Assembly: GCA_029762625.1 (NCBI GenBank)
Contig: JARVGI010000010.1
Coordinates: forward strand, 1 to 64,000
Reading direction: 5' to 3'
DNA from: Methanomicrobiaceae archaeon
GTDB taxonomy: Archaea; Halobacteriota; Methanomicrobia; Methanomicrobiales; Methanomicrobiaceae
DNA: 64,000 nt
The position numbers and the translations under genes are program-made. Position 1 is the first letter of the stretch; each line of letters begins with the position of its first letter. Below the pieces are notes generated by a model. That model had not been told where the DNA came from. It saw nothing but the letters and a program-made list of their open reading frames with translations, and searched no databases. Below are positions 1-64,000 of the stretch, in pieces.

Positions 1-111
1 AGATCCGTGCACGTGTTCGATGAGTGGTGTGCGGCCCACGGGCTGGTGAAGATCGCCCGGGACGTGTTCGGCGGGGCCGGATCGATTCTCGGGATCGGCG
101 TCGACATGTGA
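1..111 (+). CDS. C-terminal end of an unidentified protein (partial)
   Basis: An open frame runs from the first base of the window to a TGA at 109-111. It encodes the last 36 residues of a protein, ending in GIGVDM, with a small hydrophobic Gly/Ala-rich stretch (residues 23-34). Codon choice is GC-rich like the neighbouring genes. I do not recognise the family from so short a tail. The following 490 bases are non-coding, so this gene ends its transcription unit here. Confidence 0.55.
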   Translation, partial: RSVHVFDEWCAAHGLVKIARDVFGGAGSILGIGVDM

Positions 112-598
112 TATGGAGCCATACAGCCGGCATTCATTTTGCCATTCATCGCTTTCATATTCATGAAATATTGGTGCCGTATTCCGCCCGTAGATGCACG
201 GAAGGCCGGGTGTCATTCCCGTCCGCCGGCTGGTCTGGCGGGCGATCGACCGCGCCGCACTATGTAAGGATTTTGAGCCCGTTCCCGTGCAGGGGGGAAC
301 CGGGGTGCCGGGCCCCTGCCCGCAGGAAAAATAATACATATTTTTATCGTTGTAGCATCAGGTGTGAATACAGGAGATCTTCCATAGCATGGTACAGCGC
401 CTGTGATTATCGATTATCCGAAGAGATTACCAGTGCCGCTAACAGGATCGCCGGATATTTATATATCCCATTTTGTTATATACGTAGCACTTCTTTCTTC
501 TTGCTTGGGAGCGCTTTCTGCCGAGCCGGCAGGCCTCTCGTGTGGAAATTGCACCATAGAACCGTATCCCGAAGGTTCAAAAAACGGGGGGACCCGTC
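112..598. other. Non-coding gap with promoter region of the thioester-like surface protein
   Basis: I see no convincing gene in these 487 bases. The distal part is AT-rich, with TATA-like stretches at about 335-350, 458-465 (tttatata) and 474-482. A short inverted repeat TGCCG-AGC-CGGCA lies at 519-531. It would sit in the leader of the downstream message if transcription starts about 25 bases after the 458-465 box. Confidence 0.4.
458..465 (+). promoter_or_regulatory. TATA box candidate for the PEF-CTERM protein gene
   Basis: The sequence tttatata lies in an AT-rich patch about 135 bases before the ATG at 599. A second TATA-like stretch follows at 474-482. Either would give a leader of about 100 bases. 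There is a G-run (585-591) eight bases before the start codon that can serve as ribosome binding site. Confidence 0.35.
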
Positions 599-1303
599 AT
601 GCGAAAAGGACTTTATATATCTTTCATTGCACTCGCCGTTCTGGCGTTGACAGGCACTGCTTCGGCGTACGATCCGCTCGGCCTCAACCTGCCCGACGAC
701 CCGGTGACGCTCAGGATCACGAGCCTCGGGGGTGACGCGTACATCAACGTGCAGCTGTCGAACATCGATGCCGGATACGATATCGAGAACGGGGAGTATC
801 CGGGCTGGTGTGCGGACGCGGACGATTTCATCTATTATCCGGTGGACTACAACAGCTGCACGCTCTTCTCCAGCTACGACGATGCCGTGCCCAACTACGT
901 CGCTGTCGATGACTGGGACAGGATCAACTACATCGTCAACCAGTTCCGGGACGGCGAATACCCCGATGCCACCTATCAGGAAGTTCAGGCGGCTATCTGG
1001 TACTTTACGCCCCGGGACCACGAAGTCAGCCAATATGTTGCGGATGCGGGCTGGACCATCAACGAGGGCATCTATCAGGACATTGTTGACGATGCCGATA
1101 CGAACGGCGACGGCTTCTTCCCCGGCTACAACGATGTGGTCGGCATCGTCTGCGATAACGGGCAGTGCGTCCAGGTGGTCTTCGTCGAGCTGATCTTCAC
1201 CCCGGTTCCCGAGTTCCCGGTCCTGGCGGTACCGGTCGGGCTGCTGGTGGGCATGGTCGGTGTGGTGGCCATGGTGAAGGGACGCGAATCCGGGCAGTCA
1301 TAA
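599..1303 (+). CDS. Secreted thioester-domain-like protein with PEF-CTERM sorting signal
   Basis: A 234-residue exported surface protein. Residues 1-23 are a signal peptide ending in TASA. The C-terminus (about 203-234) is a PEF-CTERM module: PEF at 204-206, a hydrophobic span, then a basic end (MVKGRE). In methanogens this signal is processed by an archaeosortase. The ectodomain has Cys71 in the motif GWCAD and, 59 residues on, Gln130 in QAAIW. This is the Cys/Gln pairing and Q-x-A-I-W signature of thioester domains, which form an internal Cys-Gln bond used for covalent attachment in Gram-positive adhesins. Further cysteines (87, 185, 190) could form disulfides. The gene stands alone, followed by a T-run. 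Export and the CTERM type are well supported; the thioester is inference from motifs. It could equally be a structural relative without the bond. Confidence 0.8.
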   Translation: MRKGLYISFIALAVLALTGTASAYDPLGLNLPDDPVTLRITSLGGDAYINVQLSNIDAGYDIENGEYPGWCADADDFIYYPVDYNSCTLFSSYDDAVPNYVAVDDWDRINYIVNQFRDGEYPDATYQEVQAAIWYFTPRDHEVSQYVADAGWTINEGIYQDIVDDADTNGDGFFPGYNDVVGIVCDNGQCVQVVFVELIFTPVPEFPVLAVPVGLLVGMVGVVAMVKGRESGQS

Positions 1304-1316
1304 ACAACCACATATT

Positions 1317-1330
1317 CTCCCTTTTTTTTC
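1317..1330 (+). terminator. Oligo-T terminator after the PEF-CTERM gene
   Basis: A run of eight T (1322-1329) lies 19 bases after the stop codon. This is the usual form of intrinsic termination in euryarchaea; no stable hairpin is needed or seen. Confidence 0.5.
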
Positions 1331-1507
1331 AAAATCAGGCATAATTACGTATCTCTTCCCTGAAAATCCTCTTAGACTGCCGGAAGGCGGGCGGCATCGG
1401 GTGCAGCTCGTGGTGCGGCGGAACCGGGACGCATTCGCATGACTGCGGGTCTCGAGATCGAAAAAAGCCACCCCTCGGGAGGTTGTGGTACCGGCGCAGG
1501 AAGCGGA

Positions 1508-1669
1508 CTATTTCACGCGGAATTCGGTCCTGCAGTCAGAGCAGTACACCCGCTCGTTGAAACCCTCGAATCCCCGGTGGATAACATTGTCGGACCCGCA
1601 GTAACAACAGATATCCGCCCCCAGATCAAACCGAATTCTTCGCCAGATCGCGCTCAGATGCGGAACCAT
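1508..1669 (-). CDS. Small zinc-ribbon protein (53 aa)
   Basis: A 53-residue protein with two Cys-pair knuckles: CCYC (residues 31-34 region) and CSDC about 20 residues later, a typical zinc ribbon. The N-terminal third (MVPHLSAIWRRIRFDLGAD) is amphipathic and basic. The frame stays open further upstream, but I chose the ATG at 1667-1669. A good TATA box (ACATATATT on the minus strand, 1694-1701) sits about 27 bases upstream of it, which would give a leaderless message. No Shine-Dalgarno is present. The function is unknown. Small zinc ribbons of this kind are usually nucleic-acid or protein adaptors. Confidence 0.6.
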   Translation of the reverse strand: MVPHLSAIWRRIRFDLGADICCYCGSDNVIHRGFEGFNERVYCSDCRTEFRVK

Positions 1670-1693
1670 AGAAGAGGGTTGACAATTCGATGG

Positions 1694-1701
1694 AATATAT
1701 G
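1694..1701 (-). promoter_or_regulatory. TATA box for the small zinc-ribbon gene
   Basis: On the minus strand the sequence reads ACATATAT. Its position predicts a transcription start at or next to the ATG at 1669, so the message would be leaderless. Confidence 0.45.
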
Positions 1702-2023
1702 TTGTGATTTGTTCTTTCCCAAAATAATGAATATTCTGCGTCTTTATGCGCGATCCGCACGCATTCCGGCGTCCGTGAAGGGGGCATGGCGATCGATCCC
1801 GATCCGGGTTTCGGGCCCCGCGGACCACCGGCTGCCGGGCGGCGCATGGATCCTGCGGCAGACGGGTTGGCCGTCCCTGTCCGGGATAGTATCACGGTCA
1901 TTGTGTCGGCGCCCACCCGGCATCGTCTGCGCGCGCTGGCGCATCTTACCTGGAAATAAAGGGTATAAAGGCATTTTTTCGTAAATAGTGGATGATTTGC
2001 TGATACAGGCCCCGGCATCAGAG

Positions 2024-2031
2024 TATTTATA
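2024..2031 (+). promoter_or_regulatory. TATA box of the porCDAB operon
   Basis: tatttata lies 35-42 bases before the TTG start codon of porC. It predicts a transcription start near 2050 and a leader of about 16 bases carrying the GGGGA ribosome binding site at 2056-2060. Confidence 0.55.
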
Positions 2032-2065
2032 TCTATTAATCATGTAAAATTATACGGGGATTTTT

Positions 2066-2611
2066 TTGAGAGAGCTACGTATCCATGGACGAGGTGGACA
2101 GGGCTCTGTTACTGCTGCCGAATTGATAGCGGTCGCTGCATTTAAAAGCGGCGTCTACTCGCAGGCATTTCCCGCGTTTGGCGTAGAGCGGCGGGGTGCT
2201 CCGGTTCAGGCATTCGTGCGGTTCAGTGACAGCAAGATTCGCCTCAGAAGTCAGGTCTATGAGCCTGACTATATCATCGTGCAGGATTCCACCCTGATCA
2301 AGGACGTGAATGTCTTTGCAGGAATGAAAGAAGGCAGCATTGCGATAATCAATACCGAGAAGGGAGGGGCCGCGTTTGACGTACCCCCCGGGGTGCGCGT
2401 GGTCACCCTCGATGCGACCCGCATCGCCCTGGAGGTGCTTGGCATTCCCATCACCAATACCTCGCTGATGGGTGCATTTGCTGCGGCAACCGGCGAGATA
2501 CAGTTCCCCGCCCTCGCAGAAGCCCTCGACGAGCGCTTCTCCGGGCCCCTCGCCGAGAAAAACATCGAGGCGGCCCGCCGTGCATTTGCTGCGGTTGGAG
2601 GGGAGGCCTGA
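2066..2611 (+). CDS. porC: Pyruvate:ferredoxin oxidoreductase, gamma subunit
   Basis: The 181-residue gamma subunit of the 2-oxoacid:ferredoxin oxidoreductase complex. The N-terminal GRGGQG motif (residues 8-13) and the following GVERRGAPV segment are diagnostic of the family. The complex oxidises pyruvate to acetyl-CoA plus CO2, or runs in reverse to fix CO2 in autotrophic methanogens, with ferredoxin as electron carrier. The start is a TTG preceded by GGGGA with six bases spacing; no ATG is placed suitably. The stop overlaps the porD start by one base (TGATG). Gamma-delta-alpha-beta gene order fits pyruvate rather than 2-oxoglutarate as substrate. Confidence 0.93.
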   Translation: MRELRIHGRGGQGSVTAAELIAVAAFKSGVYSQAFPAFGVERRGAPVQAFVRFSDSKIRLRSQVYEPDYIIVQDSTLIKDVNVFAGMKEGSIAIINTEKGGAAFDVPPGVRVVTLDATRIALEVLGIPITNTSLMGAFAAATGEIQFPALAEALDERFSGPLAEKNIEAARRAFAAVGGEA

Positions 2612-2871
2612 TGCCGCTCAATGTGGGATGCGCTGCACGGCCCGGCAGGGCGCGTGACAACAAAACCGGCTCGTGGCGGGTGTTTCGGCCGACGGTCGAC
2701 AGCGAGACGTGCAAGAAGTGCGGGCTCTGCGTGCTCATCTGTCCCGAGGGCTGCATCCGCGAGGGCAACGACGAACTGCCGGTGGTGGATTACGCGTACT
2801 GCAAAGGGTGCGGACTCTGCGCTGAGGAATGCCCCGCGGAGGCGATCGCAATGGAACAGGAGGAAAAATAG
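2611..2871 (+). CDS. porD: Pyruvate:ferredoxin oxidoreductase, delta subunit (2x[4Fe-4S])
   Basis: An 86-residue ferredoxin-like subunit with two complete CxxCxxCxxxC clusters: Cys34/37/40/44 and Cys64/67/70/74. It passes electrons from the thiamine-diphosphate site of the beta subunit to external ferredoxin. The ATG overlaps the porC stop by one base, and the TAG is directly followed by the porA ATG, so the four subunits are translationally coupled. Confidence 0.93.
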   Translation: MPLNVGCAARPGRARDNKTGSWRVFRPTVDSETCKKCGLCVLICPEGCIREGNDELPVVDYAYCKGCGLCAEECPAEAIAMEQEEK

Positions 2872-4032
2872 ATGATGGAAATCATGGAGGGGTCGCACGC
2901 GGTCGCCGAAGCCGTCAAAAGGTGCCGGCCTGAAGTCGTATCCGCCTACCCCATCACCCCCCAGACCCATATCGTTGAGCGGCTCGCCGAGTTTGTCGCC
3001 GACGGCGAGATGGAGAGCGACTACCTCACGGTGGACAGCGAATTCTCCGCCCTCTCCGCCTGCGTGGGGGCATCGGCCGCAGGATCGAGGGTCTACTCTT
3101 CCACCTCCTCGCAGGGGCTCATCCTCATGGCAGAAGTCTGCTTCAACGCCTCCGGCATGCGCCTGCCCATCGTGATGTCCATCGCCAACCGGGCGCTGGG
3201 CGCACCGCTCTCCATCTGGAACGACCAGCAGGACTCCATCGCCATGCGCGATTCAGGCTGGTTCCAGCTGTATGCCGAGGACGTGCAGGAGCTCGTCGAC
3301 TACCATTTCCTCTCCTACCGAGTCGCCGAAGACCACAACATCCTCCTTCCCGGGTTTGTCTGCTTCGACGGCTTTATCCTCTCCCACACCTACGAGCCCG
3401 TGGACATCCCGGATCAGGAGACGGTCGACGCCTACCTGCCGGTATTCGACCCCTACCAGAAGCTCGACGCGAACGACCCCATCAGTATGGGGATGTACGC
3501 CACGCCCGACTACTACATGGAGTTCCGGTACGAACTCGACCGGGCGATGGAGCGGGCCGCCGGGGCCATCGAGGATGCAGGAAGGGCCTTCGGCGAGCAT
3601 TTCGGCCGGGAGTATGGGTCGCTCGTGGAGGCGTACCGCATGGACGATGCCGATACGGCACTCGTGGCCATGGGATCCATCTGCGGCACCGTGAAGGATG
3701 CGGTGGACGAGATGCGTGATGCGGGCCGCAAAGTGGGGCTCTTGAAGCTGCGGAGCTTCCGCCCGTTCCCGCAAGCGGAGGTGGCACGCGCGCTCGACGG
3801 CGTCGCAGCGGTGGCGGTGCTCGACAAGAACATCTCCCCCGGCATGGCCATGAAAGGCGCCGTCGGCCTCGAGGTCAGGGACGCGCTCTGGAAAACCGGG
3901 ATCGATGTCTACTCTTACGTCATCGGCCTCGGCGGGAGGGATGTGCGGAAAAAAGATATCGCTGCGGTTGCCGATCTGGCCGAGAGCGGCAGGGGCGATA
4001 TGTTCTACGGACTGCGCGAGGAGCTGATCTGA
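2872..4032 (+). CDS. porA: Pyruvate:ferredoxin oxidoreductase, alpha subunit
   Basis: The 386-residue alpha subunit. The N-terminal pyrimidine-binding domain shows AYPITPQT (about residue 24), the TSSQGL segment near 78, and ANRALGAP with RDSGWFQLY. These match archaeal PorA closely. The C-terminal third is the transketolase-C-like domain (FRPFP, LDKNISPG). It pairs with PorB to form the thiamine-diphosphate catalytic dimer. Two Met codons stand in tandem at the start. The stop TGA directly abuts the porB ATG. Confidence 0.94.
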   Translation: MMEIMEGSHAVAEAVKRCRPEVVSAYPITPQTHIVERLAEFVADGEMESDYLTVDSEFSALSACVGASAAGSRVYSSTSSQGLILMAEVCFNASGMRLPIVMSIANRALGAPLSIWNDQQDSIAMRDSGWFQLYAEDVQELVDYHFLSYRVAEDHNILLPGFVCFDGFILSHTYEPVDIPDQETVDAYLPVFDPYQKLDANDPISMGMYATPDYYMEFRYELDRAMERAAGAIEDAGRAFGEHFGREYGSLVEAYRMDDADTALVAMGSICGTVKDAVDEMRDAGRKVGLLKLRSFRPFPQAEVARALDGVAAVAVLDKNISPGMAMKGAVGLEVRDALWKTGIDVYSYVIGLGGRDVRKKDIAAVADLAESGRGDMFYGLREELI

Positions 4033-4926
4033 ATGGTTGACAAATCACTCGAACTCTTTGATTGCGGGCACCGCGCCTGCGGCGGCTGCGGGCCGGCCCT
4101 CGCCGCGCGCCTCATCCTCAAGGGCGCCGGGGCGGACTCCATCGTGGTTGCCTCGACCGGGTGCATGGAGGTATTTTCGACGCCCTACCCGGAGACGGCA
4201 TGGAAGGTGCCATGGATCCACTCGCTCTTTGAAAATGCCTCGGCGGTCGCATCGGGGATAGAAGCATCGCTCAAACGCCAGGGCCGCACCGAAAAGGTCC
4301 TCTGCATCTGCGGTGACGGCGCGACCTTCGATATCGGCATGCTCTGCATCAGCGGGGCATTCGAGCGCGGCCACGATATCACCTACATCTGCTACGACAA
4401 CGAGGCGTACATGAACACCGGCGTGCAGCGCTCGGGCGCCACGCCCTACGATGCCAGCACCACCACGAGTCCTGCGGGAAAGGAGTCCTTCGGCAACAAA
4501 CGCCCCAAAAAGGACATGCCGCAGATCCTCGCCGCCCACGGCGCGCCCTATGTGGCCACGGCATCCGTTGCCTACCCGAACGATCTCATGCAGAAGGTGG
4601 AGCGCGCGGTCGAAACCCCGGGTCCCTGCTACCTCCAGATTCATGCCCCCTGCAGCACCGGCTGGGGTTTTGAGGGCGGAAAGACCATGGAAATCGGAAA
4701 ACTCGCCATCCAGACGGGCCTGTGGGTGAACTTCGAGATGGTCGACGGCGAGATCGCGAAAGCCAAGAAGGTCGTGCGCAAACCGGTCGACGAGTACCTG
4801 ATGGCGCAGAAGCGGTTCCGCCACCTCTTCAAGCCGGCCCGCAACGAAGAGGAGATCGCCAAGATCCAGGCGATCGCCGATACAAATGCCGAAAAGTACG
4901 GGATCGACATCGAATTGAAAAAATAG
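4033..4926 (+). CDS. porB: Pyruvate:ferredoxin oxidoreductase, beta subunit (TPP-binding)
   Basis: The 297-residue catalytic subunit. The N-terminal HRACGGCG supplies two cluster cysteines. TPYPETAWKVPWIH is a hallmark of pyruvate-type beta subunits. GDGATFDIG followed by YDNEAYMNTG is the thiamine-diphosphate/Mg binding motif (GDG...N). Length is normal for the family. This is the last gene of the operon. Downstream the minus-strand gene begins within 30 bases, so the two units converge. Confidence 0.94.
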   Translation: MVDKSLELFDCGHRACGGCGPALAARLILKGAGADSIVVASTGCMEVFSTPYPETAWKVPWIHSLFENASAVASGIEASLKRQGRTEKVLCICGDGATFDIGMLCISGAFERGHDITYICYDNEAYMNTGVQRSGATPYDASTTTSPAGKESFGNKRPKKDMPQILAAHGAPYVATASVAYPNDLMQKVERAVETPGPCYLQIHAPCSTGWGFEGGKTMEIGKLAIQTGLWVNFEMVDGEIAKAKKVVRKPVDEYLMAQKRFRHLFKPARNEEEIAKIQAIADTNAEKYGIDIELKK

Positions 4927-4953
4927 GGAGGGGAAAAGACACCCCCCCGCACA

Positions 4954-5568
4954 TCACTGCCTTTTTTGCCGGAAGATCAGGTAAGGGAGGATGAAGATGG
5001 CGCAGAGGATGATCCAGAAACTGCCGAAGATCAGGAGCGCCCGCTCCCGCAGGTCATCGTAGAACCGGACCTCGACAAACCTCGCGGTTTCCCACGCGAT
5101 GATGACCGCGCCGTCCTCCTCCTCGGTCACCTCGCCGCCGGGGCTGATGACGCCGAGAAAGGGGTTGCGCACGTCCAATCCCGCAGGAAGCACCACCGTG
5201 ACCATATAGGGCTGATCGAAGTCCGCCTGCAGGCTGCTATCGCTGATAAACCCCCGGTAGGTGATGGTGTAGTTTCCTTCCGGAAACGTGATGCTTCCCC
5301 GCCCGCGATCTTCGAATGCCACCGCTCCGGCCGGGCCGCTGACCCGGATGGAATCGACCTCCTTCGGGATGCGTTCGCCGAGCAGCCCGCGTTCGATGAA
5401 TGTGTACCTGTCCGCGTTCTCGACCTCGATCGAGGCGTTATATGCCGTGCCGTCTGCGGCGACCGTGAACGTCGCGTTCAGGGCGGCCGCCGGGATGCAC
5501 ACGATCAGGAGTACAAGACAGAGAGCAGCGATTCCTGTGTAGCATCGATTTCTATGGGAGGTTCGCAT
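4954..5568 (-). CDS. Membrane-anchored extracytoplasmic protein (DUF5803-like)
   Basis: A 204-residue protein with a signal peptide (hydrophobic core about residues 13-29, ending AAA), a beta-rich ectodomain of about 140 residues, and one C-terminal transmembrane helix (about 178-200) followed by a basic RQKRQ tail inside the cell. The layout and sequence resemble the DUF5803 family of euryarchaea; the assignment is from memory and unverified. Its start lies inside the 3' end of thrC, with a 64-base overlap in another frame. That is long, but the only ATG that preserves the signal peptide is here. Function unknown. Confidence 0.7.
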   Translation of the reverse strand: MRTSHRNRCYTGIAALCLVLLIVCIPAAALNATFTVAADGTAYNASIEVENADRYTFIERGLLGERIPKEVDSIRVSGPAGAVAFEDRGRGSITFPEGNYTITYRGFISDSSLQADFDQPYMVTVVLPAGLDVRNPFLGVISPGGEVTEEEDGAVIIAWETARFVEVRFYDDLRERALLIFGSFWIILCAIFILPYLIFRQKRQ

Positions 5569-6710
5569 TGCTTCACCACAGTCTCCGGGTCTTTGAGCAG
5601 ATGGCCGGTCACCACGCAGACAATTCTCTCGTCCCGGCCGATGATGCCCGATTCTGCCAGTTTTTTCACGCCTGCGACCGATGCGGCGGACGCGGGCTCC
5701 ACGCCGATGCCCTCTTTCCGTGCGAGGTCACGCTGCATGGCCAGGATCTCCTCGTCGGTCACCGCAGCAGCGGTCCCGCCGGTCTGCCTGATGGCGGCAA
5801 GCGCCTTTTCCGCGTTCACGGGGGCGCCGATCCTGATGGCGGTGGCGATCGTCTCCGGTTCGGTGCAGGGAATGACTTCGGGAAAGCCCAGCTCGACAGC
5901 GTCCACCACCGGGCGCGATCCCGCCGCCTGGATGCCCGTCATCATGGGGAGGTCCTCGATGAACCCCAGGTGCCGGAGTTCGCGAAGCCCCTTGTGGACC
6001 GCTGATATATTGCCTGCGTTGCCGACGGGCAGGACCATCCGGTCCGGGACGCCGCCGAGCTGGTCCACCATCTCAAGGCCGATGGTCTTCTGCCCTTCAA
6101 GCCGGTAGGGGTTGACCGAGTTGAGCAGGTAGAGGCCGTGGGAGATGCAGAGGGAGTGCACCATTTCCAGCGCTTTATCGAAATTGTCCCGGATGGCGAT
6201 GACCTTCGCCCCGTGCATCAGCGCCTGCGCGACCTTGCCGAGGGCGACCTTCCCCGCGGGGAGCAGGACGACGGCGGGAATACCCCCTTTTGCCGCGTAG
6301 GCGGCAAGGCTTGCGGATGTGTTGCCGGTGCTCGCGCAGGCGACGCTCGTCATGCCCAGCTGCAGGGCCATGCTCACCCCGACGGTCATCCCGCGGTCCT
6401 TGAAGGAACCGGTGGGGTTCATGCCCTCGTGCTTTGCATAGAGCTCGGGGACCCCGAGTTCCTCTCCGATCCTTTTCAGGTGGTAGAGCGGCGTCCCCCC
6501 CTCCTGCAGGGAGACCGGTTCACCGGCGACGGGGAGCAGTTCCCGGTACCGCCACACGCTCAGGGGGCGTCGGTCCCATACCCCCCGGTCGATCTCGATT
6601 GCATCGAGGTCGTATTCCACGGCGAGCAGGTGATCGCACCGCCGACACCGGTACAGGACCTCCTGTGGAGCGTATTCGGCACCGCAATTCACGCAGACGA
6701 TACGGTACAT
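5505..6710 (-). CDS. thrC: Threonine synthase
   Basis: A 401-residue PLP enzyme converting O-phosphohomoserine to threonine. Residues 1-30 form a zinc-ribbon-like N-terminus (Cys6, Cys9, Cys22, Cys25), as in archaeal ThrC. Lys104 in NPTGSFKDRG is the PLP Schiff-base lysine. ASTGNTSASLAAYAAKGG and the glycine-rich PVGNAGN segment bind the cofactor phosphate. The ATG at 6708-6710 was chosen because the family begins with the zinc ribbon; the frame extends 66 codons upstream without conserved sequence. No Shine-Dalgarno is seen. A TATA-like stretch at 6733-6745 suggests a short or absent leader. Confidence 0.94.
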   Translation of the reverse strand: MYRIVCVNCGAEYAPQEVLYRCRRCDHLLAVEYDLDAIEIDRGVWDRRPLSVWRYRELLPVAGEPVSLQEGGTPLYHLKRIGEELGVPELYAKHEGMNPTGSFKDRGMTVGVSMALQLGMTSVACASTGNTSASLAAYAAKGGIPAVVLLPAGKVALGKVAQALMHGAKVIAIRDNFDKALEMVHSLCISHGLYLLNSVNPYRLEGQKTIGLEMVDQLGGVPDRMVLPVGNAGNISAVHKGLRELRHLGFIEDLPMMTGIQAAGSRPVVDAVELGFPEVIPCTEPETIATAIRIGAPVNAEKALAAIRQTGGTAAAVTDEEILAMQRDLARKEGIGVEPASAASVAGVKKLAESGIIGRDERIVCVVTGHLLKDPETVVKQCEPPIEIDATQESLLSVLYS

Positions 6711-6787
6711 GGTATGTACTTTGCTGCTGGTGATACTAATAATAGTGGAAGCGGAACACCGAAACCGCCCCGTACTCGCCTGCCTGC

Positions 6788-7522
6788 TCAGTGGATGCGG
6801 ACGCCCGAAAGTGCGAGGAAGAGCGCCCAGATGCCACCCGCGAGCATTCCTGACACCATCTTTGCCGTGGTTCCGGGGATGGCCAGCAGCGGTTCGGCAA
6901 TGAGGCACAGAAAGGTCGAGGCACCCAGCACCGCGCCGAGCAGTTCGGGCCGTTTTTCAAGGCGGCTGCCCGGGGCTACCCTGCCCCGCAGTTTCCGCCT
7001 GCTGAAGGGGAGCATCCAGGCGATGCCGCCGCGCGTGGTGGAGTCGGCGAGAAGGTGCAGGAAACACCCTGCAAAGAACGCCGCCCCGAAGACCGCCACG
7101 GGAAGGGGGTCGGGATCCCCGAATACCGAAGCTGTCAGCCAGATATACGCAATGAGGGTGGCCGTGGTCAGGCTGATGCCGGGAAGGGAATGCAGCACGC
7201 CGCGGTGGTGGGGGCGGACCCTGCCGATGCTCGCCACCAGCAGGATGGCGGAGAGGGGAACATATATGAAATAGCGGATGAACGTGCCGATCAGGGGGAG
7301 GATGGGGGCGGTGTGCCGTTTGAGCCGGCGGAAATAGCCCCTCCTGCTCCGCAACCCGTGCATGATGGCCGCATCGGGGGAATCCGCATCCGGGGCGAGG
7401 GAACCTAAAAAAATGCCCCCGAAGGCGATGAGCACGAGTTCGGGAGGGAGTGTGCTGATCCACGGGGCGAGGGCGAGGCTGCCGCTCAGGATGCCGATCA
7501 GTGCATGCTGTTCTCCCCGCAT
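6788..7522 (-). CDS. Membrane-bound metal-dependent hydrolase family protein (YdjM/DUF457-like)
   Basis: A 244-residue integral membrane protein. Its N-terminal segment has the family pattern EQHALIG, then FLGSLAPDADSPD, and a later HHRGVLHSLPG plus HLLADSTTRGG. These His/Asp motifs resemble the metal-dependent membrane hydrolases of the YdjM/DUF457 group. Five or six hydrophobic helices are predicted. The ATG at 7520-7522 lies 25 bases inside the nitrilase-family gene upstream, implying coupled translation. Substrate unknown. Confidence 0.78.
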   Translation of the reverse strand: MRGEQHALIGILSGSLALAPWISTLPPELVLIAFGGIFLGSLAPDADSPDAAIMHGLRSRRGYFRRLKRHTAPILPLIGTFIRYFIYVPLSAILLVASIGRVRPHHRGVLHSLPGISLTTATLIAYIWLTASVFGDPDPLPVAVFGAAFFAGCFLHLLADSTTRGGIAWMLPFSRRKLRGRVAPGSRLEKRPELLGAVLGASTFLCLIAEPLLAIPGTTAKMVSGMLAGGIWALFLALSGVRIH

Positions 7523-8328
7523 TGTCCGGATGACATGTCTTTTCGCAACCGCTTGTAAAGGTCGTCCCTGCGGTCCGAATGTAAGGGGATCAGGGCCCGA
7601 GCCTCGCCGATCGAGGCGGGAGAGATGTCCGCGAAGATGCGTTCCTCCCCTTCCTTCGCGCGTGCGAGCACCTCTCCTCCCGGCCCCGCGACCATGGAGC
7701 GGCCGCAGTAGCGGTCGACCGGGGTGCTGCCGACGGTATTGATCCCGGCGACGAAGTACTGGTTTTCGAGGGCCCGCGCCCGGATAAAGACTTCCCAGTG
7801 CTCCGCCCGCCGGCAGGGCCATGCGGCGGGGACGATGGTGCATTCGGCCCCCGCGGCGGCATAGAGGGAAAAGAGGTCGGGAAACCGGAGATCGTAGCAG
7901 AGGGCCAGGCCGAAGGTCACCCCCTCGAGAGAGAAGATCCCGAGGCCATCTCCCGCGCTGAACTGTTCATGCTCCCGTGCGGGGGAAAAGAGGTGGACTT
8001 TTGCGTAGGTCGCCAGGACCTCTCCTCTCGGTCCGATGGCCACCGAGGTGTTGCGGGGGAGCGGATCGTGGCGTTCGCGGATCCCCGCCACGATGGCCAC
8101 GGCATTGCGGCGGGCGAGATCGCGCAGCGCGGTGACCGTCGCCCCCCCGAGATCCTCGACCCGGAACCGGGCAAAGGGGTCCCAGCCGATCGGGTACTGT
8201 TCGGGAAAGGCGATGAGGCTTGCCCCCTGCGCCGTCGCAGCCTCGACGGCGGTTGCCGCAGCATCCAGTGTCTCGGCGGGTCTGCCCCATACGCAGGCCG
8301 TCTGGGCGGCGCAGATGCGAACGGTCAT
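7498..8328 (-). CDS. Carbon-nitrogen hydrolase (nitrilase superfamily amidase)
   Basis: A 276-residue cytoplasmic amidase. The Glu-Lys-Cys catalytic triad is visible: Glu43 in FPEQYP, Lys110 in YAKVHLF, and Cys144 in LCYDLRFP. The last motif is typical of the omega-amidase/Nit branch, which hydrolyses small carboxylic amides such as 2-oxoglutaramate or deaminated glutathione; the substrate here is not determined. It sits in a minus-strand run with small membrane proteins and overlaps the next gene by 25 bases and the previous one by four. Confidence 0.88.
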   Translation of the reverse strand: MTVRICAAQTACVWGRPAETLDAAATAVEAATAQGASLIAFPEQYPIGWDPFARFRVEDLGGATVTALRDLARRNAVAIVAGIRERHDPLPRNTSVAIGPRGEVLATYAKVHLFSPAREHEQFSAGDGLGIFSLEGVTFGLALCYDLRFPDLFSLYAAAGAECTIVPAAWPCRRAEHWEVFIRARALENQYFVAGINTVGSTPVDRYCGRSMVAGPGGEVLARAKEGEERIFADISPASIGEARALIPLHSDRRDDLYKRLRKDMSSGQCGENSMH

Positions 8329-8525
8329 GCCTGTTTTCGTCCCTCGGCAACAATCGAATAGATCATGAGGATGATCCCCGCGACCACGAGCATGGCGGCG
8401 GTTACGAGCATCTGTTCGGCGAAGGGGGCCACGAACCCGAGGATCCAGGCACCGATGACGAGGCCGATGACGATCAGGCTTGCGCCGGCGATCACCTCAC
8501 CGGAAATCGAGAGTGTATCTGACAT
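8325..8525 (-). CDS. Small two-helix membrane protein (66 aa)
   Basis: A 66-residue protein with two hydrophobic segments (about residues 9-30 and 38-58) and a short basic tail. It overlaps the start of the nitrilase-family gene by four bases (ATGA), which supports it as a real coupled gene. Similar short proteins accompany transporters and hydrolases in methanogens, but no function can be given. Confidence 0.6.
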   Translation of the reverse strand: MSDTLSISGEVIAGASLIVIGLVIGAWILGFVAPFAEQMLVTAAMLVVAGIILMIYSIVAEGRKQA

Positions 8526-8527
8526 TC

Positions 8528-9178
8528 TTATGCTCCAGTCAATAGCGGAAATGCCGAGGAGAGTCCGTTGAGCACGAACTGAACGGCGATGGCCATCAGC
8601 AGGATACCCATCAGGCGGTTGATGACCCGGTACTCACGCTGGCCTATACGGGCCACGATGCTCTCTGCATTCACCAGCAGCAGGTAGGTGATGATGATCG
8701 TGATTACCACCACGCCGATGACCAGCCCCACGGCAGGAATGGAGTAGTGCAGCGCCTCGTTGGTGAGCACCACCACGGTGGTGATCGATCCGGGCCCCGC
8801 GATCATGGGGATCGCCATCGGCATGACCGAGACATCTTCGGCGTCGATGCTTTCGTATTTCTCGGTGGCGGTCATCTTCGTCCTCGAGGGTTTCGCATAC
8901 ACCATCTCCATGGCGATGCCGAAGAGCAGGATGCCGCCGGCGATCCGGAAAGCTTCGAGGGTGATGCCGAAGACCGTCAGGATCCAGGTCCCGGCGAGGG
9001 CGAAGATCAGCAGGATGAGGAGTGCGATCCTGCACGACTCCTTGGCGACCATAATCTTGGTGGAGTACTCCATATCTTCGGTGATCACCACGTAGATCAG
9101 CGTGGCTCCCAGAGGATTGACGATAATAAACACCGAAGAGAAACTGAGCAGTGCAAAACTCAGGAGTTCTCCCACCAT
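8528..9178 (-). CDS. MarC family integral membrane protein
   Basis: A 216-residue, six-helix membrane protein of the MarC/UPF0056 group. Features are FIIVNPLGA near the N-terminus, MAIPMIAGPGSITT in the middle and NRLMGILLMAIAVQF near the end. MarC proteins look like small transporters but have no established substrate. The ATG at 9176-9178 matches the usual family start; the open frame continues upstream into non-conserved sequence. The small membrane protein begins three bases after its stop, so they form an operon. Confidence 0.88.
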   Translation of the reverse strand: MVGELLSFALLSFSSVFIIVNPLGATLIYVVITEDMEYSTKIMVAKESCRIALLILLIFALAGTWILTVFGITLEAFRIAGGILLFGIAMEMVYAKPSRTKMTATEKYESIDAEDVSVMPMAIPMIAGPGSITTVVVLTNEALHYSIPAVGLVIGVVVITIIITYLLLVNAESIVARIGQREYRVINRLMGILLMAIAVQFVLNGLSSAFPLLTGA

Positions 9179-9251
9179 TATTCTAGGTGGTCGCTGTGTG
9201 CGCTTAATACTGTTTTGAAAAAATGCAGGGCGGGGGTTTGCCCGGTCCCCC

Positions 9252-9701
9252 TCACTCGTAGAGAAGCGATTCGTCGCACCGGGTGTGGTCGACCAGTTCC
9301 CGGGCTGAGAAATGGATGCCGATCTCGCGTTCGGCACTCGCCGGCGAGTCCGATCCGTGGATCACGTTTCTGCCGATGTCAAGCGCGAGATCGCCCCGGA
9401 TGGTCCCGGGCGCTGCTTCTGTCGGGTCGGTCGCCCCGATCAGGCTGCGGGCGATGCCCACCACGCCGTTTCCTTCCCAGACCATGAGCATGCAGGCCCC
9501 GCTCATGATATAGCTTTTCAGGCCGGGGAAGAACGGTTTTTCCAGGTGCTCCCTGTACTGCTCGGCAACCCGGCTTTCAGGCAGGCGTTCCAGTTTTGCG
9601 GCCACCAGTTTGAGGCCTTTGTTCTCCATGCGGGAGATGATGGTGCCGACGAGGCCCCGGGCTACGCCGTCCGGCTTGACCATCACGAACGTCCGGTCCA
9701 T
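9252..9701 (-). CDS. ndk: Nucleoside-diphosphate kinase
   Basis: A 149-residue enzyme transferring the gamma phosphate of ATP to NDPs. It contains the phosphorylated His115 in the NVIHGSDS active-site motif and the N-terminal FVMVKPDGV. Length is normal. It is the last gene of the archaeal rpl7ae-rps28e-rpl24e-ndk operon and starts seven bases after rpl24e. Confidence 0.96.
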
Positions 9702-9708
9702 GCAGCCC

Positions 9709-9900
9709 TCACTCCTTGCCGAGGGCCTTTCTGCCGGTCTTCGTCCAGACCACACGCCGGGGGATACGGCCCAGGCGGTAGTTGTTCTGGCATTTGGAGC
9801 TGCAGAAGTAGAAAATCGTGCCGTCTTTGCGGACGTACATCTTCCCGGTGCCGGGCTCGATCTTCTCTCCGCAGAAGCTGCAGATATGCGAATGTACCAT
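9709..9900 (-). CDS. rpl24e: 50S ribosomal protein L24e
   Basis: A 63-residue zinc-binding ribosomal protein: Cys7/Cys10 and Cys33/Cys37 form the ribbon, followed by the basic C-terminus. The start at 9898-9900 (MVHSHIC) matches the family; an ATG five codons further upstream is less likely. It lies in the conserved L7Ae-S28e-L24e-Ndk order. Confidence 0.95.
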
Positions 9901-9911
9901 CGTGATCAACC

Positions 9912-10118
9912 TCACCGTCGCGAGAGCTTTTTCGCTTCCCGTTCGGTTTCCAGGAGCATGAGGATATCCCCCTCACGAATGGGGCCGACGGTATTGCGGG
10001 TGATGATGCGGCCCTTGTTGCTCCCTTCGAGGATCCGGCACTTTACCTGCATTGCCTCTCCGTGCATGCCGGTGCTGCCGATCACCTCGATGACTTCAGC
10101 GGGCGTTCCGTCTGCCAT
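9912..10118 (-). CDS. rps28e: 30S ribosomal protein S28e
   Basis: A 68-residue small-subunit protein with the conserved core [21 protein letters not shown] at its C-terminus (shown as family knowledge; only the S1-like small beta-barrel is present). The ATG at 10116-10118 is seven bases after the rpl7ae stop codon. The C-terminal RR end is typical. Confidence 0.95.
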
Positions 10119-10125
10119 GGTTTGC

Positions 10126-10494
10126 TCATCCCCTGAGGTCGGTGATCTGCTTGACCACGTCGTCGATGAGATCTTTTGCCTTTCCGGGTTTGACGATGGC
10201 TGCAGCCGCGGATCCGACATCAAGGCCGCTCGCCGCACCGATGTCGCTCTGCTTGTTGATGATCACGTATGCCGCCTGCTTCTCGTCGCAGAGGGGCGGA
10301 AGGTGCATCACGATCTCCTCGGGCTCCACGTCGCCGCCGACGAGGACGAGCTGGGCGATTCCCCGTTCGACAGCTTTGGTAGCCTCATTGGAACCTTTCT
10401 TGATCTTGCCGGTATCTCTGGCAATTTCGAGTGCTTCGAGTGCCTTGTTCTGGAGTTCATCCGGCACTTCAAATTTCACGTAGACCTTTGACAT
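10126..10494 (-). CDS. rpl7ae: 50S ribosomal protein L7Ae
   Basis: A 122-residue kink-turn RNA-binding protein. It is part of the 50S subunit and, in archaea, also of box C/D and H/ACA RNPs and RNase [13 protein letters not shown] and [18 protein letters not shown] are diagnostic. A strong ribosome binding site (GAGGTGAG) precedes the ATG. It leads the operon with rps28e, rpl24e and ndk; a TATA-like ACTAATATG lies on the minus strand near 10557. Confidence 0.97.
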
Positions 10495-10620
10495 AACTCA
10501 CCTCATTCAGGAGTAGCGTCTCCCTCATCACTCATCAGTCAGTGATAGATGTAGCCATATTAGTTCTTCAGGGAGACGGATAAAGGTTTGCGAATCGGGT
10601 AAAATCCGGCCCCGGCGGGC

Positions 10621-12645
10621 TCATGCGCTGCTCCCCGCCGCGGGCGGCAGGCGATAGATCTGCACGCCCCCGGCGCTGTACACCTCTTCGAGTTCGCCCT
10701 CCGGGATCGAAACCCGGTAGCGCTCCCGCTCGGCCTCTCCCACGTAGAGGTGGGTCGCCCCGTAGCCTTCCATGAGTGCGGCGGTCTTGTCGGGCCGTTC
10801 GTAGATCGCGCGCACATCGGCCATCCGGGCACCGACGTCTCCCCCGCTCCCCCGCCACATCTGTTCGTGGAAGGGCATCCCGATCACCGCGGGGATTCCC
10901 GTGCTCGAGGAGACGCGTGAGTAATAGGAATAGTCCCCCCCTTCGGCCTCCACGAGGATGATGTCGCCCTCGAGCGTGCGCAAAAACGCCATCGCCGCTG
11001 CGTCCCCGGGATGTTGCTTCTCGAGGTAGGCGAGCCCGTCGAGCGTCATGCCCCCGTGCCCGTAGCTGAGGTCCGGGAGGGCGAAGGGCAGGATGAGGAT
11101 GACCAGCACCACCGCTGCGAGTGCCGCCCACTGCCGCCTGCCCCTGACGGTGGGCGCTATGCCGCGCCGTTCGGCCCATTCCGCGATGAAGGCGAATGCC
11201 GACACGCCCATCAGCATCCAGGCCACCATGGAGAACTTGAAGACCGTGTTCATCCGGTAGTAGGTCTCGCCCATGTTGTCCTTCAGGTAGAATAGCTCGA
11301 TGAGGACGAGAATGCCGAGGCCGAGTGCGCCGAACACCTCACGGGGCCGGAAGCGCCGTCGGGCGAGGAGACAGGACAGGGGGACGGCGGCGATGGCCGC
11401 GGCAGGGTAGCCTGCCAACAGGAACGGGAAGGCGCAGACGAGCAGGTAGGGTTTTTTGCGCAGGTCATCAAGGCAGACCGCAAAGAAGACCAGGAGAAAA
11501 AACCCGTGCACGAGCAGAAACGCGAGGGGCTCTGAGGGTGAATGAACGATCCCGATCCCGCCGATCCCCTGGCTGTCCAGCTGCAGGTAGTAGGGGAGGT
11601 AGAGGGCCACGGCTCCCGCCGGCACCCCGACGAGAAAGGCGAGGGGAGAACGGTCGGCAGTGTCCTGCCCCCGCGTGCGCCACCAGAGGTAGGCGCCCAC
11701 GATCAGGGTTGCGGGGGCGTAGACGAACACATCCCATGTATTGACGAGCGGCATGGACCCGAGGCTGAGCGCCGCAGAGGCGCAGATCACCGCCTTTCCC
11801 CGCGTGCTCAGCTTCGTCCACGAGGTCGCGGTGACGGTGAGGACGAGGAGAAAGAACGCCTGGTTGAAGAGAGCGATGACGTGGGCGTGCGGATCGCCCC
11901 AGAGCATGGAGAAGAGCGGAAACTCCGTGATGGTGTCGGCGATGGTCCGCGTGCTCTCCCACATGATGGTGCTCGCCTTCTCCCCGGCGAGGGCAAGGGC
12001 CACGAACGAGGGGTTCACGACGAACAGGGTGAGCACCGGGAGCCAGAAGAACCGCCTGCAGAGGATGTGGCCCGCGGCGGCGAGGCTCACCGCCGCAAGG
12101 GCGAGCACGGTCGGGAGCACCAGGTTGAAGACCACCGGGGAGGGCGCCCCGGCGCACAGCCCCAGCACCCCCATCATCCAGTGGCCGAGGTAGTAGTAGA
12201 CGTCGAGCGTCCCCCCCGCGAACCACGGGTCGAGCGGCGGGACGATGGGGGAGCGCATGATCGAGGCGAGGAAGGCATGGTCCATGAACTTTTCCGCGAA
12301 CGATATCGAGGGGTTGAGGAAGCGGACTTCCAGGAGGAACACAAAGCAGATGAGCACGATGGCGTCCCATTTCATGTTGCGCGCCAGTTCCTCCCAAGTG
12401 TAGCGGCGTTTCGCCGCGTGGTAGCCGAGGAGCAGGACGAATGGCAGGAGGGCCAGCTGCACGGGGAGGTGGATGAGGCCCAGGTACCATGAGACGAGGG
12501 TGAAGAGGAGGAGCGAGGCCGGGTATGCCGCCGGGTAGGCGAGGTCTGCAAACCCCCTGCGGAGGTTTGGCCAGAGCGCCATCTGCAGCAGTTTGAGGAT
12601 GGCAAGCCAGCTGACGACGTAGATCAGCGTTGCATCAGGGCTCAT
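10621..12645 (-). CDS. DUF2298 (Chlor_Arch_YYY) multi-spanning membrane protein
   Basis: A 674-residue polytopic membrane protein with about 12-14 helices. The segment DPWFAGGTLDVYYYLGHW (residues about 140-157) and the first-loop NPSISFAEKFMDHAFL are signatures of the DUF2298/Chlor_Arch_YYY family, thought to be GT-C-like enzymes acting on lipid-linked sugars. Another intact GT-C-like gene (Agl23 type) lies at 18135. It overlaps the upstream flippase-like gene by 11 bases and is the last gene of a four-gene operon. The reaction is unknown. Confidence 0.85.
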   Translation of the reverse strand: MSPDATLIYVVSWLAILKLLQMALWPNLRRGFADLAYPAAYPASLLLFTLVSWYLGLIHLPVQLALLPFVLLLGYHAAKRRYTWEELARNMKWDAIVLICFVFLLEVRFLNPSISFAEKFMDHAFLASIMRSPIVPPLDPWFAGGTLDVYYYLGHWMMGVLGLCAGAPSPVVFNLVLPTVLALAAVSLAAAGHILCRRFFWLPVLTLFVVNPSFVALALAGEKASTIMWESTRTIADTITEFPLFSMLWGDPHAHVIALFNQAFFLLVLTVTATSWTKLSTRGKAVICASAALSLGSMPLVNTWDVFVYAPATLIVGAYLWWRTRGQDTADRSPLAFLVGVPAGAVALYLPYYLQLDSQGIGGIGIVHSPSEPLAFLLVHGFFLLVFFAVCLDDLRKKPYLLVCAFPFLLAGYPAAAIAAVPLSCLLARRRFRPREVFGALGLGILVLIELFYLKDNMGETYYRMNTVFKFSMVAWMLMGVSAFAFIAEWAERRGIAPTVRGRRQWAALAAVVLVILILPFALPDLSYGHGGMTLDGLAYLEKQHPGDAAAMAFLRTLEGDIILVEAEGGDYSYYSRVSSSTGIPAVIGMPFHEQMWRGSGGDVGARMADVRAIYERPDKTAALMEGYGATHLYVGEAERERYRVSIPEGELEEVYSAGGVQIYRLPPAAGSSA

Positions 12646-13606
12646 CGAAGTCCTCTCGTGTGATCGACCGCCTCAGCACCCCTTCGAAGAGGGCCAAAGC
12701 CCAACCCCCGAACAGGTAGATGGAGGCCACGCCGCCCGCCAGGGTCACCAGGTTCTTGATCAGGTGATCGGTGACCGCGATGAGTGTCGCACTGACCGGG
12801 GAGACGCCGGCGAGCTCGAAGGTGAGGGCGACGGAGATCTCGTAGGTGCCCACGCCCCCCGGGGTTATCGGGACGGCCTTGACGAGGTTGCCGATCACGA
12901 TGGCGAGCACCACGACCATGAAGGGGATGGTCTCCGAGAACATCAGTGCCACCACGTAGCAGACGGCCACGTCGACCAGCCAGATCACGATGGACGAGAC
13001 GCCGAGCACCAGGAACGCTCTCGGGTGGAGCGACGCCTGCCTGATCTCGTCGAAGAGGTCGATGAGCATGGCGAAGTAGCGGTTGCGGGACGAAAGGTTG
13101 CCCGAATAGAGCAGAAAGCCCACCAGCACCGCGCCGCCGACGAGGGGGACGACGATGATCGTGACGAACCAGTCGGGGACGTTGAGCAGTGCCGGCAGGG
13201 CGAGCAGACCGAGCACGGCAACCATGGTGATATCGAAGATCCGCTCGACCACCAGTGACGACAGCCCCCGTGAATAGGTGGTCTGTTTTTCGTGCCTGAG
13301 GATCACCATCCGCACCAGGTCGCCCAGCCGCGCCGGGACGATGAGATTTGCGGTCTGGGAGACGAAGATGCAGGCGGTGGAAAACCATGTCCCGACGGTC
13401 ACCTCGAGGCCCTGCAGGATGTACCGGTACCGCCACCCGCGGATCACCCATGCCGCGGTGCAGAATGCCACCGCCGCCGCCAGAAAGACGAACCGGGCAT
13501 TCTCCAGCGCCACAAGGAGGTCGCCCCATACCCTTGCAAGCATGAAGGCGAGGATGGCCGCGGCGATGATGGTGGGGATGACCACCGCGCTAACTTTTTT
13601 CCACAT
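12635..13606 (-). CDS. Flippase-like membrane protein (UPF0104 / LPG synthase TM domain)
   Basis: A 323-residue protein with about eight transmembrane helices of the UPF0104/lysylphosphatidylglycerol-synthase-TM family. Family signatures are LIVPARLGDLVRMVIL, LSSLVVERIFD and the near C-terminal ITPGGVGTYE. Archaeal members often accompany glycosyltransferases and are annotated as flippase-like. The ATG at 13604-13606 is preceded by non-conserved sequence in frame. It overlaps the GT2 gene by 17 bases and the DUF2298 gene by 11 bases, so all are translationally coupled. Confidence 0.87.
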   Translation of the reverse strand: MWKKVSAVVIPTIIAAAILAFMLARVWGDLLVALENARFVFLAAAVAFCTAAWVIRGWRYRYILQGLEVTVGTWFSTACIFVSQTANLIVPARLGDLVRMVILRHEKQTTYSRGLSSLVVERIFDITMVAVLGLLALPALLNVPDWFVTIIVVPLVGGAVLVGFLLYSGNLSSRNRYFAMLIDLFDEIRQASLHPRAFLVLGVSSIVIWLVDVAVCYVVALMFSETIPFMVVVLAIVIGNLVKAVPITPGGVGTYEISVALTFELAGVSPVSATLIAVTDHLIKNLVTLAGGVASIYLFGGWALALFEGVLRRSITREDFDEP

Positions 13607-14306
13607 GAAGCCGCCGCCAGAGCCGGACGATGTCCGAGCCCATCTCCCAGACATCGCGTGGTTTCACCGTCGTTCCCCGCCCCGGCCTCCAGCGGACCGG
13701 GAACTCGCGGATCGCGTATCCCGCCCGCTGCGCCTGCACGAGCACCTCCGTATCCCAGAACCAGTGTTCGGCCTGGATTTTTGGCAGGAGCTTCATCAGG
13801 CTTTGTTTTCGGAATCCCTTGAACCCGCACTGGTGGTCGTGGAGCCTGCTGTTCAGCGCCAGCCGCACCAGTGCGTTATAGCCCCTGCTGGCGATATCAC
13901 GTTCCGCGGTCCGCGCCACGTCCGATTCCTTCATGAGGCGGGACCCGGTGGCGACGTCCGCCCCCCGGCGGATGGCGTCGATGAGGTCTGGCAGGTGCCG
14001 CATGTCGGTGGCGAGGTCGACATCGTAGTAGCAGACGATCTCTCCCCGTGCCGAGGAAAACGCACGGTTCAGGGCTTTCCCCCGTCCCAGGCGCTCGTCG
14101 CTGTGGAACAGGCGGACGCGGTGATCGTGCCTCTCCCACTCCCGCACGAGTCCGGTACTCCCGTCGGTGCTTCCGTCCTCTGCGACGATCAGCTCGAACC
14201 TGTCAGTGATTTTCTCGAGCACGGAAAGGGACTGCGGTATCGCCCGCTCCAGCGCCTCCCGGTCATTGAAGACGGGGATCACCGCGCTCACTTCGACATG
14301 ATTCAT
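13590..14306 (-). CDS. Glycosyltransferase family 2 (dolichyl-phosphate glucosyltransferase-like)
   Basis: A 238-residue GT-A enzyme: AVIPVFNDRE, then AEDGSTDGS (nucleotide-binding), YYDVDLATD (the DxD-like metal motif) and HWFWDTEVL. Its lack of membrane anchors and the GFKGFRK segment resemble Alg5-like dolichyl-phosphate beta-glucosyltransferases. These load a sugar from an NDP donor onto a polyprenyl phosphate at the cytoplasmic face. The flippase-like protein and the GT-C-like DUF2298 protein downstream fit this model. Four-base ATGA overlap with the FAD oxidoreductase upstream. Confidence 0.86.
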   Translation of the reverse strand: MNHVEVSAVIPVFNDREALERAIPQSLSVLEKITDRFELIVAEDGSTDGSTGLVREWERHDHRVRLFHSDERLGRGKALNRAFSSARGEIVCYYDVDLATDMRHLPDLIDAIRRGADVATGSRLMKESDVARTAERDIASRGYNALVRLALNSRLHDHQCGFKGFRKQSLMKLLPKIQAEHWFWDTEVLVQAQRAGYAIREFPVRWRPGRGTTVKPRDVWEMGSDIVRLWRRLHVEKS

Positions 14307-15532
14307 GCGACCTTCCCCAGTACTTCTCGGGCTACCGCCCTGCCGGCGATGACCGCCCCCTCCATGCTCCGTTCCGGGTAGTTGGGAGCAGAGAACATGC
14401 CTGCAAGGTAGAGCCCGGCCCGGGAATAGGGCTGGAGCAGGCGGCGGTACCCGGTGGTATATACCGGCCCGGCCGCATCTTCGATCGCCAGCCGGTGCCA
14501 GTGGATCTCGTCCTGTCCAACCCCGAAACGGGTGCGGAAATCGGCGAGCATCCGCTCTTCCAGCCTTTCAGGAACCGATCCTCGGTAATAGGAGGCGAGG
14601 TAGACGATATGCTCGCCGTAGCGCCCATCGGTAATAAAGTTGGTATGGCCGATCACCGCCCCGTAGGGGGCATCGCCCTTCATGTTCACCCAGTAGATCC
14701 CGTCCGTGACCTCCCGCGCAAGACCGAGGGTCATGCAGGCGGCCCCCTGGTAGGGGATGGGGGCAAGCTCCGGCCCCCCGATTGCCTGCAGCGCCGCCGG
14801 TGATATCGTGGAGATCACCGCATCGCAGGGGACGCCGTTGACCTGCCACCCCTCGTCCGTCCGGCGGAGTGCGGTGGCCGCGGTCTCGCGCCGGAAGGTG
14901 CAGCCGCGTGCCGTGAGGTCTTCTTCGAGCCGGTCGATGAGCACCTGAAAGCCGCCGTCGAGGTACCCGAGCCGCTCCCCTTCCACCCCGCGGTTCGAGC
15001 GGATGGACACCCTGCTCATCAGCCATGCGGCCGAGACCTGGTCGTGCATGTCCCCGAATTTGCTGCGGAGGAGTGGCTCGAAGAAGGATGTATAGGCATA
15101 CTCGCCGCACCGCCGGATCGCGAAGTCGCGGGCGGGGATGTCATCGAGCGTCTCCGCATCGATGCTCCTCGAACCCAGCACGAGGAGGCCGAGACGGATC
15201 TTGTCGATCAGGGAAAGGTGGGGATACCGGAGAATATCGACCGGCGTGGTGAGGGGGTGGATGGCGCCGTCCACGTAGTAACCGGTCGATCCTCTCCGCC
15301 ATGCCAGCCGATCACGGATGCCGAGTTCCTCCAGAAGCTGGAAAAGGTATTTGTCACCGGAGAAACAATGATGATAGAATTTTTCGATTGCGGTATCCGG
15401 GCCATGATCGTAGGAAGAGAGGCACCCGCCGAGGTCCGGAGATCTCTCGAGGATTTCCACATCGGCTGTGTTTGAAAGGTGGTATGCCGCCACAAGCCCG
15501 GTCAGTCCGCTGCCGATTATGCATACGTTCAT
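14303..15532 (-). CDS. FAD-dependent oxidoreductase (protoporphyrinogen oxidase/amine oxidase-like)
   Basis: A 409-residue flavoprotein. The N-terminal Rossmann motif GSGLTGLVAAYHL and the following LERSPDLGGCLSSY bind FAD. The C-terminus has the second FAD contact (AGMFSAPNYPERSMEGAVIAG region). It belongs to the protoporphyrinogen-oxidase/amine-oxidase fold, which in archaeal glycan operons is often a UDP-galactopyranose-mutase-like or lipid-modifying enzyme; haem synthesis is not implied. It is the first gene of the operon. A TATA box at 15575-15583 is shared with the divergent CetZ gene. Confidence 0.82.
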   Translation of the reverse strand: MNVCIIGSGLTGLVAAYHLSNTADVEILERSPDLGGCLSSYDHGPDTAIEKFYHHCFSGDKYLFQLLEELGIRDRLAWRRGSTGYYVDGAIHPLTTPVDILRYPHLSLIDKIRLGLLVLGSRSIDAETLDDIPARDFAIRRCGEYAYTSFFEPLLRSKFGDMHDQVSAAWLMSRVSIRSNRGVEGERLGYLDGGFQVLIDRLEEDLTARGCTFRRETAATALRRTDEGWQVNGVPCDAVISTISPAALQAIGGPELAPIPYQGAACMTLGLAREVTDGIYWVNMKGDAPYGAVIGHTNFITDGRYGEHIVYLASYYRGSVPERLEERMLADFRTRFGVGQDEIHWHRLAIEDAAGPVYTTGYRRLLQPYSRAGLYLAGMFSAPNYPERSMEGAVIAGRAVAREVLGKVA

Positions 15533-15574
15533 TCTCTATAAATATCAATATTCTGCGCATAAGAAAGTTTTTGA

Positions 15575-15586
15575 CATTATAAAACC
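15575..15586. promoter_or_regulatory. Shared divergent promoter, FAD oxidoreductase / CetZ
   Basis: The AT-rich sequence cattataaaacc contains TATA-like cores on both strands. Its spacing predicts a start near 15550 for the minus-strand operon (leader about 20 bases) and near 15608 for the plus-strand cetZ (leader about 38 bases). The 11-mer TATTCTGCGCA lies between it and the FAD gene at 15549-15559 and also occurs in the xerA palindrome. Confidence 0.45.
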
Positions 15587-15645
15587 CAATATTCTTAAGG
15601 ACAATAAACCCCGATATTCTGATTATCCTCTGGATGGTGTTGTCG

Positions 15646-16821
15646 ATGAGAGTGTTTTTCATTGGTTTTGGGCAGGCGGGCGGTAAAATCGTCGATATGT
15701 TCATTGAGCAGGATCGGCGAGGCGGGACGCAGAGTTTCCGTGGAATTGCTGTAAATACGGCCCGCACCGACCTTATGGGTCTTAAACATATTGAGTTAAA
15801 AGACCGGATCCTGATCGGCCAGACGGTGGTCAAGGGCCACGGTGTGGGAACTGACAATGTCATGGGCGCAAAGATCACTGCTGATGAAATTGACAGCATC
15901 ATCAATGCCATCGATACGCGGGGGACCCACGATGTCGATGCCTTCGTGATCATTGCAGGGCTCGGCGGGGGCACCGGCTCCGGGGGTTCCCCTGTGCTCG
16001 CCCGCCACTTGAAACGCATTTACCGCGAGCCCGTCTATTCCCTCGGCATCATCCCCGCGCCCGAGGAGGGTCGGCTCTACTCGTACAACGCGGCGAGGAG
16101 CCTCTCCACGCTCGTCAATGAATCCGACAACACCTTCATCTTCGATAACAGCGCCTGGAAGAACGAGGGGGAGAGTGTCCGCTCCGCCTATGAGCGCCTC
16201 AACGACGAGATCGTCCGCCGCTTCGGGGTCCTGTTCCGTGCGGGCGAGGTCGGAAAAAGCGGTGTGGGCGAGATGGTCGTCGACTCCAGCGAGATCATCA
16301 ACACCCTCCGGGGAGGTGGCATCACCTCGATCGGGTACGCCACCAGCGAGGTGATCAGTGCCCGCACAAGGCAGAAACAGGGCATCTTCGGGGGCCTGAA
16401 AGGCTCCTTTAAGAAGAAGGAGGGCACCGAAGAGGTGCTCATCGGCGAGGACAAATCCGCAAAAATTATCGCCCTCGTGCGCAGGGCGATGCTCGGGCGG
16501 CTCACGCTGCCCTGCGATTACAGCACTGCCGAGCGTGCGCTCGTGCTGATGGCCGGCCCTGCAGATGAGATGGACCGCAAAGGGGTGGAGAAGTCCAAGA
16601 GCTGGGTGGAGGAAAACATCGCGGGCGTGGAAGTGCGCGGAGGCGACTATCCCGTCGACAGCAACAAGGTTGCCGCGGTGGTGATTCTGGCAACCGTCGG
16701 GGATGCCCCCCGGATCCGGGAGCTCCTGGAAATTGCCAAGGAAACCAAGGAAGATGTCATTAAATCCAAGGAACGACGCTCAAACATGTTCGATGAGGGA
16801 ATCGAACCATTATTCGACTGA
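15646..16821 (+). CDS. cetZ: CetZ-like tubulin/FtsZ-superfamily GTPase
   Basis: A 391-residue GTPase of the tubulin/FtsZ superfamily, CetZ branch. The N-terminal FIGFGQAGGKIVD is the first nucleotide loop. Residues 107-113 (GGGTGSG) are the tubulin signature loop, and ERLNDEIVRRFGVLF is the T7 region of CetZ type. CetZ proteins control cell shape and motility in haloarchaea. I chose the ATG at 15646, not the one at 15634, because GGATGGTG lies eight bases ahead of it and it places the GTPase at the N-terminus. Eight bases separate it from the next gene, which encodes a membrane-anchored coiled coil and is a likely partner. Confidence 0.85.
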   Translation: MRVFFIGFGQAGGKIVDMFIEQDRRGGTQSFRGIAVNTARTDLMGLKHIELKDRILIGQTVVKGHGVGTDNVMGAKITADEIDSIINAIDTRGTHDVDAFVIIAGLGGGTGSGGSPVLARHLKRIYREPVYSLGIIPAPEEGRLYSYNAARSLSTLVNESDNTFIFDNSAWKNEGESVRSAYERLNDEIVRRFGVLFRAGEVGKSGVGEMVVDSSEIINTLRGGGITSIGYATSEVISARTRQKQGIFGGLKGSFKKKEGTEEVLIGEDKSAKIIALVRRAMLGRLTLPCDYSTAERALVLMAGPADEMDRKGVEKSKSWVEENIAGVEVRGGDYPVDSNKVAAVVILATVGDAPRIRELLEIAKETKEDVIKSKERRSNMFDEGIEPLFD

Positions 16822-16829
16822 GGTAGCAT

Positions 16830-17939
16830 ATGAAGTCAGCGATTAACCTGCTTATCTGCGTTTTTTTGGTAGTATGCCTGGTTCAGGCCGTAGCGGCTGC
16901 AGACTATACGGTCAAGAAGGTCACGGTCACTCCTTCCACGGGGGACATCGTGGCCGGGGACACGGTGACGGTGCACGCGAGTATCCAGGTATCGACAAAA
17001 GACGACCCCTTCCCGACCGATGATTCGCTCGAGATGACCACGGAGCTGTCCGAGCCCAGGTGGGAGTATTCCTATACTATCAACACGGTCGATCAGGCCC
17101 CTCAGCCTGTGAAAAACAGTGCCAGGGTGATCCTGTCAGGATGGGAACTCTCCTATCCCAATGACGTGACCGTGGAGGTGGAGCTGACCGGAAAGGCCCC
17201 GCAGAGGAGCAGCACCGAGGAAATCGATGTCCTGAAGATCCAGCAGCTCAATTCCAATCGGGATCCGATTAAAAACAGCGAGTATGTCAAAACGGCTACC
17301 ATCGTGAACACCGGAGACAAGGAGTCCGGCATCCAGGTGCGTGAGACGGAACTCAGCGCGCTGCGGACTGCAATCGACACCAAGACTGCCGACGGCGTGG
17401 ACACGTCCGCTGCGGAAGCGAAGTATAAAGAGGCCGAAACCGCCATCAATACCGCCCGGACCGCCTCCTATACCACCGCCCAGACCGAGCTGGAGAAAGC
17501 CGGGACCCTGATCGAAGAGGGAGAAACGCTCCTCGCTGAAGCGGAAGCCACCATGTGCGTTTCAAATGCACAGGCACGCATCGACGAGGTCGAGGAGATG
17601 ATCACCTATTTCAAGGATGAGCGCAACATGGGCCGCGATGCTCGCGTGGTGTCGATCGAGACCCAGCTGGACAATGCGCAGACCCTGCTCACCCTTGCCA
17701 AGGACCGACAGACCTCAAAGGACTATACACAGGCCGCCGTTCAGGCAACGAACGCGGAAGAAAAAGCCAGTGCTGCCCTTGATGCTGCAAACACCCTGCG
17801 AGAGGATATCGGCGAGGGATTGAGTCTCGATCCCTCCGGAGTGACCACCTACCTCATTATCGGTGCGGTACTCATCGTCCTGGTGGTGGGAGGGATTGTC
17901 ATCTACCGCCGGCACACCAAATGGGACGAACTCGGCTAA
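16830..17939 (+). CDS. Secreted/anchored coiled-coil protein downstream of CetZ
   Basis: A 369-residue protein: signal peptide (1-23, ending VAAA), a beta-rich ectodomain (about 24-135), an Ala/Glu-rich helical stalk (about 165-330) with coiled-coil character, one transmembrane helix (about 342-362) and a short basic cytoplasmic tail (YRRHTKWDELG). Its gene begins eight bases after cetZ and ends at a T9 run, so the two form a bicistronic unit. I recognise no named family. The topology would place a long external stalk on the surface with only about ten residues inside to meet a cytoskeletal partner. Confidence 0.75.
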   Translation: MKSAINLLICVFLVVCLVQAVAAADYTVKKVTVTPSTGDIVAGDTVTVHASIQVSTKDDPFPTDDSLEMTTELSEPRWEYSYTINTVDQAPQPVKNSARVILSGWELSYPNDVTVEVELTGKAPQRSSTEEIDVLKIQQLNSNRDPIKNSEYVKTATIVNTGDKESGIQVRETELSALRTAIDTKTADGVDTSAAEAKYKEAETAINTARTASYTTAQTELEKAGTLIEEGETLLAEAEATMCVSNAQARIDEVEEMITYFKDERNMGRDARVVSIETQLDNAQTLLTLAKDRQTSKDYTQAAVQATNAEEKASAALDAANTLREDIGEGLSLDPSGVTTYLIIGAVLIVLVVGGIVIYRRHTKWDELG

Positions 17940-17942
17940 TCC

Positions 17943-17951
17943 TTTTTTTTT
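17943..17951 (+). terminator. Oligo-T terminator of the cetZ operon
   Basis: Nine T directly follow the stop codon of the coiled-coil gene (17939). The facing agl23-like gene ends at 18135, so this is a convergent intergenic space of about 195 bases. Confidence 0.5.
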
Positions 17952-18134
17952 GAGAGCAGCAGACACCACCGTCATCTCTTCGTTCGATTGCCCTGAATAC
18001 ATCCGGTTTCGTGACCCCCCGGGCTTCATTTTTGCACAAAACGACGGGACCGATCCGTGCAGGAATAGTGTCGCGCGTGCGTTGTCCTCGACCGGAAAAA
18101 ATGCGACCTCGTGCCCGGGGCTGTGCGGACGGTC

Positions 18135-19757
18135 TCAGGAACTCAGGGCGGGATGTTCGGCATCGATGAAGACATCCCAGTTGAGGGTGCCGGGCTCCCC
18201 GTCGCGGGCGATATAGTACTCCAGCGCACGGTCGCGCTGTGCATTCGTGGAAAACCAGTAGCTGTGGACGTATGTTTCTTTGTGATAGCCGGGAATGGAG
18301 GCAAACGAATCTGCGTCGTGGGCGATGATCAGGTCGTAGTTTTGGCTTGTGAGATAGTCGATGGTGCGGTTTTTCGAAAGATAGGAGATCTTCTCGCCTG
18401 CGTCTCCCCGGTAGTACCAGGGAAGCGGCCAGTAGTGATCGGTGATCACCGCCACCCGGTCGGATGCATCGATGAGTGCCATCACCTCCCGCATCTCCTC
18501 GGAGTTCTGTACCTGCACGATGGGCTCGTGGATATCCGCCGGGGTGAACGCCACGTGCCAGGTCATGCCGGCGAGGAATACCACCGAGAGGACGGCAACC
18601 ACGGTCTTTCGATCGGTCATGCGGTAGACGGCAACGAAAATCAGGGGGAGGAGCTGGTGGAGGACGAGCCACGGGACCTTCTCCCCGAGATAGGCGTACA
18701 CGGTGAGTGAGGCGACCGTCCAGACGATGCAGAACCGGGTGAACTCCCGGTTTTTGTCTGCGATGCCGGATATCCCCTCCTCTGACGGACCCGTTTCACC
18801 GGCCCGTATGCCGAGGGCATGGCGGAGCCGTGCGGTCCACCCTTCGCCCTCCGCCCACTCGTAACCCTGGCCTCTCCGGGGGTTTTCGGCCAGGAACTGG
18901 CCTGTTGCGAAGACGGCAAGCAGCACGATGGGCAGCTCGTAGAGGAGCAGGAGCATCAGGTAGAAGTAGGGGGGGCCGCCGAGCCGCTCCTGCTGGTGCA
19001 TGGCGGTCCAGTGTTCGATCGCTCGCAGCCACCCGTCCATGAGCACCTCCGGGTGCTGCCCGAACGACGAGTAGAAGAGAGCCATGATGCCGAGGGTGAC
19101 GAGGGCGGCGACGATGCTATCGCGTCTCCATTGTGCGGGCAGCCGGATGGCGCCGCGCCAGAGTGCGTACACCCCGTATGCGCCGAATATGAGGAGGACG
19201 ATGGGCATGTTCTCTTTCGACGACATGCCGAGCCCCGCGGCCGCGGCGGCGATCATCAGGTACCCCGGCTTTTCGCGATCGAGATAGAGGAGCAGTGCGA
19301 CGAGCAGGAGCAGGGTGAAAAATACCACGAAGATGTCGTTTCTCAAAAACCTCGAGAAGTATATCATCTCCGGGGAGACGGCGATGAAAAGAGCTGCTAC
19401 GAGTGTCTGGCGGGACGAGAGGTACCCCAGACGGGTGAGCGGGTAGAGCAGGGGGACGAGCAGCGCGCCGAGCACCGCGGGGACCACCCGCGCCACAAGA
19501 TCGGTGGCCCCCACGATCCCGAAGATCGCGGCGGTGGTGTAGTAGAGCAGCGGGCCGTGGTAGACCGGGTTATAGGTATAGATCCCTTCTGTGAGAAGGC
19601 GGAAGGAGAACCACGCGTGCACCGCCTCGTCGTGGTGGAAGAGTTTCAGGTCGAGGTGGTAGAGGCGGACGACGAGCGCTGCGAGAAAGAGGAGAAAAAG
19701 AAGCCTCTCGAAAGAGAGATGGGTGCGAACCATTGAGGGGATGTCCGCGGCCTTCAC
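18135..19757 (-). CDS. agl23: Flippase-activity-associated membrane protein, Agl23/TIGR03663 type
   Basis: A 540-residue polytopic membrane protein. The first loop has LFHHDEAVHAWFSF, the acidic GT-C-type loop of the TIGR03663 family, followed by VYHGPLLYYTTAAIFG. About eleven helices precede a soluble C-terminal domain (about 400-540). The family is named from haloarchaeal N-glycosylation loci, but its reaction is not established. The start is a GTG at 19755-19757 with GAGGGGG five bases ahead; the next ATG (19733) has no ribosome binding site. It follows rps10 by nine bases, an unusual partner for a translation operon. Confidence 0.82.
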   Translation of the reverse strand: MKAADIPSMVRTHLSFERLLFLLFLAALVVRLYHLDLKLFHHDEAVHAWFSFRLLTEGIYTYNPVYHGPLLYYTTAAIFGIVGATDLVARVVPAVLGALLVPLLYPLTRLGYLSSRQTLVAALFIAVSPEMIYFSRFLRNDIFVVFFTLLLLVALLLYLDREKPGYLMIAAAAAGLGMSSKENMPIVLLIFGAYGVYALWRGAIRLPAQWRRDSIVAALVTLGIMALFYSSFGQHPEVLMDGWLRAIEHWTAMHQQERLGGPPYFYLMLLLLYELPIVLLAVFATGQFLAENPRRGQGYEWAEGEGWTARLRHALGIRAGETGPSEEGISGIADKNREFTRFCIVWTVASLTVYAYLGEKVPWLVLHQLLPLIFVAVYRMTDRKTVVAVLSVVFLAGMTWHVAFTPADIHEPIVQVQNSEEMREVMALIDASDRVAVITDHYWPLPWYYRGDAGEKISYLSKNRTIDYLTSQNYDLIIAHDADSFASIPGYHKETYVHSYWFSTNAQRDRALEYYIARDGEPGTLNWDVFIDAEHPALSS

Positions 19758-19766
19758 GCCGCCCCC

Positions 19767-20075
19767 TCAGCTTTCCAGCACTATCTCGATGCCGATATCT
19801 TTTGGAACCTGGATGCGCATCAACTGCCTGAGGGCACGCTCGTCGGCATCGATATCGATCAGGCGCTTGTGCACCCGCATCTGCCAGCGGTCCCAGGTAG
19901 CAGTCCCCTCTCCGTCCGGGCTCTTCCGGATCGGAACGACCATCCGTTTGGTGGGCAGCGGGATGGGGCCTGCCAGATTCACGCCTGTTCGTTCGGCTAT
20001 TTCCTTAATTCGGCTACAGACCATCTCAACTTTCTGGAAATCGGTTCCAGTGAGGCGTATTCTGGCTTTCTGCAT
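19767..20075 (-). CDS. rps10: 30S ribosomal protein S10
   Basis: A 102-residue S10 of archaeal type: [10 protein letters not shown] at the start, [30 protein letters not shown]-type core (family knowledge; the core lies at about residues 37-66) and HKRLIDI. It follows the tuf stop codon by 26 bases, the conserved archaeal EF-1alpha-S10 pair. Confidence 0.96.
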
Positions 20076-20101
20076 GATATGTCTCCAAAAAACGGTGGTG
20101 A

Positions 20102-21379
20102 TTATCGATACTGCTTGGCCTCGATATCGATGACCATTCCGGCAGCGATGGTGGAACCCATATCACGGATCGCAAACCTGCCCAGCTGGGGGATCTCCTT
20201 GACCTTCTCAATGACCATGGGGCGGGTCGGCTTGATCTTGACGATGGCCGCATCGCCGGTCTTGAGGAATGTCGGGTTCTCCTCCTTGACCTGGCCCGTG
20301 CGCGGGTCGAGCTTCTTCTGCAGTTCGATGAAGGTGCAGGCCACCTGGGCGGTGTGGGCATGGAATACCGGTGTGTAGCCGACGGTCAGGGCGCTGGGGT
20401 GGTGGAGAACCACGATCTGCGCCACGAATTCGTCTGCCACCGTGGGGGGCACATCCGCAGGACCGCAGACGTCGCCGCGGCGGATATCGTTCTTGCCGAT
20501 CCCGCGGACGTTGAACCCGACGTTGTCACCCGGGAGCGCCTGGGGCTGCTCTTCGTGGTGCATCTCGATGCTCTTGATCTCGCCTTCCTTGTTAGCGGGC
20601 ATGAAGGAGACCTTCATCCCTTTCTTCATGACCCCGGTCTCGATACGGCCCACGGGCACGGTCCCGATGCCGGAGATGGAGTAGACGTCCTGGATGGGGA
20701 GGCGCAGGGGCAGCTCGATGGGCTTTTCGGGTTCGGTGAGCATGTCGAGGGACTCGAGGAGCGTCGGGCCGGTGTACCACGGCGTATTCTCGCTCTTCTT
20801 GGAGATGTTGTCGCCCACGAATGCGCTCATGGGGATGAACGTGATGTTTGCCGGATTGTAGCCGACCATCTTGACGAGCTGGGAGAGCTGCTCCTTGACC
20901 TCGTTGAACCGTTTTTCGTCGTACTTGGCGGCATCCATCTTGTTGATGCTGATGATCAGCTGGTTGATCCCGAGCGTTCTGGAGAGGAAGACGTGCTCCT
21001 TGGTCTGTTCCATCACGCCGTCGGGCGCGGCAACGACGAGGAGTGCGGCGTCCGCCTGGGACGCACCGGTGATCATGTTCTTGACGAAGTCGCGGTGGCC
21101 GGGGCAGTCCACGATGGTGAAGTAGTACTTGGCGGTGTCGAACCGCTTGTGGGCGATATCGATGGTGATACCGCGCTCGCGCTCCTCTTTGAGGTTGTCC
21201 ATCACCCATGCGAACTCGAATGAGCCTTTACCCTTGGACTCCGCCTCTTTCCGGTACCCCTCGATGATGTGGGGGGGTACTGCTCCGGTCTCGAAGAGCA
21301 GACGTCCGACGGTAGTTGACTTTCCGTGGTCAATGTGACCAATAACTGCCAGATTAATGTGGGGTTTTTCACCTGCCAT
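20102..21379 (-). CDS. tuf: Translation elongation factor aEF-1alpha
   Basis: A 425-residue GTPase delivering aminoacyl-tRNA to the ribosome. G1 is GHIDHGKST (residues 14-22), G3 is DCPGH, and G4 is NKMD; two beta-barrel domains follow. The ATG at 21377-21379 has an excellent ribosome binding site (GGAGGTTTTTAATT-ATG). A TATA box at 21441-21447 gives a leader of about 37 bases. Confidence 0.97.
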
Positions 21380-21440
21380 AATTAAAAACCTCCAAAACGT
21401 GGAGCGGTCATATTCGCCCAATCGTATTGATACGAGTATC

Positions 21441-21447
21441 ATATATT
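21441..21447 (-). promoter_or_regulatory. TATA box of the tuf-rps10 operon
   Basis: The minus strand reads CCAATATATGA. It is only about 12 bases from the divergent TATA box at 21459-21466, so the two promoters probably exclude each other in part. Confidence 0.5.
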
Positions 21448-21458
21448 GGAAAGCAATC

Positions 21459-21466
21459 TATATAAA
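21459..21466 (+). promoter_or_regulatory. TATA box of the Cys-rich unknown gene
   Basis: tatataaa followed by GG lies about 60 bases before the ATG at 21524. The predicted start is near 21490. Confidence 0.45.
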
Positions 21467-21523
21467 GGATTTCTCTCTCCAAAACCCGCCAGAAGGCGCC
21501 TCTCTGCGAATCGACACCCTATT

Positions 21524-21853
21524 ATGGCTGTGAAGTGTATGTATCTCCCTATGAAAACGCTGCCTTTCAAGCGGGAAGAATCAAAGAATGACGTGCTCGT
21601 GGAATGTGCAGACGGATGGCTCTCGGTGTACCGGAACTGTGCCTACTGCGCACACTGTGCGGGCGTGCGGGTGGGCAAACGCGTGCTCCCCTCGCCCCAG
21701 CGGCAGAAGATAGAGGGTGTCAGGAAGGGCGCCTCCCCCGACGAGGATCTCCTGAACGCAGCGCTGATGTTCAATACGCTCATCCGCGATGGCGATGCCA
21801 TCGAGTGCGACGATGACGCAGGCGAAGGGTTCAAGTCGATGTACCGCATTTGA
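21524..21853 (+). CDS. Conserved-looking small protein with CAYCAHC motif
   Basis: A 109-residue soluble acidic protein. Its centre carries CAYCAHCAG (residues about 42-50), a possible metal or cluster ligand set. The rest is hydrophilic with a helical C-terminal half ending in GFKSMYRI. An in-frame ATG nine codons later (21551) is an alternative start; the frame also extends upstream to 21446, but the TATA box at 21459-21466 argues against that. It faces the sulfite-reductase-like gene, 27 bases apart at their 3' ends. I do not recognise a family. Confidence 0.6.
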   Translation: MAVKCMYLPMKTLPFKREESKNDVLVECADGWLSVYRNCAYCAHCAGVRVGKRVLPSPQRQKIEGVRKGASPDEDLLNAALMFNTLIRDGDAIECDDDAGEGFKSMYRI

Positions 21854-21880
21854 TACAGGGAAAAACAGGCCTGGCCGCCC

Positions 21881-22741
21881 CTATTTTTCCAGGTCACTGA
21901 TGATGTCTGCTTTGAATTGTTCGAACTGCAGATCATCCAGCTGATCGGCGAGCAGCCGTCCGCTCCATGCACGGCGCCGCACCCAGGCGACGATGCGATC
22001 GATGATCTCCACCGCTTCGTCTTCGGTCTCCACCGCAACCAGTTCGCGGCCCATCTGCGGGTGCCTCCCCCTCCGCCCGCCGACCGTGATCAGGGAGTGC
22101 AGGTGCTTTGATTTGAGCAGATCGAAGGGGCACGAATGGATGCATACGCCGCACATGATGCATTTTTCACTATCAAGCACGGATACCCCGTTTTTGATGA
22201 TGATGGCACATTCCTTGCAGTACTCTGCGCAGGTTCCGCACCCGGTGCAGAGGCCGGGTTCCCGCAACGGCTCGATCCGCCCGATCACCCCGATTTCATT
22301 GAACAGGGGACTCGTGCATGCATAGGGACACGCGGAAATGGAGATGCGCACTTTCACCGGCACCTGCTTGCCGAAGACCTTTTCGTCAACGCGCTGCGCA
22401 AGGGAGATGGAATCGATGTTCGCGTACTTGCACCGCGCGGTGCCGGGACAGGCGATGATGTTGACGACTTCGTCGGTCTCGGCTCCCACCGGCGTTCCGT
22501 TTGCCTGGAGCGCGTCCGTGACCTCTTCGAGGTCGAGGTGGTGAATGTCGGGGATCTCGATGGTCTGCCGTGTGGTGAGATGCACCGTGCCGCTGCCGTA
22601 GGTGTCCGCGATCTTCGCTATCCCGAGCATCCGGGCGGTGTCGAGTATGCCTGCGGGTAACCGCAACCTGATTGTACAATAATCGGCATCTCTCTGGGCG
22701 ATAATGCCACCCTTGAGGTGGACGCCGTACTCCCTGATCAT
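21881..22741 (-). CDS. Siroheme/Fe-S sulfite reductase-like protein with ferredoxin domain (Dsr-LP)
   Basis: A 286-residue protein of the small sulfite-reductase-like group common in methanogens. The siroheme-[4Fe-4S] ligands are present as C-x5-C (Cys98, Cys104) and C-x3-C (Cys138, Cys142). Between this and the C-terminus is a two-cluster ferredoxin insert: Cys165/168/171/175 and Cys194/197/200/204. VHLTTRQTIEIPDI matches the substrate-side motif of the family. These proteins are about half the size of assimilatory reductases, and their physiological substrate is unsettled (sulfite or nitrite have been proposed). The gene is single with its own TATA-like promoter (gtatttaat on the minus strand, near 22770). 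Confidence 0.88.
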   Translation of the reverse strand: MIREYGVHLKGGIIAQRDADYCTIRLRLPAGILDTARMLGIAKIADTYGSGTVHLTTRQTIEIPDIHHLDLEEVTDALQANGTPVGAETDEVVNIIACPGTARCKYANIDSISLAQRVDEKVFGKQVPVKVRISISACPYACTSPLFNEIGVIGRIEPLREPGLCTGCGTCAEYCKECAIIIKNGVSVLDSEKCIMCGVCIHSCPFDLLKSKHLHSLITVGGRRGRHPQMGRELVAVETEDEAVEIIDRIVAWVRRRAWSGRLLADQLDDLQFEQFKADIISDLEK

Positions 22742-22808
22742 CGATGCAGAGTTACACGGGTGTTACATTAAATACTCCTGTGACTGCACGGCGATTTTGC
22801 CCTGCGTA

Positions 22809-23522
22809 CTATCCGGCGAGGGCAAGCGCGACCAGCGCGAGCGCGCGGGTAATCTCGTTCGATGCCCCCACCACGTCCCCGTTGACCCCGCCGAACAGCC
22901 GCGTCGCGAGCGCGCGCAGTGCGGCGACAACGACGAGGGTCGTGGCCAGCGCGGCGGCCGTGCCGGCAGCGGTGCCGGGTAACAGAAAGAGCGGCAGACA
23001 GAGCAGTGCCGTTGCAAGGGGAAACCACGGGCGGGCGCGGGCATGGAGATAACTGTGCAGGCCTTCACGAAACGGCGGTCCTGCCACGGTGAGGAGCGCC
23101 ATCGCGGCCTTTGCACAGACTTCCGCGACGATGATGGCGATGGCGATCTCCGGCACCGAGAGAAGGCCGGAAAATGCGATCAGGATCACGATGAAGGCCG
23201 CGGCAACGCCCCCTGTCCCGATCTGGCGATCGGTCATAGCGCTGATGCGCTTTTCCCTGTTCCCGTGCGCCATCAGGCCGTCGCCGAAGTCGAGCAGTCC
23301 GTCGAGATGGTTGCACCCGGACAGGACGAGCGCGAGGGCGAGGGTGATGGATGCGGCGATGGGCCCATCGGCGATGAAGATGGCGGGAATGGCGGCTATC
23401 GCACCGATCACCCATCCTGCCAGCGGGTAGAGGTACGAGTTGTGTGCGAATGCATCATACTCCGCAGGTTTTCCGAGAGGGAGGATGGTGCAGAACTGGA
23501 GGAGGGCAATAATGGCGTTCAT
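22809..23522 (-). CDS. cobS: Adenosylcobinamide-GDP ribazoletransferase (cobalamin synthase)
   Basis: A 237-residue membrane enzyme joining adenosylcobinamide-GDP with alpha-ribazole in the last stage of cobalamin synthesis. Diagnostic segments are GCNHLDGLLDFGDGLMAHG (about residues 68-86), MTDRQIGTGG and, near the end, FGGVNGDVVGASNEITR. Six or more helices are predicted. CobT, which makes alpha-ribazole phosphate, is encoded 4.5 kb away at 27380 on the other strand. Confidence 0.94.
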   Translation of the reverse strand: MNAIIALLQFCTILPLGKPAEYDAFAHNSYLYPLAGWVIGAIAAIPAIFIADGPIAASITLALALVLSGCNHLDGLLDFGDGLMAHGNREKRISAMTDRQIGTGGVAAAFIVILIAFSGLLSVPEIAIAIIVAEVCAKAAMALLTVAGPPFREGLHSYLHARARPWFPLATALLCLPLFLLPGTAAGTAAALATTLVVVAALRALATRLFGGVNGDVVGASNEITRALALVALALAG

Positions 23523-23938
23523 CGTGACTCCCGGCGGGGGCTTGAGGGGATGCCGGCGGTTTGCCGGTCGGAGCGGTGAAGGCCGGGGGGGACGTGGGGC
23601 GCCATCGTCGCATCAGCAATCCCTGAGGGCACCGCGCGCCGGTGCTCCGGCCTCTCCGGCGGTTCGAACATCCAGTACTGTATAAAGAAATATTGTATTA
23701 ACGTATTTTTGTTTGAACGCATGACGCTTCTTTGCAGGGAGAGGGGATAATCCGGTCTGCGTGTGAATCCCCTCCTCGGTGCCGTACCCCTGTCGTTCCC
23801 CGGCTAAATGCCTCCTGATGGTATTGTATTGAGAAATGAATCTCGATGAGGGGGTTCTTCGGTCGCTGCCGTTCACCGGTGAAAAGTGAAACAGATATAT
23901 ATGAGGAGATTGCGCAAATTATATTACGGGAGCGAGGA
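23523..23938. other. Intergenic region between cobS and the coiled-coil gene
   Basis: No gene is visible here. An AT-rich patch near 23675-23705 (tgtataaagaaatattgtatta) can serve as a promoter for cobS on the minus strand, giving a GC-rich leader of about 130-150 bases. That leader contains a hairpin GCACCG-CGCGC-CGGTGC at 23629-23645. I find no cobalamin-riboswitch B12 box. The right end carries the promoter of the coiled-coil gene. Confidence 0.4.
23894..23902 (+). promoter_or_regulatory. TATA box of the RHH/coiled-coil gene
   Basis: gatatatat lies 37-45 bases before the ATG at 23939. It predicts a start near 23925 and a very short leader containing GGGAGCGAGGA. Confidence 0.5.
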
Positions 23939-26900
23939 ATGCCGATCATTACCATAAAATTACCGGAGGATATACTCAATAGAATCGATAGCGCTGCCGA
24001 AATCGCGAATTTATCCCGTGCGCAGCACGCAGCCAACCTGATCAGGAATTTTTTCGAGAGCCAGGATGAAGAGGATTCCCAGTTTTCCCGGATCCGTCAC
24101 ATACTCCAGGAGAGTGTCGAGAGCGTCAATCATGCTGCCCGCACCATCGAGCACGAGGACGCAGTCAATACGAGGGTGCAGACCTCCCTGATGAATATAC
24201 TCGAGCTGCTGGATCATTTTAATTGTGAGGCGAAGCAGGCCCGGGAAGAAAAGCAGCATATGCAGGACGCGCTCAAACGGACCCTCGATCAGGTGGAAGA
24301 CTCGCTGGACGAGGTCCGGCATCTTCGCGAGGAGAGCCGGCGGGTGCAGGCCGAAAAGAGCCGCCTGAGTGCTGAACTCAATTCGCACGTCCATGAGATC
24401 ACAACCCTCAAATCCAGGGTGCAGTCCGCGGAGGAGGAGCGGAACGGCGCAAAGCGCAGTGCCCGGGCGGCGCAGGAACGGACGGCGGAGCTGGAACATG
24501 ACGTCACCCGGGCACACGAGGAGAATGCCCGTCTACAGGGCGCACTGGACCGGGCTCTCCAGCAGGCCGATGCCGTGACGAGGGAATCGGAGCGGACGGA
24601 ACAGGAAAATGCCCGCATGCAGTCGGCATTAAAAGAGGCGCTCCGCCAGGTGGAGCAGTCGCTGACCCATATCGAACACTATAACGATGAAGTGCTGACT
24701 TCCCAGAGGGAAAAAGTGCGCATGCAGGACGCCCTGCAGCGCACCAGGACAGAATTCGAAACGCTACAGGACGACCACGCGCGGCTTTCCACCGCGCTCG
24801 AGGGGGCACACGCGGAAATCGAAGACCTGAACCGGAAGGTGACTTCTGTCGCGGAAGCACACGACGAGGTCAGATCGGCCCTCGCCGATGCCCGGGCCGA
24901 GATCGGCCGTCGTGAGGAGGCAGCAGCGGTCGCATCGGAAAGTTATGCCCTCGTCGAGGGGTCGCTCGCCGATGCGCTGGAGCGGATCTCCCGCCTGAAG
25001 GAGGAGATCGCATCCCGCGAGCGCGATTTTGCGGCGCAGGCGGAGCGGCTGTCCGGGGTCGAGGGGGAGATCGTTCGGCGGAAGGCCGAACTGGATGCCG
25101 CGTGCAGTGAACGGGACGCATACCTGGACGAGGTCCACCGTGCACGCGTGCGCATCTACGAACTCAACCAGACGGTGCAGGGACAGAAGAACGCGGTGCG
25201 GGAACGCGAGGAGGTCATTGTAAAGGCGCGTGACGAAATCGATCGGTGGCGGAACGAGGCGTTCCTGGTCCATGCGGAGAAGACCGAGATCGAATCCTCC
25301 CTCAAGGCTGCGCACGGCGAGATCGCAGAGCTGCGCGACGCAATTGCGGCCGCTGAGGCGGAGCGGGCGGACCTTTCCGGTGCGCTTGAGAATGCCGACT
25401 CCCGTGTGGAGGCGCTCCAGGACGCTCTCGAGGGGATATCCGCCGAAAAATCCCGGATCCTTTCCGATCTCCAGAACCTGCGAAGCGAACTCGAAGACCT
25501 CTCCATACAGAGCGTCGCAATCGAGGCTGAAAAGGCAGATCTCACCGATGCCATGGAAATGGCGCAGGAGCGTATCGTGATGCTGGAGCGTGAATCGTCA
25601 GCGCTGCAGCAGGAGAATGAAACGCTCAACACATCGCTCTCCGCCGCCGTTGCCGAACAGGAACGGCTCTCTGCCCACGGTGCTTCAATGTCGGCGGCCC
25701 TTGCGAGTGCCGCTGCCCGTGTCGACGAACTCGAGGGGTCTGTCCTCCGCCTTCAGGATGAGAACAGCGGCCTTGGATCGGCACTGGCGTCGGCCCGCGA
25801 GGATGCTGCAGAGGCCCGTGAGCGCATGGAGGCCGCGCGTTCCGAAGCAGCGGAAATTTCTGCAACGCTGCAGAAGGCCGATGCACGGGTGGAAGACCTC
25901 GAGCGCGCGGGTACGGAGATGCGCGACAGGCGAAATGAACTGGCGCTCGCCCTCGCCGCCTCGCAGGATGAGGTGGTGCAGCTCCGGAATACACTTGAAG
26001 CGTCCTCTGCCGGTGCAACGGCCCTCTCTTCGGCGCTCGAGGATGCCGTTTCCCGCGCAGATGTATTGGAACGCGAGGCAGAAGAACTCCGGTCGGAAAA
26101 ATCCCGCATTTCGTCGTCGCTCTGGGCTGCGAACAGCACCATCAACACCCTGGAACACGATCTCAACCAGGTCGGCACGGAAAAGCTCCAGATCGAGGCG
26201 GCGCTCAGGTCGTCGCAGGACGAGATCGCGCAACTGCACCGTGCCCTGGATGCCGGGGATGTGCGCACCGCCGATCTGAGCTCTGCTGCCGATGCCCGGG
26301 TTGCGGAGCTCGAGAATGCGCGCGCTGCGCTCATCGGGGAAAAGGAAGAGATCCAGACAGCCCTCAAAGATGCGCTTGAACTGGTCCACGAGCACAGGAA
26401 GGAGCTGGAGTCGCTTGCCGCCCGGCATAGAGAGGTACAGGCTGAACTCGATGCGACGCGAGAGGAACTTGCGCGTATCCGGCAGCGACCGGATAGTGCG
26501 GATGAGGTCGGGGTGCAGATCGCGCTCGACAATGCGCTCGCATCAGTCGGGCAGCTGCGGGATGAGGTACAGGGCTTAAAGGCTGAAAAAGCTGAGATGC
26601 AGGGGGTATTCCTCGAGGCGACAGGGGAAATGGAACATCTTCTCGACCAGATCAAACGATTGAAGATCGAACTCAAAACCTCGTATGCCGAAAAGGAGAA
26701 ACTGCAGGATGCCCTCAAGTATTCCATCGGCCAGGTGAACCTCCTCAAGAAGGAAGCCGAAGCCGTGGAATTCGAGACACAACGGTTTCCGGTACAAGCG
26801 CCCCCGCCATCCCCGGCACCGGCGGAGAGCGATGAAGGCGGGATCGAGATCCCCGACGATCTCCTGGAACGGATTATGCCCGGTGCGGGAATGAAAAAAA

Positions 26901-27271
26901 TTGCTGCTATTCCCGTTCCCGGATCCGACAGGCCAAAACCCGATGAACCGGACACGGGTGCAGGTGCTGCCCCGGATCCCGATTCGGCACAGCCCGACCA
27001 TCCGGAGGCCGGCATCCCGGAGGTGTCGATGGAGCAGGTAAACCGCTTCTATCGGGAAGTCCGGGGAAACGGCTCTGAGAAGGCACGGATGCAGGCCGCG
27101 CTGAAAAGTGCCCTCGAACAGGTGAACAATCACCAGAAAGAGAATTCCCCCGGCAGGGACGGCTCGGGAGTGCGCACGGCGGGCTTGAGTCCGGTCGAAA
27201 CGATGGATAAGCTGAAGCAGGAAGCGGAGGACGGCATTCTTTTCAAGCTGCGCAGGCGCCTCAAGTCCTGA
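23939..27271 (+). CDS. Giant ribbon-helix-helix / coiled-coil protein (1,110 aa)
   Basis: Residues 1-45 (starting MPIITIKLPEDILNRIDSAA) form a ribbon-helix-helix motif of CopG type, a dimeric DNA-binding fold. Residues about 50-960 are an almost unbroken coiled coil rich in Glu, Ala, Arg and Leu. A sequence like [SA]EKSRI-x-S-A-L recurs; I measured a 28-residue spacing (four heptads) between several consecutive copies. A Pro-rich linker (about 970-1050) follows, and the C-terminus repeats the motif SEKARMQAALKSALEQV before a basic end. There are no SMC-type ATPase heads and no membrane segments. The ATG at 23939 was chosen over 23846 because of the TATA box between them and because the RHH then begins at residue 1. 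It is monocistronic. A role as DNA-bound scaffold is inference; no named family is recognised. Confidence 0.85.
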   Translation: MPIITIKLPEDILNRIDSAAEIANLSRAQHAANLIRNFFESQDEEDSQFSRIRHILQESVESVNHAARTIEHEDAVNTRVQTSLMNILELLDHFNCEAKQAREEKQHMQDALKRTLDQVEDSLDEVRHLREESRRVQAEKSRLSAELNSHVHEITTLKSRVQSAEEERNGAKRSARAAQERTAELEHDVTRAHEENARLQGALDRALQQADAVTRESERTEQENARMQSALKEALRQVEQSLTHIEHYNDEVLTSQREKVRMQDALQRTRTEFETLQDDHARLSTALEGAHAEIEDLNRKVTSVAEAHDEVRSALADARAEIGRREEAAAVASESYALVEGSLADALERISRLKEEIASRERDFAAQAERLSGVEGEIVRRKAELDAACSERDAYLDEVHRARVRIYELNQTVQGQKNAVREREEVIVKARDEIDRWRNEAFLVHAEKTEIESSLKAAHGEIAELRDAIAAAEAERADLSGALENADSRVEALQDALEGISAEKSRILSDLQNLRSELEDLSIQSVAIEAEKADLTDAMEMAQERIVMLERESSALQQENETLNTSLSAAVAEQERLSAHGASMSAALASAAARVDELEGSVLRLQDENSGLGSALASAREDAAEARERMEAARSEAAEISATLQKADARVEDLERAGTEMRDRRNELALALAASQDEVVQLRNTLEASSAGATALSSALEDAVSRADVLEREAEELRSEKSRISSSLWAANSTINTLEHDLNQVGTEKLQIEAALRSSQDEIAQLHRALDAGDVRTADLSSAADARVAELENARAALIGEKEEIQTALKDALELVHEHRKELESLAARHREVQAELDATREELARIRQRPDSADEVGVQIALDNALASVGQLRDEVQGLKAEKAEMQGVFLEATGEMEHLLDQIKRLKIELKTSYAEKEKLQDALKYSIGQVNLLKKEAEAVEFETQRFPVQAPPPSPAPAESDEGGIEIPDDLLERIMPGAGMKKIAAIPVPGSDRPKPDEPDTGAGAAPDPDSAQPDHPEAGIPEVSMEQVNRFYREVRGNGSEKARMQAALKSALEQVNNHQKENSPGRDGSGVRTAGLSPVETMDKLKQEAEDGILFKLRRRLKS

Positions 27272-27379
27272 AGCGCTGCGCACTGCCCTCTGCTCTTTTC
27301 CCCGCATTTCCGCAACGCACGTGCTCCTCCGTGCGAGAAATCCTGCACTTTTTCTACGAGAAGCGCGCAATTTACCGGT

Positions 27380-28390
27380 ATGGCATTTCTCTCGGAACCA
27401 CCGTCCTTCTCATGTTCCCGGCCCATCCTGAGCATTATACTGGGCAACACCATGCTCAGTACAGTCCCCGGCATCTCGGGAGCGGGCCCCTCTCCCGAAA
27501 AAACCCTCTACACCCCCATCCTCGACGCGGAACTCGTGGCCCACGGGGCGATCACGAGCATGGCGGACACATCCAACACGCCCACCGGGTGCCCCACCCC
27601 CGCAACGATCACCCGGTCCATGGTCGAGCTGACCGGGCTCGTGCCCCTGTTTATCAACGCAGGCCTCAAATACGCTCCCACGGTCCCCTGTCTCGATGTG
27701 TACGGGGCTCCCGGAGAAGATCCCCGCGACGGCGAGGCAGTTCCCGGAGTGACGGCGCTCTTCGAACGGGGCCAGTATATCGGATCCCTCTACAACACCC
27801 TCGGCGATCTCCTCGTGCTGGGGGAGTGCGTCCCGGGAGGCACCACCACCGCGCTCTGCGTGCTCCGCGCCCTCGGGTACGACGCCCGCGTGAGCAGCAG
27901 TTTTGTCGATAACCCGCATCCCCTGAAGGACGAAGTGGCCGAAATGGCCCTGCAGCGTATTCGGTTTGACGGGGTCTTGGATCCCCTTGACATCATCCGC
28001 TCTACGGGCGACCCGATGATGGCGGTGGCGGCGGGTATCGCCACTGCATACACGGGGACGCTCGTGCTTGCCGGCGGAACGCAGATGCTCGCCGTCGCCG
28101 CACTGCTTAAAAGCATGGGCGAGCCGCTTCCCCCGCTTGTCACCACCGTCTATCTGCGCGATGACCCCAGTGCAAGCTTCGAGGCGACCGTCGCGGAGGT
28201 GGGCACCACTGCCGTGTACGTCGATCCCGGGTTCGGCGACCTCGGGCACGGCGGGCTCGCCCGGTACTGCATCGGCGAGGTGAAGGAGGGGACGGGGGCC
28301 GGGGGCGCCATGCTCCTCGCCCGCCTCATGGGGTATGCGCCGGAAGAGATCACCGGCAGTATCCTCCGGTTTGTCAGCAGGTACGGGTGA
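27380..28390 (+). CDS. cobT: Nicotinate mononucleotide-dependent phosphoribosyltransferase (archaeal CobT)
   Basis: A 336-residue protein of the archaeal TIGR00303/UPF0284 group. It makes alpha-ribazole phosphate from a base and NaMN for the lower ligand of cobamides. Conserved segments are ILGNTMLSTVPGISGAGPS, GGTTTALCVLRALGY and VDPGFGDLGHGGLARYC. Length is typical. The ATG at 27380 lies about 20 residues ahead of the conserved block; no later Met precedes that block in a better position. Confidence 0.9.
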   Translation: MAFLSEPPSFSCSRPILSIILGNTMLSTVPGISGAGPSPEKTLYTPILDAELVAHGAITSMADTSNTPTGCPTPATITRSMVELTGLVPLFINAGLKYAPTVPCLDVYGAPGEDPRDGEAVPGVTALFERGQYIGSLYNTLGDLLVLGECVPGGTTTALCVLRALGYDARVSSSFVDNPHPLKDEVAEMALQRIRFDGVLDPLDIIRSTGDPMMAVAAGIATAYTGTLVLAGGTQMLAVAALLKSMGEPLPPLVTTVYLRDDPSASFEATVAEVGTTAVYVDPGFGDLGHGGLARYCIGEVKEGTGAGGAMLLARLMGYAPEEITGSILRFVSRYG

Positions 28391-28489
28391 GGGGGTGTAT
28401 CCTCCCCCCGGTTCACCCCCACGGCGGCGATGCCGCAGCGCCCCTCCCCTCGCAAAACGCTATACTCGCGAACTTCCCATAGTAATAAA

Positions 28490-29050
28490 ATGCGTCCTCT
28501 ATTCGTGGTCAACAATTTCGGGCAGTTCAACCATCTCATCCTCCGGATGCTGCGCGATCTGGAGATCGATGCGAAGATGATCCCGAATACGACGCCTCCC
28601 GATGAAGTGGCCGGGGAGTGCCGCGGCGTCATTCTCGGCGGGGGGCCGGATATCAGCAAGGTTGGCAATGCGCCGCGCTATGTGGATCTGGAGATCCCTG
28701 TGCTCGGGATCTGCCTGGGACTGCACGTGATTGCCGCGACAAAGGGCGGCACTGTTGCGACGGGGGCCAGCGGCGGGTACGGGGCCGTACGGGTTGAGAT
28801 TGTCGATCACGACGACATCCTCGCGGGGTATCCGGACAGCATCAGTGTCTGGGCCTCGCACGCCGACGAGGTGTCGGCCGTGCCCGAGGGCTTTTCACTG
28901 CTGGCACGGTCGTCGATATGCGGGGCCGAGGCCATTGCCGACCCTGCACACCGGATCTACGGCATCCAGTGGCACCCTGAGGTCAGCCACACCGTGGATG
29001 GAAGACGGGTCTATGAAAACTTCGATGCAATCTGCAGGGATTTCGCCTGA
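28490..29050 (+). CDS. guaAA: GMP synthase, glutamine amidotransferase subunit
   Basis: A 186-residue class-I amidotransferase releasing ammonia from glutamine for XMP amination. The nucleophile Cys is in GICLGLH and the catalytic His is in GIQWHPEVSH, with Glu two residues after. As usual in archaea the synthetase half is a separate gene, not in this window. The start MRPLFVVNNFGQFNH matches the family. The YkgJ-like gene follows ten bases later. Confidence 0.94.
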   Translation: MRPLFVVNNFGQFNHLILRMLRDLEIDAKMIPNTTPPDEVAGECRGVILGGGPDISKVGNAPRYVDLEIPVLGICLGLHVIAATKGGTVATGASGGYGAVRVEIVDHDDILAGYPDSISVWASHADEVSAVPEGFSLLARSSICGAEAIADPAHRIYGIQWHPEVSHTVDGRRVYENFDAICRDFA

Positions 29051-29060
29051 TCGAGTACCC

Positions 29061-29603
29061 ATGGATCCCGAATCCGCCCTGGCCGGTCGGATCAAAGCCA
29101 TCGGGTTCCGGTGCCGACAGTGCGGGGACTGCTGCCGCGCCGTGGCACGGGAGTCCAATCTCGTCATGGTGGGCCCGCCAGAGCTACGGCGCATATGCGA
29201 GGCCACGGGGCGCAAATGGCGCGAGATTGCGGAGCCGTACCCTGAATTTCTCGAGGACGGGCAGGGGACGCGGTACACCTTCGGCTGGTGCCTTGCACGA
29301 ACGGCGGACCACTGCATGTTCCTTGAACACGGGCGTTGCACGATCTACGATCACCGCCCGTGGATCTGCCGCACCTATCCTTTTATGCTGGGCGAGGAGG
29401 GGCTGATGGTGTTCGAATGCTCGGGTCTGGGCGGGGGCATCGCCGATATGGAGGCACGCGCCCTCGCCCGCGCGCTTCTCGCGCGAAAGCGCGCCGAGGA
29501 CGAGGAGTATGCGGCAATAAAGGCGCATTTTGCGACCTTGCATCCTTCGGGGAGCAGAACGCTGGTCATCGACAGCGAGGGGCATACAACCATTCATGGC
29601 TGA
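29061..29603 (+). CDS. YkgJ family cysteine-cluster protein
   Basis: A 180-residue protein with the YkgJ/CxxCxxCC signature: CRQCGDCC near residue 18, then ARTADHCMFLEHGRCTIYDHRPWICRTYP-type second half (Cys residues at about 85, 93 and 104). The family binds zinc or iron and has no settled role. It begins ten bases after guaAA and overlaps the TraB-like gene by eight bases, so the three genes form an operon. Confidence 0.85.
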   Translation: MDPESALAGRIKAIGFRCRQCGDCCRAVARESNLVMVGPPELRRICEATGRKWREIAEPYPEFLEDGQGTRYTFGWCLARTADHCMFLEHGRCTIYDHRPWICRTYPFMLGEEGLMVFECSGLGGGIADMEARALARALLARKRAEDEEYAAIKAHFATLHPSGSRTLVIDSEGHTTIHG

Positions 29604-30798
29604 AATCAGGATTGTGGGGACGGCGCACGTCTCCCGGAAAAGCATACAGGACGTAACCCTGGCGATCGAGGAGTTCACACCGGATATCGTCGCGGTGGAA
29701 CTCGACCGGGGACGGTATGCTGCGCTCCGGAGGGAAGGGCAGGCGCCTGCGGTCAGCGACGTGCTCAAGGGAGGGAACTTTTCGCAGCTGCTCGTGCAGT
29801 GGATGCTCGCCTACCTCCAGCGGCGCATCGGCATGGACGTCGGCGTGGAGCCCGGCGCCGAGATGCTTACCGCCATCGAGGAAGCGGAGCGGCACGGCAT
29901 CCCGGTCGCCATGGCCGACCGTGACATCCGTATAACGCTCATGCGGTTCTGGCGCACCATGACCCTCTGGGAAAAGGGGAAAATGCTCGCGGCGCTCGCC
30001 GCGTCCCTTATAGGCGTCGGCGGGGAAGAGATCGATGTCGATGCGCTCACCAACCAGGACGTCATCTCGGCCGCGCTCGAGGAGTTCAGGAAGTTCGCGC
30101 CGCACGGCGCGCAGGCACTGATCGACGAGCGCGATGCCTATCTCGCCCACCAGTTCCTCGCCCTCGGACAGCGGTACGGGCGGGTGCTCGGCGTGGTGGG
30201 TGCAGGCCACGTGGAGGGCATCACCCGCTACATCGCCGCTCCCGGCACGCTCCCCCCCCTGGCCCGGCTGGTCGAAGAGCCGAAAAAGCTCCCCTACGCG
30301 AAGATCCTGGGCATCATCGTGCTGGTGCTCTTCGCCTTCCTGATCACGGCCATCGCCTTTTCGGGCGTGGGGATCGAGGTGCTGCTCTTCGCCCTCCTCT
30401 ACTGGGTCCTGATCAACGGCATGCTCAGCGCCGTCTTCACGCTCCTTGCCGGCGGCCATCCCCTCTCCGCCCTGACCGCGTTCGGTGTGTCATGGCTCAC
30501 CTCCTTAAACCCCCTGATCGCCGCGGGGTGGTTTGCCGCCGTGACCGAGGCGAAGATCCGCAAACCCACCAGTGCGGATTTCCGCGCGATTGTCGAGGCG
30601 GAGACCTTCGACGCGATGCGAAAGATCCCCCTCTTCCGGGTTGTCCTCGTCGCGGCGCTGGCAAACGTGGGGAGTACGATCGGCACGGTCGCCTACTTTC
30701 TCTTCATCTTCCCGTTTCTGGGGATCGATCCCGGGGTGGTGCTCATGGAGGGCATCACCAATTTCATCGCCTTCGTCCAGTCCCTTCTCCCCGTCTGA
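29596..30798 (+). CDS. TraB-domain membrane protein
   Basis: A 400-residue protein. Residues 1-215 form a TraB domain, a metalloprotease-like fold named from a pheromone-shutdown protein: RIVGTAHVSRKSIQDV at the start and VVGAGHVEGITRYI near 205-218, both carrying the GxxH motifs proposed to bind metal. Residues about 235-400 are four or five transmembrane helices. The ATG overlaps the preceding stop by eight bases. Archaeal members are conserved but of unknown function. Confidence 0.86.
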   Translation: MAEIRIVGTAHVSRKSIQDVTLAIEEFTPDIVAVELDRGRYAALRREGQAPAVSDVLKGGNFSQLLVQWMLAYLQRRIGMDVGVEPGAEMLTAIEEAERHGIPVAMADRDIRITLMRFWRTMTLWEKGKMLAALAASLIGVGGEEIDVDALTNQDVISAALEEFRKFAPHGAQALIDERDAYLAHQFLALGQRYGRVLGVVGAGHVEGITRYIAAPGTLPPLARLVEEPKKLPYAKILGIIVLVLFAFLITAIAFSGVGIEVLLFALLYWVLINGMLSAVFTLLAGGHPLSALTAFGVSWLTSLNPLIAAGWFAAVTEAKIRKPTSADFRAIVEAETFDAMRKIPLFRVVLVAALANVGSTIGTVAYFLFIFPFLGIDPGVVLMEGITNFIAFVQSLLPV

Positions 30799-30889
30799 CA
30801 TTCCGCCCATCCGGGTGCAGGCGGGGACGGATGGCAGAACAGGGCCCCGCATGCAAAATCTTTAATTCTCAGCCTGCTCCATGCCTTGC

Positions 30890-31402
30890 ATGAATATCGG
30901 GATAACGATCATCAAATCGCGGCGAAGCGTCCGCCAGTACAGGCCTGCGCCGGTACCCTCGGACGTCATCAATGATGCCCTCGAGTGCGCCCGCCACGCA
31001 CCGACCGCAAACAACGGCCAGAAGTGGCTGTTTGGCGTGATTACCGAAAAGGACCTTCTTGCATCGATTGCCGATCTTACGGATCACGGCACGTTTATCG
31101 CCGATGCGCCGGTATGCTTCGCCGTGTTCGGCGAACGGGACTGGAAGTACTATCTCGAGGATTGCTGCGCCGCCACCGAGCAGCTGATGCTCGGCCTCTG
31201 GGCGCACGGGGTCGGCTCCTGCTGGGTTGCCGGGGACAAGAAGGACTACGCCGGGGAGGTGGGAAAACTCCTGCAGGTACCTGCCGATTACACGCTCGTC
31301 TCCCTGATCCCCGCCGGATACCCTGAGGATATGAAACTGGTCCCCAAAAAGCCGCTGGAAGATATCCTGTTTGCCAACCGCTGGAGCCCAAAGGGGACGT
31401 GA
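30890..31402 (+). CDS. Nitroreductase family FMN protein
   Basis: A 170-residue FMN-dependent oxidoreductase of the nitroreductase fold: [16 protein letters not shown] (FMN phosphate-binding arginines) at the start, [11 protein letters not shown] in the middle, and a C-terminal [14 protein letters not shown]-like atctttaat (30858-30866) positions transcription start close to this ATG, so I prefer it over the ATG at 30881. It precedes the 12-bp tandem repeat. Substrate unknown. Confidence 0.83.
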
Positions 31403-31428
31403 ATCGGGGCCGCCCCTCTCTCTTTTTC

Positions 31429-31536
31429 GAAACGTGGAACGGAACGTGGAACGGAACGTGGAACGGAACGTGGAACGGAACGTGGAACGGAACGTGGAAC
31501 GATACGTGGAACGATACGTGGTACGATGGGTGGAAC
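31429..31536 (+). repeat. 12-bp tandem repeat (GGAACGTGGAAC), nine units
   Basis: Nine consecutive 12-base units cover 31429-31536: one GAAACGTGGAAC, five identical GGAACGTGGAAC, then GATACGTGGAAC, GATACGTGGTAC and GATGGGTGGAAC. Beyond 31537 the pattern decays. Because the unit is a multiple of three and lacks stops, every frame stays open through it (TWNG, NVER or RGTE-like repeats). The array lies between the nitroreductase stop and the promoter of the HPS-RraA gene. Confidence 0.95.
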
Positions 31537-31572
31537 GAACCGGTAAACAAACCGCTGCGACCCGAACTGCGG

Positions 31573-31583
31573 CAAAATCTTAT
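31573..31583 (+). promoter_or_regulatory. TATA box of the HPS-RraA gene
   Basis: gcaaaatcttatgg is the best TATA-like stretch ahead of the gene. Its distance to the ATG at 31609 (about 27-30 bases) predicts a leaderless message and places the tandem repeat outside the transcript. Confidence 0.4.
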
Positions 31584-31608
31584 GGCATGTTCTGTTGTAT
31601 TTGAGACT

Positions 31609-32895
31609 ATGAAACCCCCCATTTTGCAGGTGGCTTTGGACGTCCTCGAGCTTTCCCGTGCGGTGCAGATCGCGGGCGAGGCGGTCGCCGGTGGTGCCGA
31701 CTGGATCGAGGCCGGAACCCCGCTGATCAAGAGCGAGGGTATGGACGCGGTCCGCACCCTCCATGAACGGTTCCCCGACCGCCTGATCGTTGCGGACATG
31801 AAGATCGCGGATACCGGCACGATCGAGGTGGAAATGGCCGCAAAAGCCGGCGCCAATATCGTTTGCGTGCTTGCCGATGCCGACGATGCGGTGATCCGCG
31901 AAGCGGTGCGTGCGGGCCAGCTCTACGGGGTCAGGATCATGGCGGACCTGATCAATGTCGCCGACCCGGCCGCCCGGGCGGTGGAACTGGAGCACCTGGG
32001 CGTCGATATCATCAATGCGCATGTGGGGATCGACCAGCAGATGATCGGGAAGAGCTCGATTGAGCTGCTCGACCGCATTGCGGGGAGCGTATCGGTCCCG
32101 GTCGCCGTGGCGGGAGGCCTCGATGCCGATACGGCGGCGGAGGCCGTGCTCCACGGGGCAGGCATCGTGATCGTGGGGGGATGGATCGTGCGCTCCGCCG
32201 ATGTCGGCCGGTCGGCGCAGGCCGTCCGCGACGCCGTGGACAGCCCCGCCCTCACGCCGCCGTCCGGAAAGAGCCTCGAGGATGAGATACGATCGATCCT
32301 CGAGGACGTTTCCACCCCGAACATCTCGGACGCCATGCACCGCAAAGGGGCGATGCGCGATCTCGTCTCCTTCTGCGGCGACGTGAAGGCGGTGGGGAGA
32401 GCGGTGACGGTGCACACGATCGCTGGCGACTGGGCGAAACCGGTGGAGGCGATCGATGTCGCGGCCCCGGGCGACGTCCTCGTCATCAACAACGACGGGG
32501 CCACCCACGTCGCCCCGTGGGGCGAGCTTGCCACGAGGAGCTGCATCAACCGGGGGATTTCCGGCGTGGTGATCGACGGCGCGGTGCGTGATGTGGACGA
32601 TATCAGGAAACTGGGCTATCCCGTCTTTGCGAAGGCCGCCGTCCCCAACGCCGGGGAGCCGAAAGGGTTCGGCGAGATCAATGCGGAGATCACGTGCTGC
32701 GGTGTTGCGGTCCGCGCCGGAGACTGGATCGTGGGTGATGAAAACGGCGTGGTGGTCATCCCGAAAGAGCGCGCCTACGAGATAGCGCGGCGGGCGCTCG
32801 AGGTCAAGAAGACCGAGGAGCGCATCAGAGAAGAGATCCGGCGCGGCAGCACCCTCTCCGCCGTCAGCGAACTCCTGAAGTGGGAGAAAAAATAA
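31609..32895 (+). CDS. 3-hexulose-6-phosphate synthase / RraA-like fusion
   Basis: A 428-residue two-domain protein. Residues 1-210 are a TIM barrel of the HPS/KGPDC family: [20 protein letters not shown] (the catalytic Asp-x-Lys-x-x-Asp), HVGIDQQ and [10 protein letters not shown]. It makes or cleaves hexulose 6-phosphate; in archaea this supplies ribulose 5-phosphate. Residues about 220-428 are an RraA-like domain ([28 protein letters not shown]), a fold shared by aldolases and RNase E regulators. This fusion is known from methanogens. The in-frame extension through the 12-bp repeat upstream is unlikely to be translated, given the promoter at 31573-31583. Confidence 0.9.
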
Positions 32896-32897
32896 GT

Positions 32898-33335
32898 TCA
32901 GGAGAAAAGCGACCTGCTGAGCAGTTCCCCGCCATGCGCGAGGATCCGCTCGATCGCCTCTTCCGCCTGGTCGACCCGCAGTACGAGCACTGCGGCGTCC
33001 TTGCCGCTGTAGGCATAGCTGTACTCGATGTTGACGCCTGCATCGCCGAGAATGCGGGCCGTCTCGTAGAGCCCGCCGGGCTCATCCCGCATTTTCACCG
33101 CGATCACGTCGGTAAACGAGACCATGAACCCCATGTCGGTCAGTGTTTCGTGCGCACGCTCGGGGTTGTTCACCAGTGCCCTGACCACCCCGAACCCGTT
33201 CGCCTCGGCAATGGAAAAGGCGAAGATGTTGATCTTCTCCTTCCTGAGCGCCTCCGCGATCGCCGCAAGCCGTCCGGGGCGGTTCTCCGAGAACACGGAG
33301 ATCTGTTTGATGACATACTCGCTTTTCTTCTCCAT
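32898..33335 (-). CDS. Tandem ACT-domain protein
   Basis: A 145-residue protein made of two ACT domains (about 8-75 and 78-140): ISVFSENRPGRLAAIAEAL and VKMRDEPGGLYETARILGDAG are the ligand-binding turns. ACT proteins bind amino acids. This one begins one base after the stop of a phenylacetate-CoA ligase gene, an association often seen in archaea, and is probably an aromatic- or branched-amino-acid sensor. Confidence 0.88.
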   Translation of the reverse strand: MEKKSEYVIKQISVFSENRPGRLAAIAEALRKEKINIFAFSIAEANGFGVVRALVNNPERAHETLTDMGFMVSFTDVIAVKMRDEPGGLYETARILGDAGVNIEYSYAYSGKDAAVLVLRVDQAEEAIERILAHGGELLSRSLFS

Positions 33336-33336
33336 C

Positions 33337-34638
33337 TTAAAGCACTCTCCTGTCGATCACTCTCTTTGCTTTGCCTTCGAACCGCGGCAGGGAACCCGGT
33401 TCGACCAGTTCCACCCCCACGTTCACGTTGAGGGTGTTTTTCAGCCGGTGGGCAACCGTCTCCTTGATGCTCATCAGGTCGGTGATCTTGTCCGAAAAGG
33501 CATCCCTGCCCACCTCGACGCGGACGAGCAGGGTGTCGAGCGCGCCCTTCCGGTCGACCACGATCTGGAAATGCTGCCCCACCTCCGGGATGGTCAGCAG
33601 CGCATGCTCGATCTGCGAGGGGAAGACATTGATTCCCCGGATGATGAGCATATCGTCGACCCTGCCCTGGATCCTGCCGATGCGCGGGTGCGTCCGCCCG
33701 CATGCGCAGGTCGCCACTTCCAGCGAGGTGATGTCCCCGGTCCGGTACCGGATCATGGGGAGCGCTTCCTTCTGGAGGATGGTGAAGACGAGCTCGCCCT
33801 TCTCCCCGGACTCGAGCGGTTCACCCGAGTCCGGATCAACGATTTCGGTGAGTGCGATATCGCCCCAGATGTGGATGCCCTGCTGTTCGCTGCATTCGCA
33901 GAACATCGGCCCGGAGAGTTCGCTCGTGCCGTAGATATCGTAGGCCCGGATCCCGAGCTGGTTGGCGATCCGGTCCCGCATCTGCGCGGACCATGGCTCC
34001 GCACCGAGGATGCCCACCCGGAGATCGGTATCGTTGCGGAGGGAGACGCCCATCTTTTCGGCGACCTCGCCGATGTGGATGAGGTAGGAGGGGGTGCAGG
34101 CAATCGCCGTGACGCCCAGGTCCTGCATCAGCTCGATCTGGCGTTCGGTGTTTCCCACGCTGGTGGGCACCACGGTCGCCCCGATGCGCTCCGCACCGTA
34201 GTGCAGGCCGAGCCCGCCGGTAAAGAGGCCGTACCCGTAGGAGACCTGGATGACATCTCCCCTCCCGAGGCCGCATGCGGTGAGGGACCGCGCCAGCGAC
34301 GTCGTCCACAGGTCGAGGTCGTGCGAGGTGTAGCCCACGACAGTCGGTTTGCCGGTCGTCCCCGAGGAGACATGGTAGCGGACAAGCTCGTCCCTCGACG
34401 CGGTGAAGATGCGATCGGGGTAGTTGTCCCGCAGGTCGCGTTTTGTCATGAACGGCAGTTTCCGGGCGTCTTCGAGGCTTTTTATGTCGTCGGGGTGAAC
34501 TCCCTCGTCCCTCATGCGGTCATGGTAGAAGGGTGAAAAACTGTACAGCCGGTATACAAGGGTTTTGAGCAGTCGGTACTGCAGTTTCTTCAGCTCGTCC
34601 TGCGGCATCTCCTCGATTCTGGGGTCCCATGTTCTCAC
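33337..34638 (-). CDS. paaK: Phenylacetate-CoA ligase family protein (1)
   Basis: A 433-residue adenylate-forming enzyme activating an aryl acid with ATP and CoA. VSSGTTGKPTVVGYT is the AMP-binding P-loop motif; YGTSELSGP and YRTGDIT follow; the C-terminal subdomain ends PRFEGKAKRVIDRR. A four-Cys-like patch (TCACGRTHPR) is conserved in the family. It overlaps the second paralogue by four bases (ATGA), and the ACT gene follows by one base. In methanogens it likely acts on phenylacetate or related aryl acids from amino-acid degradation; indolepyruvate oxidoreductase genes are not in this window. Confidence 0.9.
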   Translation of the reverse strand: MRTWDPRIEEMPQDELKKLQYRLLKTLVYRLYSFSPFYHDRMRDEGVHPDDIKSLEDARKLPFMTKRDLRDNYPDRIFTASRDELVRYHVSSGTTGKPTVVGYTSHDLDLWTTSLARSLTACGLGRGDVIQVSYGYGLFTGGLGLHYGAERIGATVVPTSVGNTERQIELMQDLGVTAIACTPSYLIHIGEVAEKMGVSLRNDTDLRVGILGAEPWSAQMRDRIANQLGIRAYDIYGTSELSGPMFCECSEQQGIHIWGDIALTEIVDPDSGEPLESGEKGELVFTILQKEALPMIRYRTGDITSLEVATCACGRTHPRIGRIQGRVDDMLIIRGINVFPSQIEHALLTIPEVGQHFQIVVDRKGALDTLLVRVEVGRDAFSDKITDLMSIKETVAHRLKNTLNVNVGVELVEPGSLPRFEGKAKRVIDRRVL

Positions 34639-35927
34639 CAGACCTCACCTCTCCTGTCGATCACGCGTTTTGCCTTTCCCTCGAACCGCGGCAGGGATCC
34701 CGGTTCGACCAATGTCACGCTGGTGCGCAGCCCGAGCGTGTCCCGGAGCGCTCCGGCAACATGCGCCTGCAGCCTGGCGAGGTCCTTGAGTTCCCCGCTG
34801 AAGCACTCGCGGTTGATTTCGACCTCGATCCTCATTTCATCAAGATGGTGCTTCCTGTCTATATAAACCATAAACTGTTCCCCCACTTCGGGAAGGGAGA
34901 GCAGGACGTGCTCGATCTGCGAGGGAAAGATATTCACCCCCCGGATCACGAGCATGTCGTCGCTGCGTCCCATGATGCGGGCGATCTTGTGGCCCCTCCC
35001 GCAGGGGCAGCGGTCCTCCATGAGCATGGTGATATCGCCGGTGCGGTAGCGGATCAGGGGCATCGCTTCCTTGACGAGCGGGGTGACCACAAGTTCGCCC
35101 CTCTCCCCCGGGCCCAGCACCTCGCCGGTTTCAGGATCGATGATCTCGAGGAAGTAACTGTCATGCCAGAAGTGCAGACCGTTTCGCTCTTCGCACTCGA
35201 ATGCAGCCCCGGGCCCGTACATCTCGCTCATGCCGTAGGAGTCGTACGCGGTGATGCCAAGGCGTTCCTCGAGTTCCTTTCGCATGTTGTTGGACCACGG
35301 TTCGGCCCCGAAGATGCCCACCTTCAGCGAATCCAGTCCTGCACCCATCTCCTCCGCCACCTCGGCGAGCCGCATGCCGTAGCTCGGGGTGCTGTTGATG
35401 GCGGTCACCCCGAAATCCTCGATCATCTCGATCTGGCGCTTCGTGTTGCCCGTTGCGCTCGGGACGACGGTCATCCCGACCTTCTCGGCACCGTAGTGGA
35501 AGCCGAGCCCGCCGGTAAAAAGGCCGTACCCGAGTGCATTCTGGAATACATCGTCATCGGTTAGCCCGACCATTGTCAGGTCCCTCGCCATCAGTTCCGC
35601 CCAGTTCTCCAGGTCCTGCCGGGTGTAGCCTACCACGGTGGGCTTGCCGGTGGTGCCTGAGGTGGTGTGGATCCGCACGACCTGCTTGAGGGGTACGGCG
35701 AAAAAGCCGAACGGATACCCTTCCCGCAGGTCCTGTTTGCGGGTGAAGGGGAGGCGCGCGGCATCGTCGAGCGACCGGATGTCGTCGGCGCCCACGCCCG
35801 CCTCCCGTAACTCCGTGCGATAAAATGGGACCTTTTCCGCCTGGCGAACCGTCCATTTCAGCCGTTTGAGCTGGAGTGCGGCGAGGTCGGCATCGGAAAG
35901 CGTCTCCATATGGTTGTTCCAGAACAT
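34635..35927 (-). CDS. paaK: Phenylacetate-CoA ligase family protein (2)
   Basis: A 430-residue paralogue of the preceding gene: TTSGTTGKPTVVGYTRQD, YGMSEMYGPG, YRTGDIT and the same PRFEGKAKRVIDRR end. The start at 35925-35927 aligns its N-terminus (MFWNNHMETLSDADL) with that of the paralogue (MRTWDPRIEEMPQDEL); an internal ATG at 35909 is possible. It is the first gene of the paaK-paaK-ACT operon and diverges from the carbamate kinase gene, sharing an 82-base promoter region. Confidence 0.88.
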   Translation of the reverse strand: MFWNNHMETLSDADLAALQLKRLKWTVRQAEKVPFYRTELREAGVGADDIRSLDDAARLPFTRKQDLREGYPFGFFAVPLKQVVRIHTTSGTTGKPTVVGYTRQDLENWAELMARDLTMVGLTDDDVFQNALGYGLFTGGLGFHYGAEKVGMTVVPSATGNTKRQIEMIEDFGVTAINSTPSYGMRLAEVAEEMGAGLDSLKVGIFGAEPWSNNMRKELEERLGITAYDSYGMSEMYGPGAAFECEERNGLHFWHDSYFLEIIDPETGEVLGPGERGELVVTPLVKEAMPLIRYRTGDITMLMEDRCPCGRGHKIARIMGRSDDMLVIRGVNIFPSQIEHVLLSLPEVGEQFMVYIDRKHHLDEMRIEVEINRECFSGELKDLARLQAHVAGALRDTLGLRTSVTLVEPGSLPRFEGKAKRVIDRRGEVW

Positions 35928-36009
35928 TCTATTGTATGGTACGTCATGGCATGGCATAATGGTTGTGAAATCGGGTGGCTTCAAGAGGTCGGCGAGAATA
36001 CAGGAATGC
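35928..36009. promoter_or_regulatory. Divergent promoter region, paaK operon / carbamate kinase
   Basis: An 82-base spacer with TATA-like stretches on the minus strand (accattatg near 35957-35964; ccatacaatag near 35930-35939) and an AGGA ribosome binding motif (36002-36005) before the carbamate kinase ATG. Confidence 0.35.
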
Positions 36010-36951
36010 ATGAAGATCGTCGTCGCTCTCGGGGGCAATGCCATTCTCCAGCGGGGGGAGGAAGGGTCGGCGGAGGAGCAGTTCGCCCACGTGCGATCCG
36101 CCGTCGCCCGGCTGGCGGACCTGGTGGCCCGCGGGGAAACACTCCTCATCACCCACGGAAACGGCCCGCAGGTGGGAGATATTCTCCTCAAAAACGAATG
36201 TGCGGCGGATATGCTGCCCCGCATGCCGCTCGATGTCTGCGGGGCCGAGAGCCAGGGCATGCTCGGGTACATGCTGCAGCAGAGCATGGAAAACGCTCTC
36301 AGCGCCCGCGGGATTGCGCGGCCGGTGATCTCCATCATCACCCAGACGCAGGTCGACCCCCTCGATCCGGCGTTTTCGAGCCCTTCCAAACCGATAGGGC
36401 CGTATTTTACCCGGGAAGAGGCGGACGCCCACGGTGCCGAGCACGGGTGGAGCATGCACGAGACGGGGAGCGGCGGTGCACGGTTTCGCCGTGTCGTCCC
36501 CTCTCCCGAACCGCTGGACATCATCGAGCGCCGTTCCATCGGTGCACTCTTTCGTGAGGGGTTCATCGTGATCGCTGCCGGCGGCGGAGGCATCCCGGTC
36601 TATCGGACCGCGGAAGGGGCCCTGCGGGGAATCGAGGCGGTGGTGGACAAGGATCTTGCCGCAGCAAAGCTCGCGACGGCGATCGGGGCGGATATCCTGC
36701 TCATCCTCACCGACGTGCCGGGGGCGTACCTCAACTTTCGCACCCCGGAGCAGCGGCTGGTAGCTGACGTCAGCGTGCGTGCCGTGCGCAGGTGGCTTTC
36801 CGAGGGACGGTTTGCGGAGGGAAGCATGGCACCCAAAATGCGGGCGTGCATGCGGTTCGTGGAGGGGGGTGGAACGACCGCGATCATCACCTCCCTGGAT
36901 CTGGTGGAGCAGGCGCTCGAGGGAGGGGTGGGGACGAGGATCATTCCCTGA
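36010..36951 (+). CDS. arcC: Carbamate kinase
   Basis: A 313-residue amino-acid-kinase-fold enzyme: VVALGGNAILQRGEEG at the start, LLITHGNGPQVGD, and AAGGGGIPVYR with DKDLAAAKLA. It converts carbamoyl phosphate plus ADP to carbamate plus ATP, the energy-yielding step of the arginine deiminase pathway. An arginine deiminase gene lies 3.4 kb downstream. The frame is open upstream, but ATG 36010 starts exactly at the family's conserved first strand. Confidence 0.93.
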   Translation: MKIVVALGGNAILQRGEEGSAEEQFAHVRSAVARLADLVARGETLLITHGNGPQVGDILLKNECAADMLPRMPLDVCGAESQGMLGYMLQQSMENALSARGIARPVISIITQTQVDPLDPAFSSPSKPIGPYFTREEADAHGAEHGWSMHETGSGGARFRRVVPSPEPLDIIERRSIGALFREGFIVIAAGGGGIPVYRTAEGALRGIEAVVDKDLAAAKLATAIGADILLILTDVPGAYLNFRTPEQRLVADVSVRAVRRWLSEGRFAEGSMAPKMRACMRFVEGGGTTAIITSLDLVEQALEGGVGTRIIP

Positions 36952-37097
36952 GGTCGGGCCCTCCCTCCTCCACCGCCTCAATCCCGCATCGTATTCCCAC
37001 ATTCGAGGAGAAAAACGACGCTATTTTATGAATTGAGAGAACATCATTCTCCAGGGCAGTACGGGCGCCCGGATGCGCGGATTTCGGTGAACGGCTG

Positions 37098-39257
37098 ATG
37101 ATACATGTGTTGATGGTGGATGAAGATCCCGCGTTTCTGGAACTCTCACGGGCATTTCTCGAAGATGCGGGTGAAATCACGGTAGAAACCCTCACCTCTC
37201 CCGCAAAAGCCATCGATCTCATCGCAACCCGGACTTTTGATGTTGTCGTCTCCGCCTATGCCATGCAGGAGATGGAGGGGATCGTCCTCATCAAAAGCAT
37301 CCGTGACCTGGATCCCGACCTGCCGTTCATCTTCTTTGCCGCGAGGGGGGGCGAAGAGGCCCTGGGCGAGGCACTCAACGGGGGGGCGAACGCGTTTGTT
37401 GTGCGGGGACGCGATCCCACGGCACGGTTCGCCGATCTCCTGCGCCACATCCACCGCTGCTATGAAAAGGCGCAGCAATTCCAGCGCATTCTGGACAGCG
37501 AGGCGCGGTTTCGTGAACTCGCAGACCAGATGCCCCAGCCGGTCATGGAAATGGACCGGGAGGGCGATCTGGTCTATCTCAATGAAACCGGGCTGGAGGC
37601 GTTCGGGCTTGCAACCGAGGATCTTGCTGCCCCGCTGAACGCGCTCGCGCTGGTCGCCCCGCGGGACAGGGAGCGGGCGAAGGAGCATATCTGGTGGGGC
37701 CTGCGCGATGTGCCCGTGGGAGACAACGAGTACACGGCGCTTCGCAGGGACGGCACCACGTTCCCCGTGGCTCTCTTCACCCGCCCCATCCTGCACGGGG
37801 GAACCGCGGTGGGGCTACGGGGGATTGCGGTCGACGTCAGCAAGCGGCGGGAAGCCGAAAGGGCGCTGCAGGAGAGCGAGGAGCGTCTCGCCCTGGCAAT
37901 CGAGAGTGCGCATCTCTCCGTATGGGGCTGGGACATGCGAGACGGCACGGTAACCTGCAGCGCCCGCGCTCCCGGGGACGAGGCACGGACGGCCGACCTC
38001 GTGTCGGGGGCATGGGACGATTTCATTCACCCCGAAGACCTCCCGCGCCTCAGGAAAGCGGCAGCGGACCACGCTGCCGGGAAGACCACGTACCTCGACA
38101 CCGAGTGCCGGTTTCGCCGGCAGGATAACCAGTGGATATGGATTGAAATCCGCGGGAAGGTGATCGAGCGGGACGATGACGGCATGGCGAACATGATGAC
38201 AGGCGTCTACCAGGATATCACCGACAAGGTGCGCAGGGAGAAGCTGCTCAAGGGGAGAGAGGCGCAGTTTCGGACGCTTTTTTATCGCATGAACTGCGGC
38301 GGTGTGATCTTCGGGGCGGTGCAGGGGGGCAGGGACTTCGTCGTGATGGACATCAACTATGCCGGCGAGATGATCGAGGGGGAGAAGAAGGCCAGCATTG
38401 TCGGCAAATGCATCCCCGAGGTCTATTCCTGCGCCGCGGGCCAGGAACTTCACGATGCAATGTCCTTCGTCTGGAAAACCGGCAAACCGCGTTCCATTCC
38501 CCTGATGGCATTCGAAAAGGGCGGTATACGGCAGTGGCGGGAATACTATATCTACATTCTCCCCTCCGGGGAGATCATCGCCATTTACAACGATATCAGC
38601 GAGCGGATCACCAGGCAACAGCAGATGCTGGAGTCGCTGAAAATCAAGGAGACCCTCATTAAAGAGATCCACCACCGGGTGAAGAACAACCTGCAGGTCA
38701 TCGCCAGCATTCTTAAACTGCAGTCCATGCGGATAGAGGACCCGCGGGCCCTCGATGCCCTGCGGGACTGCAGGAACCGGGTGTTTTCCATCGCGATGAT
38801 CCACGAGGAGCTCTACCGTTCGGAGAACCTCGCGAGGATCCGTATCGCCGAATACATCAAACATCTTGGCGATCACCTGATCTACGAGTTTCTCGCGATA
38901 ACCCCCGGGATATCGCTCGTGCTCGAATGCGACGACGATATCACGCTCGATATCGACACCGGAATCCCCTGCGGCCTCATCATCGACGAATTGATCACGA
39001 ATTCGCTGAAATACGCCTTTCAATCCAGAAATTCAGGACTCATCACCGTCAGGTTCAGGAAACAAGACGATCAGGCCTACGAGCTCGTGGTCAGGGACAA
39101 TGGCGTGGGGATTCCGGAGACTGTTGATTTCCTGAATACCGAATCGCTGGGCATGCAGCTGGTCACCAGCCTGACGGCCCAGCTGGGAGGGACCATTGCG
39201 TTGCGCCGGGTCGGGGGAACCGAATTTACCATTACCTTCCCCGCCACGCGCAGCTGA
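37098..39257 (+). CDS. Sensor histidine kinase with degenerate receiver and PAS domains
   Basis: A 719-residue soluble multi-domain kinase. Residues 1-125 have the receiver fold, but the phospho-acceptor position is Ala53 (SAYAM), the conserved Thr/Ser is Ala81, and the conserved Lys is Arg103, so it cannot be phosphorylated in the normal way. Three PAS-like domains follow (about 130-245, 255-375, 385-505). The histidine dimerisation domain has the H-box IKEIHHRVKNN (His525/526, HisKA_2 type), and the ATPase domain has DELITNSLKYAF and DNGVGIP. There are no membrane segments, so signals are intracellular. A response regulator follows after 21 bases. Confidence 0.9.
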   Translation: MIHVLMVDEDPAFLELSRAFLEDAGEITVETLTSPAKAIDLIATRTFDVVVSAYAMQEMEGIVLIKSIRDLDPDLPFIFFAARGGEEALGEALNGGANAFVVRGRDPTARFADLLRHIHRCYEKAQQFQRILDSEARFRELADQMPQPVMEMDREGDLVYLNETGLEAFGLATEDLAAPLNALALVAPRDRERAKEHIWWGLRDVPVGDNEYTALRRDGTTFPVALFTRPILHGGTAVGLRGIAVDVSKRREAERALQESEERLALAIESAHLSVWGWDMRDGTVTCSARAPGDEARTADLVSGAWDDFIHPEDLPRLRKAAADHAAGKTTYLDTECRFRRQDNQWIWIEIRGKVIERDDDGMANMMTGVYQDITDKVRREKLLKGREAQFRTLFYRMNCGGVIFGAVQGGRDFVVMDINYAGEMIEGEKKASIVGKCIPEVYSCAAGQELHDAMSFVWKTGKPRSIPLMAFEKGGIRQWREYYIYILPSGEIIAIYNDISERITRQQQMLESLKIKETLIKEIHHRVKNNLQVIASILKLQSMRIEDPRALDALRDCRNRVFSIAMIHEELYRSENLARIRIAEYIKHLGDHLIYEFLAITPGISLVLECDDDITLDIDTGIPCGLIIDELITNSLKYAFQSRNSGLITVRFRKQDDQAYELVVRDNGVGIPETVDFLNTESLGMQLVTSLTAQLGGTIALRRVGGTEFTITFPATRS

Positions 39258-39278
39258 CCGGGAGTATGAGGAGAGACG

Positions 39279-40358
39279 ATGACGGAACGAAGAGTCCTTA
39301 TTGTGGAAGACGAGATGATTGTGGCGCTCGAATTAAAGGAAACACTCCAGAGACTTGGCTATACGGTGGTTGCATCCGTCGACAACGGCTATGACGCCAT
39401 CAAGATGGCCGGGAGGCTGCAGCCGGACGTGGTGCTCATGGACATCCGAATACGGGGGGATATGGACGGCATCGAGACCGCTGAGAGGCTCTTTTCCCTC
39501 TACGATGTGCCCGTGATCTACCTGACGGCCCATTCCGACAACGAGACGCTCCGCAAAGCGATCAACACCACGCCGGCAGGGTACCTGGTCAAACCGGTCA
39601 ACGAACGGGCCCTGTACAGCAACATCGAGATGGCCATCCACAAGCATACGATCCGGAAAAAGATGGAGGGCCGCGCGCTTTCCGGGGAAGCCGCGGTGCA
39701 GGACCGGGCAGGGGAAGGCGGGCCGGAGCATGACCACGCAACCTTCGGGCAGGAAGTGCTCGATGCCCTCAAAGACCCCATGTTCATCGTGGACCGTGAC
39801 CTGCGCCTCATCCTGCACAACCGGGCCTTCTCCTCGCTCTGCAGCATGCTGGGAAAGCCCTCTGTTGAGCCGGACCAGCATCTCCACGACCTTCTCCCTG
39901 CATCCCTCGTCGGCACCGGGGAGGAATTCGGCGAGGTGTTTTCCAGCGGATCACCGCAGAAAACAGAAAAGGTCCTCAAAACACAAGGAAAAAGCATTTT
40001 TATCGTCATTGAAAGGATACCCGTGGTTTCGGGCCCCCAGGTGCGCCATATCGTGGCAATCGTCCACGATGTCTACGAGGAGAAATCTTCTGAGATGATG
40101 CGCAACGCCATTGAAACCGGGTTTCAGGCAATATACGATGATCTCAATGAGATTGCACGGCTGCATGCAGGGATGGGCGATCCCCTTCACGAGATCCGCA
40201 AGCTCGCCAACGCCCACGGGGCGATCATCTCCCGGAAAGCCACCATGGATGAGATCTCCGGGCAGACGGAGCACCTGATCGCCCTGTATGCCGACATCGG
40301 TTCGAAAATCCGGCAGTCTCAAAAGAATACCGCAGCCTGGGCACCCGACCGGACCTGA
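39279..40358 (+). CDS. Response regulator with C-terminal PAS domain
   Basis: A 359-residue protein. Residues 1-125 are an intact receiver: Asp10/11, phospho-acceptor Asp55 (VVLMDIRI), Thr83 (YLTAH) and Lys105 (LVKPV). About 155-270 is a PAS-like domain (DALKDPMFIVDRDLRLILHNR region), then a helical tail to 359. There is no DNA-binding domain, a common design in methanogens where output is by protein contact. It is co-transcribed with the kinase and is its likely phosphate acceptor. Confidence 0.87.
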   Translation: MTERRVLIVEDEMIVALELKETLQRLGYTVVASVDNGYDAIKMAGRLQPDVVLMDIRIRGDMDGIETAERLFSLYDVPVIYLTAHSDNETLRKAINTTPAGYLVKPVNERALYSNIEMAIHKHTIRKKMEGRALSGEAAVQDRAGEGGPEHDHATFGQEVLDALKDPMFIVDRDLRLILHNRAFSSLCSMLGKPSVEPDQHLHDLLPASLVGTGEEFGEVFSSGSPQKTEKVLKTQGKSIFIVIERIPVVSGPQVRHIVAIVHDVYEEKSSEMMRNAIETGFQAIYDDLNEIARLHAGMGDPLHEIRKLANAHGAIISRKATMDEISGQTEHLIALYADIGSKIRQSQKNTAAWAPDRT

Positions 40359-40371
40359 CGGGGCGTCCCCC

Positions 40372-41667
40372 TCATCCCCGCCGCAGCACGCAGGTCATGC
40401 AGTGCGCACCGCCGTAACCGCCGGTGGCACTGGTGAGCAACAGCGGGGTCATGTCGAGGCCGCGGGCGTACACCTCCTGCTTGTGCGGGAAAAATTCGGC
40501 ATCGGCCCGCAACACTGCATAATCGTGCTCTGCCTGCCTGAGCAGCGGCCCATATTTGTGCGGGTTCCGCCGGGCTTTCTCCGACAGCCGCTCGAGGACC
40601 GCCGGCGCGATGCGGACCGTATCGGGCGCGATGCATTCGCCGTCCCGGATGCAGAGGAAGTTGGAGGCATAGCAGAGCTGTTCGAGCGTCGTGATCTCGA
40701 TGATCTCGAACCCCCGGTCGGCCAGGTAGGCGTCAAGGCGTGCAGGCGGCCCCGCGGGCTCGTACCCTCCGGATGTTTGATGAAAGACCTCGACCTCCGC
40801 GGCATGCAGGAGGGCCGGCGTCCCGACGCATACGCCTTCTGCGGGGATGTTGAAGTAGGTGTCCAGATGCATTGCCAGCATCGCGTCCCTTCCTGCCACG
40901 AGGGGATGAGATGGCTGGCGGACGAGGGCGACCTCGTCGAACCCGAGCCCCCCCGCCATCAGTTCCTCCGCTCCCCGGCGGGTGGTGCGCGACCCGTAGC
41001 CGACGAGGGCGCATGTCCCCGCCGGCATCACGTCGCCCCCTTCGAGGTATCCCTCGCCGATGCGCATGACCGGGGCGGCATCGATCGCGGCGAGGGCGAG
41101 GCCAGTCAGGTCCCGCTCATGTTCCCGCTCCCGGCGTGCCATGCGGCCGAGCACCATCCCGCGATCGGTGCATGCCTGCTGGTCGCGCAGGAAATAGAGG
41201 TTATGGAGGGGGCGGTTCAGCTCCACGCGAATGTCGTTTGCCGTGTGGACCAGCGTGGGATTGAGCCGGATGATATCCAGCAGGTGCCCGGCGTCCCGTT
41301 CGTCGAGGGACAGCAGCGCTTCCCGCTCCCTCTGCAGGTCCGGCGGGAGCCCGCACCCCGCATCCTCGCAGCGCCGGCCGAGCCGGGATGCGGCAACTGC
41401 GGCGAGTTCCCGGTGGAATGCCGGGTCCTCGCAGGCACGCATGGTGACGGCATCGCTGATCGAGACGATCTTCACCCCGAAGGATTCCCGCAGGAGAGTG
41501 CAGAGATGGCGGTGTTCCCTCTGCGCCTCGCCGAGGTTGAAAAAACGTTCATACAGGTGTGCCGAAGGGGAAAGGAGAGCAAAAAAAACTTCTATTCCCG
41601 GTTCATGCACCATGACCTCCCTGAGGGGCTCCCATTCCGCACCAGCGCGACACTGCATCGTTCTCAT
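40372..41667 (-). CDS. arcA: Arginine deiminase
   Basis: A 431-residue guanidino-group-modifying enzyme. Family motifs are NLYFLRDQQA, EGYLEGGDVMPAG, MLAMHLDTYFN (catalytic His) and the C-terminal GGAHCM with the nucleophile Cys423. It hydrolyses arginine to citrulline and ammonia. ATG 41667 was chosen; further ATGs at 41736 and 41658 are in frame. With the carbamate kinase at 36010 it suggests an arginine deiminase pathway; the ornithine carbamoyltransferase would have to be encoded elsewhere. It faces the response regulator gene (13 bases between stops). Confidence 0.85.
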   Translation of the reverse strand: MRTMQCRAGAEWEPLREVMVHEPGIEVFFALLSPSAHLYERFFNLGEAQREHRHLCTLLRESFGVKIVSISDAVTMRACEDPAFHRELAAVAASRLGRRCEDAGCGLPPDLQREREALLSLDERDAGHLLDIIRLNPTLVHTANDIRVELNRPLHNLYFLRDQQACTDRGMVLGRMARREREHERDLTGLALAAIDAAPVMRIGEGYLEGGDVMPAGTCALVGYGSRTTRRGAEELMAGGLGFDEVALVRQPSHPLVAGRDAMLAMHLDTYFNIPAEGVCVGTPALLHAAEVEVFHQTSGGYEPAGPPARLDAYLADRGFEIIEITTLEQLCYASNFLCIRDGECIAPDTVRIAPAVLERLSEKARRNPHKYGPLLRQAEHDYAVLRADAEFFPHKQEVYARGLDMTPLLLTSATGGYGGAHCMTCVLRRG

Positions 41668-41789
41668 GGTGCTGTACACCGCCGATGCCTCATGGTGATT
41701 TCGATCGGGATCCGGGCTGTTGTGCGGCGATACCAAAAGAACCTATAGGGACGGACGCCATATCTCTTCGCAGAACACAGGCGCTCGCA

Positions 41790-42725
41790 ATGTCACAGTC
41801 CAACTATCCCTGGCTCGTTGTTGCAGGGTTCGGCAGCCATATCAGGTCGACGCCCTCGACGCTCACCATCCGGTACCGGGGGGAGGTCCGCGAGTATCCC
41901 CTCGCCGCGATCCGGCACCTGCTCGTGGTCGGTGGCCACACCATGCACACGTCGGTGGTCACCCATTTGCTCAAATCGGGGGCCGCAATCACGTTTTTCG
42001 ATGCGGACGGGACACCGACCGCCAGCGTACGCGCCTTCGGTGATGAGCGGGGGGCGGAGATCCATGAGCGGCAGAAGCATACGCCTGTATATGCCGCAGC
42101 CGTGCTTACAGCACAGAATTCGCTGAAAGCCCGGCTCCTGAGCATTCAGAGGCAAAACGAGGCCCAGAAACGCAACCTCTTCTACCACGGGGAGGAGGAG
42201 TTCCTGCACGAGTCGCTGTGCCAGCTGGAGTTCCTGATCAAACTCGACGAATTGCGGCGCATGCACCGGCTCACCCTTGACATGTACTACGAAATCATGG
42301 CACGTGCTCTTCCCCCCGAACTCGGGTTTCACCGGCGCACCGCGAGGCCGCACCGTGATCCTGTGAACGCGATGCTCTCCCTCGGGTATGCGCTGCTCTT
42401 TGGAAACTGCTGTGTGTCGATCATCGGAGCCGGATTGCATCCCGGCACCGGCGCTCTCCACCAGGGGGACGGTTCTCTGGTCAACGACCTCATCGACCCC
42501 CAGAAACCACGGATGGTCGACGATGCTGTTTTTTCCATGGCGGCAGAGGGGCTGTGCGATACCGAGTACGAGCTGAGCGCCGACCGCTGCCATCTCTCCG
42601 AGGGTCTGGTAGGGGATCTTGTTGCCAGGCTTCACGTAACGATCGATTCCGCAACGCTCAATGCGAATTGCGCCCGGTACCTCGACTACATCATGGGAGC
42701 GAGGGATCTGCATCTCATCTACTAA
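41790..42725 (+). CDS. Orphan Cas1-family protein
   Basis: A 311-residue Cas1 homologue. The N-terminal beta domain (about 1-95) and the helical catalytic domain (about 105-311) are both present. The signature RPHRDPVNAMLSLGYALL is at 186-203, GLHPGTGALHQG places the catalytic His at 224, and NDLIDPQKPRMVDDAV places acidic residues at Asp233 and Asp236. The usual first catalytic Glu (in the helix IEG-x-A) aligns by eye with His159 (MHRLTLDMYY), so the metal site seems altered. No Cas2, other cas gene, CRISPR array or casposon polymerase is nearby. It stands between an arginine deiminase (divergent) and an acylphosphatase (convergent, four-base overlap). Confidence 0.87.
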   Translation: MSQSNYPWLVVAGFGSHIRSTPSTLTIRYRGEVREYPLAAIRHLLVVGGHTMHTSVVTHLLKSGAAITFFDADGTPTASVRAFGDERGAEIHERQKHTPVYAAAVLTAQNSLKARLLSIQRQNEAQKRNLFYHGEEEFLHESLCQLEFLIKLDELRRMHRLTLDMYYEIMARALPPELGFHRRTARPHRDPVNAMLSLGYALLFGNCCVSIIGAGLHPGTGALHQGDGSLVNDLIDPQKPRMVDDAVFSMAAEGLCDTEYELSADRCHLSEGLVGDLVARLHVTIDSATLNANCARYLDYIMGARDLHLIY

Positions 42726-43051
42726 AAAAGGCCCTTTTTCACCACGAAATCGTTAAAAAGCCTCGTATCAACCTCTTTTGTCGTGACGTTCCGTATCACC
42801 GCGCGCGGGCATCCGTAGAGCATGGAGATGAATTTCTCGAGGACGAACGCCTCCCCGCGCGCGGTGATGAGCACGGCGCCGCCTGCGAGGTTCATGACCT
42901 CGCCCGTGACACCAAGGTGCGTGGCGATTTTCCTGGTACACGCGCGGAACCCGATATTCTGGACATGCCCGGAGATCTCTATCTGGAGCGTTATTGTCGC
43001 GTTTTTTTGGGAAAATCCCGCGTTTTGAGATGTATCCGGTGACACCTGCAT
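42722..43051 (-). CDS. Acylphosphatase-like protein
   Basis: A 109-residue alpha/beta protein. Residues about 26-60 hold the acylphosphatase signature GHVQNIGFRACTRKIA with the phosphate-binding Arg, then LGVTGEVMNLAGG with the catalytic Asn. The rest follows the ferredoxin-like fold of the family, about 90 residues in typical members, here with a 20-residue N-terminal extension. It would hydrolyse acyl phosphates such as acetyl or carbamoyl phosphate. The 3' end overlaps cas1 by four bases. Confidence 0.8.
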   Translation of the reverse strand: MQVSPDTSQNAGFSQKNATITLQIEISGHVQNIGFRACTRKIATHLGVTGEVMNLAGGAVLITARGEAFVLEKFISMLYGCPRAVIRNVTTKEVDTRLFNDFVVKKGLF

Positions 43052-43130
43052 GAACGTTGTTGTGTGAATGCTAAGTACTTACCTCTTCGGCACCCGGCGG
43101 TGCCCGCTCCCTCCGCTGGGAGGGAGTGGC

Positions 43131-44495
43131 TTATACCCTGATCGCGGCACCGGTGACGTCTTTGATCTCGCCGTACAGCGCTTCCGCCGACTGCCGGTCG
43201 CGCCCCTCCACCACCAGGCGCATGAAGGGCTCGGTGCCCGAGGGACGGAGGAGCGCCCATGCGTGCTCACGGTTGATACGGACGCCGTCGGTCGTATCGA
43301 GGCGTTCGTCGGCAAACTGCGCCTTCACCATGTCGACGACCGCCGCGGGTTCGGCCGCGAAGATCTTTTCCTTGATCATGCAGTAGGCGGGAAGGTCGCC
43401 GGCGAGCGACGAGAGGCTGGATCGTTCTTCGGCGAGAAGGCCCACCATCGCGGCCGCGGTCATGCCCCCGTCCCTGCAGTGCTGGTGATCGGGAAATATG
43501 AGCCCTCCGTTTCCCTCTCCACCGAAGAGCACTGTGCTGCCCGATGCGGTCATGTCCATCATGGTGCGGGCGACGTAGATGCTGCCCACGGGCGTGTAGG
43601 CCACCCGGCACCCGGTTTCGGCACAGATATCCTCCACCCGGCGCGAGGTGCTCACCGGCGTGACCACATAGCCCTGCCGGTCCCGGCACATGTAGCGCTG
43701 CATGAGCGCGAATTCCACATTTTCCTCGACATACGAGCCAGTTTCGTCGATGAACACCGCCCTGTCCGCATCGCCGTCATGGGCCACCCCGAAAGCGGCG
43801 CCGGTCCTGATCACCAGGTCGGTGAGCGCGGCGAGGCCTTCGGGCGAGGGTTCGGGGAGCCTTCCCGGGAATGTCCCGTCCATGGTCGCGTTGACGGTGT
43901 GCACCCTGCAGCCCATTTTTGAGAGGACGGCGGGCGTGCTGTGTGCTGCCGGGCCGGATCCGGGATCGACGACGACCGTCGTCCCTTCTCCCACGCCCGG
44001 GGGAAAGCGCCTGACAATCGCATCGATGTACTCCTCGATGAGGTGGGGGGCGGAGACCTCCGTTCCCACCGACTCCCATCCCTGTACGTCAAAGGATCCC
44101 GCGAAGAGCCGCTGTTCGAGTTTGATGGTCTCCTCGTCCCCCATCTCGGTTCCGTCGGCATCGATGATCTTGACCCCGTTGTACTGGGGAGGGTTGTGGG
44201 ATGCGGTGATCATCGCGCCGGCGTCGAAATGCTGCCTGACCAGGTACTGGAGCGCGGGGGTGGGGAGCACGCCCACATCGACCACCCGGCACCCGCAGGC
44301 GAGGATGCCCGCCTTGACCGCACTGCAGAGGGCGGGACCGGAGGTGCGCGTGTCCCTGCCCACGGCGATCGTCCCTTTGCGCATGGATGCGAGCGCCATC
44401 CCGATGCGCATGACGAGATCGGGGGTCATGTCCCTGCCCACGACCCCCCGCACCCCGTTGGTGCCGAACAGCTGTTTTTTCCGGGGTTCTGCCAT
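43131..44495 (-). CDS. glmM: Phosphoglucosamine mutase / phosphohexomutase
   Basis: A 454-residue alpha-D-phosphohexomutase. Ser99 in MITASHNPPQYNGVKI is the phospho-serine, HDGDADRAVF is the metal loop, and RPSGTEPFMRL near the C-terminus binds the sugar phosphate. It interconverts glucosamine 6- and 1-phosphate (or mannose/glucose phosphates) for UDP-sugars. The start MAEPRKKQLFGTNGVRG matches archaeal GlmM. It follows the MobB-MoaE gene by four bases. Confidence 0.91.
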   Translation of the reverse strand: MAEPRKKQLFGTNGVRGVVGRDMTPDLVMRIGMALASMRKGTIAVGRDTRTSGPALCSAVKAGILACGCRVVDVGVLPTPALQYLVRQHFDAGAMITASHNPPQYNGVKIIDADGTEMGDEETIKLEQRLFAGSFDVQGWESVGTEVSAPHLIEEYIDAIVRRFPPGVGEGTTVVVDPGSGPAAHSTPAVLSKMGCRVHTVNATMDGTFPGRLPEPSPEGLAALTDLVIRTGAAFGVAHDGDADRAVFIDETGSYVEENVEFALMQRYMCRDRQGYVVTPVSTSRRVEDICAETGCRVAYTPVGSIYVARTMMDMTASGSTVLFGGEGNGGLIFPDHQHCRDGGMTAAAMVGLLAEERSSLSSLAGDLPAYCMIKEKIFAAEPAAVVDMVKAQFADERLDTTDGVRINREHAWALLRPSGTEPFMRLVVEGRDRQSAEALYGEIKDVTGAAIRV

Positions 44496-44499
44496 CGCG

Positions 44500-45270
44500 C
44501 TACACCCCGGCGATATCCTTTCCGACATCGTGGAGTTCGCGTTTCAGGCGGTCGATGGCATTGGAAAGGGCGCTGAAGGCCTCGTACCGGCGCTCCGAGA
44601 GTATCGCAATATAGGTAATATCCTCGCCGGCGTACAGCCTGCCTTTCTGGTGGTGGAAGCGCACCCCGAGGATGCCGGGAACCTGCTCCATCTCGCGCCG
44701 GATGCTGGCAAGCAGTTCCTCGAAGTCCTGGTCGAAGTCGAGATGCGGGGTGCGGGTCTCCCCGGTCCATTCCCGCACGATGCCGTTGAAGGTCATGAGC
44801 GCCCCTGCCCGTGACATATCGCAGGATTGTTTGAGGTCCTGCACGAGCCCCTGCAGAGTGACGAAGTCGTCGAATTGGTCCAGCGAGGCCATGACCTCGT
44901 CGACCGACGGGTTGCGCAGCACGCATGTTTCGGATTCGAGCTCGCCCATGACGATCCTGGCAAACAGGTGCTGCTTGAACCCCTCCACAACGGCGTAGTC
45001 CACCCCCGCATCGCAGAGCATGCGCAGGTTCGCCTCGAGGTCGGGGTTTCGTATCGCAGCCACTGCTTTCTCTTCATCGATCCCGACGGAGAACGCCGCG
45101 CCCTTCTCGTAAAAGAGGGTCGTATCCTTGCCTTCTTCGAGGGTATACGGGTGCCCGCCGAGGTGCTTGACTGCGGCGACCGTTCCTGCGGTTGCAAGCC
45201 GCTCGAGAAGCTCCCCGACAAAGGTCGTCTTCCCGGTATTCGAAAAACCGATTACCTGAATCACTTTCAT
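44500..45270 (-). CDS. MobB-MoaE fusion, molybdopterin cofactor biosynthesis
   Basis: A 256-residue fusion. Residues 1-130 are a MobB P-loop domain (GFSNTGKTT, residues 8-16), which helps guanylate or deliver molybdopterin. Residues about 140-250 are a MoaE-like molybdopterin synthase large subunit: SRAGALMTFNGIVREWTGE, HHQKGRLYAGE and IDRLKRELHDVGKDI. Methanogens need the cofactor for formylmethanofuran and formate dehydrogenases. The gene overlaps the upstream DUF5806-like gene by four bases (ATGA). Confidence 0.87.
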   Translation of the reverse strand: MKVIQVIGFSNTGKTTFVGELLERLATAGTVAAVKHLGGHPYTLEEGKDTTLFYEKGAAFSVGIDEEKAVAAIRNPDLEANLRMLCDAGVDYAVVEGFKQHLFARIVMGELESETCVLRNPSVDEVMASLDQFDDFVTLQGLVQDLKQSCDMSRAGALMTFNGIVREWTGETRTPHLDFDQDFEELLASIRREMEQVPGILGVRFHHQKGRLYAGEDITYIAILSERRYEAFSALSNAIDRLKRELHDVGKDIAGV

Positions 45271-45965
45271 TCTTCGTCCATCTCCTGATCATCGTCTTCC
45301 GGTTTCGGCTGCCGGATCATCTGGGCCGCTTCTGCGACGCTGCGCATCACTTCGGTGATGCGGTCCTCGATATCGAGTTCGTCGTCGATGTCGATGGAGG
45401 TTTCCTCGACTTCGAGGAGGAAGCGCGCCACCTCGCTCGCCTCAAAGAGGATGTCGTCGAGCTCGTCCGCGGTGAAAAATCCGCACAGCGCCCCGTAAAA
45501 AAAGGTCGCGCCCGCTTTCCGGACCTTCTTCTTAAACGAGTTGCGTGCCTGGTTGACCGCCTGCGGGGTGTAGGTGTCGGTCATGAACGGTACAAGTCCG
45601 GGGAGGTTTTCCCCGATGAAGGTCATCTCCGCGCCGCTCCGCGTGGAGAAGTCCGCGCACAGGCGTGCGATGGCCCACTCCCGTGCCGTGATATGGGTGC
45701 GTTTGCGGAGGAACTGGTTGACGCGGTGGTACGTTGCCCCGTCCACTTTCTTAAATTTCCGGTACTTGTTGATGCGCTCCTGCTGTTCGGCGGTCAGGGG
45801 GGCCTTCTCTGCCTGTGCATCGCCAGAGGGCCCGGAGAGCTCTTCCGCCGCATCCCCGGCGGTCTGCGTCTCTTCCTGCACGGCAGCACCGTCTGCGTCC
45901 TGCTCCCTGCGCTCCGGATCCGGCAGGGTGGATTCCGCTGCTTCGACGCGTTCTGGCTCGTCCAT
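45267..45965 (-). CDS. Conserved euryarchaeal protein (DUF5806-like)
   Basis: A 232-residue cytoplasmic protein. Residues 1-60 are a disordered acidic tail rich in Glu, Ala and Pro. The helical core (about 62-195) has YRKFKKVDGATYHRVNQFL, THITAREWAIARLCADF and FFTADELDDILFEA, which I associate with the DUF5806 family of euryarchaea (name from memory). The C-terminus is again acidic. It is first of the DUF5806-MobB/MoaE-GlmM operon. Function unknown. Confidence 0.75.
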   Translation of the reverse strand: MDEPERVEAAESTLPDPERREQDADGAAVQEETQTAGDAAEELSGPSGDAQAEKAPLTAEQQERINKYRKFKKVDGATYHRVNQFLRKRTHITAREWAIARLCADFSTRSGAEMTFIGENLPGLVPFMTDTYTPQAVNQARNSFKKKVRKAGATFFYGALCGFFTADELDDILFEASEVARFLLEVEETSIDIDDELDIEDRITEVMRSVAEAAQMIRQPKPEDDDQEMDEE

Positions 45966-46032
45966 TCAGGTAATACTTCGAGAGCAGATCAATTGAACAT
46001 TACTGGTCGTGCGAGGGCCGCCGGGTGCCGGG

Positions 46033-46060
46033 GGGTTGCGTATCGCATGATATGGTGCAT
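46033..46060 (-). repeat. ACCATAT-type 28-bp site C
   Basis: On the minus strand it reads ATGCACCATAT, then CATGCG, then ATACGCAACCC. It shares the left arm (AT-N2-ACCATAT), the central TGC and the ATA right flank with two sites on the plus strand (48147-48174 and 48695-48722). Its right arm is not the inverse of the left. It is in inverted orientation relative to the other two. Confidence 0.5.
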
Positions 46061-46879
46061 GGGCGAAATCGCCGTGCAGGGCGCTGTCCGCGTTCTCGGC
46101 ACGCCCCTTTGCCCGAATCCCGAATAACTGTGGTTTCGGGAGTGCGGTAGGGTGCCGGGTGTCCACCTGCGTGCAGCATACTGTCGCGGGGCACGGGCCT
46201 GCATCAGGCATCTCCCAGCCGGGGTTGGGGGCGATCTGCATTGGGGTGCGGGCACCCGCGGTGTGCATGGCACATGAAGACCGGCCCGTGCGGTCTTTCG
46301 TCCCCGGTTCGCCCGGGACCGCACCCCTCCGGATCCATGCAATTGCCTGGTCTCCGGGCAATGCGGGTCAGGGGGCCGCCGGAGAAGGTGCGTTTCGCCG
46401 GGGTTCCCACCGTGCGGATTGTTCTGCTCTTGCGGCGTCGGATTCCGGCAGCACGCAACGCCCCCCCTGCGTATAGCAGCATGCGGTTTATTGCCCCCTC
46501 TCGTGGTCTGTCCGGACGGGCACATCCCCCGCACGGTGAACGGATCGCCTGCATCGGGGCTCGATGCACGCCCCGTCCCGGCGAAAAGCAACGCCGGGCA
46601 GTGCGGTCCCGCGCGTATCGTATCCACCCGGTCGTGCCCACAATCGGCATGCAGGTGCCCGGAACGCTGGACATTGCACCTCGCGAGCGGAGATTGGACA
46701 GCCGCCGGGGCGGCGCTTCGAGAAACGCTTTTCATAATGGCGATTTGAGCGAGGATCGCCTGCCATAAGGATTTCCGGTATGGCAATCGGCCGTTTTCTG
46801 CTCACAGGGGCCTTCATGGAGGCGCTTTTTCGAGGATTGCAGCCGCAATGTGTGGTGCGCGGGAGGCCCTCCCCGGGAC

Positions 46880-46994
46880 GGTTCACTTTCTCCCCGCACG
46901 GTTTCCTGTTAAAAGGGGGCGGGGAAACCTCTGTAGTGAACCCAACAGGGTTCGAAATCAAAATCCTACAAACCTCCAGAACGCACTTCGAACC
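46880..46994 (+). ncRNA. Candidate structured RNA upstream of xerA
   Basis: Nested complementary segments: GGTTCACT (46880-46887) with AGTGAACC (46935-46942); TCCCCGC (46891-46897) with GCGGGGA (46919-46925); and, competing with it, GGTTTCC (46900-46906) with GGAAACC (46923-46929). A further pair, GGTTCGAA (46949-46956) with TTCGAACC (46987-46994), follows. A terminator-like hairpin lies at 47048-47090. I match no known RNA family (RNase P, SRP and tRNA were considered). Transcription, strand and boundaries are inference. Confidence 0.3.
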
Positions 46995-47047
46995 GGAAAC
47001 GTCGGATTTTCCCTCCAGGTGCGGACACCCCACCAATCCCCATACTG

Positions 47048-47090
47048 CCACCCGGTGCACCCGGGTGGAGCCGGATCCCTCTCTTTTTCT
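47048..47090 (+). terminator. Hairpin plus T-rich tract
   Basis: CCACCCGG (47048-47055), spacer TGCAC, CCGGGTGG (47061-47068) form a perfect eight-base-pair stem. A T-rich tract (ctctttttctt, 47081-47091) follows 12 bases later. It resembles an intrinsic terminator for transcription on the plus strand, with no protein gene upstream of it. Confidence 0.4.
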
Positions 47091-47134
47091 TCGCTGACCA
47101 CCCGCATGGAGGGGGATTGCCGGTCCGGGACATT

Positions 47135-47162
47135 ATTGCGCAGAATAGGTATTCTGCGCAAA
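47135..47162 (+). other. dif: dif-like palindrome 20 bases before xerA (candidate recombination site or operator)
   Basis: The left arm ATTGCGCAGAA (47135-47145), centre TAGGTA (47146-47151) and right arm TTCTGCGCAAA (47152-47162) give the 11-6-11 architecture of Xer sites. The inverted repeat is perfect for 12 bases on each side of a central GG (47136-47161). From memory, the E. coli dif left arm is GGTGCGCATAA and the centre-flanking bases are AA and TT; the present left arm agrees at eight of eleven positions. Nearly identical arms suit a single recombinase acting as homotetramer. The alternative is an operator controlling xerA, since it covers its promoter. Confidence 0.5.
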
Positions 47163-47180
47163 ACTTAATTACGTGGAGCT

Positions 47181-48122
47181 ATGAAAGATCTAAGCATGGA
47201 GGGCGATTATTTCTCCGAGTGGGTCTCCCGGTTCGGCCACCACCTGCGGATGAGGAATTATTCGCCCCGTACCATCCAGAGTTACGAGCGGGTGCTCCGG
47301 AAATTCGCCTACTATATGTGGCTCCGGCGGCATATCGACCCTTCAAAACTGGTGATCTACTGGAAGGACCTCGACCATGCCCGCATGGACACGGAGGTGG
47401 ACGCCACCCCCGTGATGATCAACGACTTTCTCTCGTTTTTAGTGTCGATGCGGGAGTACAAGCCGGCCACGTTGCACCGGGTAATCTCGACGCTGAGCTC
47501 GTTTTACCGGTATCTCGCCACGCAGGGCGTCATCGATCGCAACCCCATGGTCAGCGTGGACCGGCCCCGCGTCAAGGAGACAGAGATACGCTGCCTCAAG
47601 CACAACCAGGTGCAGAAACTCATCGATTCCATCGAAAATCCCCGGGACCGGCTCATTTTCCGGACGATTTACGCCACCGGGGTGCGGGTCTCGGAGCTTT
47701 GCGGCATCGCCATCGATGACATCGATTTCGAGGAGCACACCATCCGCGTCCGGGGAAAAGGGGGCAAAATACGGACCGTATTCATCGATGAGGACACGCT
47801 CGCGGAGATTGAGGCATTTTGCGGCGGGCGGATCGCCGGCCCGCTGTTCGAGGGCCAGCAGGGCCATCCCCTCTCGCCCCGCACGGTCCAGCATATCTTC
47901 AAACGCTACGCCCCCGAGGGTATCACCCCGCACAAAATCCGCCACAGTTACGCCTCCGAACTCTACAAACGCTCCAGGAACCTGCGCGTCGTGCAGGAGA
48001 ACCTGGGCCATTCCTCGATCAAGACCACCGAGATCTACCTGCACACGGACCTCGACGAGCGAAGAGAGGTGTACCGGCGTTATTTCCCGCTTTCGAACGG
48101 GAACGGGGGGAATGAATCCTGA
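47181..48122 (+). CDS. xerA: Tyrosine recombinase XerA
   Basis: A 313-residue integrase-family recombinase. Residues 8-125 are the SAM-like DNA-binding domain; the catalytic domain carries Arg169 (ATGVRVSEL), Lys193 (RGKGGKIR), His251 and Arg254 (HKIRHSYASEL), His277 (LGHSSIKTT) and the nucleophile Tyr286 (IYLH). All six catalytic residues are present. Size and sequence match archaeal XerA, which resolves chromosome dimers at dif; an integrative element role is not excluded because no phage genes are nearby. The ATG at 47181 has GGAG just ahead; an in-frame ATG follows at 47196. It is the only gene in about 3 kb. Confidence 0.93.
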   Translation: MKDLSMEGDYFSEWVSRFGHHLRMRNYSPRTIQSYERVLRKFAYYMWLRRHIDPSKLVIYWKDLDHARMDTEVDATPVMINDFLSFLVSMREYKPATLHRVISTLSSFYRYLATQGVIDRNPMVSVDRPRVKETEIRCLKHNQVQKLIDSIENPRDRLIFRTIYATGVRVSELCGIAIDDIDFEEHTIRVRGKGGKIRTVFIDEDTLAEIEAFCGGRIAGPLFEGQQGHPLSPRTVQHIFKRYAPEGITPHKIRHSYASELYKRSRNLRVVQENLGHSSIKTTEIYLHTDLDERREVYRRYFPLSNGNGGNES

Positions 48123-48146
48123 ATTCCCTCGTGGATTCCAGCTCCA

Positions 48147-48174
48147 ATAAACCATATGATGCTATACGGTTGCG
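48147..48174 (+). repeat. ACCATAT-type 28-bp site A
   Basis: The left arm ATAAACCATAT, centre GATGCT and right arm ATACGGTTGCG start 24 bases after the xerA stop codon. The inner eight bases of each arm (AACCATAT, ATACGGTT) are inverted repeats with one mismatch around the six-base centre, the layout of a Xer-type site. Confidence 0.5.
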
Positions 48175-48694
48175 GGGCGCAGGGAGATCTGCGATCCGAT
48201 CGATCAATCCCTCCTTTCCTGCCCGTTCCCCTCTGTCCGGCTGAGACATCTCGCATCGACCTGGATCACCACCCTGCAGGTTTCCCCGGATGTGAGGTAA
48301 TTGTCGATGATGCATCCGGCATTGACAAGCCAAGTATTCCATTCTATAGAGCGATACATACGCCATCTCCCACCATGCCCTCCAATTCCCTTGTTCATCC
48401 CCATGCAGCGATGTACGATTGATGACGTCGAATGAGATGGAAATTAACCGTTGAAAAATAATCTTTTCTGAAAGAATGTAAGGACGATCTGGGCGAAGCT
48501 GCTGGCTTTTTCGCTATCCATTCTACCAGGAATCATTACTGTGGTTTGCAGAAATTGCAGGATGAACTCGTCTGCATTCCGTAGCACACACCCGATCATT
48601 TTACGGCCGGAGAAAGTTATTCGGGAAGGAGCAAGGGATTGGGAGTGAATCCGGTGGCTGGCAGAAAGAGCGTGCGGGGCCCTCGCGATGCACC

Positions 48695-48722
48695 ATACAC
48701 CATATCCTGCGATATGGTATCG
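48695..48722 (+). repeat. ACCATAT-type 28-bp site B
   Basis: The left arm ATACACCATAT, centre CCTGCG and right arm ATATGGTATCG give an imperfect 11-6-11 inverted repeat (eight of eleven arm positions). Two smaller palindromes are nested here: ACCATATC-CTGC-GATATGGT (48699-48718) and CTGCGATA-TGG-TATCGCAG (48707-48725). It lies about 160 bases upstream of the TATA box of the polysaccharide locus. Confidence 0.5.
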
Positions 48723-48878
48723 CAGGGTGGGCGATCCGGCATGTCCACCTTGCGTGTTCCCCGATATTCCTCTGCGGTTTCACGGGGTTGTAGTGGCGGA
48801 GCCTTCTGTGAGACAGTCCACTGGGTTCGCTTCATGCGGGTGGTGCATTCCGGTGATCCGGTGAATGACACATGGGTT

Positions 48879-48887
48879 TTTATAATA
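48879..48887 (+). promoter_or_regulatory. TATA box of the polysaccharide locus
   Basis: tttataata within gtttttataataatattgcc predicts a start near 48905 and a leader of about ten bases to the ATG at 48916. No ribosome binding site is evident. Confidence 0.5.
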
Positions 48888-48915
48888 ATATTGCCATTAA
48901 TGCCTCGGCCGGATT

Positions 48916-49977
48916 ATGAAAGGGCTGATCTTGTCAGGGGGGCACGGAGCGCGGCTGCGGCCGATCACTTATTCTCAACAGAAGCAGCTCATCCCAATTG
49001 CCAATAAGCCGATTTTGTTTTACTGCATCGAAGATCTGATCAACGCAGGCATACACGATATTGCCATCGTCGTTGGCCCCAACAAAGAGCAGGTCATCGA
49101 TACCGTGCGATCTGCCCAGTGGGATGCCGCAATCGAGTTTGTCCATCAGGATGCCCCGCGTGGATTGGCACATGCGGTGAAAATTGCGGAGAAATTCCTC
49201 GAAGATGAGAAATTCATCATGTATCTCGGGGATAATCTTCTGAAAGGCGGAATTACCGGTTTTGTAAACGACTTCATCGATGCCGATGTAGAATCGAGCT
49301 TACTCCTGACCAGGGTGGAGAATCCGCACCAGTATGGGGTTGCACTGGTTGACGAGCAAAAAAAGGTCATCGTCAAACTTATGGAGAAACCCAGGAATCC
49401 TCCCAGCAACCTCTCTATTGTAGGGATTTATGGCTTGACGCCCTCGATTTTTGAAGCGATTGAACGTATCAAACCTTCATGGCGGGGTGAATTGGAAATA
49501 ACCGATGCGCTTCACTGGCTGATCGAGAAGGGGTACTCGATCCGGTACGATCTGGTCGAGGGGTGGTGGAAAGACACCGGCAAGCCCGAAGATCTCCTGG
49601 AGGCGAACCGCCTGATACTGGACGGCATCTGTTCGGAGAATAAGGGATGTATCGAAAACAGTAGGATAAACGGGAGGATTGTGATAGGTGATAATACGGT
49701 AATTGAGGAACATTCAACAATTGCAGGCCCGGCAATCATTGGAGACAATTGCACCATCTCCAGCGCATATGTCGGTCCGTTCACGAGCATAGGGAATAAC
49801 TGCCGGATTATCGACACCGAAGTTGAGAATTCGATTGTGCTGGACGGATCGGATATTGTACATGGGGGAAAGATTATCGAGAGCCTGATCGGCAAAGAAG
49901 TGAGGATCAGGAAAAACAACTCATTGCCGAAGGGGAAGAAACTGGTCGTCGGGGACAATTCAGAGATCGAACTGTGA
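48916..49977 (+). CDS. rfbA: Glucose-1-phosphate thymidylyltransferase (long form)
   Basis: A 353-residue sugar nucleotidyltransferase: LSGGHGARLRPITYSQQKQ (nucleotide loop) at the start, MYLGDNLLKGG (metal Asp), WKDTGKPEDLLEAN, then a C-terminal left-handed beta-helix (about 245-353) of hexapeptide repeats (IVIGDNTVIEEHSTIAG). The long form with beta-helix is common in archaea. It makes dTDP-glucose for the dehydratase encoded next. It is the first gene of the locus and starts shortly after its own promoter. Confidence 0.9.
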   Translation: MKGLILSGGHGARLRPITYSQQKQLIPIANKPILFYCIEDLINAGIHDIAIVVGPNKEQVIDTVRSAQWDAAIEFVHQDAPRGLAHAVKIAEKFLEDEKFIMYLGDNLLKGGITGFVNDFIDADVESSLLLTRVENPHQYGVALVDEQKKVIVKLMEKPRNPPSNLSIVGIYGLTPSIFEAIERIKPSWRGELEITDALHWLIEKGYSIRYDLVEGWWKDTGKPEDLLEANRLILDGICSENKGCIENSRINGRIVIGDNTVIEEHSTIAGPAIIGDNCTISSAYVGPFTSIGNNCRIIDTEVENSIVLDGSDIVHGGKIIESLIGKEVRIRKNNSLPKGKKLVVGDNSEIEL

Positions 49978-50092
49978 CGGGTACGTGAGAAAATGCAGTG
50001 CATGAGCCTTGGGGGGGCGTATCGGTGCAGAGGGCGGATTTCTCATAGCATTGCCATTTTGAAGACATCATGATAGTTCGAAAGGAGGATGT

Positions 50093-51046
50093 ATGCGATT
50101 TCTCATCACAGGCGCTGCAGGTTTCATCGGGAGCAACTTTGTCCGTTTCATGCTGGATCAGTATCCGGATGACGAGCTCGTCGTCCTTGATAAGCTGACC
50201 TACGCGGGGAGAAGGGAAAATCTGGATGATATTGCCAATCGTATCGAATTTGTGAAGGGGGATATATGCCAGCGGGAGGATATCGAAAAAACCGGTAAGT
50301 GCGATGTGATTGTTAATTTTGCTGCAGAATCACACGTTGACCGCTCGATCAACGATCCGGGGCTGTTTATCAGGACCGATATTCTGGGCACGTATACGCT
50401 TCTTGAATATGCCCGGAAAAATGAGGTCGAGCGGTTCCTGCAGGTGAGTACGGATGAGGTATACGGGAGTATCGAGAAAGGCTCATTTACCGCGAACGAC
50501 CCGCTAAACCCTTCGTCTCCCTATTCTGCGAGCAAGGCCGGGGCCGATCTCATTGCGCTTGCGTATTATAAGACCTACGGACTGCCCGTGCTCATCACGA
50601 GATGCTCGAACAATTTCGGGCCGTATCAGTTCCCGGAAAAATTGTTCCCCGTCCTGATCCTCAGGGCCCTGAAGAATCAGCCCCTGCCAATCTACGGGGA
50701 TGGGAACAACGTGAGAGACTGGATTTATGTCATGGACCATTGCAGTGCCATCGACCGCGTGGTGAGCAGGGGATCCTGCGGGAACATCTACACCATCGGG
50801 ACAGGATACGAAAAGACGAATCTCGAGATTGCGAAATTGATCCTGCAATCCTTACACAAACCCGAGGATCTGATCACGTTTGTCGGAGACCGTCCCGGTC
50901 ATGATTTCCGGTACTCCCTGTCGGCGAAGGAAATGAACCAGCTTGGTTGGAAACCGCAATATGGGTTCGAGGAGGCGCTCGAAGAGACAATTTCGTGGTA
51001 TGTCCAGAACGAATGGTGGTGGCAACCACTGATTAACGCTCCCTGA
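50093..51046 (+). CDS. rfbB: dTDP-glucose 4,6-dehydratase
   Basis: A 317-residue extended SDR enzyme. GAAGFIGSNFVR binds NAD; STDEVYGS supplies the Thr-Asp-Glu active-site triad of 4,6-dehydratases; YSASKAGADLI has the catalytic Tyr and Lys; RDWIYVMDHC binds the sugar nucleotide. It converts dTDP-glucose to dTDP-4-keto-6-deoxyglucose, the branch point for deoxy- and aminosugars. GGAGG precedes the ATG by five bases. The final residues are shorter than bacterial RfbB, as is usual in archaea. Confidence 0.94.
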   Translation: MRFLITGAAGFIGSNFVRFMLDQYPDDELVVLDKLTYAGRRENLDDIANRIEFVKGDICQREDIEKTGKCDVIVNFAAESHVDRSINDPGLFIRTDILGTYTLLEYARKNEVERFLQVSTDEVYGSIEKGSFTANDPLNPSSPYSASKAGADLIALAYYKTYGLPVLITRCSNNFGPYQFPEKLFPVLILRALKNQPLPIYGDGNNVRDWIYVMDHCSAIDRVVSRGSCGNIYTIGTGYEKTNLEIAKLILQSLHKPEDLITFVGDRPGHDFRYSLSAKEMNQLGWKPQYGFEEALEETISWYVQNEWWWQPLINAP

Positions 51047-51103
51047 TCTTCAGCCGATGTGTCTGAGATCCATGGCCAATTGAACAAGAAGGAGAGATGT
51101 CAT

Positions 51104-51111
51104 TATTTATA
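51104..51111 (+). promoter_or_regulatory. TATA box before the rfbH-like gene
   Basis: tatttata in an AT-rich patch predicts a start near 51135. A G-run (ggggggc, 51144-51150) before the ATG at 51154 can act as ribosome binding site. It suggests a separate transcript starting here. Confidence 0.45.
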
Positions 51112-51153
51112 CCTTGAGAATTATTTATTCCTTCGATTTTTTCGGGGGGCTAC

Positions 51154-52524
51154 ATGGAGAACGAGTCCGATCAGATTTCAAGCGACTTGGAATTGAAACA
51201 AAAAATTCGGGATGACATCAGGGAGTACTGGCATTGTTCCCGGGGGATGAAAGAGAAATTTGTACCGGGCAGGACAAAAATTCAGTATGCCGGGGCCGAG
51301 TACGACGAAAAAGAGATAATCGCAATGCTCGATGCGATTCTTGATGGCTGGTTCGGCGTGGGGAAATTTTCCCGCCGCTTTGAAAATCAATTTTCCGGGT
51401 TCCTGGGTGCACAGGAGTCAATCCTTGTGAATTCTGGTTCATCTGCGAACTTGATCGCAGTGTCGGCACTCATGTCCCATCAATTCCCGGGACAGTTACA
51501 GCGGGGAGACGAGATCATCTCCCCGGCCGTCACCTTCCCCACGACTTTCAATCCATTGATCCAGAACGGCCTTCGACCCGTGCTGCTGGATATCAACCCC
51601 CATACGTACAACATCGATGCAGAAGACCTGGAAAAGGCGGTATCACCCCGTACACGCGGTATCATGATCCCGCACACGCTCGGAAATCCGAATGAAATGG
51701 ATGCGATCATGGATTTCGCCAGGGACCATGACCTCGTGGTGGTCGAAGACAGCTGTGACGCACTCGGCTCAACATACAGAGGAAAGCATGTCGGCACCTT
51801 CGGGGATGTCGGGACTTTCTCGTTTTATGTGGCGCACCAGATGACGCTTGGCGAGGGAGGCGCGGTGGTAACAAGCGATCCGGATATCGAGCCGATCCTC
51901 AGGTCCATACGTGATTGGGGCAGGGCGTGTGTCTGCCCCGTATGCAGGGTTTCACTCGACCCTGATTATCGGTGTCCTTTGAGATTCCAGTTTGAAACGG
52001 ATACCCTGCCTGATGATTATGACAAGAGATACGTGTATATGAATGTCGGATATAATTTGAAGCCGGTTGAATTCCAGGCGGCGATGGGGCTCGAACAGCT
52101 TAAAAAGCTTCCCAGCTTTATCGCTGCAAGAAAACGTAATTTTTCACGTTTGTTCAACTTCTTTGAAGGCTATTCCGACTATTTCACATTGCCCGAGGCA
52201 TTGCCCGGATCGGACCCGGCTTGGTTCTCTTTTGTGTTGACGGTCAAAGACACTGCGCCTTTTTCGAGAAAAGATATCGTGATGTGGCTGGAACAGCACA
52301 ATATCGAGACACGGTTGCTCTTTGCCGGGAATATCATCCGCCAGCCGGCGTATAAAAATGTGGAGTGCAGGATCGCCGGCGGACTCGAGAACAGCGATCG
52401 GATCATGAGGAATGCATTTTTTATCGGGGTCTATCCAGGCCTCACCGATGACCATCTCACCTACATCATGGATACGATCGTTGCGTTCATGCATCAGGCC
52501 ACACGGGAGCGGCGAGCGCCATGA
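51154..52524 (+). CDS. rfbH: RfbH-like 4-keto-6-deoxyhexose 3-dehydrase (PMP/[2Fe-2S])
   Basis: A 456-residue DegT/AHBA-fold enzyme in which the PLP lysine is replaced by His228 (FYVAHQMTLGEGG), the hallmark of 3-dehydrases that use PMP instead of transaminating. Cysteines match the E1 [2Fe-2S] set: Cys201, then after 57 residues Cys259, then Cys261. The fourth ligand of E1 would be near 269; here the candidate is Cys274 or Cys264, so the loop is altered. E1 enzymes remove the 3-hydroxyl to make 3,6-dideoxyhexoses, normally from CDP sugars. Its neighbours make a dTDP sugar. The next gene overlaps by four bases. Confidence 0.88.
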   Translation: MENESDQISSDLELKQKIRDDIREYWHCSRGMKEKFVPGRTKIQYAGAEYDEKEIIAMLDAILDGWFGVGKFSRRFENQFSGFLGAQESILVNSGSSANLIAVSALMSHQFPGQLQRGDEIISPAVTFPTTFNPLIQNGLRPVLLDINPHTYNIDAEDLEKAVSPRTRGIMIPHTLGNPNEMDAIMDFARDHDLVVVEDSCDALGSTYRGKHVGTFGDVGTFSFYVAHQMTLGEGGAVVTSDPDIEPILRSIRDWGRACVCPVCRVSLDPDYRCPLRFQFETDTLPDDYDKRYVYMNVGYNLKPVEFQAAMGLEQLKKLPSFIAARKRNFSRLFNFFEGYSDYFTLPEALPGSDPAWFSFVLTVKDTAPFSRKDIVMWLEQHNIETRLLFAGNIIRQPAYKNVECRIAGGLENSDRIMRNAFFIGVYPGLTDDHLTYIMDTIVAFMHQATRERRAP

Positions 52525-53519
52525 CCGCGCACGCAAGCCGGGGCATGGAAGATGCGAACGTGCTGATCATCGGCGGGCTCGGGTTTCTCGGCAGCAACCT
52601 CGCGCACAGGCTTGTTGCGTCGGGCGCACGCGTGACGCTATTCGACGCCTGCCTCGATCCCTATGGGTGGAACTATGCGAATATTACGGAAATTGCGCGT
52701 GATGTTGAGGTCGTCGTTGCCGACACCCGTAATTTTGAAGCCGTATGCGTTCATGTGGCGGATAAAGACCTGATATTTAATTTTGCTGCGCAGGTGAGCC
52801 ATAGCCTTTCCATGGAACGGCCGTGTACGGATATCGAGATCAACTGCCGGGGGAATATGAATGTTCTTGAGGCCTGCAGGCGGTTAAATGACGGTGTGAC
52901 GATCCTCTTTGCCGGTACGCGGAGCGAAACGGGTGAAGCGCAGTATCTGCCCGTCGACGAGGACCATCCGGACAATCCTTCCGATATCTATAGCATCAAC
53001 AAACTGGCGGCGGAGAAATACCACCTGATGTATCATCACGTCTACGGGATGCCCACGACGGTCATCCGCGTCGGCAATACCTACGGGCCGAGGCACCAGA
53101 TGAAGCACGGGCAGTACGGGGTGCTGAACTACTTCATCAGGCGTGCAATGCTCGATGAACCGATACTGATCTACGGGGACGGCGAACAGATCCGTGAATA
53201 TTGCTATGTCGACGATGTGTGCGATGCGTTTTATCGTGCCGCACAGACCCCGAAATCTATCGGAGAGTATTTCGTGATCGGCAGCGGAGAACCGGTCAAA
53301 TTCATCGAAATGGCCAATCGGGTGCTCAGGGCCGTGGGAAAAGGGTCATTGATCCATACCCCATATCCTGAAGGGCGCGAGAAGATCGATGTGCAGAAGT
53401 TTTTTGTTGCAAACGACAAGATTTCTGAATATCTGGGATGGCATCCGACGATCACCCTGAAGGAAGGATTGGAAAAAACGGTTGCATTTTATCAGACGCG
53501 GTTGATGGAATATATTTGA
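52521..53519 (+). CDS. NAD-dependent sugar epimerase/dehydratase (extended SDR)
   Basis: A 332-residue extended SDR enzyme: IIGGLGFLGSNLAHRL binds NAD, and YSINKLAAEKY has the catalytic Tyr and Lys; the Thr position is in FAGTRSETG. IREYCYVDDVCDAF binds the nucleotide sugar. It may epimerise or reduce the product of the RfbH-like enzyme. ATG 52521 overlaps the previous stop by four bases; an in-frame ATG at 52545 begins just before the Rossmann strand and is a weaker alternative. The exact substrate cannot be told. Confidence 0.85.
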   Translation: MTAHASRGMEDANVLIIGGLGFLGSNLAHRLVASGARVTLFDACLDPYGWNYANITEIARDVEVVVADTRNFEAVCVHVADKDLIFNFAAQVSHSLSMERPCTDIEINCRGNMNVLEACRRLNDGVTILFAGTRSETGEAQYLPVDEDHPDNPSDIYSINKLAAEKYHLMYHHVYGMPTTVIRVGNTYGPRHQMKHGQYGVLNYFIRRAMLDEPILIYGDGEQIREYCYVDDVCDAFYRAAQTPKSIGEYFVIGSGEPVKFIEMANRVLRAVGKGSLIHTPYPEGREKIDVQKFFVANDKISEYLGWHPTITLKEGLEKTVAFYQTRLMEYI

Positions 53520-53528
53520 CACAGTGGT

Positions 53529-54644
53529 ATGATTCCTGTTTTTAAGCCTTCTCTGGGAGATGAGGAGATAGCTGCAATCAGGGAGACGTTTGCATCCGGC
53601 TGGATCGGGCTCGGCCCGAAGACAAAAGAATTTGAACACCGGTTTGCCGGCTATATCGGAACACCGCATGCGATCGGTGTCAATTCGGCCACCGCGGCAC
53701 TGGATCTCTCTCTCAAGGCCTTTCATATCAATTCCGGCGAAATCCTCATCCCTGCGATCACCTTCGTATCCACCGCTCATGCAGCAATGTATAATCATGC
53801 AACACCAGTGCTTGTCGATGTATCAAAAGACACGCTCTGCATGGATATCGAGGACCTCAAAGAAAAAATCACGCAGAAGGCCCGGGCGATTATCCCCGTG
53901 CATCTGGGCGGGCATCCCTGCGATATGGATCCGATTCTCGAGCTTGCCGGGGACCACAACCTGGTCGTAATCGAGGATGCCGCCAACGCGGCCGGGGCGG
54001 AGTACAAAGGGCAAAAGGTCGGATCCCTCGGTGATGCCGGATGTTTCAGCTTCCAGGCGACCAAGAATATGACCACTGGCGACGGAGGGATGATCACCAC
54101 CTCTCATACTGAGATCGTGCAACGGCTCCAGCGGTTGCGGTGGGTTGGCATCGATCTGGACACGTGGCAGCGGGATACCCCTCCGGAACATTATTCATGG
54201 TATTATGAGGTCGATGAGATCGGATACAAGTGCCATATGAACGATATCCAGGCGTCAATGGGGCTGGTGCAGCTGCAGAAACTGGACACCATGAATGGCG
54301 CCCGGCGGCGCATTGCGCGGATATACGACCATGCGTTATCCTCTATTCCGGATGTATCCGCGCCCGTCGAACGACCGTGGGCAACCCATGCACACTGGCT
54401 CTACACGCTGAAAATGAAACGGCGGGACGCATTCATTGCGCATATGAACAGGTGCGGCATTTCCACAGGAGTCCACTTCATGCCGGTCCATCACCATCCC
54501 TGCTATGCCGCACTCCCTGCCGATGTTCCCGTTGCCGAGTGCATCTGGAAGGAAATTGTGGATATTCCCCTGTTTCCCGATCTTCAGGACGATGAAATAC
54601 ATCGAATACTTCATGCGGTGAAGACATTCTTTTTTCCCGGTTGA
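53529..54644 (+). CDS. DegT/DnrJ/EryC1/StrS sugar aminotransferase
   Basis: A 371-residue PLP enzyme with the catalytic Lys179 intact in FSFQATKNMTTGDGGM, unlike the RfbH-like protein encoded before it. PVHLGGHPCDMDPI and EDAANAAGAEYKG are the usual cofactor segments. It transaminates a nucleotide-linked keto sugar, probably at C4 or C3. It starts nine bases after the SDR gene. The amino sugar made depends on the SDR step and is not predictable here. Confidence 0.9.
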   Translation: MIPVFKPSLGDEEIAAIRETFASGWIGLGPKTKEFEHRFAGYIGTPHAIGVNSATAALDLSLKAFHINSGEILIPAITFVSTAHAAMYNHATPVLVDVSKDTLCMDIEDLKEKITQKARAIIPVHLGGHPCDMDPILELAGDHNLVVIEDAANAAGAEYKGQKVGSLGDAGCFSFQATKNMTTGDGGMITTSHTEIVQRLQRLRWVGIDLDTWQRDTPPEHYSWYYEVDEIGYKCHMNDIQASMGLVQLQKLDTMNGARRRIARIYDHALSSIPDVSAPVERPWATHAHWLYTLKMKRRDAFIAHMNRCGISTGVHFMPVHHHPCYAALPADVPVAECIWKEIVDIPLFPDLQDDEIHRILHAVKTFFFPG

Positions 54645-54842
54645 GTGCGGTCGATGTTCTGCGAAACCAGGCCTTCCCCGCACAACCGTCGGGTGCAGGA
54701 CGCCTGTAACCGGGACTACCTGGCAGGTCGCCTGATGGGAGATACATGCCCGACTGGAATTTTCTCCTCATGTCTCCTGGCACCTGCGTTGATCCCGAAA
54801 CCATGGTGCTGGAGTTTAATCTCCCGCGAATACATTGAAGAA

Positions 54843-54852
54843 TATTTATAAA
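54843..54852 (+). promoter_or_regulatory. TATA box before the GT2 gene at 54900
   Basis: tatttataaa begins an AT-rich stretch 48-57 bases before the ATG. The preceding 200 bases (54645-54842) show no gene. The G-run ggggggt touches the start codon. Confidence 0.45.
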
Positions 54853-54899
54853 ACATTATATATGATATGGCCTGTCAATTGACTGTTGTTTTGGGGGGT

Positions 54900-55985
54900 A
54901 TGATGCTGACACCGAAAGTTGCGATAATTATCCTAAACTGGAACGGTTGGAAAGATACGCTGGAATGTCTGGAGTCGCTCTATCAGATCACGTATCCGGC
55001 ATATGAGGTGGTCATCGTCGACAATGGATCGGAGGACAATTCGCTCGATCATATCAGGGACTATTGTGCAGGGAATCATGGTGTCACCACCGATTTCGTC
55101 ACCTATCAGGCGGAGAACAAACCTATCGCGCTTGCCGAATACACCCGGAACGAGATCGAATCAGGGGGGGCAGATCCGCTCGTTGACATCCCCTCTGACC
55201 GGAAACTGCGCATCATTAAAAATGAGAAAAATTACGGGTGCAGCGAGGGCAATAATATCGGAATGCGGTTTGCACTCAACGACCTGAACGCCGACTATAT
55301 CCTTTTATTGAACAACGATGTGGTTGTCGACAGGGAATTTTTGGGGGAAATGATCGCTGTTGCCGAAGGCGACGAATATATAGGGTTTGTCGGGCCAAAA
55401 GCATATTTCTACCATGACAAGGGGTTCATCCAATATACCGGAGGAGGATCGGTGGATTTATTGCGGGGAATTTCACCCTGCATCGCCAGGGATGAGCGGG
55501 ACGGAGGGAAATACGATCGAAATTACGAAGTTGATTATGTTGGAGGCGCGTGCATCCTAGTCAAAAGGGAGGTAATCGACACCATCGGGTTGTGGGATGA
55601 TACATTCTTCGCATACTGGGAGGAAACGGACTGGTGCCTGCGGGGGAAGAAGGAGGGTTATGCAAGTATGTATGCGTGGAGAGCGAACATATGGCATAAA
55701 GAGGGTGCGACAAGCGGGAGCGGCCTGAATACCTATTTCATGACGAGGAACCGGCCGTACTTTGTCAGAAAACATACGGATCCGGCACAATATATGCAAT
55801 TTTTACTCTACCAGATGGGATTTCGGTTCTGGTACACCCTGTTCCTCTACGGCATATACCAGAGAGACCTCACCAAACTGCGATACTATCTAAAGGGAAT
55901 TAAAGACAGCAGGAAACTGAAACCAGAAACGCCCTCAACCCATCAAACCCCGGAACCGCCGATTCGCCCGAACATCCCGAATTGA
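54900..55985 (+). CDS. Glycosyltransferase family 2 (rhamnosyltransferase-like)
   Basis: A 361-residue GT2 enzyme with C-terminal helix: VAIIILNWNGWKDTLECLESL and VDNGSEDNSLDH at the start, LLNNDVVVD (DxD-like), then GGACILVKREVIDTIGLWDDTFF and YWEETDWCLRGK. This set is typical of WbbL-like rhamnosyltransferases. A hydrophobic stretch near 300-325 may anchor it. Two ATGs stand in tandem (54900 and 54903); the second has slightly better spacing from the G-run. The C-terminus is Pro-rich (TPSTHQTPEPPIRPN). Confidence 0.85.
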   Translation: MMLTPKVAIIILNWNGWKDTLECLESLYQITYPAYEVVIVDNGSEDNSLDHIRDYCAGNHGVTTDFVTYQAENKPIALAEYTRNEIESGGADPLVDIPSDRKLRIIKNEKNYGCSEGNNIGMRFALNDLNADYILLLNNDVVVDREFLGEMIAVAEGDEYIGFVGPKAYFYHDKGFIQYTGGGSVDLLRGISPCIARDERDGGKYDRNYEVDYVGGACILVKREVIDTIGLWDDTFFAYWEETDWCLRGKKEGYASMYAWRANIWHKEGATSGSGLNTYFMTRNRPYFVRKHTDPAQYMQFLLYQMGFRFWYTLFLYGIYQRDLTKLRYYLKGIKDSRKLKPETPSTHQTPEPPIRPNIPN

Positions 55986-56449
55986 GCGGGGAGGGCGCAC
56001 TGACGGTGCATACAGGCTCGTGGTGCGTGCCCGATGGCGACACCATCCCGGTTATTTTCGGCTCTCATTCTTCTCTCGACGCTCGGGGGAAGCAGTTTAA
56101 ATGCAGCCGGAGAGTGGATTGCAGTGCTCTTTCCTTTGGTGTGCAGGTAAAATTCTCCCTGTGGTGTGTCAACGAGAGCGTGATGCAGCAGATGATGGGC
56201 ACAGGCCGCGAGTGGCTGTGCATCTGGAATGAGTGTTTGGGTGCGTTCCAGCACAATGGACTCATTCATGAATTTCATGGAGCTTATCGCTTCAGAGGAG
56301 AGCACTGTCGTGTTGATGTAATATGGTGAGCAGGAGTGAGGGGGGACAGATACGGGTATTATCTGGCACCGTTCATTATATTATGACAAATATATTTACA
56401 TAATTATTTATATTTGCCGCGGTAAGTGTCACGTATGGGGGGGCAAACG
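55986..56449. other. Intergenic region before the second GT2 gene
   Basis: No convincing gene is seen. Short frames on both strands across 55980-56330 match nothing and are treated as chance. The last 80 bases (56370-56415) are very AT-rich, with several TATA-like stretches (tattatatg, aaatatattta, ttatttatattt), and clearly form the promoter of the next gene. Confidence 0.4.
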
Positions 56450-57400
56450 ATGGTAGCTTTGGAGAGTGATACATATGTGCATACTCTCTCCACGGCTCCT
56501 TTGATATCAGATACTGCAGACATCGCCGTGGTCATTCCTGCCTTCAATGAAGAACTGGTGATCGGTACCGTTGTACTCAGGTCGAAGATGTATGTTGATT
56601 CGGTCATCGTGGTGGATGATGGGTCGACAGACCGAACATCAAAGGTTGCGGCGATGGCCGGAGCGAAAATTGTCCGGCTCGATGAAAATCATGGAAAGGC
56701 CTTCGCCTTGCTGCAAGGAATACAGAAGGCGAAGGAATTTGGGTTTTCCACGGTCATCGCACTGGACGGTGACGGGCAGCACAACCCCGAGGATATTGAG
56801 GCCATCGCACAACCGATCCTCAATGACGAAGCGGACCTGGTGATAGGATCACGGTTTTTGAATGTTTCATCACACATTCCCTTTTATCGATTATTCGGGC
56901 AAATAACATTGAATTTCTTCACCAATGTCGGTTCAAAGGCGAAGACCACGGACTCGCAGTCAGGGTTCAGGGCTCTGGGGAAATCTGCGCTGGAAAATAT
57001 GGATTTTATCTCGGATGGGTATAACATCGAGTCGGACATGATACAACATTTCTCTTCACGCAATCTGCGCATTAAAGAAGTCCCAATAGAAATCAACTAT
57101 GATGTCCCTCACCAGCACAAAAGGCATCCGATTCCTCATGGAGTGGATATCCTCGTCAATCTTGTCGGATTCATAGGGTATAAAAGGCCCCTTCTGTTTT
57201 TCGGCATTCCCGGAGCGTTTCTCTCCTTCATTGGGGTGATTATCGCCACATTAGCAGTATCGCAATTCTATTCGTCGCATATCTTTCCCTTTCCATTAAC
57301 GGTCGTTGCCGTGTTTGCAGTGATACTGGGATTGCTGCTGTTCGCGTCGGGTATTATTCTCAACTCGATTGTTGCAATCATGAAAAGTGTTCGTAATTGA
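56450..57400 (+). CDS. Glycosyltransferase family 2, DPM1-like with membrane tail
   Basis: A 316-residue enzyme: AVVIPAFNEELVIG, VVDDGSTDRTS and ALDGDGQHNPEDI form the GT-A site; GFRALGKSALENM follows. Two C-terminal transmembrane helices (about 235-260 and 270-300) resemble polyprenyl-phosphate glycosyltransferases with membrane tails. It would charge a lipid carrier for the polysaccharide. ATG 56450 with the G-run GGGGGG (56437-56442) is preferred over the in-frame GTG at 56426. wecB follows ten bases later. Confidence 0.85.
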   Translation: MVALESDTYVHTLSTAPLISDTADIAVVIPAFNEELVIGTVVLRSKMYVDSVIVVDDGSTDRTSKVAAMAGAKIVRLDENHGKAFALLQGIQKAKEFGFSTVIALDGDGQHNPEDIEAIAQPILNDEADLVIGSRFLNVSSHIPFYRLFGQITLNFFTNVGSKAKTTDSQSGFRALGKSALENMDFISDGYNIESDMIQHFSSRNLRIKEVPIEINYDVPHQHKRHPIPHGVDILVNLVGFIGYKRPLLFFGIPGAFLSFIGVIIATLAVSQFYSSHIFPFPLTVVAVFAVILGLLLFASGIILNSIVAIMKSVRN

Positions 57401-57410
57401 GGTCTTTTCG

Positions 57411-58484
57411 ATGATCGCAATAACCCTGGGCACCCGCCCCGAGATAATAAAAATGGCCCCGATCATCCGGGAATGCGAGCAGCAGGATATCGACTATTTT
57501 CTCATCCATTCCGGTCAGCACTATTCGTTTGAAATGGATCAAACATTTTTCGATGAATTGCAGCTGCCCCGCCCGCACTATAACCTGAATGCAGGATCCG
57601 GAACGCATGCCTGGCAGACGGGAAAAATTATGGCCGGTGTCGAGAAGGTCCTCCTCGAGAATCCTCCGGATCTCATCCTCGTACAGGGAGATACCAATAC
57701 CGTGCTTGCTGCTGCGCTGGCGGCGTCGAAGCTGCAACATGCAATCGGGCATGTTGAGGCAGGACTCAGGTGCTTTGACAGGAGACTGCCTGAGGAGATC
57801 AACCGGGTGGTAACGGATCATATCTCCGATTATCTCTTTGCACCCACCACCAAGGCGGTCGGCAACCTGAGAGACGAGGGCATCGATGAGAGCAAGATAC
57901 ATCTTACCGGAAACACGATTGTCGATGCGATATATCAAAATCTGCAGATATCCTGCGGAGGATATGATGTCGCACAGAAACTCGGTCTGCAACCCGGAGA
58001 GTATTTCCTCGTCACCTTCCACCGTCCCGAGAACGTCGACAGCCGTGCAACATTTTCCGAGCTCATGAACGGGTTGAATGCCATTCATGACGAGTTTTCC
58101 CTGCCGGTTGTATTTCCCATGCATCCCCGCACGAAAAAGCAGATGACCGCTACAGGGCTCTCCCCCGGTTCAATCCACAGTATCGACCCGGTGGGGTACC
58201 TTGAGTTTCTGCAGCTTGAAGCCGGTGCACGGTGCATTCTTACCGATTCCGGGGGGATTCAGGAGGAGAGCTGCATCCTGGGCATACCATGTGTGACTGT
58301 CAGGCAGAACACAGAGAGGCCTGAAACCCTTCTCGTGGGAGCAAATGTCCTGTCCAACGTCTCATGTGCTGAGATCGTGAAAAAAACGCAAGAAATACTT
58401 GCAAGGGGGTCTGGTTGGGTGAATCCTTTTGGAGACGGAACTGCAGCGAGGAATATCGTGAACATACTGGACCATTCGGGGTAG
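57411..58484 (+). CDS. wecB: UDP-N-acetylglucosamine 2-epimerase (non-hydrolysing)
   Basis: A 357-residue GT-B-fold epimerase making UDP-ManNAc: TLGTRPEIIKMAPII at the start, VQGDTNTVLAAALAA, GHVEAGLRCFD, LVTFHRPENVD and TDSGGIQEESCILG near the end. The ATG at 57411 has GAGGT seven bases ahead; the frame's earlier ATG lies inside the previous gene. WecC follows four bases after its stop, so both enzymes of the ManNAcA branch are coupled. Confidence 0.95.
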   Translation: MIAITLGTRPEIIKMAPIIRECEQQDIDYFLIHSGQHYSFEMDQTFFDELQLPRPHYNLNAGSGTHAWQTGKIMAGVEKVLLENPPDLILVQGDTNTVLAAALAASKLQHAIGHVEAGLRCFDRRLPEEINRVVTDHISDYLFAPTTKAVGNLRDEGIDESKIHLTGNTIVDAIYQNLQISCGGYDVAQKLGLQPGEYFLVTFHRPENVDSRATFSELMNGLNAIHDEFSLPVVFPMHPRTKKQMTATGLSPGSIHSIDPVGYLEFLQLEAGARCILTDSGGIQEESCILGIPCVTVRQNTERPETLLVGANVLSNVSCAEIVKKTQEILARGSGWVNPFGDGTAARNIVNILDHSG

Positions 58485-58488
58485 CACC

Positions 58489-59802
58489 ATGAAAATTACT
58501 GTTCTGGGACTCGGGTACATAGGCCTTCCGACTGCGCTCCTTTTCGGACGGAGCGGTCACGAGGTCGTCGGCATGGATGTGAATCAAACGGTTGTCGATT
58601 CGCTGAACGGAGGAGTTCTCCACTTTGAGGAGAAGGGATTACAGGAATTATTCGATCAGGCGAAAGGACATTTTACCGCACAGAACACGGTTCCAGAGGC
58701 AGACGTGTTTGTCATCGCGGTGCCGACCCCGCTGAATAAATCGCTCAGGGTTGCAGATTTGAGCTATGTTCGCGCTGCCGCCGCAATGATTGCACAGGTA
58801 GTGAAGGAATATAATCTTGTTGTCCTTGAATCGACCGTTCCTCCCGGGGCAAGCGAACGCATTGTAATCCCCATCCTTGAAAGGAGTGGATTGTCTCGTT
58901 CTGAGTTTTTTTATGCCCATTGCCCGGAACGGGCAATACCCGGCAATACGATTCTCGAGATGGTGTTCAATGATCGCATTATCGGCGGGATCGATCAGGA
59001 ATCGGGGATGCTCGCCAGCGAGGTCTATTCGTCCTTCGTGCGTGGATCCATCCACGTAACGAATGTGCGAAATGCGGAATTCATCAAATTGCTGGAAAAT
59101 ACCTACCGGGACGTGAATATTGCGCTTGCAAACGAGCTGGCGAAGATTGCCGAAGAATCCGGGATCAATATCTGGAATGCAATCGAGCTCGCAAACAAGC
59201 ACCCACGGTGCGCCATTCTCAAGCCGGGGCCCGGTGTTGGGGGGCACTGCATCGCGATCGATCCCTGGTTTATAACGGAAAATTCGACCAAAACGGGCAT
59301 CATTCATCTCTCACGCGATATCAACGACTCGATGCCGAATTTCGTCATCCACCTTCTGAGGGGGGTACTGAAAGGGGTGAAAGACCCCATGGTCACTGTG
59401 CTGGGGGTGAGCTACAAAGGGGATGTTGGCGACACGAGAGAATCGCCTGCACTGAAATTCATCCAGCTCTGCGAGAACGAAGGGTATGGCATAAAATGTT
59501 ATGATCCGTTCGTGAACGCATTTGATTATCCGCTGTTTGAATTGGACCCCGCGCTCTCGGACAGTGATTGCATTGTCCTCATTTCAGATCACCTGGTGTT
59601 CCAGCAGATTGACCCCTCTAAGGTGCAAATGCGGAGGAAAAACGTCATCGATACCAGGAATATTCTTGATCCTCAGAAATGGAAGGCACACGGGTTCACC
59701 GTGAAAATCATGGGAAATGGTGGACTCGAACCACAGGGACCGGAGGAGTTACTCACAGAAGTATCCGATCCTGTCATGGATAACAAGGTGATACCCTTAT
59801 GA
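58489..59802 (+). CDS. wecC: UDP-N-acetyl-D-mannosamine dehydrogenase
   Basis: A 437-residue four-electron dehydrogenase oxidising UDP-ManNAc to UDP-ManNAcA. GLGYIGLPTALLFG binds NAD; ESTVPPGASERI and FYAHCPERAIPG follow; the catalytic Cys is in GPGVGGHCIAIDPWF (near residue 256). GVSYKGDVGDTRESP is the C-terminal NAD-family motif. It overlaps the DUF354 gene by four bases. Uronic acids of this kind occur in archaeal surface glycans and pseudomurein-like polymers. Confidence 0.94.
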   Translation: MKITVLGLGYIGLPTALLFGRSGHEVVGMDVNQTVVDSLNGGVLHFEEKGLQELFDQAKGHFTAQNTVPEADVFVIAVPTPLNKSLRVADLSYVRAAAAMIAQVVKEYNLVVLESTVPPGASERIVIPILERSGLSRSEFFYAHCPERAIPGNTILEMVFNDRIIGGIDQESGMLASEVYSSFVRGSIHVTNVRNAEFIKLLENTYRDVNIALANELAKIAEESGINIWNAIELANKHPRCAILKPGPGVGGHCIAIDPWFITENSTKTGIIHLSRDINDSMPNFVIHLLRGVLKGVKDPMVTVLGVSYKGDVGDTRESPALKFIQLCENEGYGIKCYDPFVNAFDYPLFELDPALSDSDCIVLISDHLVFQQIDPSKVQMRRKNVIDTRNILDPQKWKAHGFTVKIMGNGGLEPQGPEELLTEVSDPVMDNKVIPL

Positions 59803-60824
59803 CGACCATCTGGGTTGATATCATTAATCCGTCACATTCCCATTTTTTCTCCTCCATACTCCCCGAGCTGCAGAACCATGAGGTAATTGTCACCCTGCGT
59901 GACCGGGCGGAAACGGTGGATCTTGCGCGTTCATTCGGACTTTCGGGGGAGGTGATCGGCACGGATTACCGGGATCCGCTAAGAAAAACCATGGCCATGA
60001 TGTCTCGAACAATAGCACTCTTTTCCAGGGTTAAAAACGCTGATTATGCGCTATCCTTCGAGAACGGGATGAGCACGCTAATCTCCCGCGTCAGAGGGGG
60101 TACATCGATCCTTTTCTGTGACAACGATTTGAAATTTCTCCAAAAAACGTCATCCCTCCAGGATCTGGAGATGAAATTCAAACTCATGGCCGATTACCTG
60201 TTCCTCCCGCGGGCGTGCCGGGAACGATTCTCCCTGTATGCCGATCCCGACACCATCATCTCGTACGACGGCTACAAGGAGGATGTGTATATCGCCGATT
60301 TCAAGCCCGATCCCGACTTTTTTGAAACCATTCCATTCCGCGACTTCATCGCAATTCGTCCCGAGGCTCTTGGATCGTTTTATGTCAAGGATAAAGCAAG
60401 CATTGTTCCTGAGATCCTGCGCCTTGCAGAAACGGAATCCCTGAACGTGGTGTATCTCCCCCGAGAAAAGGCCGATTTCGACTATGTCAAACACACGAAT
60501 GGTATTTTTATCCCGGACAGCTCAATCAACGGTCTCGATGTATGCTGTCATGCCCGTGCCGTGCTCACGGGGTCGGGAACGATGGCCCGTGAAGCTGCGT
60601 GCATGGGAACGCCCGCGGTGTCTTTTTTCCCGAGCACAAACCTGCTTTCGGTGGACCAGGAATTGATCCGAGCAGGAAAAATATTGTATTCCAGGGATGC
60701 CGGGGAGATCGTCGATTATATTACCTGTTCCCGCCATGACAAAAAACCACCGGATATGCAACGATGCAAACGCGTCAAAGCAGAGGTAATCTCCGGGATT
60801 GCTCGTATCGTGAATGAGGATTGA
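59799..60824 (+). CDS. DUF354 family protein, GT-B-like
   Basis: A 341-residue protein of the DUF354 family: WVDIINPSHSHFFSSIL at the start and CHARAVLTGSGTMAREAACMGTPAVSFF near residue 265. The latter resembles the nucleotide-sugar-binding C-terminal half of GT-B enzymes and 2-epimerases. Family members sit in archaeal polysaccharide loci, and a glycosyltransferase or epimerase role is inferred. It overlaps wecC by four bases and is followed by the toroid protein after four bases. Confidence 0.83.
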   Translation: MTTIWVDIINPSHSHFFSSILPELQNHEVIVTLRDRAETVDLARSFGLSGEVIGTDYRDPLRKTMAMMSRTIALFSRVKNADYALSFENGMSTLISRVRGGTSILFCDNDLKFLQKTSSLQDLEMKFKLMADYLFLPRACRERFSLYADPDTIISYDGYKEDVYIADFKPDPDFFETIPFRDFIAIRPEALGSFYVKDKASIVPEILRLAETESLNVVYLPREKADFDYVKHTNGIFIPDSSINGLDVCCHARAVLTGSGTMAREAACMGTPAVSFFPSTNLLSVDQELIRAGKILYSRDAGEIVDYITCSRHDKKPPDMQRCKRVKAEVISGIARIVNED

Positions 60825-60828
60825 TTCC

Positions 60829-62028
60829 ATGGGAAACGAACCCGATCTCGCCCGGCTACGAAACGTCGTGACCACGCTGGATCGCTATGTACGCGTGGAA
60901 GATTTCAGCGGGTATGACCCTTATGATGCCCTCAATTCACCAATCCTGAGCAGGCTACCGGGTGTATACCCAAAAATCCTGATGACCCAGCTGTTTGTGT
61001 ACTCGCCGGTGAATTTGCGCGGGTTGTTCAGCGTGAAGCCGGGCAGAAATCCCAAGGCACTGGGCCTGTTTTTATCTGCATACTGCAGTCTTTTCAAGGG
61101 CGGTTTCGTCGCACAGGATGCGTTTGATGCAATCGCTGCGAGCATTGTTGGACATTTGCACGCCGGCAGGGCCGAGGGGTATTCACATTATTGCTGGGGA
61201 TTTAACTTTCCGTGGCAGGATGTCACGCGATTTTCGGACACAAACCTCCCCACGATCGTCAATACCGCATATGTCGGGAATTCGCTGCTGGATCTCTATG
61301 ATGTGACCCGCGATGCTTCCTGCCTGCACATCGCCGAAAGCTGCTGCGAATTCATCCTGCACGATCTGAACCGGACCGAGATGGAAAACGGCGTCTGCTT
61401 CAGCTACACCCCGATCGACCACCATGTGGTGCATAATGCGAATATGCTGGGAGCAGCGTTCCTCGCACGGGTGTATGCGTACATAAAAGATTCGAAAATG
61501 AGGGAATATGCGGAAATGGCGTTCGATTACTCGGTATCCGAGCAAAAAGAGGATGGATCCTGGGCGTATAGTAAAAACCCTGCAGTGGGCACAGAACGCA
61601 TGCAGATCGACTTCCACCAGGGATTTATTCTGGATTCGATCTGCGATTTCCTCCGGTACGGCGGGCGGGACGATGCAGATCTTCACGATGTCCTCCTCCG
61701 GGGAGTGAAATTCTACAAAACCGCCCAGTTCCATGAAAACGGCCGGTCAAAATGGCGGCTGCCGCGAGCATGGCCCGTGGATATCCACCACCAGGCGCAG
61801 GGTATCCTGACGTTTGCAAATGTACACGATGTTATCGGTATTCCCGGATATTTAGATTTTGCAGCCCGGATTGCAGATTATACCATCTCTGAAATGTTCA
61901 ATCCCCGGGGATATTTCAACTATCAGAAGTGGTTCTGGTTTTCGAATACCATTCCCTATGTGCGGTGGGCGCAGGCGTGGATGATGCGGGCGCTGGCAAC
62001 AATGCTTGAGGTGCATAAGCGTGGATGA
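60829..62028 (+). CDS. Putative alpha/alpha-toroid protein of the polysaccharide locus
   Basis: A 399-residue soluble protein without signal peptide. Repeated helix pairs with NTAYVGNSLLDLYDVT, HNANMLGAAFLARVYAY, QKEDGSWAYSK and DFHQGFILDSICDFL suggest an (alpha/alpha)6 toroid, the fold of six-hairpin glycosidases, polysaccharide lyases and terpene cyclases. Aromatic and His-rich motifs (HYCWGFNFPWQ) could line a sugar-binding cleft. The ATG at 60829 is preceded by GAGGA; an upstream in-frame ATG (60814) overlaps the DUF354 gene. Not assigned to a named family; an editing or modifying role is inference. Confidence 0.7.
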   Translation: MGNEPDLARLRNVVTTLDRYVRVEDFSGYDPYDALNSPILSRLPGVYPKILMTQLFVYSPVNLRGLFSVKPGRNPKALGLFLSAYCSLFKGGFVAQDAFDAIAASIVGHLHAGRAEGYSHYCWGFNFPWQDVTRFSDTNLPTIVNTAYVGNSLLDLYDVTRDASCLHIAESCCEFILHDLNRTEMENGVCFSYTPIDHHVVHNANMLGAAFLARVYAYIKDSKMREYAEMAFDYSVSEQKEDGSWAYSKNPAVGTERMQIDFHQGFILDSICDFLRYGGRDDADLHDVLLRGVKFYKTAQFHENGRSKWRLPRAWPVDIHHQAQGILTFANVHDVIGIPGYLDFAARIADYTISEMFNPRGYFNYQKWFWFSNTIPYVRWAQAWMMRALATMLEVHKRG

Positions 62029-62035
62029 GCGACGT

Positions 62036-63427
62036 ATGAGGTATTATTTCCATATGCCTCGAAGCGTCCAGACACTGGGAATAAACCTCGTCGAACTGAG
62101 GGCATGGGCCATTCATCGGAGCAAAATTTTTTTTGATTTTCTTGCATTGCTGAAGGAAACCGAACAATGGGACAATGAACGGTTCGAGGCATACCAGAGC
62201 AAGCACATGCGGACCATTGTCAATTATGCCTATCGCCACGTTCCCTTTTACCGGCGACTCTACGACGACCACGGGGTTGACATCAGCCAGATCAGGACGG
62301 TGGATGATCTGGAACAATTACCGATTATTACAAAAGCGGATCTCTCTTCCAATTATACCCAATTGATCTCTCCGGTTGAGAAACGCCCTTTGCAAATGGG
62401 CACCAGCGGGACGACTGGCACGCCTTTGCACTTCCTCATATCGCGTGAACAGGATGTTCTGAATTATGCCATTGCCTACAGGAGAGATCTATGGGGCGGT
62501 TATACCCGCGATTCATTGATCGCTCGCTTTGTGGGGGACAAGCCCGTCAAAGATTGTAATGATCGTTCTCTTGTCAGGCGTTCCTATCTGATGAACAGGT
62601 TGATATTCCCCTCCTACTGTTTGAGCAGCGACAATTTTCCAAGGATATTCGATATATTGCGAAAACACCGGGTAAAATTCATTCAGGCCTATCCTTCAAC
62701 CGCGTATATTCTTGCGAAATATCTGGAATTTGAGGACACCTATTATGACCTTGACGCATTGTTCTACTCTTCGGAACCGATGTACGACCATCAGAGGGAA
62801 TTTATTGAAAAACGATTTCACACACAATTCTTCGGATTCTACGGGCAGAGGGAACGAATCATCTCAGCAACCGAATGCTCCGAGAACCGGTATCACCTGA
62901 GCATGATCGACGGGATTACGGAAATTGTACGGAATGGAGAAGTGTTGGCTGATGGTGAAAAAGGGTTCACCGTTACGACATCTCTGCATAATTATGCGAT
63001 GCCCTTTATCAGGTATGCGCTCAATGATTTCACGGGGTATACGGGGAATTCATGTGATTGCGGGAGAACCTTGCCTACGATATTCCCTGTTGATGCATGG
63101 CTTGGGGATTTCATTGTTTCCCCTAAAGGAATGATATATTCTGCCCTTCTTTTTTTATCCCCTACAGAGGGTATGCGAAACATTGCCGAATCACAGGTTA
63201 TTCAGGAAGATGTCGATCGAATATCGATCAATATTGTCACACAGGAGGGCTTTTCAACAAGCGACTATTTGCGCCTAAAAGATTCCTTTGATACCATGTT
63301 TGGAAGCGAATTTGAACTGAAAATCAATTTGGTGAATAATATCCCCCAAACAGGTTCGTTTAAAAAGCGCTTTGCCATCAATAAATTGGGAGAGGATTAC
63401 ATTGAAAAAGCATTTGAACGAGAATAA
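62036..63427 (+). CDS. CapK/PaaK-like adenylate-forming protein
   Basis: A 463-residue member of the CapK branch of the phenylacetate-CoA ligase family. MGTSGTTGTPLHF is the AMP-binding loop; YGQRERIISATEC and NYAMPFIRYALNDFTGYTG follow; a Cys pair lies in SCDCGRTLP. Members near capsule genes are thought to activate or transfer acyl groups onto sugars. Its codons are more AT-rich than those of the paralogues at 33337-35927. The ATG at 62036 is used; 62006 would overlap the previous gene, and 62054 is a further option. It overlaps the GT4 gene by 26 bases. Confidence 0.8.
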   Translation: MRYYFHMPRSVQTLGINLVELRAWAIHRSKIFFDFLALLKETEQWDNERFEAYQSKHMRTIVNYAYRHVPFYRRLYDDHGVDISQIRTVDDLEQLPIITKADLSSNYTQLISPVEKRPLQMGTSGTTGTPLHFLISREQDVLNYAIAYRRDLWGGYTRDSLIARFVGDKPVKDCNDRSLVRRSYLMNRLIFPSYCLSSDNFPRIFDILRKHRVKFIQAYPSTAYILAKYLEFEDTYYDLDALFYSSEPMYDHQREFIEKRFHTQFFGFYGQRERIISATECSENRYHLSMIDGITEIVRNGEVLADGEKGFTVTTSLHNYAMPFIRYALNDFTGYTGNSCDCGRTLPTIFPVDAWLGDFIVSPKGMIYSALLFLSPTEGMRNIAESQVIQEDVDRISINIVTQEGFSTSDYLRLKDSFDTMFGSEFELKINLVNNIPQTGSFKKRFAINKLGEDYIEKAFERE

Positions 63428-64000
63428 ACGACGCGTGCTTGTCATCGGCCCCTATCCTCCTCCGATCGGAGGGGTCGCCACCCACATTCAGCATCTCATG
63501 GCCCAGCAACTGCTGCAGGATCGCTTTTCCCTGGCACTGTATCGAACGGGAAAAACCGATGAAAACACATCCGATTTCGTCCAGGTGTTCCTGGAGATCT
63601 TTACAATTTTCAAATATCTCGCAACATGCCGGTTCAGGAAGGCGGATATCTTTCATGTCCATACCGCATCTCGGATGAGTTTTTTCCGAAACAGCCCTTA
63701 TATCGTGTTTTCGAGCGTGTTCTCGAAAGGAAAGGTTCTCGTCCATATTCACGGCGCCGAATTCGAGGATTTTTACGCGCAGAGTCATCCCTGGACACAA
63801 AAATTCATTGCATTCGTGCTCGGGAAATCCGATGGGATCGTTGTGACCTCCGAGCGATGGATCGACGTCATCAGGCATATCTGTGCAAGTTGTTCGAGGA
63901 TTTATCCGATCCCCAACGGATTCATCGAATCCAAGTTTTATGCCGTCGATCCTGCAGTCGCCAGAAAGAACCTCAACATTCCCGAAGATACAACGATGTT
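63402..64000 (+). CDS. Glycosyltransferase family 4 (partial, N-terminal part)
   Basis: The frame runs off the window end after 199 residues. It begins VLVIGPYPPPIGGVATHI, the N-terminal donor-independent half of GT4 enzymes, with VLVHIHGAEFEDFY and VVTSERWIDVI typical of the acceptor domain and IYPIPNGFIESKF at the inter-domain linker. The start is a TTG at 63402-63404 with GGGAGAGG (63388-63395) six bases ahead; it overlaps the CapK-like gene by 26 bases in another frame. The C-terminal domain, with its donor-binding EGxxxxxxE, lies beyond the window. Confidence 0.82.
   Translation, partial: MKKHLNENKRRVLVIGPYPPPIGGVATHIQHLMAQQLLQDRFSLALYRTGKTDENTSDFVQVFLEIFTIFKYLATCRFRKADIFHVHTASRMSFFRNSPYIVFSSVFSKGKVLVHIHGAEFEDFYAQSHPWTQKFIAFVLGKSDGIVVTSERWIDVIRHICASCSRIYPIPNGFIESKFYAVDPAVARKNLNIPEDTTM

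Follow-up and report, generated by a model that had tools for sequence, protein, structure and literature searches.

A ribbon-helix-helix protein with a giant coiled-coil rod and a conserved C-terminal tail in one archaeal genus: a candidate DNA tether

Several described proteins share a plan in which a DNA-binding domain is joined to a coiled or long helical segment (PMC11500499, PMC7821693, PMC12756933). RocS of Streptococcus pneumoniae, shown by experiment to be a chromosome segregation factor, and Par(pSK1) combine an N-terminal DNA-binding domain with a central coiled coil and a C-terminal segment; in RocS this segment is an amphipathic helix whose membrane binding depends on oligomerisation (PMC11500499). 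The Ter macrodomain organiser MatP is a ribbon-helix-helix (RHH) protein in which the dimerising DNA-binding RHH is combined with a C-terminal coiled coil; it binds membranes and links the chromosome to the division site (PMC12756933). KfrA has an N-terminal DNA-binding head and a long helical tail, regulates its own expression and forms threads on its operator DNA (PMC7821693). RacA of Bacillus subtilis, which anchors the chromosome to the cell pole, is likewise built from a DNA-binding head and a coiled coil, although its head is a winged HTH, its coil is short and it relies on a polar protein partner (in part PMC11500499).

Within the window, i.e. the whole 64,000-nucleotide stretch of archaeal DNA analysed here, we examined a gene for a 1,110-residue protein (hereafter the rod protein) that follows the same plan and yet departs from each of these systems. 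RocS and Par(pSK1) are bacterial and much shorter, and are characterized by a MerR-type winged HTH rather than an RHH and by DUF536, neither of which Pfam finds in the rod protein. MatP has no giant rod, and its family domain comprises an N-terminal four-helix bundle plus RHH, whereas the RHH of the rod protein starts at residue 1; Pfam gives no MatP match. The KfrA-type plasmid proteins have an HTH head, and no sequence similarity between them and the rod protein was found with Pfam or in plasmid records. SMC and Rad50 proteins differ in possessing a Walker A/B ATPase head, which the rod protein lacks: SMC_N does not match it, and a search of its own genome with SMC_N lists other loci only, which bears out the preliminary description of this DNA in excluding an SMC protein. 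The rod protein thus lies outside the RocS/Par, KfrA and MatP families and at most works like them. The same description went too far in stating that no family with this design is known, because the plan exists in bacteria with other DNA-binding folds or lengths; the combination of an RHH with a giant rod is a variant of it.

The reading frame (Table 1) is free of internal stops, and orthologues are present in two metagenome-assembled genomes: one of 1,103 aa and 88% identity (G002, filed as Methanoculleus sp. SpSt-1212) and one of 1,019 aa and 63% identity (G001, BL5_bin.5). The start is supported by the fact that the open frame in G001 (1020, for a protein of 1019 aa) closes just before the same ATG, the alignment placing a TGA two codons upstream of this shared codon. 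Both orthologues have the RHH start and the rod, so that homologues lacking the RHH, which the preliminary description had named as the sign of a misplaced start, were not encountered. With a whole-gene dN/dS of 0.38-0.43 across the orthologue comparisons, the gene is under purifying selection in all three species that carry it, and the rod protein is real, well supported and unusual. Orthologues, which the preliminary description had suggested looking for in Methanomicrobia, are not distributed across that group: whole-genome searches recovered the long protein only in G001 and G002, which belong to the same genus, and within the available sampling it is so far restricted to that genus. A profile of the C-terminal region gave chance matches only elsewhere in the family (L065, for instance, is CheA-like). 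Other candidates were rejected as showing coil similarity only, namely L004 and L005, coiled-coil proteins without an RHH which we take to contain PASTA-like repeats, and L013, which looks like Rad50.

Table 1. Features of the rod gene and its immediate flanks (window coordinates)
Feature	Position	Strand	Basis
RHH - coiled-coil rod - tail protein, 1,110 aa	23939..27271	+	Open reading frame, two orthologues, dN/dS
Ribbon-helix-helix domain, residues 1-43 (MPIITIKLPEDILNRIDSAAEIANLSRAQHAANLIRNFFESQD)	23939..24067	+	hhalign, Pfam RHH_1, weak PDB match
Linker and first helices, residues 44-100, conserved 75-93%	24068..24238	+	Orthologue alignment
Coiled-coil rod, residues 101-945, 28-residue super-period	24239..26773	+	Heptad and autocorrelation
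Pro-rich flexible linker, residues 946-1025	26774..27013	+	Sequence; low-confidence, mostly non-helical model
Short conserved helical segment (residues 1026-1070), including SMEQVNRFYREVRGNGSEKARMQAALKSALEQV	27014..27148	+	73-96% identity, dN/dS 0.18-0.27
C-terminal tail (residues 1083-1110; end DGILFKLRRRLKS), a candidate peptide for binding membrane or partner	27185..27268	+	dN/dS, charge/moment scan
Conserved upstream block with GTATTAACGTAT	23674..23725	.	Near-identical in three species, flanking intergenic DNA diverged
Intrinsic-terminator-like hairpin and T run, before cobT-like gene	27331..27353	+	Terminator scan; sequence largely conserved in three species

Elsewhere in the window, about 8 kb upstream of the rod gene, positions 15634-16815 encode a tubulin-like CetZ protein (Pfam CetZ_C, E 2e-72). 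A 12-bp tandem array at 31428-31539, with about 8-9 copies of AACGTGGAACGG at 92-96% matches, immediately precedes a fused OMPdecase/HUMPS - RraA-like gene and shares its reading frame. An ORF at 47181-48119, which from its sequence we read as putatively tyrosine-recombinase-like, precedes a long run of genes of sugar-nucleotide and glycosyltransferase type that reaches the end of the window.

The RHH assigned to the N-terminus in the preliminary description is upheld by profile comparison. Across residues 1-42, Pfam ranks RHH_1 first in each of the three orthologues (E 0.016, 0.0005 and 0.003), with every score under the curated cut-off of 20.5 bits. When this segment was aligned by hhalign with six RHH domains that had been picked independently of the rod protein from proteins of the family, nickel-regulator-like ones among them, the probability was 92% (E 6e-7), as against 1.3% for its C-terminal region used as a negative control. 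We therefore consider the predicted homology firm by profile-profile comparison and weak by Pfam alone; among solved structures, the CopG regulator 7by2 is matched weakly in sequence (E 0.19). Residues T5 and K7 of the strand and the SRAQH motif at the start of helix B are invariant in the three species, and the strand positions equivalent to T5 and K7 in RHH proteins usually face DNA. A low-confidence AlphaFold model computed from the three sequences gave the N-terminal part as a monomer without the strand (pLDDT 59), and is uninformative because the RHH fold is built from two chains.

These data bear on the alternative that the protein is a cytoskeletal or scaffold rod which does not bind DNA but spaces structures or bundles them, its RHH having been reduced to a dimerisation clip. 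Consistent with such a role are the sub-threshold Pfam scores, the high dN/dS of the RHH (0.59-0.91), which reflects the low dS of so short a segment, and the restriction of Pfam and NCBIfam matches to generic coiled-coil families (such as intermediate filament, crescentin and SMC coil). However, in absolute dN to G001 the RHH has changed about half as much as the rod (0.145 vs 0.22-0.41). The invariance of T5, K7 and SRAQH, together with the retention of a canonical RHH in the short relatives described below, also argues against a mere clip, and we consider this alternative unlikely.

An RHH-like segment (MVRYSVTMDEELTRQIDSLCSTKGISRSEWIGDVCSRYL...) is also found at the N-terminus of an AMP-binding (acyl-CoA synthetase-like) enzyme encoded from G000:C11:96456 on (L060:1489-3081). 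This fusion, recurring in L158, L167 and frames of 620-700 aa in most genomes of the family, appears conserved; its gene adjoins a second synthetase copy, and the presence of an RHH on a metabolic enzyme is odd. The fusions are unrelated to the rod and were rejected as its relatives.

The long coiled coil of the preliminary description is evident as a heptad that runs unbroken and in a single register from about residue 56 to about residue 790, with the hydrophobic power in the rod peaking at 3.499 residues; at 0.1485 nm per residue, residues 57-945 correspond to a rod of about 132 nm (up to about 130 nm as rounded). The Pfam names CENP-F, GAS and Filament, which belong to eukaryotic proteins, were rejected as generic coiled-coil matches. 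Measured against shuffles in which residues trade places only with others at the same heptad position, the identity autocorrelation is elevated at lags of 28 (z = 5.7), 56 (4.4), 84 (3.5) and 112 (3.1) and flat at 7, 21, 35 and 49. Thus a period beyond the heptad is present, and it recurs in both orthologues (lag-28 z of 5.4 in G002 and 7.4 in G001, the most distant), whereas the lag-28 peak is absent in the SMC coils of the same genome and in a Rad50-like coil. A fitted 28-residue unit scores 218.9 against a mean of 185.3 and a maximum of 212.3 in 60 shuffles. The exact 28-residue spacing of motifs claimed earlier is confirmed with a correction: spacings are mostly multiples of 7 (among them 28, 35, 49, 56 and 112), this rule being broken in places nearer the C-terminus, and the period is block-wise rather than global, with phase slips by whole heptads.

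Comparison with myosin rods, from which the preliminary description had borrowed its term for the period, reveals a different basis for the repeat. Both have a 28-residue repeat, but the 28/3 alternation of surface charge is missing in the rod protein, the corresponding component being non-significant (p = 0.25) and the charge autocorrelation at lag 28 having a z of -0.4. Instead, the Lys or Asn of the recurrent EK/EN motif falls at 'a' in the core. Pairs of polar 'a' layers are in excess at separations of four and eight heptads (9 pairs at each, vs expectations of 3.4 and 3.2; p = 0.0006 for both) and at none of the other heptad spacings tested. The period comes largely from Lys, Asn or Arg at core 'a' positions every fourth heptad. 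As Asn or Lys at 'a' is established to favour parallel dimers, a repeat that is a feature of the core would set the register of the chains and favour a parallel dimer. Furthermore, once adjacent gaps are joined, every length change between orthologues is a multiple of seven (7 to G002; 7, 14, 14, 21 and 84 to G001), and these heptad-sized indels point to a rod selected for register.

Following the rod, the Pro-rich linker is the least conserved part of the protein (50% identity to G001), and the AlphaFold model of the C-terminal part is of low confidence (pLDDT 53); this model and its N-terminal counterpart were kept out of the fold search. By contrast with the linker, the last 28 residues (KLKQEAEDGILFKLRRRLKS; end SPVETMDKLKQEAEDGILFKLRRRLKS) are under the strongest constraint in the protein, with dN/dS values of 0.00 and 0.03. 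The final 11 residues rank first among all 11-mers of the protein in combined charge and hydrophobic moment. Judged by its hydrophobic moment, the tail is no more amphipathic as a helix than when its residues are shuffled (p = 0.2), which counts against the tether reading given below; a known peptide from Escherichia coli MinD does no better against its shuffles (p = 0.31). The tail sequence has no second occurrence elsewhere in the genome. We propose that this basic, hydrophobic tail docks on the membrane or on a partner, though it could bind protein or DNA instead.

The conservation of the tail was overlooked in the preliminary description, as were a set of short archaeal proteins, recovered with an N-terminal profile and in an earlier search, in which an RHH is followed by a coil and a basic hydrophobic tail. 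They are about 100-210 aa long (L123, L139, L149, L155, L157, L180 and others) and end in sequences such as GFFRRLFGG, WWEFWR, WWKFWR (GWWKFWR), WWRFWKR and FSKLKFWGKR; a GIFTRLKRA tail was found in the same order and a KPKWMFWK tail in the same family. In L129, from another family of the same order, an RHH-like domain and coil are followed by a C-terminal transmembrane helix. The genome of the rod protein itself encodes one such short RHH-coil protein (L180, G000:C24:75933-76193) ending in KRWWKFW; many genomes of the order carry counterparts (L161, L164, L168 and others), whose tails vary (RPWEFWRK, KWWDRLDFSTK, WDYLMKRKE). Another, annotated as hypothetical, is carried by the 18-kb plasmid pGP6 of Methanothrix soehngenii.

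A profile built from six of the short proteins without the rod protein recovers it with an E-value of 4.4e-8 over positions 1-117 of 140, along with further relatives, its seeds themselves having first been found by searches from the rod protein. Under a loose basic-hydrophobic criterion 10 of 12 tails qualify, as against 50 of 265 control C-termini; this frequency is suggestive and is no test, since we noticed the tails on reading the sequences. A tail pattern fitted to the relatives was rejected as a test, having been derived from them. No curated Pfam or PHROGs family spans the whole architecture in the members scanned, and we found no family name for these proteins. They resemble the rod protein in having an RHH, a coil and a basic hydrophobic or transmembrane C-terminus, but their coils are several times shorter; based on this likeness the rod protein appears to be an archaeal RHH-coil-anchor design in giant-rod form, in parallel with the bacterial RocS, Par(pSK1), RacA and MatP.

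The rod gene is placed between cobS and a cobT-like gene, the latter being present in 27 of the 28 genomes of the family. As the rod gene is absent from the cobT-like flank in the nine family genomes outside the genus in which this flank was read, there seems to have been a gain at the level of the genus, or loss elsewhere, within a conserved neighbourhood. This distribution, together with the presence of a short RHH-coil-tail relative on pGP6 and a 5' end that is AT-richer than the remainder of the gene, could be seen as the trace of a mobile element, the rod protein being a tether or partition protein of a plasmid or provirus that became fixed at this site. Against such an origin, the full protein has no match among 50,697 phage records, 72,556 plasmid records or viral contigs, on which ground we rejected descent of the full protein from a phage or plasmid; the flanks contain no recognised element genes; and purifying selection conserves the gene in all three known species. 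We accordingly regard a mobile-element remnant as decidedly unlikely. Given the terminator-like hairpin that separates it from the cobT-like gene, the rod gene may be transcribed alone; five terminator-like sites were found in the region, vs 3.6 expected in shuffles.

The conserved block upstream of the gene is likely to be a promoter or operator between cobS and the rod gene; as a promoter it may serve the rod gene, cobS or the two together. Its 20-mer core has one copy in the genome even when up to 3 mismatches are allowed, for which reason we rejected a recurrent centromere-like site; MatP, by comparison, has many matS sites. A single site is what would be expected of an autoregulatory operator, and it thus lends some weight to a filament-forming autoregulator comparable to the KfrA proteins, which polymerise into threads on the DNA of their own operators (PMC7821693). 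Such a protein would bind its own promoter, its rods polymerising along or away from the DNA and its C-terminal peptide serving end-to-end assembly rather than membrane contact. However, Pfam gives no KfrA_N match, KfrA tails are far shorter than that of the rod protein, and the block may simply be a promoter. The strongly conserved last 28 residues and the tails of the short relatives point rather to docking, and we think such a regulator improbable.

In light of these observations we tentatively favour, as a distinctly possible reading, a dimeric DNA tether with the RHH on DNA, the tail on a membrane or partner and the rod in between. The N-terminal RHH dimer would bind DNA, probably including the region of its own promoter, and would be continued by a parallel two-stranded rod of up to about 130 nm in which the Lys/Asn core layers every 28 residues would keep the chains in register. 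Beyond the flexible Pro-rich linker, the near-invariant basic hydrophobic peptide would dock on a partner protein or on the membrane of the cell. This would create a long, ATP-independent link from one or more DNA sites to the cell periphery, which might act in nucleoid positioning, in segregation or in both.

More speculative, and in our view somewhat unlikely, is the wider proposal that the rod protein and its short relatives constitute an archaeal family of single-protein, ATP-independent DNA-membrane tethers, each joining an RHH dimer to a C-terminal membrane peptide through a coiled-coil spacer, that are found on chromosomes and plasmids and are unrelated by descent to RocS, Par and RacA. 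This genus would then have used a 28-residue module to lengthen the spacer to about 130 nm, producing a molecular ruler between nucleoid and envelope. If membrane docking is true, the arrangement would be convergent with that of the bacterial RocS, Par and MatP proteins. Judging from the short relatives, such DNA anchors may form a broader class in archaea, unnamed in the family libraries used, and, as the positioning and segregation of chromosomes and plasmids in methanogens are poorly known, the rod protein offers a directly testable candidate.
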